In this document: in pieces, positions 1 through 39,859 of the stretch | How the letters are laid out: the number at the start of each line of letters is the position of its first letter | How positions within the stretch are numbered: the stretch's first letter is position 1 | Assembly: GCA_017434555.1 (NCBI GenBank) | Contig: JAFRFB010000041.1 | Span: 1-39,859 of the forward strand | DNA: 39,859 nt | Direction: 5' to 3' | DNA from: Methanobrevibacter sp. | Lineage (GTDB): Archaea; Methanobacteriota; Methanobacteria; Methanobacteriales; Methanobacteriaceae | Notes under the pieces: model-generated | Database searches by the model: none | What the model was told of the DNA's origin: nothing | Seen by the model: only the letters and a program-made list of their open reading frames with translations | Translations under genes and position numbers: made by a program

Positions 1-462
1 AACAAATTAATGACTAAATACGGTTTAAAAAACAAAAAAGAAATTTGGAAAGCTGATACTTTAGTCAGAAGATACAGTAGGGAAGCAAGGTATTTACTTG
101 GTTTCGGTGCTGATCAAATGGTTAATGAAAAATTAGAATTATTAGGACACTTAGCTAGAACCGGTGTTTTGCCTGAAGGTGCTGCTCTTGAAGAAATCTT
201 AGATTTAAATGTTGAAGATATCTTAAGAAGAAGATTACAAACCATTGTATACAAAAAAGGTTTAGCTCGTACTCCTAAAGAAGCAAGAATGTTTGTTGTA
301 CACGGACACATAGCTTTAGGCGGTAAAAAAATCAATTCCCCAAGTTATGTAGTATTAAAAGGTCAAGAAGATGAAATTGGTTTCTATCGTTCTTCACCTG
401 TAGCTAAACAAATTGAAGAGTATAACAATAACAAAGCTAATAAAGCTAATACTGAGGAATAA
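1..462 (+). CDS. rps4: 30S ribosomal protein S4 (uS4), 5' end cut by window
   Basis: Small-subunit ribosomal protein that binds 16S rRNA early in 30S assembly. The frame is open to the first base of the window, so the gene starts outside; the ATG at position 10 lies inside the conserved protein, just before [11 protein letters not shown]. Archaeal S4 normally has about 20-30 more residues at the N-terminus. Visible are the arginine-rich helix ([13 protein letters not shown]) and the S4 RNA-binding domain ([23 protein letters not shown]). It is followed by S11 after 11 bases, the usual archaeal order. Identity is certain; only the true start is not visible. Confidence 0.97.
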
Positions 463-473
463 AGGGTGTAACT

Positions 474-866
474 ATGGCAAAAGATGAAAAATGGGGTATA
501 GCTAATATTTACTCATCATTCAATAACACTATTATTACTGTAACAGATATTACTGGTGCTGAAACTATTTCACAATGGTCTGGTGGTAAAGTTGTACGTG
601 CAGACAGACAACAAGCTTCACCTTTCGCAGCTATGGCTGCAGCAACCAGAATAGCTGATGATGCTAAAGAAAAAGGATTTATTGGATTACATATTAAAGT
701 AAGAGCTCCTGGTGGAAACGGACCTAGAAGTCCAGGACCTGGTGCACAAGCTACTATCCGTGCTTTAGCAAGAGCTGGAATTAAAATTGGTAAGATAGAA
801 GATATCACTCCAATTCCTCACGACGGTACTGGAAGACCTGGTGGTAAAAGAGGAAGAAGAGTATAG
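474..866 (+). CDS. rps11: 30S ribosomal protein S11 (uS11)
   Basis: Platform protein of the small ribosomal subunit that contacts 16S rRNA and mRNA near the E site. The 130-residue length is normal for archaeal S11. Diagnostic segments are the N-terminal [19 protein letters not shown], the glycine/proline-rich [18 protein letters not shown] and the basic C-terminus [14 protein letters not shown]. The ATG has an AGGGTG ribosome binding site 7 bases upstream. It lies between S4 and Rpo3, as in most archaea, so translation machinery and RNA polymerase are co-transcribed here. Confidence 0.97.
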
Positions 867-881
867 ATGGAAGGGTTTAAT

Positions 882-1706
882 ATGGAGATAGAAGTAAAAA
901 GTCAAAGCGATGATGAAATTGTTTTCATTGTTCGTGATGCAGAAGTGCCTTTTATAAATGCTATTAGAAGGGCTGCTATGGTTAATGTTCCTAAAATAGC
1001 TATTGAAGACGTGAATATTATTAAAAATGATTCAGCTATGTTTAATGAGGTGCTTGCTCATAGGCTTGGTTTAACTCCTTTGGTATCTGATTTGGATGCA
1101 ATTGAAGGATTATTATTACCTGAAGATGATGGTTGGTTTGACCGTCAGGGTGTTGCATTCAGCTTAAATGAAGTTGGACCTAAGGTAGTTTATTCTAAGG
1201 ATTTAATATCTTCAGACTCAAAAATTAAACCAGTATACGATACAATTCCTATTGTTAAACTTAAAAAAGATGAAGAACTCATTGTAGAAGCTTATGCAAA
1301 AGTAGGTTACGGCAAAAACCATGTCAAATGGATGCCAACCACAGTTTGTGCATATAAACAATATCCTGAAATTACCTTTAATGATGATGTGGATATTGAT
1401 TATGACTGTGCTGATGCATGCCCTAGAGGTGTATTAAAATCAGATAAAAGATCTAAAAAGATTAAAATTTTAGATATTGAAAACTGTGCTATGTGTAAAA
1501 GTTGTGTAAGGGCTTCTATTAATAGGGCTGCTGCAAATGGAGCGCCTGACCAAAGTTACATTAACGTAGGATATCGTGAAAATGATTTCATATTTAGAAT
1601 TGAAACTGATGGAGCAATGCCTCCTAAAGAGGTATTATTAAAAGCTTGTGATAAATTAGGTGAAAAAGCAGAAAAATTTATCAGTTTTAGTGAGAAGGAG
1701 GAGTAA
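882..1706 (+). CDS. rpo3: DNA-directed RNA polymerase subunit D (Rpo3)
   Basis: Archaeal counterpart of eukaryotic Rpb3/AC40; with Rpo11 it forms the assembly platform of RNA polymerase. The N-terminal dimerisation domain contains FINAIRRAAMVNVPKIAIED. A ferredoxin-like insert carries CADACP and, about 25 residues on, CAMCKSC, enough cysteines for an Fe-S cluster as known in some archaeal Rpo3 proteins. The frame is open from 867, directly after the S11 stop, but the GGAAGG at 869-874 looks like the ribosome binding site for the ATG at 882, which gives the conserved MEIEVKSQSDDEIVF start and 274 residues. The next gene's GGAGGAG site lies in its 3' end. Confidence 0.95.
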   Translation: MEIEVKSQSDDEIVFIVRDAEVPFINAIRRAAMVNVPKIAIEDVNIIKNDSAMFNEVLAHRLGLTPLVSDLDAIEGLLLPEDDGWFDRQGVAFSLNEVGPKVVYSKDLISSDSKIKPVYDTIPIVKLKKDEELIVEAYAKVGYGKNHVKWMPTTVCAYKQYPEITFNDDVDIDYDCADACPRGVLKSDKRSKKIKILDIENCAMCKSCVRASINRAAANGAPDQSYINVGYRENDFIFRIETDGAMPPKEVLLKACDKLGEKAEKFISFSEKEE

Positions 1707-1709
1707 ATA

Positions 1710-2075
1710 ATGGTTAAGAAAATTATCAAAACTAATCCTAACCTTATTGAACTTATTAATAAACTTAATAAACAATCAAAAAGTGAAGATGCAGCTATTT
1801 GGAAAGATGTTGCTAATAGACTCGGTAGGTCAAATAGAAGAACTGCAGAAGTAAACTTATCCGATATTAACAGACATGCTGTTGCAGATGAAACTATTTT
1901 AGTACCTGGTAAAGTTTTATCTAATGGTGAATTAGACAAAAAAGTAAATGTTGTAGCATTAAAATTCTCAGAAAAAGCACAAGAAAAAATCGAAAGTGCA
2001 GGTGGAGAATGCATCTCAATTGATGAGATAATCGAAACTAATCCTAAAGGATCAAACATTAGGATCATTGAATAA
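1710..2075 (+). CDS. rpl18e: 50S ribosomal protein L18e (eL18)
   Basis: Archaeal/eukaryotic-type large-subunit protein, fold-related to bacterial L15. The 121-residue length is typical. Recognisable parts are [18 protein letters not shown] near the start, the basic [15 protein letters not shown] segment and [31 protein letters not shown]. The start has a strong GGAGGAG ribosome binding site inside the end of rpo3, so it is translationally linked to it. Three bases separate the two genes, and L13 follows at once. Confidence 0.95.
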
Positions 2076-2086
2076 GGGTGTTAAAG

Positions 2087-2512
2087 ATGATGATTATTGA
2101 CGGAGAAGGATGCGTTTTAGGAAGATTAGCTAGTATTACTAGTAAAAATCTTTTAGAAGGCGAAGAAGTAGTAATTCTTAATGCTGAAAAAATTATGTTA
2201 ACTGGAAACAGGGATTGGGCTTACGCTAAATACAAACAAAGAGTGGACAGAGCAAGTATCTCTAACCCTCGTGATTTAGGTCCTAAATATCCTAGAAGGC
2301 CAGATGATATATTTAGAAGAACTGTAAGAGGAATGTTACCTTTCAAAAAATCCAAAGGTAAAACCGCATTTAAAGGTTTAAAAGCATTTGTCGGCGTACC
2401 TGCTGAATATGCTGATGCAGAACTCCAAGCAGTTCCTGAAGCAGAATACAAAGATCTCAAAAAAGGTGTCGAATTAGGAGAAATCTCCAAACTTTTAGGA
2501 GCTACCTTTTAG
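2087..2512 (+). CDS. rpl13: 50S ribosomal protein L13 (uL13)
   Basis: Large-subunit assembly protein. It begins [14 protein letters not shown] and contains the [19 protein letters not shown] motif of archaeal L13. The longest frame begins on a GTG at 2078, but that GTG is part of the GGGTG ribosome binding site (2076-2080) just after the L18e stop. ATG 2087 (or 2090) is therefore the likely start, giving about 141 residues. It is followed by S9, the order conserved in all domains (L13-S9). Confidence 0.95.
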
Positions 2513-2530
2513 ATAAATGGATGTGTGATT

Positions 2531-2932
2531 ATGGTTAAAGTTATTCATACAAGTGGAAAACGTAAAACAGCTATTGCTCGTGGTACTATTAAAGAAGGAA
2601 CCGGTAAAGTTAGAATTAACAGAGTTCCTTTAGAACTTTACTCTCCAGAGCTTGCTAATTTAAAATTACAAGAACCTTTAAAATTAGCTGGTGACTTAGC
2701 TAACGAAGTTGATATTAACATCAATGTTGTTGGTGGAGGAGTAATGGGCCAAGCAGAAGCTGCACGTATGGTTATTGCAAAAGGACTTGTACAATGGTCA
2801 CAAGATATGGATTTAAAAGAAAAATTCATTCAATACGACAGAACTATGTTAGTAGGTGACCCTAGACGTTCAGAACCTAAAAAATACGGTGGTCCTGGAG
2901 CAAGAGCACGTAAACAAAAAAGTTACAGATAA
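2531..2932 (+). CDS. rps9: 30S ribosomal protein S9 (uS9)
   Basis: Head protein of the small subunit whose basic C-terminal tail reaches the P-site tRNA. Features are [25 protein letters not shown] at the N-terminus and the family-typical end [18 protein letters not shown]. The longest frame begins with GTG at 2525; that GTG belongs to a GTGATT ribosome binding site (2525-2530), so ATG 2531 ([10 protein letters not shown]) is preferred, giving 133 residues. The spacing to this site is unusually short, so the choice rests mainly on family alignment. Confidence 0.95.
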
Positions 2933-2982
2933 TTTTATTCTGTACTTTTATATTTTATTAAAATTTATAAAAGATGATATAA

Positions 2983-3153
2983 ATGATTCCTATAAGATGT
3001 TTAAGTTGTGGAAAACCTGTATCAGCTCATTTTGATGAGTACAATCGTAGAATTGCAGCTGGAGAAAAATCTAAAGATATTTTAGATGATTTAGGTTTAA
3101 CCAGATACTGTTGTAGAAGAATGTTAATTTCTCATGTAGAAACATGGGAGTAG
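2983..3153 (+). CDS. rpo10: DNA-directed RNA polymerase subunit N (Rpo10)
   Basis: Small zinc-binding subunit homologous to Rpb10 that anchors the Rpo3/Rpo11 platform. Translating from ATG 2983 gives 56 residues: MIPIRCLSCGKPVSAHF at the start, a central DILDDLGL and RYCCRRMLISHVE near the end. The CxxCG pair and the CC pair are the four zinc ligands. Length and motif match archaeal Rpo10 exactly. It sits between S9 and Rpo6 as in other Methanobacteriales. No clear ribosome binding site is visible; the upstream 50 bases are nearly pure A/T. Confidence 0.95.
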   Translation: MIPIRCLSCGKPVSAHFDEYNRRIAAGEKSKDILDDLGLTRYCCRRMLISHVETWE

Positions 3154-3225
3154 ATTTTACAAGTTGTAGGGATATTGTTAAAATAAAATTACTCTTGGTA
3201 AAATAAAACTTTGGAAGTAATATTT

Positions 3226-3417
3226 ATGGAAATGGAAGAATTAACAAGATTTGAACAAGCTAGACTTCTTGGGGCTAGAGCAATTCAAATATCTATGGGT
3301 GCAAAACCAAAAGTAGAACTTGGCGACTCCTTAGATCCTATTGATATTGCTTATAAAGAACTTAAAGAAGGAGTTTTACCATTAGATGTTATAAAAAATG
3401 AAGAATTGAATAAATAG
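3226..3417 (+). CDS. rpo6: DNA-directed RNA polymerase subunit K (Rpo6)
   Basis: Archaeal homologue of Rpb6/omega that stabilises the largest polymerase subunit. The core [23 protein letters not shown] followed by [19 protein letters not shown] is the family signature. The open frame extends to a TTG at 3211, but ATG 3226 (63 residues) or 3232 fits the family; a GGAAG at 3213 may serve as ribosome binding site. It is last in the ribosomal/RNA polymerase operon; about 130 AT-rich bases separate it from enolase. Confidence 0.93.
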
Positions 3418-3536
3418 TTAATCTATTTATTCTAATTAAATTTATTAAAAAAATAAAAAATACCATAATAACTCTATAAAGAAACTTACTGATTTTTAAG
3501 GACTATAGGTTATGTGGTAACAAATCAACTGACACT

Positions 3537-3551
3537 GAGGTGTTTTTTTTG
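3537..3551 (+). promoter_or_regulatory. Ribosome binding site with T8 spacer and TTG start of enolase
   Basis: GAGGTG (3537-3542) is followed by eight T residues (3543-3550) and a TTG start (3549-3551) that overlaps the last two. The GTG at 3540 that opens the longest frame is part of the ribosome binding site. An oligo-T tract this long in the non-template strand is also a potential archaeal termination signal. The same arrangement recurs at 38060 and 39785. Confidence 0.7.
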
Positions 3552-4793
3552 GATAGTATAATAGAAGATGTCCAAGTTCGTAAAATTCTGGATAGCAGAG
3601 GAAACCCAACTGTTGAAGTGGATGTAACTACTTGGAATGGTTTTGGCAGAGCAGCTGCGCCTAGTGGAGCGAGTACTGGTTCAAGAGAAGTGGTCTCATT
3701 TCCCGAAGGTGGGGTAGATGTTATTGTAAGCGAAGTTGAAGACTTTATTGCTTCAGAGCTTATTGGTATGGATGCTAATGACATTACTACTATCGATGAA
3801 GTATTAAGAGAAGTGGACGGAACTGAAAACTTGTCAGCTATCGGGGGAAATACTACTGTTGCAGTTTCAATGGCTGTTGCTAAAGCGGCTGCTGCTTCAT
3901 CCAACATTCCGTTATATAGGTATCTTGGAGGTAATTGGGTTAATGAACTACCATATCCTTTAGGAAATATGATGAATGGTGGAGCTCATGCTGGTATTAA
4001 TGCACCGGACATACAGGAATTTTTAGTTGTTCCTATTGGGGCTCAAAATATTGTTGAGGCAATTTTTGCTAATGCTTCAGTCCACAAAAGATTAAAAGAA
4101 TTTATCCAATCCAAAGACTCCAATTTCACTGGTGGAAAAGGAGACGAAGGTGGATGGGTTCCAAACATTACTAATGATGATGCTTTGGAAATTCAAGCTA
4201 AGGCATGTGAAGAAGTTGGTGATGAATTAGGTCTTGAAATCAGACCTTCTCTAGACATGGCTGCTTCTGAATTATGGGATTCAGAAAAACAGAAATATGT
4301 CTATGCTCAAGATGGTATCCAAAGAGATACTGGTGAGCAAATTGAATTTGTAAAAGATATTATAGATACCTATAAGATGTTTTATGTCGAAGATCCATTT
4401 GACGAATCCGATTTCGAAGGTTTTGCTCAGTTAACATCCAAGGTTGGCAGCAAATGTCTTGTTTGCGGTGATGATTTATTTGTTACAAATAAGGAATTGT
4501 TGAAAAAAGGCATTGAAATGAATGCGGCAAATGCAATCATTATTAAGCCAAATCAAATTGGTTCATTATCTGAGACTTATGCGACTGTTAAATTAGCTAA
4601 ACAGCATAACATCGTACCTGTAGTATCCCATAGATCAGGTGAAACAACTGATGAGACAATAGCTCATTTGGCTGTTGGTTTTGCTTCACCTATGATTAAG
4701 ACAGGTGCTATCGGTGGGGAAAGAATAGCTAAATTAAATGAACTTATACGCATTGAAGAGGAACTTACAAATCCTAAAATGGGTCAATTTTAG
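3549..4793 (+). CDS. eno: Enolase (phosphopyruvate hydratase)
   Basis: Interconverts 2-phosphoglycerate and phosphoenolpyruvate, mainly in the gluconeogenic direction in methanogens. With the TTG start the protein is 414 residues and begins [20 protein letters not shown], the expected archaeal N-terminus. Catalytic and metal-binding segments are [53 protein letters not shown] and [14 protein letters not shown]. The start choice is explained by the GAGGTG site at 3537. It heads a co-directional run (ferredoxin, S2, MEMO, mevalonate genes). Nothing in the sequence suggests inactivity. Confidence 0.97.
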
Positions 4794-4811
4794 TAAGGGG
4801 AGAGTTATAAT

Positions 4812-5006
4812 ATGTCAAAAATAACTATAGATTATTCAAAATGTAGAGGCGATGACTGCGCTGAATGTGCTGATGTCTGTCCTATGGAAGTTTTAGTTCT
4901 TAAAGGAGATAAAATTGAAATAGTTGATCCGGATGAATGCAGTTATTGTGAAGTATGTATGGATGTATGTCCTGAAGAATGTGTAAAAATTGAAGATGAC
5001 TTTTAA
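4812..5006 (+). CDS. 2[4Fe-4S] ferredoxin
   Basis: Small acidic electron carrier of 64 residues. The first cluster motif is spread out: Cys11, Cys16, Cys19 and Cys23-Pro, with a two-residue insertion compared with the classical CxxCxxCxxxCP. The second motif (Cys43, 46, 49, 53-Pro) is regular, and an extra Cys57 follows. The inserted first motif resembles archaeal ferredoxins that sit next to enolase and S2. The GGGGAGA ribosome binding site is at 4797-4803. The redox partner cannot be read from the sequence. Confidence 0.9.
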   Translation: MSKITIDYSKCRGDDCAECADVCPMEVLVLKGDKIEIVDPDECSYCEVCMDVCPEECVKIEDDF

Positions 5007-5031
5007 ATATAATATTTAAGGAGAATTAATT

Positions 5032-5631
5032 ATGACAAACGAATTATTAATTGAATTAGACAGTTACTTAGCAGCAGGTTTACATATCGGAACCCAACAA
5101 AAAACCAGCGATATGGAAAAATACATATTCAGAGTAAGATCTGACGGTTTATATGTTTTAGATATTCAAAAAACTGATGAAAGAATCAGACAAATCGCAA
5201 AATTATTAGCAAAATACGATCCTGAAGACATTTTAGTAGTAGCTACCAGACAATACGGTCAAGCTCCTGTTAAAAAATTCGGTGAAATCACTGGTGCAAC
5301 AACCATTCCTGGAAGATTCATTCCTGGAACTTTAACCAATCCTAATTACGCTAAATTCATTGAACCAAAAATCATTGTTGTAACTGACCCTAGATCAGAT
5401 GCACAAGCTGTTCTTGAATCAAAACAAAATGGTATTCCTGTTATTGCATTATGTGATACTGAAAACTTACTCAGTTTTGTTGATATTGCAGTACCTGTTA
5501 ACAACAAAGGTAGAAAAGCTATTGCTTTAGTTTACTGGTTACTTGCAAGACAAATTTTAAGAGAAAGAGGAGAAATTCCTGAAGACGGTGACTTAGATAT
5601 CGAAGCATCTGATTTCGAACTTAAATTTTAA
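5032..5631 (+). CDS. rps2: 30S ribosomal protein S2 (uS2)
   Basis: Small-subunit protein at the back of the 30S neck. The 199-residue archaeal form shows [58 protein letters not shown] and the [12 protein letters not shown] motif. It has an AAGGAG site upstream of ATG 5032. Its place between enolase/ferredoxin and MEMO matches the Methanobacteriales order. Codon use is in the same strongly biased style as the other ribosomal genes. Confidence 0.97.
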
Positions 5632-5640
5632 GTGAATTGA

Positions 5641-6489
5641 ATGATAAGGAAACCTGCTGTAGCCGGATCATTTTATCCGAAAAACCCTGAAACTCTTAAA
5701 AAGACAATCGAAGATTGTTTTACTAGTGAGTTTGGGGTGGGATTCATTCCCGAATTAAATACTTTTGATGGTACAGATTATCCCATCAATGTTATGGTTC
5801 CGCATGCGGGTTTCATATATTCTGGTCCTGTAGCCTCTCACGGCTATTGCCAGATAGTTCAAAATGGTTTTCCTGAAGTTTTTATTATATTAAGTCCTAA
5901 TCATACTGGTTATGGTAGTGAAGTTTCGGTTTTCAATGAAGGAGAATGGATTACACCATTGGGAAACGTTAATATTGATGAAGATTTTGCAAATTCAATT
6001 ATATCCTGTTCAGATGTGGCGTCAGCAGATTTTGATGCCCATTTATTTGAACATTCAATTGAAGTTCAGCTTCCTTTTTTACAGTATTTCAGTAATGACT
6101 TTTCTATAGTTCCTATTGTAATGGGTTCTCAATCTTTTTCAGCTTCCAGTGACCTTGCAAAAGCAATATTCGATTCAGCTCAAAAGTTAAATAAATCTTA
6201 TTGCGTTATTGCAAGTACTGATTTATCTCATTTTAATAATCAAGAAAAGGCAAACACAGTTGATGGCTTTGTACTGGAAGATATTGAACACATGAATGAA
6301 TTTAAACTTTATGAGGAAGTAATCCAGTATAATATAACCATGTGCGGTTACGGTCCGGTTATGGCCACTATTGCTCTTTCCAAAATGTCAGACAAACATA
6401 AATGCGATATTTTGGAATATAAAACAAGCGGTGATGTAACAGGGGATTTGACTTCAGTAGTAGGATACGCGTCAGGTATTTTTAAATAG
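5641..6489 (+). CDS. MEMO1-family protein (AmmeMemoRadiSam protein B)
   Basis: Member of the widely conserved MEMO family, related in fold to class III extradiol dioxygenases. The 282-residue protein begins IRKPAVAGSFYP and carries VPHAGFIYSGPVASHGY, LSPNHTGYG, EHSIEVQLPFLQ, ASTDLSHF and MCGYGP. The two His (PHAG, PNHT) and the Cys (MCGYG) match the three residues implicated in metal binding in human MEMO1. The function in archaea is not established. It lies between S2 and mevalonate kinase, a conserved position in this order, which hints at a basic role, but the link to lipid synthesis is only positional. Confidence 0.9.
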   Translation: MIRKPAVAGSFYPKNPETLKKTIEDCFTSEFGVGFIPELNTFDGTDYPINVMVPHAGFIYSGPVASHGYCQIVQNGFPEVFIILSPNHTGYGSEVSVFNEGEWITPLGNVNIDEDFANSIISCSDVASADFDAHLFEHSIEVQLPFLQYFSNDFSIVPIVMGSQSFSASSDLAKAIFDSAQKLNKSYCVIASTDLSHFNNQEKANTVDGFVLEDIEHMNEFKLYEEVIQYNITMCGYGPVMATIALSKMSDKHKCDILEYKTSGDVTGDLTSVVGYASGIFK

Positions 6490-6497
6490 GTGTTATT

Positions 6498-7460
6498 ATG
6501 AAAGCTATGGCTTCTGCTCCGGCAAAAATGATTTTATTTGGAGAACATTCCGTTGTTTATGGTGAACCTGCTATTGCTGGTGCTGTAAATAAAAGGGCAT
6601 ATGTTGAAATTAAAAAGTCATATAACGGAAAGTCTATTTTAAAATCCTACGATTTGAATTTTGAAGTTGAATTAAACACTAGAAACAAAACTTATATTTT
6701 AAAGAAAGGAAAGCCAGGTATTATTAGATATATTTTAGAAGCTTTTTATAGAGTTCATGATCATAGTCCAATTGTAATGACTTTATCTTCTGAAATACCA
6801 ATTGGTTCCGGATTGGGATCATCTGCAGCAGTTACTGTTGCAACACTTGCGGCATTATACAGATACCACAACATTCGTTTTAACAAGAAATCTCTTGCCC
6901 ATGATGCGCATATGGTTGAACAGGCAGTTCAGGGTGTTGCATCTCCGTTGGATACTTTGGTATCAACTTACGGTGGGCTTGTTTATTTATCAAGAAACAA
7001 AACATTCGAACCATTTAAAGTTAATTTCAATGCTCCTTTTGTTGTAGGTTATACTACTAAACATGGAAATACAGGTAAAATGGTTAAGGATGTGAGATCT
7101 CTTAAAAATAGAAATCCGAAAGTTATAAACCCGGTTATTACCTCAATGGGTAATCTGACGAATTATGCTAAACAGGCTATTCTTAAAAGAGATTACAAAA
7201 AAATCGGTGAATTAATGAACATCAATCATGGATTTTTAGATGTTTTAGGGGTTAATACTGTGGAATTGTCCCGTATGGTTTATGCTGCAAGAGAATGTGG
7301 TGCAATAGGTTCTAAAATCACAGGTGCAGGTGGTGGAGGAAGTATTATAGCCCTTTGTCCGGGAAAATCTAAGGAAGTTGCTGAAGGTATTTCAAAACAG
7401 GATAATGTTTTACCGGTTAATTTTACCAAACGTGGAGTTTCTTCTAGAGTTCGTATGTGA
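6498..7460 (+). CDS. mvk: Mevalonate kinase
   Basis: Phosphorylates mevalonate with ATP, the first step after HMG-CoA reductase towards isopentenyl diphosphate. A GHMP kinase of 320 residues with motif 1 (LFGEHSVVYGEPAIAGAV), the ATP loop PIGSGLGSSAAVTVATL, the SPLDTLVSTYGG segment and the C-terminal SKITGAGGGGS. A GGTG site precedes ATG 6498. Its TGA stop (7458-7460) is embedded in the GTGATT ribosome binding site of the next gene, so the two are translationally coupled. Confidence 0.96.
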   Translation: MKAMASAPAKMILFGEHSVVYGEPAIAGAVNKRAYVEIKKSYNGKSILKSYDLNFEVELNTRNKTYILKKGKPGIIRYILEAFYRVHDHSPIVMTLSSEIPIGSGLGSSAAVTVATLAALYRYHNIRFNKKSLAHDAHMVEQAVQGVASPLDTLVSTYGGLVYLSRNKTFEPFKVNFNAPFVVGYTTKHGNTGKMVKDVRSLKNRNPKVINPVITSMGNLTNYAKQAILKRDYKKIGELMNINHGFLDVLGVNTVELSRMVYAARECGAIGSKITGAGGGGSIIALCPGKSKEVAEGISKQDNVLPVNFTKRGVSSRVRM

Positions 7461-7465
7461 TTTTC

Positions 7466-8263
7466 ATGATTATTTTAAAAATTGGTGGCAGTATTTTAAC
7501 TAATAAGGATGCACCTGAAAGTGAAGTAGATTCTAAAAGCTTAAAAAGAATCGCTTCAGAAATTAAAAGGTCTTTGGACAATTCTTCCAAGGAATTAATT
7601 ATAGTTCATGGTGCAGGTTCTTTTGGCCATCCTCCTGCAAAAAAATACAAAATAGGTGAAGCTTTTGATAAAGAGGAATATCCTCAAAAAAGAATAGGCT
7701 TTTGTGAAATTCAAAACGCAGTAAAAAAATTAAACATGCTGATTTGTGAGGAATTCATATCTCAGGGTTTGCCTGTTATTGCAATTCCTGCTTCTTCATT
7801 TATGACTGCAAGTTTAAAAAGAATCACTGACGGTGATTTGAATATTTTCAAGAATTATTTATCAAAAGGATTTGTTCCTGTAATTTATGGTGATGTTGTA
7901 TTGGATAAGGAATTGGAATTTTGTGTTATTTCAGGAGATCAAATTATACAATACTTATCAAGTAATTTAAATCCGGAAAAAGTTGTTTTAGGTACTGATG
8001 TAGACGGTGTTTATAACAAAAATCCTAAAACACATGATGATGCTGTTTTTTATGAAAAATTTTCATCTATTGAAGACTTGGATGCATTGGAAGGAACCAC
8101 TAACGTTGATGTAACCGGCGGTATGGTAGGTAAAATTAAGGAACTTTTATATTTGGCTGATTTAGGAATTGAATCTAAAATAATAAATGCTGAAATTGAA
8201 GATAATATTTATAAAGTTTTAGAGAATGAGGATGTTAAGGGAACTGTTATTTTAAGGAGTTAA
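7466..8263 (+). CDS. Isopentenyl phosphate kinase
   Basis: Converts isopentenyl phosphate to isopentenyl diphosphate with ATP, the last phosphorylation in the archaeal mevalonate route. It belongs to the amino acid kinase fold: ILKIGGS at the N-terminus, [14 protein letters not shown] containing the His typical of isopentenyl phosphate kinases, GDVVLD, and [12 protein letters not shown]. The frame opens at GTG 7457, but that is the GTGATT ribosome binding site, so ATG 7466 (265 residues) is preferred. Neighbours mvk and fni confirm the pathway. No decarboxylase partner gene is in the window. Confidence 0.93.
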
Positions 8264-8265
8264 AC

Positions 8266-9312
8266 ATGATTTCTGATAGAAAATTAGAGCATTTATTAAT
8301 TTGTAAAAATTATGATGTTGAATTTAAGGATAAAACCACAGGTTTTGAAGATGTGGAATTAATACATAATGCACTTCCTGAAGTAAATAAAAATGATATT
8401 GATTTGTCCACATCAGTTTTCGGTAAAAAATTAGATTCTCCTTTGTTTATAACAGCAATCACAGGAGGCCATCCTGCTGCAAAAGAAATCAATAAACAAT
8501 TAGCTATTGCTGCAGAAGATAATAATATTGCTTTGGGAGTAGGCTCTCAAAGGGCAGCATGTGAACATCCGGAATTGGCAGACACTTATTCTGTTGTCCG
8601 TGATAATGCTCCGGACTGTTTATTGGTAGGTAATATTGGTGCACCTCAATTGAATTTGGCCAATAAGGCTGTTGAAATTTTGGATGCTGATATTTTAGCT
8701 ATTCATCTTAATCCTCTTCAGGAATCAATTCAGCCTGAAGGCGATTTGGATGCCAGAGGATATTTGGAATTAATTTCTCAGATTACTGATTTGGTTGATA
8801 TTCCGGTCATGGCAAAAGAGACAGGCTGTGGAATATCAGCAGAAACTGCAAAACAGCTAGTTGATGCAGGAATCAGTTTCATTGATATTGAAGGTGCCGG
8901 CGGAACAAGCTGGGCTGCTGTAGAAACATATCGTGCAGAAGACAGATATTATGGTGAATTATTCTGGGATTGGGGAATTCCAACTGCTATTTCAACTGCG
9001 GAAGTTGTCAATAGTGTTGATGTTCCAGTCATTGCATCCGGAGGCATAAGATCAGGTCTTGAAGCTGTAAAAGCCATAGCTCTTGGAGCAGACAGTGTGG
9101 GTATGGCATTACCATTTTTGAAAAAATCAATTTCACAGGAAGAATTAAATCATTTTATCAATCAATTTAATGATTCTTTAAGAATAGCCATGTTTTTAGT
9201 TGGAGCTAATAATATTGAAGAATTGAAACAATCAAAATTAGTTATTCGTGGAAAAACAAAAGAATGGCTAAATGAACGAGGAATTAACACTAAGAATTAT
9301 TCAAGGAGATAG
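8266..9312 (+). CDS. fni: Type 2 isopentenyl-diphosphate delta-isomerase
   Basis: FMN- and NADPH-dependent enzyme that interconverts IPP and DMAPP, the starter for prenyl chains. The 348-residue TIM-barrel protein has [56 protein letters not shown], the phosphate-binding EGAGGTSW and [11 protein letters not shown]. An AAGGAG site sits just before the ATG. It overlaps none of its neighbours but its last codons carry the AAGGAGAT site of the RNase J gene. Confidence 0.95.
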
Positions 9313-9319
9313 GAAACAT

Positions 9320-10663
9320 ATGAGCGTTGAAGTAATCGCAATAGGAGGATATCAGGAAGTCGGTAAAAACATGACTGCTGTCAAGATCGGCGATGATGTT
9401 ATTATTTTTGATATGGGTATTCATCTTGACAGAATTAGTATGCATGAAGATACGGATATTGACAGAATGCATAGCCTGGATTTAATTGAAAGGGGAGTTA
9501 TTCCGGACGATACATTAATGAAAGACGTTGACGGTAAAGTAAAAGGAATAATTTTCTCTCACGGTCACTTGGACCACATCGGAGCTGTAGCCAAATTGGC
9601 TCATAGATATGATGCACCGTTAATAGGAACACCATATACAGCTGCATTAATTGAAAAACAAATAAAAGGTGAACGTAAATTCAAAGTAAACAATCCGATT
9701 AAAGTTTTAAATCCTGGAGGAAAAATAAAGCTTTCAAAAAATATTACTTTGGAATTTGTTCAGTCAACACATAGTATACCTCAGGCAGTATTTCCAGTAT
9801 TGCACACTCCTGAAGGTATTATTGTTTATGCACTAGATTTTAAATTTGATAATCATCAAAAAGTATCTCCACCGCCTGATTACAGAAGATTAAAAGAATT
9901 AGGCAGAAAAGGAGTACTTGCTTTAATCGTTGAGACTACCAATGCTAAAAATTATGATGAGGTAAAGACCCATTCCGAACGTATTGCACGTAATATTTTG
10001 GAAGACGTGATGAGAGGACCTTTACATGAAAAAACAGGTATGATAGTCACTACTTTTTCATCACATGTTGAAAGGGTTCAGGCAATCGCTGATATTGCTA
10101 AAAAATCACACAGGGAAATATTTTTCCTCGGAAGATCCATGGAACGTTTCTGTGGAATAGCACAAAAGCACGGAATTTTAAAATTGCCAAAAAACGCCAG
10201 CATTTATGGAAGTCCAAAAGCAGTTAACAGAGCTTTAATGGAAGCAGATGAAGCTCGTGATAAATATTTGCTTGTAACAACCGGTCACCAGGGTGAACCG
10301 GATGCATTATTGCCAAGGATAGCCAGCGGAAGAACTCCATTCAACATAAAACCTGGAGATAACGTTATTATTTCTGCACCGATTATTCCAAATCCAACAA
10401 ATGCTGCAAACAGACACATTATGGAAAGGAGATTACAATCAAAAGGTGCTAGAATCTATCCGAATGCACACGTTTCAGGTCACGCCGGAAGGGAAGACCA
10501 CAGGGAATTTTTACGTATGATAAAACCTCAGCATATCATTCCGGCACACGGAGACTTATCAATGCTTGCAGCCTATGGGGAATTGGCTGAAGAAGAAGGT
10601 TATAGAATCGGTTATGATGTTCATATTTTAAGAAATTCACAAGCGCAAGTTTTTAAAAGTTAG
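9320..10663 (+). CDS. rnj: Archaeal RNase J (metallo-beta-lactamase/beta-CASP)
   Basis: 5'-3' exoribonuclease family involved in RNA decay. The zinc site motifs are [27 protein letters not shown] and PAHGDLS; the beta-CASP part follows ([32 protein letters not shown]). The frame is open from 9272 inside fni, but AAGGAGAT at 9303-9310, which contains the fni stop, points to ATG 9320 and 447 residues, the usual archaeal size. Placement of an RNase among isoprenoid genes is conserved in Methanobacteriales (recalled gene order), with no known functional reason. Confidence 0.95.
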
Positions 10664-10673
10664 GAGGGATAAT

Positions 10674-11660
10674 ATGAGTGATGTAAAAGAAATATTGGGT
10701 AATTATTCATCAGGCATTATTAAAACAATCGAAGATGAATTGAATGTTATTACTCCAAATAATCTTCAGGAAGCTTCAATTTATTTAACTAAAGCCGGTG
10801 GAAAAATGCTCAGGCCGTCTTTAAGTTTAATAACCGCTGAAGCTGTTGGAGGTAAAAAAGAAGATGCACTTAAAGCAGGTTCCGCTATTGAACTTATCCA
10901 TACCTTTTCATTAATTCATGATGATATCATGGATGATGATGACATGAGAAGAGGTATGCCTTCAGTTCATAAGGTCTGGGGTGACGATGTTGCTATTTTG
11001 GCAGGGGATACATTATTTTCAAAATCATTTGAAATTATCATCAACAATGAAAGTACGTCTCATTCCCAAAACAATAATGCTTTAGCTACTGTAGCTGATG
11101 CATGTGTAAAAATCTGTGAAGGTCAGGCATTAGATATGGGCTTTGAAGACCGTTTCGATGTATCTGAAGAAGAATATATGGAAATGATTTTTAAGAAAAC
11201 AGGTGCATTAATTGCCGCTGCAACTAAAGTCGGTGCTATTATGGGCGGAGCTTCTGATGAAGTTATTGACGCAATGTATGAATACGGAAGACTCATAGGT
11301 CTTGCTTTCCAGATTCAGGATGATTATCTCGACCTTGCAAGTGATGAAGAAACTTTAGGTAAACCTATTGGTTCCGACATAGGCAAAGGTAAGATGACCA
11401 TCATAGCTATCAACGGTCTTTCATCTGCAGGTGATGATAAGGATAAATTATTAGAAATCCTAAAAGATGAAAATAATTCACAGGAAGATATAGATTTAGC
11501 TATTGAAATTTTAACAAAATGTGGTGCAATTGAATATGCAAGAAATCTTGCACTAGATTCAGTAAATCAAGCAAAAGAAGTACTCGAAATATTACCTGAC
11601 TCTTCAAGTAAACAAGTACTTTCTGACATTGCTGATTTTGTATTAGAAAGACATTCATAA
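10674..11660 (+). CDS. idsA: Geranylgeranyl/farnesyl diphosphate synthase
   Basis: Head-to-tail prenyltransferase that builds C15/C20 diphosphates for archaeal ether lipids. The first Asp-rich motif is DDIMD and the second DDYLD; KMLRPSL carries the substrate-binding basic residues. The residue five places before the first Asp-rich motif is Phe (FSLIHDD), the position that limits chain length in the well-studied Sulfolobus GGPP synthase, which is consistent with a C20 product. The 328-residue length is normal. AGGAGG precedes ATG 10674. It is the last gene of the housekeeping run and is followed by a hairpin and T9 tract. Confidence 0.95.
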
Positions 11661-11683
11661 TATCTTTCTAATAATTTTTTTTT
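11642..11683 (+). terminator. Hairpin plus T9 after idsA
   Basis: ATTAGAAAG (11642-11650) and CTTTCTAAT (11664-11672) form a perfect 9-bp stem around a 13-base loop that includes the idsA stop codon. Nine T residues follow at 11675-11683. It would close the long housekeeping transcript just before the convergent gene. Confidence 0.75.
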
Positions 11684-11689
11684 AATCCA

Positions 11690-12346
11690 TCATGACCAAG
11701 GTATGACTGATGGATATTTTGACTCTTTTTCAGGAACCGGATCATTTTGTGGGGTGTTATCAGGTTGCGGATTAGTATTTTGTTTGCTTCCTGACTGATT
11801 GGATGCAGGTTGCCATGACCAGCTTTCCCAATTGCTTTCATTAATCGGTTCGTTTACATTTTCTTCTGTAGCATTGTCCGTTATATTGTTGTCATTATTT
11901 TTATTCAGGACTTTTTTAAATTTAATGCTGGATGAAATTTTTTTCAATAAGTCCAGATTGCTTGATGTAATGAGCAATGCGTCTTTAGTACCGTTGTTTT
12001 CAATAAATATTGAATAAATTCCTGTAGATTTATCATGATAAATATTGTCTTCAATTATCTCAGAGTTTTTGATTTGATTGCTGTTAATTGACCTGATTTC
12101 ACTGTTATTTTCTGATTTTTGATGTGTAATGTTCAGGTCACTTGACGGGAACATATATCTGGAGATGCCTCCGTCAAGACGTTCAAACGTATTATTTGTA
12201 TCAGGCACATCAATAGTACAGCTGCTGCTTATTCTTAAAGTCATAAAGCTTTCCTGATGTGAATGAACAAGCATATATGTTGTTAAACAAGCAACAACAG
12301 CTAAAATAATAACAATTAAGATAATTAAAATTTGTTTCTGTTTCAT
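11690..12346 (-). CDS. Membrane-anchored extracytoplasmic protein, unknown
   Basis: I do not recognise a named family. From ATG 12346 the protein has 218 residues: a short basic N-terminus (MKQKQ), one membrane segment (about residues 6-30, ILIILIVIILAVVACLTTYM), a soluble domain of about 120 residues, and a low-complexity tail rich in Asn, Gln, Pro and Ser. That layout suggests a signal-anchored protein facing outside. The frame can be extended to 12562, but the extension would overlap the divergent gene and lacks hydrophobic or conserved character. No ribosome binding site precedes the ATG; a TATA-like box about 27 bases upstream predicts a leaderless mRNA. It converges on idsA. Confidence 0.65.
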   Translation of the reverse strand: MKQKQILIILIVIILAVVACLTTYMLVHSHQESFMTLRISSSCTIDVPDTNNTFERLDGGISRYMFPSSDLNITHQKSENNSEIRSINSNQIKNSEIIEDNIYHDKSTGIYSIFIENNGTKDALLITSSNLDLLKKISSSIKFKKVLNKNNDNNITDNATEENVNEPINESNWESWSWQPASNQSGSKQNTNPQPDNTPQNDPVPEKESKYPSVIPWS

Positions 12347-12366
12347 GTTAAATGATATATTTTTCA

Positions 12367-12378
12367 ATATATTTAAAT
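12367..12378. promoter_or_regulatory. Shared TATA-like box between divergent leaderless genes
   Basis: AATATATTTAAA lies near the middle of the 55-base gap between the ATGs at 12346 (minus) and 12402 (plus). Its centre is about 27 and 29 bases from the two starts, the normal archaeal TATA-to-start distance, and reads as an A/T box on both strands. Neither gene has a ribosome binding site. I infer one element directing, or two TFB orientations competing for, both promoters. Confidence 0.5.
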
Positions 12379-12401
12379 GAACTTTTTCACATATTAATTT
12401 T

Positions 12402-13190
12402 ATGAAAGGCATAATCGGTACAATTTGTGGTGATATAATAGGTTCATCCAGAGAATTTCGCCCTAAAAAAACAAAGGATTTTAAATTATATAACAGATAT
12501 TCCACTTTCACTGACGATACGGTAATGACACTGGCCATTGCCTCATGGCTCATGAAAGACAAAAATTCCAGAGAAGTTCTAATATCCGAAATTAAAGAGT
12601 TCGGTTTAAAGTATCCGGATGCAGGTTATGGTGGAATGTTTAGAAATTGGCTAAATCAGGACAGTCCCGAACCCTACGGCAGCTGGGCAAACGGATCTGC
12701 AATGAGGGTTTCTCCTGTTTCATGGGTAGCCGAATCATTGGAGGAATCTCAAAAACTGGCAATGATGTCTGCTGATGTTACTCATAATCATCCTGAGGGC
12801 ATAAAGGGAGCATTGGCTACAAACGATGCAATTTTTTTGGCCAGAAACTCCTTTACAAAAGAAGAAATTAAAGAACATATTGAAAAGAATTATCATTATG
12901 ATTTAAGCAGAAATGTCGATGATATAAGGCCGGATTATAAATTTGACGTATCATGTAAAGGTTCAGTTCCTGAATCTATAATCTGCTTTTTGGAAGCTGA
13001 CGATTATGAGGATACAATAAGAAATGCTGTGTCTTTGGGTGGTGATGCAGATACCATGGCAGCTATTGCAGGAGGTATTGCTTCTGCATATTGGGACGTT
13101 CCGGACAAAATATCTTTTAAAGGCATTAAACGATTGGATTACAATTTATTGGAAGTATTTATCGAATTTAGGGATAAATTTGAAAAATAG
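12402..13190 (+). CDS. ADP-ribosylglycohydrolase family protein
   Basis: DraG/ARH-type hydrolase that removes ADP-ribose from proteins, nucleic acids or small acceptors. Metal-binding motifs are at both ends: TFTDDTVMTLAIASWLM near residue 35 and GGDADTMAAIAGGIASAYW near residue 210, plus NGSAMRVSPVSW and THNHPEGIKGALATNDAIF between them. The 262 residues make a complete single-domain enzyme. No partner ADP-ribosyltransferase (DraT) is visible nearby, so the substrate is unknown and a nitrogenase link is not supported. Start codon has no ribosome binding site and sits about 29 bases from a TATA-like box, so it may be leaderless. GTGGGGC/GCCCCAC hairpin starts at its stop codon. Confidence 0.88.
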   Translation: MKGIIGTICGDIIGSSREFRPKKTKDFKLYNRYSTFTDDTVMTLAIASWLMKDKNSREVLISEIKEFGLKYPDAGYGGMFRNWLNQDSPEPYGSWANGSAMRVSPVSWVAESLEESQKLAMMSADVTHNHPEGIKGALATNDAIFLARNSFTKEEIKEHIEKNYHYDLSRNVDDIRPDYKFDVSCKGSVPESIICFLEADDYEDTIRNAVSLGGDADTMAAIAGGIASAYWDVPDKISFKGIKRLDYNLLEVFIEFRDKFEK

Positions 13191-13210
13191 TGGGGCATTA
13201 TAAGCCCCAC
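13190..13210 (+). repeat. Inverted repeat at the stop codon of the ADP-ribosylglycohydrolase gene
   Basis: GTGGGGC (13190-13196) and GCCCCAC (13204-13210) form a perfect GC-rich 7-bp stem with a 7-base loop (ATTATAA). This is exceptionally GC-rich for the window. No T tract follows directly, so it is probably an RNA-stabilising or processing element rather than a terminator, and may be the 5' end of the structured RNA described next. Confidence 0.7.
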
Positions 13211-13213
13211 ATC

Positions 13214-13302
13214 CTTTAACTTGCTTTATTCAATGGAGTGTATTATTCACACAAGTAATGCTTATAGGGGAGGATACAAGTTAAAGATCTTTTGTTTTTT
13301 TT
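13214..13302 (+). ncRNA. Candidate structured RNA or long-loop terminator
   Basis: CTTTAACTTG (13214-13223) pairs perfectly with CAAGTTAAAG (13277-13286) around a 53-base loop, and a T8 tract (13295-13302) follows, as in an RNA 3' end. Inside the loop, AGTAATGCTT (13254-13263) is the exact reverse complement of AAGCATTACT at 13328-13337 beyond the T tract, so the two pairings interleave. No coding potential is visible. It could be a 3' untranslated structure of the upstream gene, an independent small RNA, or a chance terminator. No known RNA family recognised. Confidence 0.4.
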
Positions 13303-13368
13303 CGGTTTATGATGATTTTATATAGCCAAGCATTACTATAGGATTTTTCTAATTGAAGTTTTTGTCTG

Positions 13369-13389
13369 TGGCAATAATATTTATTGCCA
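13369..13389. repeat. 9-bp hairpin TGGCAATAA / TTATTGCCA
   Basis: TGGCAATAA (13369-13377) and TTATTGCCA (13381-13389) are perfect reverse complements separated by TAT. A T6 run follows at 13402-13407 on the plus strand. It could be another terminator-like element or a protein-binding dyad. Confidence 0.55.
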
Positions 13390-13443
13390 TATTATACTTA
13401 GTTTTTTGAAGTATTTAAGCCTTTTTATTTCATTTCAGACAAT

Positions 13444-13489
13444 ATAACCTCCTTAGAGCAATTTTTACTTCAGGAGGTTATTTTTCATG
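13444..13489 (+). promoter_or_regulatory. Hairpin sequestering a Shine-Dalgarno sequence before an ATG
   Basis: ATAACCTCCT (13444-13453) and AGGAGGTTAT (13472-13481) form a perfect 10-bp stem. The 3' arm is an optimal ribosome binding site followed, 8 bases later, by ATG 13487, which opens a frame of only three codons before TAA. The 5' arm copies the 16S anti-SD sequence. T5 follows the stem, so a plain terminator is the simplest reading; a leader-type element is the alternative. Confidence 0.5.
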
Positions 13490-13615
13490 AGCAGGTAACT
13501 TTTTCTTTTTTAACTTCCTTATTGATTATAACTCGATTGGAGCAATATTTATATGAAAAATAACTGCTTAGTTTATTAATGATGAAGTAAATATTAATAA
13601 TTAGAGGTTAATCTC

Positions 13616-13653
13616 TTGTAAAAAGTCAAAAATTCCACTGATTATTTAGTGAA
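13616..13653 (-). terminator. Hairpin and T tracts after the TrmB-type gene
   Basis: On the minus strand TTCACT (complement of 13648-13653) pairs with AGTGGA (complement of 13634-13639), six pairs with one G-U, and is followed by ATTTTTGACTTTTT. It lies about 35 bases past the stop codon of the regulator gene. Confidence 0.5.
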
Positions 13654-13688
13654 CTTTTATTGCATTAGTTTTGTTTCACGTTGGGGTA

Positions 13689-14477
13689 TTATTGGTTATG
13701 TGGATTTTTGACTTTTTTATTTATTTTTTTAAATTGATTTTCAAACCTTTCATCATAGTTTTTGGCCACATCTTCGTATTTGTTCCATATTCCGATTGCC
13801 GTTTCGGGAATGACTTCTCTTTTGTCTTCTGAAAACTTTGTGTATGTATGCATCATCTCTTTTGAATCAGAAATCATAACCTTTACAAAAGGAATGTCTG
13901 CCTTTTGAATGTTAATTCCTGCATCTTTAAACATTTTAATAATATCAATTTTCTCGTTGTTTACATAGCATATTGGTGAAGCCAGAATTTTTACTTTTAA
14001 TTTTTTATTACTTTTAAATGCTTTTATCAATGATTCTGCCTCATTTTCAAAGAGAAAACCTATTCTCATGTTAATGGACATTTTTGCTCTTTTAATTATC
14101 TCTGTTTCCTGGTTGATGATTTTATCAACACCATATATTCTCCAGATTGGTGCCTGAACTTGGCTCATTCCGTTTTCATAGGTATTGGTAAGTCTTGTTA
14201 TTGTATCGTCCAACTTTTCATTTATCCTTTCCTTTTCACGGCTCAGTACTTCAACAGGGGATTTTACAATATATGTCAGTGGCCTTCCGTCTTCGATTTC
14301 TATGAAATCCTTTTCATTAAGTTTCTTCAAAACATCATATATTTTACTTCGAGGAATGCCTGATTTTTCAGACACTTCAACTGCTGTTGCCTGAATTAAT
14401 GAAGTGAGCGTTACATATGCTTGGGCCTCATACAATGTCAGACCAATTCCCTTGAGTAAGTGTATATCATCATTCAT
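13689..14477 (-). CDS. TrmB-type transcriptional regulator
   Basis: Winged-helix regulator of the TrmB family. The N-terminal DNA-binding domain (about residues 1-75) has GIGLTLYEAQAYVTL, then AVEVSEKSGIPRSKIYDVLKKLNEKDFIE as helix-turn-helix and wing. A helical linker (about 75-110) and a C-terminal effector/dimerisation domain of about 140 residues follow. The 262 residues match the family. The ligand is unknown. The gene is divergent from hybrid cluster protein across 122 bases containing both TATA boxes and a dyad, so it likely controls hcp and itself. Its own TATA box (14500-14507) is 26-27 bases before the ATG and no ribosome binding site is present, suggesting a leaderless mRNA. Confidence 0.85.
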   Translation of the reverse strand: MNDDIHLLKGIGLTLYEAQAYVTLTSLIQATAVEVSEKSGIPRSKIYDVLKKLNEKDFIEIEDGRPLTYIVKSPVEVLSREKERINEKLDDTITRLTNTYENGMSQVQAPIWRIYGVDKIINQETEIIKRAKMSINMRIGFLFENEAESLIKAFKSNKKLKVKILASPICYVNNEKIDIIKMFKDAGINIQKADIPFVKVMISDSKEMMHTYTKFSEDKREVIPETAIGIWNKYEDVAKNYDERFENQFKKINKKVKNPHNQ

Positions 14478-14499
14478 ATTTTATTGTATTTTCATCATT

Positions 14500-14507
14500 C
14501 TATATAA
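14500..14507 (-). promoter_or_regulatory. TATA box of the TrmB-type regulator gene
   Basis: The minus strand reads TTATATAG here. Its centre is about 26 bases from the ATG at 14477, so transcription would start at or next to the start codon. Confidence 0.5.
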
Positions 14508-14514
14508 GTTTACT

Positions 14515-14534
14515 ACTTTTCACCCTTAAAAAGT
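14515..14534. promoter_or_regulatory. Candidate operator dyad between trmB-type gene and hcp
   Basis: ACTTTT (14515-14520) and AAAAGT (14529-14534) are reverse complements with an 8-base spacer. The dyad lies just upstream of the hcp TATA box and between both promoters, the expected place for an autoregulator site. Six A/T-rich base pairs are weak evidence on their own. Confidence 0.35.
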
Positions 14535-14543
14535 TTCAAAACA

Positions 14544-14551
14544 TTTAAATA
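14544..14551 (+). promoter_or_regulatory. TATA box of hcp
   Basis: TTTAAATA, about 50 bases before the hcp ATG. Predicted transcription start is near 14573, leaving a short leader with the GAGGT ribosome binding site. Confidence 0.45.
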
Positions 14552-14599
14552 CCTTTCAAATTAAAAATAGAAATAACAAATAATTATGAGGTAATTAAT

Positions 14600-15904
14600 A
14601 TGGCAGATGGCTTAGATATGTTTTGTTATCAATGTTCCCAAACCGCAAAGGGAACAGGATGTACCGTAAGTGGAGTTTGTGGAAAAAAACCAACCGTAGC
14701 AAGATTACAGGATAATTTAATCTTTACTATGAAAGGAATTAGTGCATACAACTACAATGCAAATGTTTTAGGTAAAAAGAATCCTGAAATAGATGAATTC
14801 TTAACCAAAGGTTTATACACTACATTAACCAACGTTAACTTCGATGTGGAAGACTTGGTTGCTCTTGCTCTTGAAGCAGGTAAAATAAGCGTTGATGTAA
14901 TGAGATTACTCAAAGATGCTCACATTGAAGCATACGGTGAACCACAACCTGTTGAAGTTAAAGTAGGTGCTCAGGAAGGACCGGCTATTATCGTAACAGG
15001 ACACGACCTAAAAGCATTGGAGGAATTATTGAAACAGGTTGAAGGAACCGACATTAAAGTATATACTCACTCTGAAATGTTACCTGCTCACGGTTATCCT
15101 GGATTAAACAAATATGAAAACTTGGCAGGACAGTTAGGTGGAGCATGGCATGATCAAAGAACAGTCTTTAAAAAATACAATGCAGCTATTGTAGGAACAA
15201 GTAACTGTGTACTTCCTGCGTTGGACGCATACAAAGAAAGAATGTTCACCATGGATGTAGCTAAATTGGAAGGAGTAAAAACCATTGATGATTATGACTT
15301 CTCTGAAGTAATTGAATGTGCAAAATCCTTGGGATCACTCGAAGCAGAAGAATTAACTACAATCACTACAGGTTGGAGTGCAGGAGCTATTGTTGAACAT
15401 GCAGAAAAAATTAAGGAATTGGTCTTGGACGGTAAAATCTCAAGATTCTTTGTTGTTGGAGGATGTGACAAAGCAGCAAAACACAACGACTACTACAGAG
15501 AATTTGTACAAAACTTACCTGAAGACACTGTTATTTTAACCTTAGCTTGCGGTAAATACAAATTCAATGATTTGGATTTAGGAGACATTGAAGGAATACC
15601 AAGATTATTGGATGTCGGTCAATGTAATGATACCATTGTTGCAGTGGATGTTGCATTAGCTTTATGTGACTTATTCGAAATGGAATTGAATGAATTACCA
15701 TTAACTATTGTATTAAGCTGGATGGAACAAAAAGCAGCTGCAGTACTCTGGGCATTGTTATACTTAGGTAAAACCGACATGTGGATTGGACCTATTCTTC
15801 CTGCATGGTGTAACGAAGACATTATTAATGTCTTAGTTGAAAACTATAATTTAACACCAATATCTGGCGATGCAATGGCAGATATTAAACAAATTATGGG
15901 ATGA
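14600..15904 (+). CDS. hcp: Hybrid cluster protein, class III type
   Basis: Fe-S-O hybrid cluster enzyme, called hydroxylamine reductase in older annotation and now linked to NO reduction and nitrosative or oxidative stress. The N-terminal cubane motif is Cys9-x2-Cys12-x8-Cys21-x5-Cys27 (the [4Fe-4S] spacing). Hybrid-cluster segments follow: [48 protein letters not shown] and [11 protein letters not shown]. At 434 residues it is about 100 shorter than bacterial class I/II proteins, as in class III archaeal forms. GAGGT precedes the ATG. It overlaps the cupin gene by four bases (ATGA) and is divergent from a TrmB-type regulator. Confidence 0.93.
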
Positions 15905-16239
15905 ACGCAATGAGCGAAGATATTAAATCAAAAGCATTAGATATCCAAAAACTGGTTGAATATCAGGATGATACTGTAGTAAGTCGTGAAGTAATCAAAA
16001 AAGAGTTAGGAACAGTCACCTTCTTTGCCTTTGATCAAGGACAAGGATTATCTGAACACTCCGCTCCTTTTGATGCAATGGTTCAAATCATTGACGGTGA
16101 AGCAGAAATTACAATTTCCGGCGTTAAAAACACTGTCAAAAAAGGTGAAATAATTATCATGCCTGCCAATGAACCTCATGCACTTCAGGCAGTAAACAGT
16201 CCTTATAAAATGATTTTAACCATGATTAAATCTGATTAA
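15901..16239 (+). CDS. Small cupin-domain protein
   Basis: Single-domain cupin of 112 residues. The two cupin motifs are seen as [20 protein letters not shown] and [18 protein letters not shown], with His in each that could bind a metal. The ATG at 15901 overlaps the hcp stop as ATGA, so translation is probably coupled; ATG 15910 is an alternative start. Coupling to hcp suggests a role in the same stress response, for example sensing or protecting the hybrid cluster, but no substrate can be named. Confidence 0.88.
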
Positions 16240-16257
16240 GGTTGTATTTTATAAAAT

Positions 16258-16290
16258 CCATAGATAATTAATATCTATGGTACTTCTTTT
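16258..16290 (+). terminator. Terminator after the hcp-cupin operon
   Basis: CCATAGATA (16258-16266) and TATCTATGG (16272-16280) form a perfect 9-bp stem with a 5-base loop, followed by a T-rich stretch. It lies 18 bases after the cupin stop codon. Confidence 0.7.
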
Positions 16291-16367
16291 ATTTTTAATT
16301 TAAATCAAGGATTATCTTTTATTTTAGTTAAATCTTTAATTTTTTTCTTTTAAACCATTTTAAATGC

Positions 16368-16400
16368 AAGTAATCACTTACTTTCGAAAAATTTTATATA
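16368..16400 (+). promoter_or_regulatory. Dyad, BRE and TATA box of an orphan promoter
   Basis: AAGTAA (16368-16373) and TTACTT (16378-16383) form a perfect dyad with a 4-base spacer. It is directly followed by CGAAAAA (BRE-like) and TTTATATA (16393-16400). No protein gene follows within 400 bases, so the promoter would transcribe a non-coding RNA starting near 16424. Confidence 0.5.
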
Positions 16401-16423
16401 TGTTGAGTTTTCAATATATTAAT

Positions 16424-16525
16424 TGAAGACGATTATTAAAAATTGTCTTTTTTTAAATTTGTTTATAATATCGATAAGATATAAGAAGTGCTTTTGCACT
16501 TCTCCCCCATTGTTTTTAATTTTTA
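16424..16525 (+). ncRNA. Candidate small RNA with two hairpins and C-rich single strand
   Basis: The predicted start lies 24-26 bases from the TATA centre at about 16397. Hairpin 1 pairs AAGACGATT (16426-16434) with AATTGTCTT (16441-16449), one G-U pair, and is followed by T tracts. Hairpin 2 pairs AGAAGTGC (16484-16491) with GCACTTCT (16496-16503) around TTTT. A single-stranded TCTCCCCCA follows, then T5 and T4 tracts (16513-16524) that could be the end. Hairpin 1 may instead terminate a shorter RNA at about 16454. No known family recognised. Confidence 0.45.
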
Positions 16526-16814
16526 ATTTACAACTTATCTACTATAAACATTTAATTTTTACTCTTAGCTTATTTTAGCTATTCTGTTATGGATGAAAAA
16601 TTGTTTATCTGCAATTTTGTAATACATTCAGTAATTCTATCAACAGTATTGTAATTAGTATTTTTAAGTAAATATTTGACTATAAATATTTTAGTCACTT
16701 TTATATAATCTAAATTAAAAAATGATATATATAAAGATAATTTAATAACAATGTTTTGTTTAAGTTATTTTTAAGTGTGAATTATATTTGATTTGAAAAA
16801 AAGGAGCAGATTTT

Positions 16815-17642
16815 ATGAACTTATCAAAACTGTTTGAAAAAAATGAAGAAAAAGAATTTACCACATTTCCATCAACTCTGGAAACATATGCGTGGTATAA
16901 GCCTTTTTTAATAATAATTATAGCAGCAATATTATCTTTGGTGATATCGTCAGTTATATTCAAAATTGCGGGAGTAAACGTAAAGGCAGGTGGAATAGAA
17001 CGAATTATTTATTCATCAATTACTATGATTGCTTTGATTCCAGGTATTTATATTGGATTTAAATTGCTCTATAAAATTCCGTTTTCCACACAGATAGCAC
17101 CTATCAGGAAATGGAATTGGGGTATTTACATTAAATCATTTATTATAACTTTAATTGTTTATGGAGTATTTCAAGTAGTACCTCTTTTAGTTTCAGGAAA
17201 GCCGAATATAACCAATACTTCAATTGCAGTTCTCATATTATGTTTAATTTTACCACTAGTTCAGGGTTTTGCGGAAGAATACTTATGCCGTGGACTACTC
17301 ATGCAAACATTCGGATCATGGTTTAAAATACCTATTGTGGCAATCTTCCTTCAGGCGATAATATTCTCTCTATTGCATCCTTACGAGATACTAGCAGCAA
17401 TAGGAGTATTTTGCGTAGGATTTGTATATGGTTTCATAACCTGGTATGGTCAAGGTCTTGAATCAGCATCAGCAATGCATGCGGTAAATAATATGTTTGC
17501 ATTTCTTGCATTGGGACTAGGTCTTCAGCAGACAGAATCACCAAACGAGGTATTTTCTTTCGTGATGAATTTAGTTTTACTGGTAATTCCAATCATAATT
17601 ATTTTTGTATTGGATAAAAAATTCAATTTTTTCGATTCATGA
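16815..17642 (+). CDS. CPBP-family intramembrane metalloprotease
   Basis: Multi-pass membrane protein of the CAAX protease / bacteriocin-processing (Abi) family. Catalytic motifs are EEYLCRG (EExxxR), LLHPYE for the second His site, and HAVNNMF (HxxxN). About seven hydrophobic segments are visible between residues 35 and 270. The N-terminal cytoplasmic stretch TFPSTLETYAWYKP is repeated almost exactly in the next gene, so the pair arose by duplication. AAGGAG precedes the ATG by about 8 bases. Substrate unknown; such proteins act on prenylated proteins, peptides or in immunity in other organisms. Confidence 0.88.
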   Translation: MNLSKLFEKNEEKEFTTFPSTLETYAWYKPFLIIIIAAILSLVISSVIFKIAGVNVKAGGIERIIYSSITMIALIPGIYIGFKLLYKIPFSTQIAPIRKWNWGIYIKSFIITLIVYGVFQVVPLLVSGKPNITNTSIAVLILCLILPLVQGFAEEYLCRGLLMQTFGSWFKIPIVAIFLQAIIFSLLHPYEILAAIGVFCVGFVYGFITWYGQGLESASAMHAVNNMFAFLALGLGLQQTESPNEVFSFVMNLVLLVIPIIIIFVLDKKFNFFDS

Positions 17643-17661
17643 GAATTAAAGAGTGATAATT

Positions 17662-18543
17662 ATGTCAATTAATGAAAAAATTTCGGATTATATTACATTT
17701 CCAAGAACTTTTGAGAATTATGCATGGTATAAACCATTGATTGTTTTCATAATTGCTTCAGTAATAATGTTCTTTATTGGAGGAATAATAGTAGTATCTA
17801 CCGCATTATTGTTTGGAACAGATTTTACAAGATTCCTTCTTGGTGGAGGTATTGATGGATTGAACTCTTCGTTGCCTGTGCTTTTTTCAGATTTGATTAT
17901 TATGCTATTTATTCCGGCACTATACATTTCATCAAAAATTGTTAGGGATAGGCCGTTCTCATCATATTCCTCTTCACGTGGCGGATGGAACTTCAAACTC
18001 TTTTTAAAAGCATTAATAATACCATTAATACTCTATTTGGTTTATCAAGGCATATACACCACCATTACTGGGGGAGGAAATGGTACATTTCAATTATCAA
18101 TATCATTTTTGCTTGTGATTTTTATTACTGTACCTCTTCAGTCTATTGCTGAGGAATACCTGTTTCGTGGAATTCTTTTGCAAACATTAGGATCATGGTT
18201 TAAAATACCAATTTTAGCAATAGTTATTCAAGCTCTAATTTTTGGACTAGTACATGGATACAACAGTTTCGGATTCATTGAAACGTTAATAACAGGTCTT
18301 ATTTGCGGATTTTTTGCTTGGAAAACAAACGGTATAGAAGTAAGCAGTGCATTCCATGCAGCGAATAATATGTGTGTTGGTATATCCATCATGCTGGGAC
18401 TGCAAACTTCAACTTCATCCCCACAGTTAAGCAGTGTTTTACCATTGATTGTTTTTGAAATACTGCTTTGTGTCTTATTGTATTATATTGGCAATAAAAC
18501 CAACTGGTTTGGTGAAATCCCAGAAAACACTCAAAACGTATGA
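17662..18543 (+). CDS. CPBP-family intramembrane metalloprotease, paralogue
   Basis: Second member of the tandem pair, 293 residues. It has EEYLFRGILLQTLGSWFKIP, nearly identical to the corresponding part of the upstream protein, FGLVHGYN (second His) and HAANNM (HxxxN). The N-terminal FPRTFENYAWYKP matches the paralogue. A longer loop separates the first membrane segments. The frame opens at GTG 17653, but this belongs to a GTGATAATT ribosome binding site; ATG 17662 is preferred. The 19-base gap suggests co-transcription. A strong terminator begins at its stop codon. Confidence 0.88.
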   Translation: MSINEKISDYITFPRTFENYAWYKPLIVFIIASVIMFFIGGIIVVSTALLFGTDFTRFLLGGGIDGLNSSLPVLFSDLIIMLFIPALYISSKIVRDRPFSSYSSSRGGWNFKLFLKALIIPLILYLVYQGIYTTITGGGNGTFQLSISFLLVIFITVPLQSIAEEYLFRGILLQTLGSWFKIPILAIVIQALIFGLVHGYNSFGFIETLITGLICGFFAWKTNGIEVSSAFHAANNMCVGISIMLGLQTSTSSPQLSSVLPLIVFEILLCVLLYYIGNKTNWFGEIPENTQNV

Positions 18544-18570
18544 TTATTCATTTATGAATAATCTTTTTTT
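18542..18570 (+). terminator. Terminator after the CPBP pair
   Basis: GATTATTCAT (18542-18551) and ATGAATAATC (18554-18563) form a perfect 10-bp stem with a minimal loop, overlapping the stop codon, followed by T7. Confidence 0.8.
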
Positions 18571-18756
18571 CTTCTTTTGAGCATATACAACAAATTAAAA
18601 AGAATACACAATAAAATTGTGTTCCATCCTCAAATCATATAAACATTGTATTAAATCCTCACTTTTCTTGATTATATTTATTTTTTTTAATCTGTGTGAT
18701 TCAAATGTAAAATCAGAATACATTAATCAATAGAATTAACATGATTATGTAACTTA

Positions 18757-18767
18757 TTTATATATTA
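18757..18767 (+). promoter_or_regulatory. TATA box of the third protease-like gene
   Basis: TTTATATATTA centred about 26 bases before the ATG at 18788. There is no ribosome binding site between them, so a leaderless transcript is predicted. Confidence 0.45.
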
Positions 18768-18787
18768 TCCAAAATATACTTCTATAT

Positions 18788-19483
18788 ATGGTTGAAATAG
18801 ATAGATTTAAATTTGAAGATAAAGATTTTGATTTTCCGATTTATAACAAAAATCCATACATTCCCAAATGGGGATGGGTTGTGTTATTCGTAACATTTCT
18901 CATTGGAACTTTGTTATCATTGTCTAGCAATATTCTTTTTACAATATTAGGTTGTATAGTGTATATTGTTCCAGTATTATATTTTTTAAAATGGGATTAT
19001 AAAGCAATATTTAGAAAACCTTCCCGTAGAGATATTCTTCTGGCAGTAGCTCTTTTCATCGGATATTTTGTATATGCAATGGTGATGGAAGCAATATTGA
19101 AACAATTTGGAATAGTAAGTAACGGACCTATTTCTCAAGAATCCGTAACAGTAATGACCCTATTTACATCGATATTTTCATTAATGGGAGAAGAATTCCT
19201 CAAATTCATACCATTCATGTTTTTCTTAAGGGTGATTTACAAATTCTCAAATAATCGTAAATTATCTGTAATCATATCTATGCTTATAGTAATGGCGATG
19301 TTTGCATATATGCATTCGTTTAATCCTGCCCTGTTTTTATTTGCACTTTGTATACAAGGATTCGGATCAATATTTGAGTTTTATGGATATATTAAAACTA
19401 AAAGCATTTGGGTTCCATACCTCAGTCATTTATTTACTGATTACTTTATTTTCATTATTATATTGCTTGGATTCAATATCTAA
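18788..19483 (+). CDS. Diverged CPBP/PrsW-like membrane protease
   Basis: 231 residues with about six hydrophobic segments. The first motif is EEFLK (EExxK, the PrsW form) instead of EExxxR; a second His is in FAYMHSF and a third in SHLFTDY (HxxxD). The combination sits between the CPBP and PrsW families, so assignment to either is tentative. It lacks the FPxTxExYAWYKP N-terminus of its two upstream neighbours and has its own promoter and probably a leaderless mRNA. It converges on the methyltransferase gene; a T6 run in the gap (19524-19529) may end it. Confidence 0.65.
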   Translation: MVEIDRFKFEDKDFDFPIYNKNPYIPKWGWVVLFVTFLIGTLLSLSSNILFTILGCIVYIVPVLYFLKWDYKAIFRKPSRRDILLAVALFIGYFVYAMVMEAILKQFGIVSNGPISQESVTVMTLFTSIFSLMGEEFLKFIPFMFFLRVIYKFSNNRKLSVIISMLIVMAMFAYMHSFNPALFLFALCIQGFGSIFEFYGYIKTKSIWVPYLSHLFTDYFIFIIILLGFNI

Positions 19484-19538
19484 GCAATTATATTTTTCAT
19501 TATTTTAAACACTTCAAAAACTATTTTTTAATAAATAA

Positions 19539-20360
19539 TTATTCTTTTTTCCACCAGATTAAAATCCAGTCTGCCTTATCTTTTTTGTTGTATAATTTTC
19601 CGGTTTCAGGATTTTTGGTGAGGATTTTTTCCAAGTATTCTTTCAGCTTATCCTTTTCATTATCGTCCAATAAATCAAGGCGGAACTTTCCATTGTCCAT
19701 TGCTTCTTCAATAGTGTCATATTCTCTATATGCCTTGATGTCAAGTCTTTCGACATTCGCATAGATTCCCATGTTGAATAATATATTGAATAGGTAATTA
19801 TGTCCTGGAAAATGTTTGTTTTCACGTCCGATGTATTCGTTGAACTCTCCTTCTATTTTCCAGTTTTCAGGACCGAAAAGTGTGATAAAAACATATTTGT
19901 TGGCTATTTTATTGATTGTTTCTAATGTCTTTTTAATTGGTATTATTCCGTTCAGTGACCTTGATGCTAAAACCACGTCATGGGCTCCAACCTCTTCATA
20001 TGTTATATCTTCTAAGGGTTTTAATATGGTTTCAACATTATTGATACCCAGTTCTTCTGCCCTTTCGTTTAATAGCTCCAGCATTTTGACAGATGAGTCA
20101 ACTCCAGTTACCTTTTTCACCTTACGTGATAGAGGAAGTGTAATTGATCCTTCACCACAACCCAAATCAAGAACACTGTCGTTTTCATCAATTATTAATT
20201 TTGAGAATAACAAATCATGATAATCGTCTTTTTTTGCTCTTTTGTGAAAACTGGCCGCTGCCTTATCCCAGTCTTTTCCACGGTCTTCTTTTTGTTCTAG
20301 TTCATATGCCCAAAATTCATCCCATTTTAATTCATTTGGATTTTCAATGCACTGTTTCAT
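19539..20360 (-). CDS. Class I SAM-dependent methyltransferase
   Basis: Rossmann-type methyltransferase of 273 residues. Motif I is VLDLGCGEGSITLPL, followed by VTGVDSSVKMLELL (acidic end of strand 2) and DVVLASRSLNGI. The long N-terminal region with KEDRGKDWDKAAASFHKRA is seen in methanogen methyltransferases of unknown substrate. The frame opens at a GTG (20369) that belongs to a GGTG ribosome binding site; ATG 20360 is preferred. It overlaps the aldo/keto reductase gene by 17 bases and is last in a three-gene operon. Substrate cannot be inferred. Confidence 0.85.
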   Translation of the reverse strand: MKQCIENPNELKWDEFWAYELEQKEDRGKDWDKAAASFHKRAKKDDYHDLLFSKLIIDENDSVLDLGCGEGSITLPLSRKVKKVTGVDSSVKMLELLNERAEELGINNVETILKPLEDITYEEVGAHDVVLASRSLNGIIPIKKTLETINKIANKYVFITLFGPENWKIEGEFNEYIGRENKHFPGHNYLFNILFNMGIYANVERLDIKAYREYDTIEEAMDNGKFRLDLLDDNEKDKLKEYLEKILTKNPETGKLYNKKDKADWILIWWKKE

Positions 20361-21372
20361 TTCTAACACCTTTGGTTTTGCCGGTTAAAACATTTTGGAA
20401 GTCTTCATAATTTTCCTTAAGTAAACGTGGAATCTCTAATTCATATGGACATTTGTCAACACATTCAAAGCATTCTACACAGTTTTTAGTTTTTTCCATC
20501 ATTTCCTGGTATTCTTCGGTTAAATATGGTTCTGCCGGAAATCTTCTAATCCAAAGTGACATTCTTGCACATAAACTGATGTTGATTTCTTCAGGACACG
20601 GCATGCAGTATCCGCAGCCTCTGCAGAAGTTTTCGCCCAGTTCCTTTTTATCATTTTCAATGGCTTTTTTCAGTTCATCATCCAGAACTGTATTTTCATC
20701 ATATGACAGGAATTCATCAAGCTCTTCCAGTTTTTGAATTCCCCAAATAGGTAATACATTATCGAACTGATTCATAAATGCATATGATGCTTTTGAATTT
20801 GCAATTAATCCTCCGCCCATTCCTTTCATGGCCAGAAAACCGACATCTAAAGTTTTACATTTATTGACTAAATCTATTTCTTCGCTGCCGCTCAAATAGG
20901 AAAATGGGTATTGCAGTGTTTCATATAATCCTGAGTCAAGCGCTTCATGTGCATGTGTAATTTTGTGTGTTGTAATACCAATGTGTTTAATTTTGCCTTC
21001 TTCTTTTGCTTCAAGCATAGCTTTATATAGGTCATCTTCACTTTTTGGACAAAATGATAAATTGTGGAATTGATATAAATCCAAATAATCTGTTTTCATG
21101 CTTTTAAGTGAGGTTTCAAGTTGATTCCAGAATTCCTCCACTTCTTCAGCGGCACCTTTACTTGCAAGATATATATTTTCACGCACGTCCTCAAATGCTT
21201 CGCCTAATTTGGCTTCGCTGTCTGTGTAGAAATGTGCAGTGTCATAGAAATTTATTCCGTTTTCATAGGCATGATGCAGTATTTCAACGGAATCCACCAT
21301 ATTTCTTCTCTGGATTGGAAGAGCTCCAAATCCATTTTTATTAACTTCCAAATTTGTCTTTCCAAGTCTCAT
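20344..21372 (-). CDS. Aldo/keto reductase with C-terminal ferredoxin domain
   Basis: Oxidoreductase of 342 residues. The TIM-barrel part has the catalytic tetrad in place: Asp and Tyr in FYDTAHFYT, Lys in YLASKGAA, His in LYQFHNLS. The last 90 residues carry CRGCGYCMPCP and CVECFECVDKCP, i.e. Cys sets for two [4Fe-4S] clusters. Such fusions suggest electron supply from or to ferredoxin instead of, or beside, NAD(P)H. It starts 1 base after the TPR gene ends and overlaps the methyltransferase gene, so the three are one operon. Confidence 0.88.
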   Translation of the reverse strand: MRLGKTNLEVNKNGFGALPIQRRNMVDSVEILHHAYENGINFYDTAHFYTDSEAKLGEAFEDVRENIYLASKGAAEEVEEFWNQLETSLKSMKTDYLDLYQFHNLSFCPKSEDDLYKAMLEAKEEGKIKHIGITTHKITHAHEALDSGLYETLQYPFSYLSGSEEIDLVNKCKTLDVGFLAMKGMGGGLIANSKASYAFMNQFDNVLPIWGIQKLEELDEFLSYDENTVLDDELKKAIENDKKELGENFCRGCGYCMPCPEEINISLCARMSLWIRRFPAEPYLTEEYQEMMEKTKNCVECFECVDKCPYELEIPRLLKENYEDFQNVLTGKTKGVRNETVH

Positions 21373-21373
21373 T

Positions 21374-22375
21374 TTAATAACCGATCATTTTTAATATTAC
21401 ATATAAAATAAGAATGATAGCTAAAAGGATAAGTGAGGTCTTTGCAGATAGGAACTTTGTCTGTCTGAATTCTTCGTCTTTTACTTCACCTGTTTTCATT
21501 ATCCTTTCCTTTTCAAAAGAACATTTCTGATAAATCATTTCCAGGTCATTTGGAAGTCTTCCATGTTCATTTAACATGTTGATTGTTTTATTCAGATATT
21601 TGATGGCTTCCTTATCATCATCAAGTTTAACGCAGCAGAAAGCGGCTTTATAATTGAAATTGGTTACCAGTTCCAAATCATCAACTTTCTTTTCATAGCT
21701 TATGCAGTGCTTATAGTTTTTAAGTGCACTTTTATATTCTTTGAGTTCGTATAGTGCGTCCGCTTTTGAATTGTATGCAAGCAATGTGTCTTCTTCTAAA
21801 AGGGATTTGTCCAAGTATTTTAATGCCTCATTATTCTTTCCAGTCTTTTGAAGCATCTGTCCTTTGTATAAATCTGACTTTGTATCTCCACCGTATTGAT
21901 TTTCATATATTTCCAGGTTTTTTAAGGCCTCGTCATATCTTTTGGCCTGAACCAAAAGTTCAATTTTACCCATTTTTACTTCTTTTTTGGAAATACGTGG
22001 CTTTTCAATTGGTGAATATGATTTGTATTTTTCTTCTGCCTTATCCATATATTCCAGGGCTTCATCAATTTTATTTTTATTGAATCTGGATAATGCCTTA
22101 TCACAGAGTACATTAATTGAGCGTGGTTGCCTTTTAAGGTATTCATCAAAGTATTTCTCACCATAGTCTCCATTGTCATGGGTTTCATCAAAATACTGAT
22201 AATACATCCCTTTTTCTTCAAGGGCAAGTAAATAATCCGCATCAATTAATAAATCTAAAATAGTTAGATATTCATCAATATCGTCTTTTGAATGTCTTTT
22301 TTTAGCTAATTTAAGAGCTTCTTTATAATTTTCATCTTGAATGTATAGTTTTGCCGTTTCTATAGCATCACTCAT
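21374..22375 (-). CDS. TPR-repeat protein with C-terminal membrane anchor
   Basis: 333 residues. Helical repeats of tetratricopeptide type run through most of the chain (for example KIDEALEYMDKAEE, RYDEALKNLEIYE, KNNEALKYLDKSL, EYKSALKNYKHC, DDKEAIKYLNKTI). The last 20 residues (TSLILLAIILILYVILKMIGY) form one membrane segment, so it is a tail-anchored scaffold facing the cytoplasm. A likely role is to recruit partners to the membrane; the co-transcribed reductase and methyltransferase are candidates. An imperfect ribosome binding site (AGGTCGAT) precedes the ATG. Confidence 0.8.
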   Translation of the reverse strand: MSDAIETAKLYIQDENYKEALKLAKKRHSKDDIDEYLTILDLLIDADYLLALEEKGMYYQYFDETHDNGDYGEKYFDEYLKRQPRSINVLCDKALSRFNKNKIDEALEYMDKAEEKYKSYSPIEKPRISKKEVKMGKIELLVQAKRYDEALKNLEIYENQYGGDTKSDLYKGQMLQKTGKNNEALKYLDKSLLEEDTLLAYNSKADALYELKEYKSALKNYKHCISYEKKVDDLELVTNFNYKAAFCCVKLDDDKEAIKYLNKTINMLNEHGRLPNDLEMIYQKCSFEKERIMKTGEVKDEEFRQTKFLSAKTSLILLAIILILYVILKMIGY

Positions 22376-22538
22376 TATATCGACCTATATTTTTTTATCG
22401 AACTCCATTTTTTTTATAACTACTCTAATTAAAAATTTGTATTTTTAAATTAAAAACATTAACTATTTTTAACAAGAAATTCAAAATTAATTATAGATAA
22501 ATCTTATTTTTATTAATAATTTAAATTGTGATGATTAA

Positions 22539-24206
22539 ATGAATGATTTAGAAGAAATTGTATATAAGCATGCCTTATTGAATGCAGCAAAACATAAGGG
22601 AAGCGCAAATCCCGGTGCTGTAATGGGTTCCATCATGGCAAATGAACCGGAACTTAGAAGCAGGGCAAAGGAAATCGGACCACTTGCCGGAAAAATTGTA
22701 GCTCAAGTCAATAATTTGTCTTCTGAAGAGCAGGCAAGCGAAATGGAAAAATATGGCGTAGAAGTTCAGGAAAAAAAGAAAGTTAAAGAAGTGGGACTTC
22801 AGGAACTTCCGGGAACTCATGAAAATATAGTTCTGCGTTTTGCTCCTAATCCTAGCGGACCTTTGCATATAGGACACTCAAGAGCTGCAGTTCCAAATGC
22901 GGAATATGTAAAAAGGCATGACGGTAAACTGATTTTAAGAATTGAAGATACCGATCCCAAAAGGGTCTATGAAGACGCTTATGAAATGATTCCGCAAGAT
23001 TTGAAATGGCTTGGAATCAATCCGGATGAAATAATATATCAGTCCGACAGATTTGACATTTATTATGATTATGCTCGCCAGTTGATTGAAAAAGGCGCAG
23101 CTTACATGTGTACCTGTGACGGTGCAGCATTTAAAGAGCTTAAGGATAACTGCAAACCATGTCCATGCAGAGACAATTCCGTTGAAGAAAATCTTGAATT
23201 GTGGGATAAATTTGATACTATGGATGCTGGAGATGCAGTATTGAGAGTAAAAACAGATATCAACCATAAAAATCCAGCTATTCGTGACTGGGTTGCAATG
23301 AGACTGGTTGATGAGACCCATCCTAGATTGGGCAATAAATACAGAATATATCCTATGATGAACTTCTCTGTAGCTGTGGACGACCATCTTATGGGAATGA
23401 CTCATGTATTAAGAGGAAAAGACCATTTGGCCAACAGTGAAAAACAGAAATATCTCTATGACCATATGGGCTGGGATTTACCTGAATTTATTCACTACGG
23501 CAGGTTAAAGATGGAAGACATTGCCTTAAGTACATCAAAAGCTCTTGAAGGCATTGAAAATGGAACTTACAGCGGATGGGACGATCCTAGACTTGGAACT
23601 TTAAGGGCTGTTGCAAGACGTGGAATTGATCCAAGAACCATTTATAACTTAATCACTGAAATCGGTGTTAAAATGGCAGATTCAGCTATCAGCTGGAAGA
23701 AAATTTACGGTCTGAACCGTAATCTTTTGGAACCTATAGCCAACCGTTATTTCTTTGTAGAGAATCCTCAGTTAATTGAAGTTAAAAATTATGAAGAGGG
23801 TGAGGTCACTATTGAAAGACCGCTTCATGCAGACCATTTGGATAGGGGCAACAGATTGCTTCCATTTAAAGGCAGTGCTTATTTGGCTAAAGAGGATGTT
23901 GGCGATGGTGTATTCAGACTGATGGATGCAGTCAATGTTGATATCAACGGAGATGAAGTTACATATAATTCAACTTCCTTTGAGGATGCAAGAGCCATTA
24001 AGGCCAGAATCATTCAATGGGTTCCTGTTGAAGAAAATGTGAACGTCACTATTGTAATGGATGATGCATCACTTAAAACAGGTTTGGGTGAATCTGCATT
24101 ATGTGATTTGAACGTGGGAGACATTGTTCAATTTGAAAGGGTAGGATTTGCACGTTTGGATGAAATCAAAGATGATGAATTAGTATTTTATTATGCACAT
24201 AAATAA
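22539..24206 (+). CDS. gltX: Glutamyl-tRNA synthetase
   Basis: Class I aminoacyl-tRNA synthetase charging tRNA(Glu), 555 residues, archaeal/eukaryotic (GlnRS-like) type with a helical N-terminal extension of about 95 residues. HIGH-type motif APNPSGPLHIGHSRA, KMSKS-type ALSTSK, and a Cys-rich knuckle (CTCDG, CKPCPC). The beta-barrel anticodon domain occupies the C-terminal third. In methanogens it also supplies Glu-tRNA(Gln) to the amidotransferase and Glu-tRNA for tetrapyrroles. A GTGATG ribosome binding site precedes ATG 22539. Confidence 0.97.
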   Translation: MNDLEEIVYKHALLNAAKHKGSANPGAVMGSIMANEPELRSRAKEIGPLAGKIVAQVNNLSSEEQASEMEKYGVEVQEKKKVKEVGLQELPGTHENIVLRFAPNPSGPLHIGHSRAAVPNAEYVKRHDGKLILRIEDTDPKRVYEDAYEMIPQDLKWLGINPDEIIYQSDRFDIYYDYARQLIEKGAAYMCTCDGAAFKELKDNCKPCPCRDNSVEENLELWDKFDTMDAGDAVLRVKTDINHKNPAIRDWVAMRLVDETHPRLGNKYRIYPMMNFSVAVDDHLMGMTHVLRGKDHLANSEKQKYLYDHMGWDLPEFIHYGRLKMEDIALSTSKALEGIENGTYSGWDDPRLGTLRAVARRGIDPRTIYNLITEIGVKMADSAISWKKIYGLNRNLLEPIANRYFFVENPQLIEVKNYEEGEVTIERPLHADHLDRGNRLLPFKGSAYLAKEDVGDGVFRLMDAVNVDINGDEVTYNSTSFEDARAIKARIIQWVPVEENVNVTIVMDDASLKTGLGESALCDLNVGDIVQFERVGFARLDEIKDDELVFYYAHK

Positions 24207-24215
24207 GGTGATTCA

Positions 24216-24680
24216 ATGACCTTTTTTACAAATGGTTTTGTCACATTAAAAACTCCTGAAGGTTTTGATGCCATTCCCAATAAGGGGGATTTTGTTGAAT
24301 TGGCGTTAGTTAATTCATCAATGCCTATGAACATCAAGTTTTCAATATCTCCAACGGCAATGGGTCTTCCTGACATTAAAAATCTGATGGAAGAGCAGTT
24401 GAAATCAAATCCTGAAATTGATGTGCTGATTTCTGATTTTCTAGCCATTAATGAGGATATCTATTATATGTTGGTATCTTCCATTAATGCTGATGAAATC
24501 CAAATCAGGCGTAATGAATTCATGTTTGTAAAAGATAACAATTTATATTCCTATGAATTCACATATCCTTATGCTGACGCTGAATTGGATGATTTTTATT
24601 TGAATATAATCCGTTCAATGGAAATCAAAAAAGCTAAATATCTATTGACTGATGACGGCTATAAGATAAATGAAGATTAA
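24216..24680 (+). CDS. Conserved-looking hypothetical protein, 154 aa
   Basis: Family not recognised. It is a soluble, acidic protein with no signal peptide or membrane segment. The N-terminal pattern NGFVTLKTPEGFDAIPNKGD and the alternating strand/helix composition recall PsbP/DcrB-like small domains, but this is only an impression. It follows gltX by 9 bases with an AAGGTGATT ribosome binding site, so it is probably co-transcribed with it. Translation-related function is not implied by that alone. Confidence 0.7.
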   Translation: MTFFTNGFVTLKTPEGFDAIPNKGDFVELALVNSSMPMNIKFSISPTAMGLPDIKNLMEEQLKSNPEIDVLISDFLAINEDIYYMLVSSINADEIQIRRNEFMFVKDNNLYSYEFTYPYADAELDDFYLNIIRSMEIKKAKYLLTDDGYKINED

Positions 24681-24832
24681 TTCATTTATTTTATTTTCAT
24701 TTTTTTATATTAAAGAAATGATTGATTATTTTGGCTTTTGTGTTTAAATTCTTGTTTTAAATTTTAGCTATTTTTAAAAATTCATGATAGTAATGAGTTT
24801 CAGTGTAATTTTTTATAGGCCATCTACATAAA

Positions 24833-24865
24833 AATAATAAAAAAGTCTGTCAAATTAATGACAGA
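24833..24865 (-). terminator. Terminator of the acidic anchored-protein gene
   Basis: On the minus strand TCTGTCA (complement of 24859-24865) pairs with TGACAGA (complement of 24846-24852) across a 6-base loop, and a T-rich run follows. It lies two bases after the stop codon at 24868. Confidence 0.65.
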
Positions 24866-24867
24866 TT

Positions 24868-26505
24868 TTAATAGATTTTTTTAATGTCTTTTGGTTTAAT
24901 GGTAATGTCTTGTCTTCTGTATTTTACTTTAATGTCATCACCATTAATTGAGTAGACCTTACTTGAATAAGTTTCTCCTTCATGAGTAAATATGATTTCA
25001 TCACCTTTTCTTAAAACTTCATCATTGTTATTGATGCTCACTTTAAGACTGGATTTTTCAGGTATTTCTTTTGGTGTTGGGATTTTTTCCTCACTAAATA
25101 GAGGTTTTTCTTCAACAGCACTAGTTTTAGCATTTTCAAATACTCTGCGGGTATTTTCCTGTCTTAATTCTTCTTCAGGAGTAGGTTCTACATAATCAAC
25201 ATGAGTTTCATTAATGATTGGTTCATATTCATCATAATATTCGTAAGCTTCTTCAGTGTATGAGTTCACGTTTCTGATAAAGTCTTCGTTGACGGAATCC
25301 TGTTCTTCTTGTTCTGGAATTAATTTTTCACGAATATCCTTTACAATGCTTGAGTTTTTAATTGTATTTGTAAATTTGGCCAAATCTTTTCTGTAATCAA
25401 GATCACTTAATTCGCCGTTTTCATCTTCAAAGAGGTTGGATGAATCAATTGAAGCTCCGAACTCATAATCTTCATCTGCACCGGATAATATACTTACGCT
25501 GTCTTCTTCAATTTTGGTTGGAGTTTTTAAAGATGGAGTTTTAATCTCTTCACTTTCAGGTATAGCTTCACTTATTTTTTCTGCTTTTTCTTCGATAATT
25601 GGTTTTTCTTCAACAGGTAATGTTTCCTGTACGGTAGTTTCTTCTTTTGGTTCTGATTCTTTTTTAATTACTGCATCAGTTATGGATGCAGTTTCTGATA
25701 TTTCAGGAATTTCTTCTTTTTCATTTTCTGTTGTTGCAGTATTTATTGCTTCTGTAATATCTTTTTGTGAAGCAGTGGATTGTGGAGCTGAATTGTCATT
25801 TCCGGAAGATTTAATAGCTTCTGCGATTTCATGCATTTTTTCAATGCTGTCTCTGATATCTTTAACATCAGAATTTTCTTCTGTGACTTCTTTTGCTTCC
25901 TGGTTCTTTTTGATGCTTTCTTTAATATCGCTGTTATCTTCGGCTTCTTTTTTTATGGTTTTAGACTCTTTATCTCTTTCATCATCTTTTCTTTTTGATT
26001 CTTTGATTAATTCATCAATTGTAAATAAGTCTTTAAGTTCAGTTTTACTTTCACTGGTCTTTTTATATGTAACGTCTGGATTTTCTTCATTTTTATTTGG
26101 GCTCATAATATCTCTCTGGGTTTCGGTTATTGGTTCTTGGAATTTTTGAACTCTATCATCATAATTAATTAATACCTGATTTTGAGAAGAGTAACTAATA
26201 TTCCTATTTGGTATGTTATTTTCAGGAACAATGTATGGATTAAATTCTTTATCAGCTTGCGTTCCTTCTTTTCGAAGACTGATTGGTTGTTCTTCTTCTT
26301 TTGAAAAATAGTTGGAAATAGTATTAGTGCGCTCTTTCTTTTCATTGTTTTCTGAAACCATCTCCTGTAAAGGATTCTTGGTAGTTATATCTTTAAAATT
26401 AGTTTCTTCACTCTCTTTATCTTTAAAATAAATTTTTACAATTATAATGGATATTACTCCGATTATGGCTATGGCTGCCCACACTAATAACAACGTTTGA
26501 TTCAT
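24868..26505 (-). CDS. Membrane-anchored, acidic low-complexity protein with C-terminal SH3-like module
   Basis: 545 residues. Residues 4-27 form one membrane segment (LLLVWAAIAIIGVISIIIVKIYF), followed by basic residues, which suggests the rest is cytoplasmic. Residues about 30-480 are low-complexity, rich in Glu, Lys, Ser, Asn and Ile and probably disordered or coiled coil. The last 60 residues are ordered: VLRKGDEIIFTHEGETYSSKVYSINGDDIKVKYRRQDITIKPKDI, which looks like a small beta-barrel (KOW/Tudor-like). The layout recalls division- or envelope-associated anchors, but I assign no function. A ribosome binding site AGGAAGTAG is seen upstream. Confidence 0.7.
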   Translation of the reverse strand: MNQTLLLVWAAIAIIGVISIIIVKIYFKDKESEETNFKDITTKNPLQEMVSENNEKKERTNTISNYFSKEEEQPISLRKEGTQADKEFNPYIVPENNIPNRNISYSSQNQVLINYDDRVQKFQEPITETQRDIMSPNKNEENPDVTYKKTSESKTELKDLFTIDELIKESKRKDDERDKESKTIKKEAEDNSDIKESIKKNQEAKEVTEENSDVKDIRDSIEKMHEIAEAIKSSGNDNSAPQSTASQKDITEAINTATTENEKEEIPEISETASITDAVIKKESEPKEETTVQETLPVEEKPIIEEKAEKISEAIPESEEIKTPSLKTPTKIEEDSVSILSGADEDYEFGASIDSSNLFEDENGELSDLDYRKDLAKFTNTIKNSSIVKDIREKLIPEQEEQDSVNEDFIRNVNSYTEEAYEYYDEYEPIINETHVDYVEPTPEEELRQENTRRVFENAKTSAVEEKPLFSEEKIPTPKEIPEKSSLKVSINNNDEVLRKGDEIIFTHEGETYSSKVYSINGDDIKVKYRRQDITIKPKDIKKIY

Positions 26506-26900
26506 TTAATCTACTTCCTATCTTTCAATTTAGTAATATATATTTATCTAAATTCTTTATTATATAGTTTTATATTGTTTTTAAAAATTTAATCTAATCA
26601 CTTTATTTTAAGTTTTAACTATTATTTATTCGAATTTAAATTTTCTACATATTTTTAGACAATATTTATTATTTTAAAATATTTTAATCAGATTTTATTT
26701 CAACTTATTTTTCACCGTTTTTTTAAATAAAACTATTCGAATTTTCAATTTTTATTGATAATACTTGATTTTCTTTTCTAATTATTTATTTTACTTTAAA
26801 TTATCTTATTTTAAATATTTTTTTCTTTTTATCAATCATTTTATATATTTTAAAAATTATAATATTATTATCTAAATTTTTAATTTTTAGAGGTTTTATA
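26506..26900. other. AT-rich divergent promoter region
   Basis: The 395 bases between the divergent genes are almost entirely A/T and contain no supported gene. TATA-like runs occur near each gene: AGTAATATATATTTAT around 26531-26546 for the minus gene and TTTATATATTTT at 26840-26851 for dapL. No convincing repeats or hairpins were seen. Confidence 0.6.
26840..26894 (+). promoter_or_regulatory. Promoter and ribosome binding site of dapL
   Basis: TTTATATATTTT (26840-26851) lies about 55 bases before the ATG, predicting a short leader; AGAGGT (26889-26894) is the ribosome binding site 6 bases before ATG 26901. Confidence 0.45.
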
Positions 26901-28136
26901 ATGGTTGTTAAAATAAATGAAAATTATCTTAAATTAAAAAGCAGTTATCTTTTTGTTGAAGTAGCAAGAAGAGAAGCTGATTTCGTTAAAGAAAACCCTG
27001 ATGCAGATGTTATTAAAATGGGTATTGGTGATGTAACAAAACCATTAGTCCCTGCTGTTGTTGATGCATTCCACAAGGCTGTTGATGAAATGGCTAATGC
27101 GGATACTTTTATGGGATATGGTCCAGAACAAGGATATGACTTTTTAGCTGAAGCAATCATTGAAAATGATTTTAAAGTTCATGGCGTTGATTTGGATGTA
27201 AGTGAAGTATTCATTAGTGATGGAGCTAAATGTGATACAGGTAACATTCAGGAAATCTTCGGTCTTGACAATAAGATTGCAGTTACCGATCCTGTTTATA
27301 CTGTATATGTCGATACCAATGTAATGGCTGGAAGAACCGGTCAAATGGGTGATGATGGAATGTATGAAGGATTAACATATCTTAAATGTAATGCTGAAAA
27401 TAATTTTGTTCCTGAATTGCCATCAGAACCGGTAGATATTATTTATTTATGTTATCCAAACAACCCTACAGGTACTACATTAACTAAAGATCAGTTAAAA
27501 GTATTTGTTGATTATGCTAAAGAAAACAAAGCTATCATATTATTTGATGCAGCTTATGAAGCATTTGTCAGTGAAGATAATGTTCCACACACCATCTATG
27601 AAATTGAAGGTGCTCGTGAAGTAGCTATAGAATTCAGAAGTTTTTCAAAAACTGCAGGATTTACCGGAACCCGTTGTGCATACACTGTTGTTCCTAAAGA
27701 ATTAGTTGCTTATGACAGTGAAGGTAATTCTGTTGAAATCAATCCGTTATGGAATAGAAGACAAACCACTAAATTCAATGGTGTATCATACCCTGTTCAA
27801 AGAGCTGCTGAAGCAACTTACTCAGAAGAAGGAAAAGCACAAATTAAAGAAGTTCTCAATTATTATATGGAAAATGCAAAAGTAATCAGAGAAAGTCTAA
27901 CCGATATGGGTCTTGAAGTCTATGGTGGTGTAAGTTCACCTTACATCTGGGTAAAAACTCCAAACAACATGGATTCCTGGGACTTCTTTGACATATTATT
28001 AAATGAAGCAAATGTTATTGGAACTCCAGGTTCAGGATTCGGACCAAGCGGCGAAGGGTATTTAAGATTGACCGCATTCAATACATTGGAAAATACGAAA
28101 GAAGCAATGGATAGGATTTCAAAATTAGAATTTTAG
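26901..28136 (+). CDS. dapL: LL-diaminopimelate aminotransferase
   Basis: PLP enzyme converting tetrahydrodipicolinate directly to LL-diaminopimelate, the one-step route to lysine (and pseudomurein lysine) in Methanobacteriales. The 411-residue fold-type I protein begins [20 protein letters not shown] and has [11 protein letters not shown], the [17 protein letters not shown] segment, [10 protein letters not shown], and the PLP lysine in [12 protein letters not shown]. The first 45 residues distinguish it from generic aspartate aminotransferases. It follows the gltX block as in related genomes and is followed by three small genes in the same direction. Confidence 0.95.
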
Positions 28137-28146
28137 GTGATTAAGT

Positions 28147-28836
28147 TTGAAAACTATTGAAGAACCAGTAGTCATTCGTGAAGGAGATTCATTTAAAGTT
28201 GTTTTATCAAAATATGGAGCTTTAGCTTTAGATAAACAAGAAAATTTATCAGAATTAATTGGTGATGCTGAAGGCGATTTGGACTTGGAAAATGGTATTT
28301 TAAGCTTTGGAGATACCAAATTACCTGTGCAGGTCTTAGGATTTTACCGTGATGATTTAAAACAATGGTCATGGGCCTGGGATAGTGAAGAGATTTTTGG
28401 TGCTGATTTGATTAAGGCGGCTGCTGAAATGAAACAGGCAGGTATTGATGCGGGCATTCCTGAATTTTCTTCTCCTATTATTCAGTGTGATTTCAACGCA
28501 TGCCATACATTGGCTATGGCAACTGTCGGAATCCTTGATTTTGATGCATATTATGCTGTTAATGAAGAAGGTATAGATATTTTCGTAGCTATTGAAGGAG
28601 GTAATATTCCTGAAATAAATAGTGTGGAGAAATTTAAAGATACTTTCTATACATTTCAAAAGAATTTTAAAGTGGATGGAAGAACAGCATTCGACGCTTA
28701 TACAAAGCTTAAAGGATACCGTATTAAACATCACGATGATTTTGATGTTGCATATCTTGGTGAAAGTCGTTTAATTGTTGGATTTACTGAAAGAAGAAAT
28801 GTAAAAACTATTCAACTGTTACTTGAAGAAGAGTGA
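28147..28836 (+). CDS. Small soluble protein, DUF6882-like
   Basis: 229 residues, soluble, acidic. The segment QVLGFYRDDLKQWSWAWDSEE with closely spaced Trp residues, followed by a helix (LIKAAAEMKQAGIDAG) and CHTLAMATVGILDFDAYY, resembles the DUF6882 family; this is from memory and should be tested. The start is a TTG at 28147 preceded by AGGTGATT, which overlaps the dapL stop codon. It is followed by two further small genes with 4-base gap and 11-base overlap, forming a compact cassette. Function unknown. Confidence 0.65.
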   Translation: MKTIEEPVVIREGDSFKVVLSKYGALALDKQENLSELIGDAEGDLDLENGILSFGDTKLPVQVLGFYRDDLKQWSWAWDSEEIFGADLIKAAAEMKQAGIDAGIPEFSSPIIQCDFNACHTLAMATVGILDFDAYYAVNEEGIDIFVAIEGGNIPEINSVEKFKDTFYTFQKNFKVDGRTAFDAYTKLKGYRIKHHDDFDVAYLGESRLIVGFTERRNVKTIQLLLEEE

Positions 28837-28840
28837 TAAT

Positions 28841-29437
28841 ATGAATCAGGATTTGGTTGATGAAATAGATGATTTAATCGATTTATTAACTAAATCTGGT
28901 TTTTTCTCAACAGAAGAAATTATCGAAATTCTAGAAGATCAATTCATTGATTATGACATTGATTTTAATGATTATTCCATTCCTTCAAATGATTTTAACA
29001 ATAAAAATTTCTCTTCTTTAGAGCAAACCTTTAAAAAATTAGCTGAAAAATCAATAATTGCTGTTCACAACTGTGGATATGACTTTAAAGAGGGTGTAAA
29101 TGACATATATGAGTTGTATGTTCATTTAGTTAATAATGAATATTCCTGTGATGGCTTTTGTTTTTACACTTTTGAAGATGTTGAAGAGGCTATTGAGGAA
29201 AATATTTTAAAATTAACCTTTGGAGACTTTGAAAGAAATGAAGAAAAGTCTTTAGAGATTGGTGAATTGGTTTATCAGCAATTAACTGATACAGGTTTTG
29301 AAGTTGAATGGGATAAAACTGTAAACTCACCAGTTGAAATTATTAATTTCATTTGGGATAAAAAGTATTGTGAAGATAAGGATTATGAAATTGAAGGAGC
29401 TTATGATTTATTTACAGGTGTTATAAATGAGAAATGA
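28841..29437 (+). CDS. Small soluble protein, DUF6891-like
   Basis: 198 residues from ATG 28841; the GTGATAAT just before it is the ribosome binding site, so the upstream ATG at 28823 is less likely. A central block, LEQTFKKLAEKSIIAVHNCGYDFKEG, with GFCFYTFEDVEEAI and LKLTFGDFE further on, resembles DUF6891, a family I recall as often accompanying DUF6882. C-terminal GFEVEWDKTVNSPVEI looks like a beta-strand end. It overlaps the following gene by 11 bases. Function unknown. Confidence 0.65.
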   Translation: MNQDLVDEIDDLIDLLTKSGFFSTEEIIEILEDQFIDYDIDFNDYSIPSNDFNNKNFSSLEQTFKKLAEKSIIAVHNCGYDFKEGVNDIYELYVHLVNNEYSCDGFCFYTFEDVEEAIEENILKLTFGDFERNEEKSLEIGELVYQQLTDTGFEVEWDKTVNSPVEIINFIWDKKYCEDKDYEIEGAYDLFTGVINEK

Positions 29438-30011
29438 TTCTTTAAAGTTAATTGAAGATGTTATTGGTAATTTTGCTAAATTAGCTTCTGTTGAAATTTC
29501 AGGAGATTCCATTTATTTGGAATTCATTGATGTTGAGCTTGGCAATCCAAAAAATGATGAGGACTTGTCATTGTCAATGAGATTTGCCAAAAATTCTTTT
29601 TTCACGGTTTTCTATGATAATATCTGGGATATAGATTTTGTTTCCAATTTCAATTATAAAAATCATTTTTTACAGGAAGACCTTTTGCTTGATGTCGGCA
29701 GAATCAGATTCCTTGATTTCGAATATTTGAATACCTTCTTCTATAATTATCAAAAACAGAAGGATTTTTCTTTAGAACCTGAATATGATGTTCACAATAT
29801 TCGTGCGGATTTCTTCTGTTTAATAGAGTTTGGAAACATTGCCATTGTTGCTGGAGGAAATGAAATGGACTTTTTTACTCCTACATCAAGGCTTGATGAC
29901 AATATTTTAAAGGAATTATCTAATCAGTGGATGCTGTATTTCCTTACATATCATCAAAAAAGAAACATTATAAAAGATCCTATGTGTGAAAAGCATCCTT
30001 TCAATAGATAA
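29427..30011 (+). CDS. Small soluble protein of unknown family
   Basis: 194 residues, not recognised. It is rich in Phe, Tyr, Asp and Asn, with an N-terminal helix (SLKLIEDVIGNFAKLA), a probable beta-sheet core (SIYLEFIDVEL, FLDFEYLNTFFYNY, ADFFCLIEFGNIAIVAGG) and no membrane segment. AGGTG inside the end of the previous gene serves as ribosome binding site, so translation is coupled. The composition is like that of immunity-type or SUKH-like proteins, but no motif supports that. A T tract (30017-30025) ends the unit. Confidence 0.65.
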   Translation: MRNDSLKLIEDVIGNFAKLASVEISGDSIYLEFIDVELGNPKNDEDLSLSMRFAKNSFFTVFYDNIWDIDFVSNFNYKNHFLQEDLLLDVGRIRFLDFEYLNTFFYNYQKQKDFSLEPEYDVHNIRADFFCLIEFGNIAIVAGGNEMDFFTPTSRLDDNILKELSNQWMLYFLTYHQKRNIIKDPMCEKHPFNR

Positions 30012-30035
30012 TTAACTTTTTTTTTAAAAAATAGA

Positions 30036-30060
30036 AATAACTATCATAAAGATAGTTATT
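30036..30060. terminator. Bidirectional hairpin between convergent units
   Basis: AATAACTATC (30036-30045) and GATAGTTATT (30051-30060) form a perfect 10-bp stem with a 5-base loop. T tracts lie on both sides for their respective strands. The stop codon of the minus-strand gene (30056-30058) is within the stem. Confidence 0.75.
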
Positions 30061-30682
30061 TTTGGTTAAAAGCGCCTGTAATGAAGTTGAACACGTCTCT
30101 GACTCCGGAGATGAATCCGTTGTATTGGTTATTGTGAATATTAGACATGTCATCTTCAATACGGTCATCAACTTCTTTTAAAAATGTCGTATTGTTATAG
30201 TCATGACTGGTAAAGTAATGAACCTGTATGGCATAATTTGTGTCTTCTTTTTGGAAAACGTAATTTACTCCAACATGACTCCATGTAACGTTATTGTCTC
30301 TGGATGGATTCGTGAAATATTCCTTGGATACAGGAACACCACTCATAGTTTTATTTTCCATTCTCAATACTTTAAAACCACCATCTTCCATTGATGCAAA
30401 CTTTCCATCCGAAACTGATGTAATGTGGTCTTCAGGCCAGTCATCCCAATGGTCAATATAAACATATTCATTTGTAATTGCATGAGGAGTTTTTGACTGA
30501 TTGGTTAAGTTTAATTCCTCTGTTGTATTCCATGCTTGAGGAACAACGGTAACACTGTGTCCAAAATCTATGGTTCTATCTGTCTGAACACTTAAAAAAC
30601 TATTTATTCCATTGATATTTGCTGCAATGAATAAAATTAAAAGGATTAATAATAGACTTCGAAGCTTGTCCTGTCTTCTCAT
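30056..30682 (-). CDS. Membrane-anchored extracytoplasmic protein in the glycosyltransferase operon
   Basis: 208 residues, no recognised family. Basic N-terminus (MRRQDKLR), one membrane segment or signal anchor (about residues 9-28), then a soluble domain of about 175 residues with several N-x-S/T sequons (NTT, NLT, NKT, NVT, NNTT), in keeping with an exported protein. AAAGGAGGT inside the end of the glycosyltransferase gene is its ribosome binding site, and it starts on the base after that gene ends. Tight coupling suggests a partner of the glycosyltransferase, perhaps in export or anchoring of its product (inference). Confidence 0.7.
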   Translation of the reverse strand: MRRQDKLRSLLLILLILFIAANINGINSFLSVQTDRTIDFGHSVTVVPQAWNTTEELNLTNQSKTPHAITNEYVYIDHWDDWPEDHITSVSDGKFASMEDGGFKVLRMENKTMSGVPVSKEYFTNPSRDNNVTWSHVGVNYVFQKEDTNYAIQVHYFTSHDYNNTTFLKEVDDRIEDDMSNIHNNQYNGFISGVRDVFNFITGAFNQK

Positions 30683-32440
30683 TTATTCATGACCTCCTTT
30701 ATGCTCAGTTTTAGCCCATTTACGTTCTTTTCTTGTCATCATAGTTTTCATTGTCATAAAAAACAATGGAATTAAATGGAAACAATAAATGTAGTATTTG
30801 ATAAGATCTTTAATAAAGTCTACGATTCCAGGCTTATCTCTGGATAATGCAAGCATAATTCCAGGGAAAAATGATATCGCAGATAATATACCTACAATAA
30901 ATGGTGCTTCCATTCTTATGATTGTTACGTTATGGAAGAGAAGCCAGGAAATGGCATTTATTATTGTTATAATAAAACCAAAGAATATGAGTAAATTAAA
31001 GCTGTAAAAGGAAATGTGTTCAATAATTCCGAATTTTTTAGGTATTGAAACCTTTGATTTTAGAATTTGCGGCAAATAAATAAAAAGGGTTTCAAAGTTA
31101 CCGATAGCCCATCTTACTCTTTGTCTGAAAAATGGTTTCCATTCATTCAATGCTTCCTGATAAACTGCAGCTTCACCGCAATAGCGTATTTTTCCACCTA
31201 AAAGCATTATTTTAACTGCTAAATTCAAATCTTCTGTAACAGCAAAACCGTCCCATTTTCCACAATCAATAATGGACTGTTTTTTAACGAATTGTCCGTT
31301 TCCACCTAAAAATCCGGTGTTTCCTAGGTTATCTTTTGCCCTTAGAGTATTTCCAAAACTTGCAAATTCAACATGCTGCATACGAGACAAATAGCTTTCA
31401 TCTCGGTTATACATTTTAACTCTTGACTGAACACCGTCGATTTCGGGATCTACTACATATGCGACAACTTTAGTTAGGTAATCCTTACAGATTTTAGTGT
31501 CTGCATCAAAAACTCCAATTATTTCTCCTCGAGATAAAGTTAATGCATCATTTAAAACAAATCCTTTTCCTTTTCCGGATACTGGAGGTTTTCTTGTTAC
31601 AATTTTTAGTTGAGGCAATTCATCTTTGATTTCATGTAATATTTCACCTGTTCTGTCTGTTGAACCGTCATTAATGACAATCACTTCAAAATAAGGTTCG
31701 CCGTCAACATGATAATCACTTTCACAAACACTTCTAACGGTCATTGCAATCGTGGCTTCCTCATTATGTGCAGGTATAAAAACACTTACAAATGGCTTTT
31801 CATAATCATAACTAACTGGGTCAGGCTTTTTAATACTGGCTATACCATTAATAAGCATTGCTATCGTTGGTATGAGTAAAACCCATTGAAGCCATGTCGC
31901 ATTTCTTGATAAAATTGCCATTATAATTAATGCTACACATAAAATTAAAAGAAAACTTGAATCTGATTTTTCAATCAATAATTCTTCATTTTTTTCATCA
32001 ATTTTATTCTTTGCTTCAGCAATTTGTGCATTGTTTAGTTCATGCTTTCTTATAGCTACTGCCATTGTACGCTGCAATTCGTCTTTTTCAATTTCTTTAA
32101 ATATATAACCGTAAGGTGTAATCATCAGTACTTCATCAATGACTTCATCAAAACGATTTCCGACTATTACAACATTAGGAATGTTAAATCTTTCTAAATC
32201 CTTGGTTAATTTGATTAAGTCTATATCTTCGATTTCTGAATCGAGTAAAACAAGGTTTGGGGATAATTTTATAATTCTACTTTTAATCCGATCTTTGGTA
32301 TGAGCGGAACCAATAAAATTATAATCATAATCCTCAATATATTCCCTTAACTGGTTTATTAAAGCATCGTCCGAACTGATAACAAATATGTCCGGATGAG
32401 ACTGGGCAAGTGAACTAGTTTCTATTTCATGTGGGCTCAT
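30683..32440 (-). CDS. Receiver-domain / membrane glycosyltransferase 2 fusion
   Basis: 585 residues in three parts. Residues 17-133 are a response-regulator receiver-like domain: Asp24-Asp25, Asp67 as likely phosphoacceptor and Lys115 are present, but the usual Thr/Ser of strand 4 is Val. Two membrane segments (about 161-201) follow. Residues 216-450 are a GT2 catalytic domain with VINDGSTD, FDADT (Asp312, Asp314), TED (402-404) and QRVRW (440-444), the set seen in processive synthases such as BcsA, PgaC and hyaluronan synthase. Further membrane segments lie at about 476-564. It probably polymerises and secretes a polysaccharide under phosphorelay control. Product unknown. Confidence 0.85.
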   Translation of the reverse strand: MSPHEIETSSLAQSHPDIFVISSDDALINQLREYIEDYDYNFIGSAHTKDRIKSRIIKLSPNLVLLDSEIEDIDLIKLTKDLERFNIPNVVIVGNRFDEVIDEVLMITPYGYIFKEIEKDELQRTMAVAIRKHELNNAQIAEAKNKIDEKNEELLIEKSDSSFLLILCVALIIMAILSRNATWLQWVLLIPTIAMLINGIASIKKPDPVSYDYEKPFVSVFIPAHNEEATIAMTVRSVCESDYHVDGEPYFEVIVINDGSTDRTGEILHEIKDELPQLKIVTRKPPVSGKGKGFVLNDALTLSRGEIIGVFDADTKICKDYLTKVVAYVVDPEIDGVQSRVKMYNRDESYLSRMQHVEFASFGNTLRAKDNLGNTGFLGGNGQFVKKQSIIDCGKWDGFAVTEDLNLAVKIMLLGGKIRYCGEAAVYQEALNEWKPFFRQRVRWAIGNFETLFIYLPQILKSKVSIPKKFGIIEHISFYSFNLLIFFGFIITIINAISWLLFHNVTIIRMEAPFIVGILSAISFFPGIMLALSRDKPGIVDFIKDLIKYYIYCFHLIPLFFMTMKTMMTRKERKWAKTEHKGGHE

Positions 32441-32448
32441 TTTATCTT

Positions 32449-32859
32449 TTATTCACTAAATCCTTGTGCATCGTTTATTTTTTTTGCTTCCATTTGGGCT
32501 CGTTTTATTGTTATTTTTAGAGTTTTGTCAAGTTTATTGATATCGTATGGTTTTGAAATAAATCCGTATGATCCTTTTACATTGGATTTTTCAAAAGTGT
32601 CGGTGTCTGTGTTTGCAGTTAAATAAACAATAGGAATTCTTAATTCTGAAATTACTTCAGCTGCTTCTATTCCTTCCATGTCTCCTTTTAATTTAATATC
32701 CATTAATACGACGTCTGGAATAGTTTCAGCAGCAGTGTCAATTGCATCTTGACCAGTATCAACTGTATCTATGATTTGATAGCCTAGTTCTTCTAAACTA
32801 TATTTCAAGTCAAGTGCTGTTATTGCTTCATCTTCGACTATTAATATACGTTCGTTCAT
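32449..32859 (-). CDS. Stand-alone receiver-domain response regulator
   Basis: 136 residues, a receiver domain without output domain. Glu9-Asp10-Glu11 acidic pocket, Asp54 phosphoacceptor (VLMDIKL), Thr81 (YLTANTD) and Lys103 (ISKPYD) are all present. An AAAGGGAT ribosome binding site precedes ATG 32859, which is preferred over ATG 32874. It lies between two histidine kinases and a receiver-containing glycosyltransferase, so it is the likely direct kinase substrate or phosphotransfer shuttle. The C-terminal helix is extended by about 15 residues (IKRAQMEAKKINDAQG) and may bind a partner. Confidence 0.9.
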   Translation of the reverse strand: MNERILIVEDEAITALDLKYSLEELGYQIIDTVDTGQDAIDTAAETIPDVVLMDIKLKGDMEGIEAAEVISELRIPIVYLTANTDTDTFEKSNVKGSYGFISKPYDINKLDKTLKITIKRAQMEAKKINDAQGFSE

Positions 32860-32931
32860 ATTATCCCTTTCCATTTTTTTATGTAATATTGTAATTTATG
32901 TAATTAATATTATTTTAACTTAATTGTTCAA

Positions 32932-34809
32932 CTACTTTGAAATTGTATGTTCCATTGTTAATGGGAACAGTAATCTAAATCCAGTACCATTTTCCACATC
33001 TAAATATGAAATATCTCCGTCTAATTGTTTAGTTAAGTTTTTAATAATCTCACAACCAAGACTGTGCTTCATATTCTTTTTGGTTTTATCAATACCGACT
33101 CCATTGTCTTTAATTATTAATTCACCAGTATTGTCATCGATTTTTCTGAAAGATTTAGTTATTGTTTTGTCCGGCCAATCCTGTGGGAATGCATGTTTAA
33201 TGGAATTCATGGTTAGTTCATCAACAACTAAAAGCAATGGGGTTATTATCTCAATGGATAATGTAATGTCGTCTTCCACACTTGATTTAAATGTAATTCC
33301 ATCTCTCAATCCAATTAAATTTTCAAGTTTGGAATCCTGATCAATGATATATTCCTTAAGATTGATGTTTTTAAAGTCACTTGTATTATATGTTTTTTCA
33401 TGCAAAAGAGCAAGTGAGGACAATCTGGATTGCATATGATCAATGATTAAATTCGGTTGATTTTTATATGCTCTTTTTTCAAGGTTCAGGAAACTGTTTA
33501 AAATCTGCAGGTTGTTTTTAACCCTATGGTGAACTTCTTTAATCAATACTTTTTGATGCTCGTTTGCATCCTGCAATTCCTGTTGTTTTATGTAGTCTTC
33601 AGTAATATCTGTTAAAAATCCTATACTGTGTTCCTCTTGACCAAATTCAAATATTTCAATATGTATTTCACATATTTTTTGATTATTTGGATCTCCTTTA
33701 ACATTATATACAAATGTTTCATCAAGTTCATTTATTTCTCTTCTCAATATTTTTCTAAATGATTCCACAGTTTTTTCATTATCTATATTTTCTATAATTA
33801 CTCTATGATTGGAGTAAGTTGCTTTATCCTCTTCCACAATATCGTAAAAGCTTTCACTGTATTCATACTGCTTTTCGTTTAAAGGGTCTATTAACAGTGC
33901 CAGTTTTTTGGAGTTTTTAAATCCGTTAAGTAAAAAGTCAACAGGTCTTGTTATATTTTTATCTGAGCTTTTTGTAATGTCTTTGATTAAAGCATATCTG
34001 CTTATTAATCCTCCATTTTCATCAAATTTTGAATAAAAATTAAAATCCAAAAATTTTATAATACCATCGGGTGTTTTAATCCTAACAACACTTTCATAGT
34101 TGGCTATTCCACTATCCAGAGTATTCTGAATCTTTTCAATTAGTGGGCGGTCTTCAGGAATTGCCAATTCAAAGACAATATTATAGTATTCGTCGTTTTC
34201 TTCTCTTGAACGATTAATGATGTTGTAGACTCCCTGAGTCCATGAATATTTGTCGTTGATTTTATAGTAACTTCCGGTCTGTGAGAAATATTCAATCAAT
34301 GAGGATTTATTTTCATCATAAATTTCATATTTTTCCAAGTCTTCATTTTTTCCTTCTATTGTGTATTTCATTTCTGCTATTAAGATGATATTTTCCATAT
34401 CATAGATTACTTTAACGTTTGAGAGTCTTGCAAGTTTATCGTTCTGATAATATAGGAAACGTAGTTTTTTAGTTTCATGGGTTAGATATACCTCCTGCAA
34501 GATATCCTGTAAGATTTCACTGTATTCAGGTGAACATTCACTCAATAATCTTCCTTCAACATCATCGGGTTTTATATTTCCACGTTCCAATGCACTTTTT
34601 CCTAACATTTGGATTATAAAGTCTGCACCGCCGTTATATGGTATGAAAACATTCATATCACAAGGTAGACTATTTATTACTCTTTTAAATGGGACTGACT
34701 GTGTTTTAAATATTGGTTCAACATAATGGAATAATTGCTTTTCTGTAATTTCTCTAATCATAATTTCTGTAGTGTCTTCTAGTTTGATGTATCTTTTTTG
34801 AATTTGCAT
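32932..34809 (-). CDS. Soluble PAS-type sensor histidine kinase (HisKA_2)
   Basis: 625 residues with no membrane segment, so a cytoplasmic sensor. Residues about 20-150 form an N-terminal PAS-like domain, about 165-280 a PAS/PAC domain (SQTGSYYKINDKYSW, ISRYALIKDIT) and about 285-405 a third PAS-like unit. The dimerisation helix has KEVHHRVKNNLQILNSFLNLE (phosphoacceptor His427 or His428), typical of HisKA_2. The ATPase part shows the N box (ELTMNSIKHAF, Asn535), KDNGVG and NGTGFRLLF. It overlaps the upstream paralogue by one base and has a GGAGGTGG ribosome binding site within it. Confidence 0.9.
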   Translation of the reverse strand: MQIQKRYIKLEDTTEIMIREITEKQLFHYVEPIFKTQSVPFKRVINSLPCDMNVFIPYNGGADFIIQMLGKSALERGNIKPDDVEGRLLSECSPEYSEILQDILQEVYLTHETKKLRFLYYQNDKLARLSNVKVIYDMENIILIAEMKYTIEGKNEDLEKYEIYDENKSSLIEYFSQTGSYYKINDKYSWTQGVYNIINRSREENDEYYNIVFELAIPEDRPLIEKIQNTLDSGIANYESVVRIKTPDGIIKFLDFNFYSKFDENGGLISRYALIKDITKSSDKNITRPVDFLLNGFKNSKKLALLIDPLNEKQYEYSESFYDIVEEDKATYSNHRVIIENIDNEKTVESFRKILRREINELDETFVYNVKGDPNNQKICEIHIEIFEFGQEEHSIGFLTDITEDYIKQQELQDANEHQKVLIKEVHHRVKNNLQILNSFLNLEKRAYKNQPNLIIDHMQSRLSSLALLHEKTYNTSDFKNINLKEYIIDQDSKLENLIGLRDGITFKSSVEDDITLSIEIITPLLLVVDELTMNSIKHAFPQDWPDKTITKSFRKIDDNTGELIIKDNGVGIDKTKKNMKHSLGCEIIKNLTKQLDGDISYLDVENGTGFRLLFPLTMEHTISK

Positions 34810-36701
34810 TATGCCACCTCCTCATTTTCATCATCGGATAATTCTTCAAATTTTATTGGAAATATTATTCTAAATCCTGTACCGACATCACTGTCTATAA
34901 TCTCTATAGTCCCATCAATCTGTTTAGTTAGGCTGTTTACAATTTCCCAGCCTAAGTTATGATTAATGAGCTGGTCTGGACTTTCAAGACCAACACCATT
35001 ATCCTTTAAGATAAATTCACATGTATTTTCATCAATGAATTTAATTTCTTTATGGATTGTTTTATTTTCCATATCCTGGTCTGGAAATGCATGCTTTATT
35101 GAATTCATAGTCAATTCATCAACAATCAGTAATAATGGCGTTATCGTTTCGATTGATAAGTGGATGTTTTCATCGATTTCTGATTCAAAGTTAATATTTT
35201 TGGCACTGAACAATCCCTGCAGGGTGTCATCCTGATCTTCTAGATAATCCTTTAAATTAATGTTTAAAAAGTCACTTGTATTGTATGTCTTTTCATGTAA
35301 AAGGGCAAGTGAAGAAAGACGTGCCTGCATATTATCTAAAATCTGATTTGGATTATTCCTATATGCACGACGTTCCAGGTTTAGAAAACTGTTCAATACC
35401 TGCAGGTTGTTTTTAACCCTATGGTGAACCTCTTTAATTAAAATGTTTTTATTGGCATTGGATTTGATTAACTCCTGCTGTTTTTTCTTTATATGCGTAA
35501 TGTCAGTTAAAAATCCTATGCTGTGTTCATTATTTCCATACTGGAATCTTTCAATAAACAGTTCACATATTTTCAAGTTGTTTTCATCACCGTTGACCTT
35601 ATATGTCAATATTTCATTGACTTCGTTTATTTCTCCATCGATTAATTTCACGAGATTTTCTCTAACATCCTCTTCCACGATGTTGTCAAGCACATCCCTT
35701 GAATGAATATAATCTTCAGAAGGAATTTCAATCATCTTATAGAATCCTTTACTGAACTCGTATCTTCGGCTTAACGGTTCTATAAGAAGGGAAAGTTTTG
35801 AATTATGGTTAAAACCGTCCAGCATAAAGTCTACAGGTCTGGTCATATGCTTATGTGAATCAAGGCTCACATCTTTAAATAATCCGTAATGACTTATTTC
35901 ATCTCCGTTTTCATCAAATTTAGAGTATAAATAGGTATCTATATATTTAAGATGGCCGTCACGGGTTTTGATTCTGATAATATTTTCATATGTGTCCGTT
36001 TCGGGACTCATTGTATTGAGCAGTTCATGAACCAATGGCTTGTCCTCAGGAATTACCAAATCAAAGATAATATTGTAATATGCATCATCAGATTCCTTGC
36101 TCCTGTTTATGATATTGTATATTCCAGGAGTCCAGGTATATTCGTTTCTTGTTTTATAATAACTTCCTGTCTGTGAGAAATATTCGATTAAAGTGGATTT
36201 ATTCGCATCATCTTCAAGTTTCTTTTCTTCTAAGCTTCTTTCATTTGAAAGTTCGTCAGTATAATCAGAAATAACAAAGAGATTGCCTGCCTCATAAATA
36301 ATGTGGATATTTGTTATGCTTTTAATTCTATTGCTGATATAGTAATAGATTCTCATGGATTTTGTTTCTTTTGTTTTAAACACTTCTTTAAATGGCTCTT
36401 TAAAAATCTCATAGAAAATTGGTGAACATTCACTGAATTTACGGCCTTCAACATCTTCTAATTTGATATTTCCTCTCTGTAAAATATTCCAGCCTAAACG
36501 ATTGATAACGAAGTCTTCGCCATCCTCAATGGGTATAATCATGTTAACATCTGACTGAACATATTTGATAATATTGCAGAAAGGAATTTTCATTGGTTTT
36601 TGATACTGAGGAGCCTGTTCAAACAATTCAACATTGTTTATGTTGTATACTCGAACTTCCTCAATTTTTTCCAATTCTCGGTATTGTCTTTCAATATGCA
36701 T
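34809..36701 (-). CDS. Soluble PAS-type sensor histidine kinase (HisKA_2), paralogue
   Basis: 630 residues and collinear with the downstream kinase throughout, clearly a tandem duplication. Landmarks are ECSP near residue 91, SQTGSYYK near 176, NEHSIGFLTDIT near 391, KEVHHRVKNNLQVLNSFLNLE with His426/427, ELTMNSIKHAF, LKDNGVGLES and VGTGFRIIF. All catalytic boxes are intact in both copies, so both may be active, possibly as a heterodimer or with different inputs. First gene of the minus-strand operon; a GGGT site and TATA-like run (about 36722-36740) lie upstream. It is divergent from purA. Confidence 0.9.
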   Translation of the reverse strand: MHIERQYRELEKIEEVRVYNINNVELFEQAPQYQKPMKIPFCNIIKYVQSDVNMIIPIEDGEDFVINRLGWNILQRGNIKLEDVEGRKFSECSPIFYEIFKEPFKEVFKTKETKSMRIYYYISNRIKSITNIHIIYEAGNLFVISDYTDELSNERSLEEKKLEDDANKSTLIEYFSQTGSYYKTRNEYTWTPGIYNIINRSKESDDAYYNIIFDLVIPEDKPLVHELLNTMSPETDTYENIIRIKTRDGHLKYIDTYLYSKFDENGDEISHYGLFKDVSLDSHKHMTRPVDFMLDGFNHNSKLSLLIEPLSRRYEFSKGFYKMIEIPSEDYIHSRDVLDNIVEEDVRENLVKLIDGEINEVNEILTYKVNGDENNLKICELFIERFQYGNNEHSIGFLTDITHIKKKQQELIKSNANKNILIKEVHHRVKNNLQVLNSFLNLERRAYRNNPNQILDNMQARLSSLALLHEKTYNTSDFLNINLKDYLEDQDDTLQGLFSAKNINFESEIDENIHLSIETITPLLLIVDELTMNSIKHAFPDQDMENKTIHKEIKFIDENTCEFILKDNGVGLESPDQLINHNLGWEIVNSLTKQIDGTIEIIDSDVGTGFRIIFPIKFEELSDDENEEVA

Positions 36702-36857
36702 ATTTATTACCCGTTTTTAATTTAAGTTATATTATATTTATGTCTCATTATATTATTTAAAAATTTGTTGGAAAAGTTTTTTAATAATTAATTATATAAT
36801 ATAATTGTTATGGAAATTTTTTATTTTCACATATTAATTATTTTAGGGAGTTATTAA

Positions 36858-37880
36858 ATGACATGTAGTATTTTAGTAGGTGGAGCATGGGGTGATGAAG
36901 GTAAAGGAAAATGTATTACTTACCTTTGCAGCAATGACAAACCATCAATAATAGCTCGTGCGGGTGTAGGTCCAAATGCAGGCCATTCCGTAGAGTTCAA
37001 TGGAGAAAAATATGGTTTAAGATTAACCCCTTCCGGTTTTGTACACACTGATGCTAAACTCATGATTGGGGCTGGAGTTTTAGTAAATCCTGATGTACTT
37101 TATAAAGAATTTGATGATTTGGCAAAATATAATGTAAAAGAAAGAATGTCTATTGACCCACGCTGTGCAATAATTACTGAAGAGCATATGAATAGAGATA
37201 AGGCTTCTGAACATTTGGCTAAAAAAATAGGAAGTACCGGTTCCGGATGCGGTCCGGCAAATTCAGACCGTGTAATGAGAACAATTGAACTTGCACGTGA
37301 CATTCCGGAATTAGAAGAATACCTTGCTGATGTATCAATAGCATGTAATGAAGCTATTGACAATGGTGAGGAAGTATTCATTGAAGGTTCCCAAGGTTTT
37401 GCATTGTCTCTTTACTATGGATCTTATCCATTTGTAACCAGTAAGGACACCACTGCATCTACATTTGCAGCAGATGTTGGTGTTGGACCAACTAAAGTGG
37501 ATGAAGTCATAAACGTGTTTAAAGCTTATATTTCACGTGTTGGAGAAGGACCATTCCCAACTGAAATGTCTCAGGAAGAAGCTGAAAGCAAAGGACTGGA
37601 AGAATATGGTGTTGTAACCGGACGCCGTAGACGTATAGGATACTTTGATATGGAACTTGCTAAGGAATCCTGCAGAATCAATGGTGCAACACAAATCGCT
37701 TTAACATGTGTTGACAGATTATATCCGGACTGTGCAAGAACACAGGACTACAGTGTCTTATCAGCTGAAACCAAGGCATTCATTGATGAAATTGAAAGCG
37801 AAACTGGAGTTCCTGTCACAATAATTTCAACAGGTCCAGATTTGCAAGACACAATTGATTTAAGAAAAGAATTATTATAA
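36858..37880 (+). CDS. purA: Adenylosuccinate synthetase
   Basis: GTP-dependent enzyme forming adenylosuccinate from IMP and aspartate in AMP synthesis. The N-terminal [11 protein letters not shown] loop, [37 protein letters not shown] and the [14 protein letters not shown] segment define the family. The 340-residue size matches the short archaeal form, about 90 residues less than the bacterial enzyme. GGGAG precedes ATG 36858. A hairpin with T tract follows the stop codon, so it is probably monocistronic. Confidence 0.96.
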
Positions 37881-37889
37881 TTTTTGACT

Positions 37890-37913
37890 AAAGCTCATAA
37901 TTTGAGCTTTTTT
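37890..37913 (+). terminator. Terminator after purA
   Basis: AAAGCTCA (37890-37897) and TGAGCTTT (37903-37910) form a perfect 8-bp stem with a 5-base loop, followed by more T. It lies within the 5' extension of the next open frame, which argues that the extension is not translated. Confidence 0.75.
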
Positions 37914-38059
37914 ACCTTATTTTTAGAATTTTTTTTAGGATATTTTGAGAAATCAATATACCTTTTTAACATTTTCACAAAAGCACATTTGCACGCAGTC
38001 GCACTTCGGCAATTTTTATGTATGAATTTTTTCAAAAAAAGTATTGTTAAAAAAAAGTT

Positions 38060-38075
38060 GAGGTGTTTTTTTTTG
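38060..38075 (+). promoter_or_regulatory. Ribosome binding site with T9 spacer and TTG start
   Basis: GAGGTG (38060-38065), nine T residues (38066-38074) and a TTG start (38073-38075). Same design as for enolase at 3537. Confidence 0.65.
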
Positions 38076-38945
38076 CATCAAAACATAGATAAATTTTTCA
38101 AGGTATCCGCAATCCTTTTTGGACAATTGTTTGTTGATTTTTTCGGATTGAATTATCATATAATACGATTATACAGAAATGAGTTGAATACTTTTGATGG
38201 AATAAGTTTATTTTCGGATTTGGTTTTTGAAACCCGTGAAGGAATACTTCTTAATTTTGAGTTTCAGGATATTAAGCTTGAAAAGAAACACTTGAAAAAA
38301 TATATGGATTATAAGATTTGTCTTCAATGTCAATCAGGTAAACCTGTTGTCACAGTTATCATTTGCACATATCATATCAAATCTGATGTTTATATTTTCA
38401 AAGAAACTGAAACATCAATATTGAAACCTATAATCCATTATTTGTTGGACTCATATGATGAAGTAAAGTATTTAACTATAAAAAATAAATTAATTAATAA
38501 CTTAAAACTATCACATCAAGAGATTCAGTTTTTGATATTATCACCATTTATGGTTCACAAAAATCTAAGACTTTTAAAAATAAGGGATGTTTGCGGTTTG
38601 ATTAAGGAGATAAGAGAGAAAAGATTATTCGATTCTGATGAAATGTATTTGCCATTAATATTGGCTATAAATCAGTATGTTTCAGATGAAGATGAGAGAA
38701 ATAAATTAATTAAGGTGATAACAATGGATATGCCTGCCGATGAGATATATGAAAAAGTAATGAGTAGTGGAATTTTAGAACAGGGAATTGAGCAAGGAAT
38801 AGAACAAGGAATAGAATTGGGTGTTGAGAGAGGTGAATTTGATATGGCTCTTAAGTTTAGTCAAATTTTTGGCGTTGAAGAAGCTTCAAAAATTAGTGGC
38901 TTTTCAATAGAAGAACTTGAAAGAGGTAAATTAATAAATAGATAA
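38073..38945 (+). CDS. PD-(D/E)XK nuclease-family transposase-like protein
   Basis: Member of the Rpn / PDDEXK-transposase type group, related to recombination-promoting nucleases. From TTG 38073 it has 290 residues. The nuclease core shows Asp49 (FSDLVF) and Glu63-x-Gln65 (NFEFQD), then a helix and VTVIICTY. The C-terminus has the family-typical repeat EQGIEQGIEQGIELG and ends in a small helical module (ASKISGFSIEELE). The frame is open from 37884, but the extra 63 residues cover the purA terminator and look non-coding. No terminal repeats or target duplication flank it, so a mobile element is not shown. It may act in DNA cleavage or recombination. Confidence 0.75.
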   Translation: MHQNIDKFFKVSAILFGQLFVDFFGLNYHIIRLYRNELNTFDGISLFSDLVFETREGILLNFEFQDIKLEKKHLKKYMDYKICLQCQSGKPVVTVIICTYHIKSDVYIFKETETSILKPIIHYLLDSYDEVKYLTIKNKLINNLKLSHQEIQFLILSPFMVHKNLRLLKIRDVCGLIKEIREKRLFDSDEMYLPLILAINQYVSDEDERNKLIKVITMDMPADEIYEKVMSSGILEQGIEQGIEQGIELGVERGEFDMALKFSQIFGVEEASKISGFSIEELERGKLINR

Positions 38946-38955
38946 TTATTTCTAT

Positions 38956-39570
38956 TTATTTTTTTGCAATCACTACTAAAATATAATCATCTTCTTTTTT
39001 AAAGCAATCAACGCTTGAAAAACCTGCATTTAACAGGTATCTTTTCAGTTTGTCTGCAGTATATACTTTCATTCCCTCTACTGTACTTAACCATTTTTCA
39101 TCATCAGGATGATTTCCATCAGTTCCTTGAGCTATAAGAAATTTTCCATTTTCTTTAATTATTTTAAAAACTTTTTTAAATGTATTCTCAATATCTGGCC
39201 AGAAATATATTGTTTCAAATGCAGAAACTAAATCATAGGTCATCTCTTCAATAGGCATATTGCTCACGTCCGCATGCATTACTCTACATCTGCCACTGTC
39301 AACGGCTTTCTGGTTTCTCTTAATGGATTCCAATACAGAAACTTCAGAATAATCAAGTCCGTCTACAATATTTGTCGTTAATTTAAGAAATTTTTCAATA
39401 TTTACTCCTCCACCGCATCCAATATCCAGGATTTTGTCATCTTTTCCTACTTCAATGCATTTAAATGCAAATTCGGATATTGGTTTATGATTTTCATTCA
39501 TATTTTCAATTGTCTGAATTCCTTCTTCTCCATGGGGTTTTCTGCATTGTGTAATCTTCTTTTCAAGCAT
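38956..39570 (-). CDS. Class I SAM-dependent methyltransferase
   Basis: 204 residues of the Methyltransf_11/25 type. Motif I is ILDIGCGGGVNIEKFL, then DGLDYSEVSVLES, CRVMHADVSNMPIEE and AFETIYFWPDIENTF. The frame opens at a GTG (39579) that belongs to a GTGATT ribosome binding site; ATG 39570 (MLEKKITQCRKPHG) is preferred. It is convergent with the nuclease gene at a 10-base distance and is not related closely to the methyltransferase at 19539. Substrate unknown. Confidence 0.85.
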   Translation of the reverse strand: MLEKKITQCRKPHGEEGIQTIENMNENHKPISEFAFKCIEVGKDDKILDIGCGGGVNIEKFLKLTTNIVDGLDYSEVSVLESIKRNQKAVDSGRCRVMHADVSNMPIEEMTYDLVSAFETIYFWPDIENTFKKVFKIIKENGKFLIAQGTDGNHPDDEKWLSTVEGMKVYTADKLKRYLLNAGFSSVDCFKKEDDYILVVIAKK

Positions 39571-39784
39571 TTGAATCACATAAATATTATTTTAATTTTT
39601 AATAAATATTATAGTATATTACTAAAAGTTTTTATCTTTTTAGTTGTTCTTTTTTTTAGCAATATTACTCGTCAAATGGTCTCGCGAAATTTGTATATTA
39701 TATTATATTTAATACTTATTAGTATGTCTCTTGGAGAAAATTAATAATAACTGTGAGGGATTATAATTAAATAATTTTTGGGAT

Positions 39785-39798
39785 CAGGTGTTTTTTTT
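39785..39798 (+). promoter_or_regulatory. Ribosome binding site with T8 spacer
   Basis: CAGGTG (39785-39790) followed by eight T residues (39791-39798) and ATG at 39799. Third instance of the design seen at 3537 and 38060. An upstream run CGCGAAATTTGTATATTA (about 39683-39700) looks like a BRE/TATA promoter. Confidence 0.6.
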
Positions 39799-39859
39799 AT
39801 GAGTAATGTTGTTGATATGGGTTTAAAGTTGGAAATTTTTCCTGATGATGAAATGATTA
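39799..39859 (+). CDS. Start of an unidentified gene, 3' end cut by window
   Basis: ATG 39799 opens a frame that runs off the window after 20 codons (begins MSNVVDMGLKLEIFPDDEMI). The ribosome binding site, T8 spacer and a TATA-like promoter upstream support a real gene. The fragment is too short to identify. The 228 bases between it and the preceding divergent gene hold no other gene I can support. Confidence 0.5.
   Translation, partial: MSNVVDMGLKLEIFPDDEMI

Follow-up and report, generated by a model that had tools for sequence, protein, structure and literature searches.

In the window, that is the whole 39,859-nucleotide stretch of Methanobrevibacter sp. DNA analysed here, we found a five-gene operon which, judged from its genes, probably (at roughly 60%) forms a self-contained switch that controls a membrane polysaccharide synthase post-translationally. 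The five open reading frames (ORF) were located on the minus strand at 30056-36701, the same coordinates as in the earlier sequence-only reading, and the tight spacing described there was also observed. The two histidine kinase genes (HK1 and HK2) overlap by 1 base, followed by gaps of 57 bases between HK2 and the free receiver gene (RR), 8 bases between RR and the glycosyltransferase gene (GT2), and 0 bases between GT2 and the gene of an anchored protein (Table 1). The order HK1-HK2-RR-GT2-anchored protein, adjoining purA, was kept in about 20 Methanobrevibacter-type genomes, and this recurrence indicated that the array is not due to chance. The named relatives nearest to the window were Methanobrevibacter, M. 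millerae among them. We infer promoter activity for the divergent intergenic stretch that separates HK1 from purA. Just downstream of the operon and convergent to it, a DUF6882 gene, a DUF6891 gene and an unnamed gene of 194 aa were located at 28147-30011, and most relatives within the genus likewise have the latter two next to the operon. Through literature searches, we found no study of this HK1-HK2-RR-GT2-anchored protein operon.

Table 1. Predicted features of the operon in the window.
Feature	Position	Strand	Length (aa)	Evidence
HK1, soluble PAS/HisKA_2/HATPase_c histidine kinase	34809..36701	-	630	Pfam matches, motifs, without TM segment
HK2, tandem paralogue of HK1	32932..34809	-	625	Pfam matches, identity with HK1, motifs
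RR, free canonical receiver, CheY-like, PhyR-receiver-like	32449..32874	-	141	Response_reg 73.5 bits (cut-off 30.2)
Pseudo-receiver-GT2: pseudo-receiver (16-133), helical linker (134-160), processive-type GT2 synthase (161-585)	30683..32440	-	585	Pfam, residue table
Anchored accessory protein	30056..30682	-	208	One N-terminal TM helix near residues 5-32
Probable operon promoter, divergent intergenic HK1/purA	36702..36857	-		AT-rich, partly conserved blocks; 7 upstream regions aligned

The GT2 synthase had been read as carrying an N-terminal receiver-like domain, and both parts were found on one ORF: a weak Response_reg match (31.7 bits, cut-off 30.2) lies N-terminal to the PF13641 domain (Glyco_tranf_2_3, 96.6 bits), which is the layout of a REC-GT2 protein. 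The motifs NDGS, DAD, TED and QRVRW were present, hydrophobic segments flank the catalytic domain on both sides, and the catalytic residues were invariant among 23 sequences. This matches the D, DxD, TED and QxxRW motifs with flanking membrane helices of processive synthases of the PgaC/BcsA/HAS type. The protein is not a PgaC/IcaA equivalog (TIGR03937, 130.8 bits against a cut-off of 422.3), and its matches to named synthases were all far under the curated cut-offs. Such low scores would fit a non-processive GT2 that makes a short glycan or a glycolipid, so that the switch, possibly by the same mechanism, would govern wall or lipid decoration instead of a biofilm polymer; considering the invariance of NDGS, DAD, TED and QxxRW and the PgaC-like membrane segments at both termini, we regard this as rather unlikely.

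GT2 was found in 48/139 family genomes, distributed in 9/17 genera, and a wider search extended its range to three families within the order. Two genomes contained very long versions (L058:5007-9197 and L059:2147-6622), one of 1396 aa with about 850 residues ahead of the pseudo-receiver and one of 1491 aa with a receiver at its start, and a Pfam search of the added stretch revealed no family. The operon of another genome (G037, L061:7582-15352) is decaying, with a transposase gene interrupting one kinase gene and a stop interrupting GT2.

The anchored protein, previously described as of exported type, does possess a single N-terminal membrane helix, and the domain after this helix is presumably extracellular. 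No relative was found in Pfam or NCBIfam, and nothing was found in PDB with the family profile. A suspected resemblance to PsbP-like proteins gained no support from profile comparison with the one PsbP_2 protein of the genome (hhalign probability 0.3%). The family contained 22 invariant residues in 20 sequences and was present in 40/139 family genomes; only G042 and G027 had it without a detected GT2 gene, and in G042 the locus by purA (L089:7259-8009) has decayed to the anchored gene plus a GT2 remnant of 44 codons. AlphaFold2 models of the anchored protein and of pseudo-receiver-GT2 each had a mean pLDDT of 44 (6-row alignments), and the beta-alpha order of the receiver was seen in the latter with low confidence.

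Both kinases are soluble PAS/HisKA_2 proteins, as originally proposed. HisKA_2 and HATPase_c were above the Pfam cut-offs in HK1 (65.6 and 27.6 bits) and in HK2 (60.8 and 33.7 bits); PAS_3 was above the cut-off in HK1 (29.6 bits) and slightly under it in HK2. Transmembrane prediction revealed no segment in either protein. The H-box, N-box and DNGVG motif are intact in both, which together with the two domains places them among HisKA_2 histidine kinases, with predicted phospho-His H427 and N-box N533 in HK1, and H428 and N535 in HK2. The two proteins share 53% identity, and HK1 had a dN/dS of about 0.06 in those comparisons with close relatives that gave a measurable dS. Kinase genes were absent beside the core in G060 and G073, and the sequence of G089 ends inside HK2 at a contig end. 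A HisKA_2 search of the window's genome (99.5% complete) found, besides HK1 and HK2, only one orphan kinase (L090:5663-7585, contig C82), which is close to HK2 and has no operon neighbours or nearby receiver.

The free receiver is receiver-only, in agreement with the first description of it, and its ORF contains no further domain. The key residues are E14/D15, D59, T86 and K108 (141-aa numbering), and comparison of orthologues suggested a protein of 136 aa that starts at 32859, downstream of a GGAAAGGGA-like site. The canonical set of Glu-Asp, Asp, Thr/Ser and Lys was kept in 35-36 of the 36 free receivers aligned. The top NCBIfam likeness was the PhyR receiver, far under the cut-off, and the sigma-like domain fused to the receiver in PhyR is missing.

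In the window's genome, PF00072 had only two matches, the free receiver and the pseudo-receiver, a count that highly divergent receivers below the threshold could escape. Since the only receivers are those of the operon, there is no transcription-factor response regulator, and no GGDEF domain was found in this genome; in both points the proposal of a system without transcription factor and without cyclic-di-GMP domain held. Read from sequence, the other HATPase matches resemble the B subunit of topoisomerase VI, a topoisomerase of type II and a small protein of the RsbW kind. On contig C81 (L107:1-1947), an RsbU-like phosphatase adjoins the RsbW-like kinase, and this pair suggests a partner-switch system in this archaeon. 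GGDEF domains above the cut-off were found in 8/139 family genomes (including G076, G025 and G128), with assemblies taken as they stand, although according to Galperin et al. (2018, PMC5847659) archaea almost entirely lack GGDEF.

Receivers were wholly absent in 84/139 family genomes, and seven genomes (genera g4, g14-g17) contained 12-26 receivers. When these seven were set aside, the synthase was present in 42/48 receiver-bearing genomes, with two receivers or fewer in 34/42. In g1 (about 60 genomes, taken as 60), we counted genomes in the order both, GT2 only, other only and neither, and computed p-values ignoring shared ancestry and linkage: GT2 with receivers gave 33/0/2/25 (p 7e-15), GT2 with HK 30/3/2/25 (p 2e-11), and GT2 with the anchored protein 31/2/1/26 (p 1e-13). 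Several exceptions were contig ends or decay (G089, G042). The sequence-only reading had made its proposal depend on conservation of the gene set in related genomes, and the genes were both co-conserved and co-lost.

In other genera, REC-REC-GT2 was found as one protein, and some genomes of the same genus carry this form as a second copy. The fused REC1 domains are canonical save one partial row and one Thr change, and the fused REC2 domains are canonical in 10/12. In the receiver tree, the free receivers grouped with fused REC1 of the nearest relatives (support 96/95), and all pseudo-receivers were located on a single branch (support 97/96). AU tests allowed the grouping of the pseudo-receiver with REC2 (p-AU 0.415) and rejected that with REC1 (p-AU 0.038), while the free receiver with REC2 was marginal (p-AU 0.066); against some alternative receiver groupings the tests were marginal only (p 0.066 and 0.067). 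In the tree of the GT2 domain only, the split forms were all in one clade (SH-aLRT 93) nested among the fused forms. The simplest account would be one split of REC1 from REC2-GT2, followed by decay of REC2. The fused REC-REC-GT2 of relatives and the trees together argue strongly, if indirectly, for an action of the free receiver on the synthase, and the fused form is the best single piece of evidence that the two belong together.

Alternatively, the free receiver might shuttle phosphate or have a separate target, for example a transcription factor, and the pseudo-receiver might be a passive folding or oligomerisation module. The consulted passages of PMC5847659 describe stand-alone receivers as common in archaea and thought to work via protein-protein contacts, and of the two receivers the pseudo-receiver shows the faster evolution (dN/dS about 0.09, and about 0.02 for the free receiver). 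We consider this explanation improbable, because relatives hold both receivers and GT2 in one polypeptide, every g1 genome with the synthase has receivers while only 2 have receivers without it, and the pseudo-receiver domain, present in every split-form copy, is still under purifying selection.

Beside the second, fused REC-REC-GT2 copy of some relatives, we also found a 200-aa protein (L051:10081-10683, L062:7717-8337, L077:3396-4001 and L078:3154-3774) with a HisKA_2-like helix pair, an invariant His and an ATP-binding N-box that has degenerated. In appearance it is a phosphotransfer protein of the ChpT/Spo0B type, and this resemblance suggests a multistep relay at the fused copy.

By its residues, the receiver fused to GT2 in the operon is a pseudo-receiver, with the receiver fold signature and with phosphorylation residues missing. 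In the window, S22/S23 stand in place of the acidic pair and V93 in place of Thr, and D67 and K115 are retained. In the receiver-domain alignment of split forms, the acidic pair and Thr/Ser were lost in 31/31, Asp in 6/31 and Lys in 8, and beta5-alpha5 was the best-conserved segment. Canonical receivers require the acidic pair for Mg2+. As the free receiver is canonical and the fused receiver decayed, the phosphate most likely goes no further than the former. That HK1 and HK2 phosphorylate the fused receiver directly, with the free receiver as a phosphate sink or competitor, is very unlikely after the complete loss of the acidic pair and Thr/Ser, although D67 and K115 in the window and the Asp kept in 25/31 split forms could permit residual phosphorylation. 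The original idea of a phosphorelay directly on polymer synthesis is thus kept in part: direct control of the synthase is the best reading, considering the only receivers and the co-conservation, and the fused receiver as phosphate acceptor is not supported, given the loss of its active site.

We propose that the post-translational switch works as follows. HK1 and HK2, sensing through PAS domains and able perhaps to form homo- or heterodimers, would read an intracellular signal and phosphorylate D59 of the one free receiver, to which the orphan HisKA_2 kinase is probably a third input. The phosphorylated free receiver would dock on the dead pseudo-receiver at the N-terminus of GT2, and so might recreate the REC1-REC2 contact that would have been intramolecular in the ancestral REC-REC-GT2. 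The docking may be relayed via the helical linker and the first membrane helices, opening or closing the synthase, which by its motifs would make polymer and export it under this control. The anchored protein, co-occurring with GT2, may be an extracellular accessory subunit. The switch would involve no transcription step.

The operon may serve as a biofilm or surface switch, and the receiver repertoire suggests that the entire two-component signalling of the cell may be devoted to switching a surface sugar polymer. A wider claim, to which we give an even chance, is that gut methanogens of the genus lost all but one of their two-component systems, and that the one left is a switch free of transcription and c-di-GMP in which a phosphorylated receiver governs a polysaccharide synthase through pairing with the dead receiver that this enzyme carries, and which arose via fission of a tandem-receiver synthase. 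If true, exopolysaccharide would be controlled compactly by direct receiver-synthase contact instead of c-di-GMP, and this would be a rare archaeal stand-alone receiver to which genome data by themselves assign a target, as no other candidate is present in the genome. The gene split with decay of the fused receiver only would be a natural experiment on the receiver as signal source and as docking site, and the operon provides a testable handle on surface control in rumen methanogens.

The synthase resembles the poly-GlcNAc synthase PgaC/IcaA and the cellulose synthase BcsA in GT2 motifs, membrane layout and, as proposed here, post-translational control. For PgaCD and BcsA the controlling molecule is c-di-GMP, whereas the window's genome has no detected GGDEF protein, and the scores against these synthases were far under the curated cut-offs. 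The kinase core is nearest PhyK and the receiver nearest the PhyR receiver among PhyK/PhyR and other HWE/HisKA_2 pairs of alphaproteobacteria; however, the operon contains no sigma-like output domain, and its output would be an enzyme. The REC-GT2 fusion is already known: the consulted passages of Galperin et al. (2018, PMC5847659) list 13 REC-BcsA and REC-REC-BcsA proteins of Methanobacteriaceae (for example MTH_548), which likewise have a PF13641 GT2 with N-terminal receiver(s) and belong to the same archaeal group. Neither those passages nor our literature searches mentioned a split form whose fused receiver is dead, its two kinases, its anchored partner or the status as sole receiver system; in contrast to the listed fusions, REC1 is here encoded on its own, and the receiver still joined to GT2 has lost its active site. 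As in other atypical (pseudo-)receivers, the fold signature is kept and the metal and switch residues are lost, but here the domain is fused to a membrane synthase and adjoins a canonical receiver that was, on the simplest account, split off from it by gene fission.
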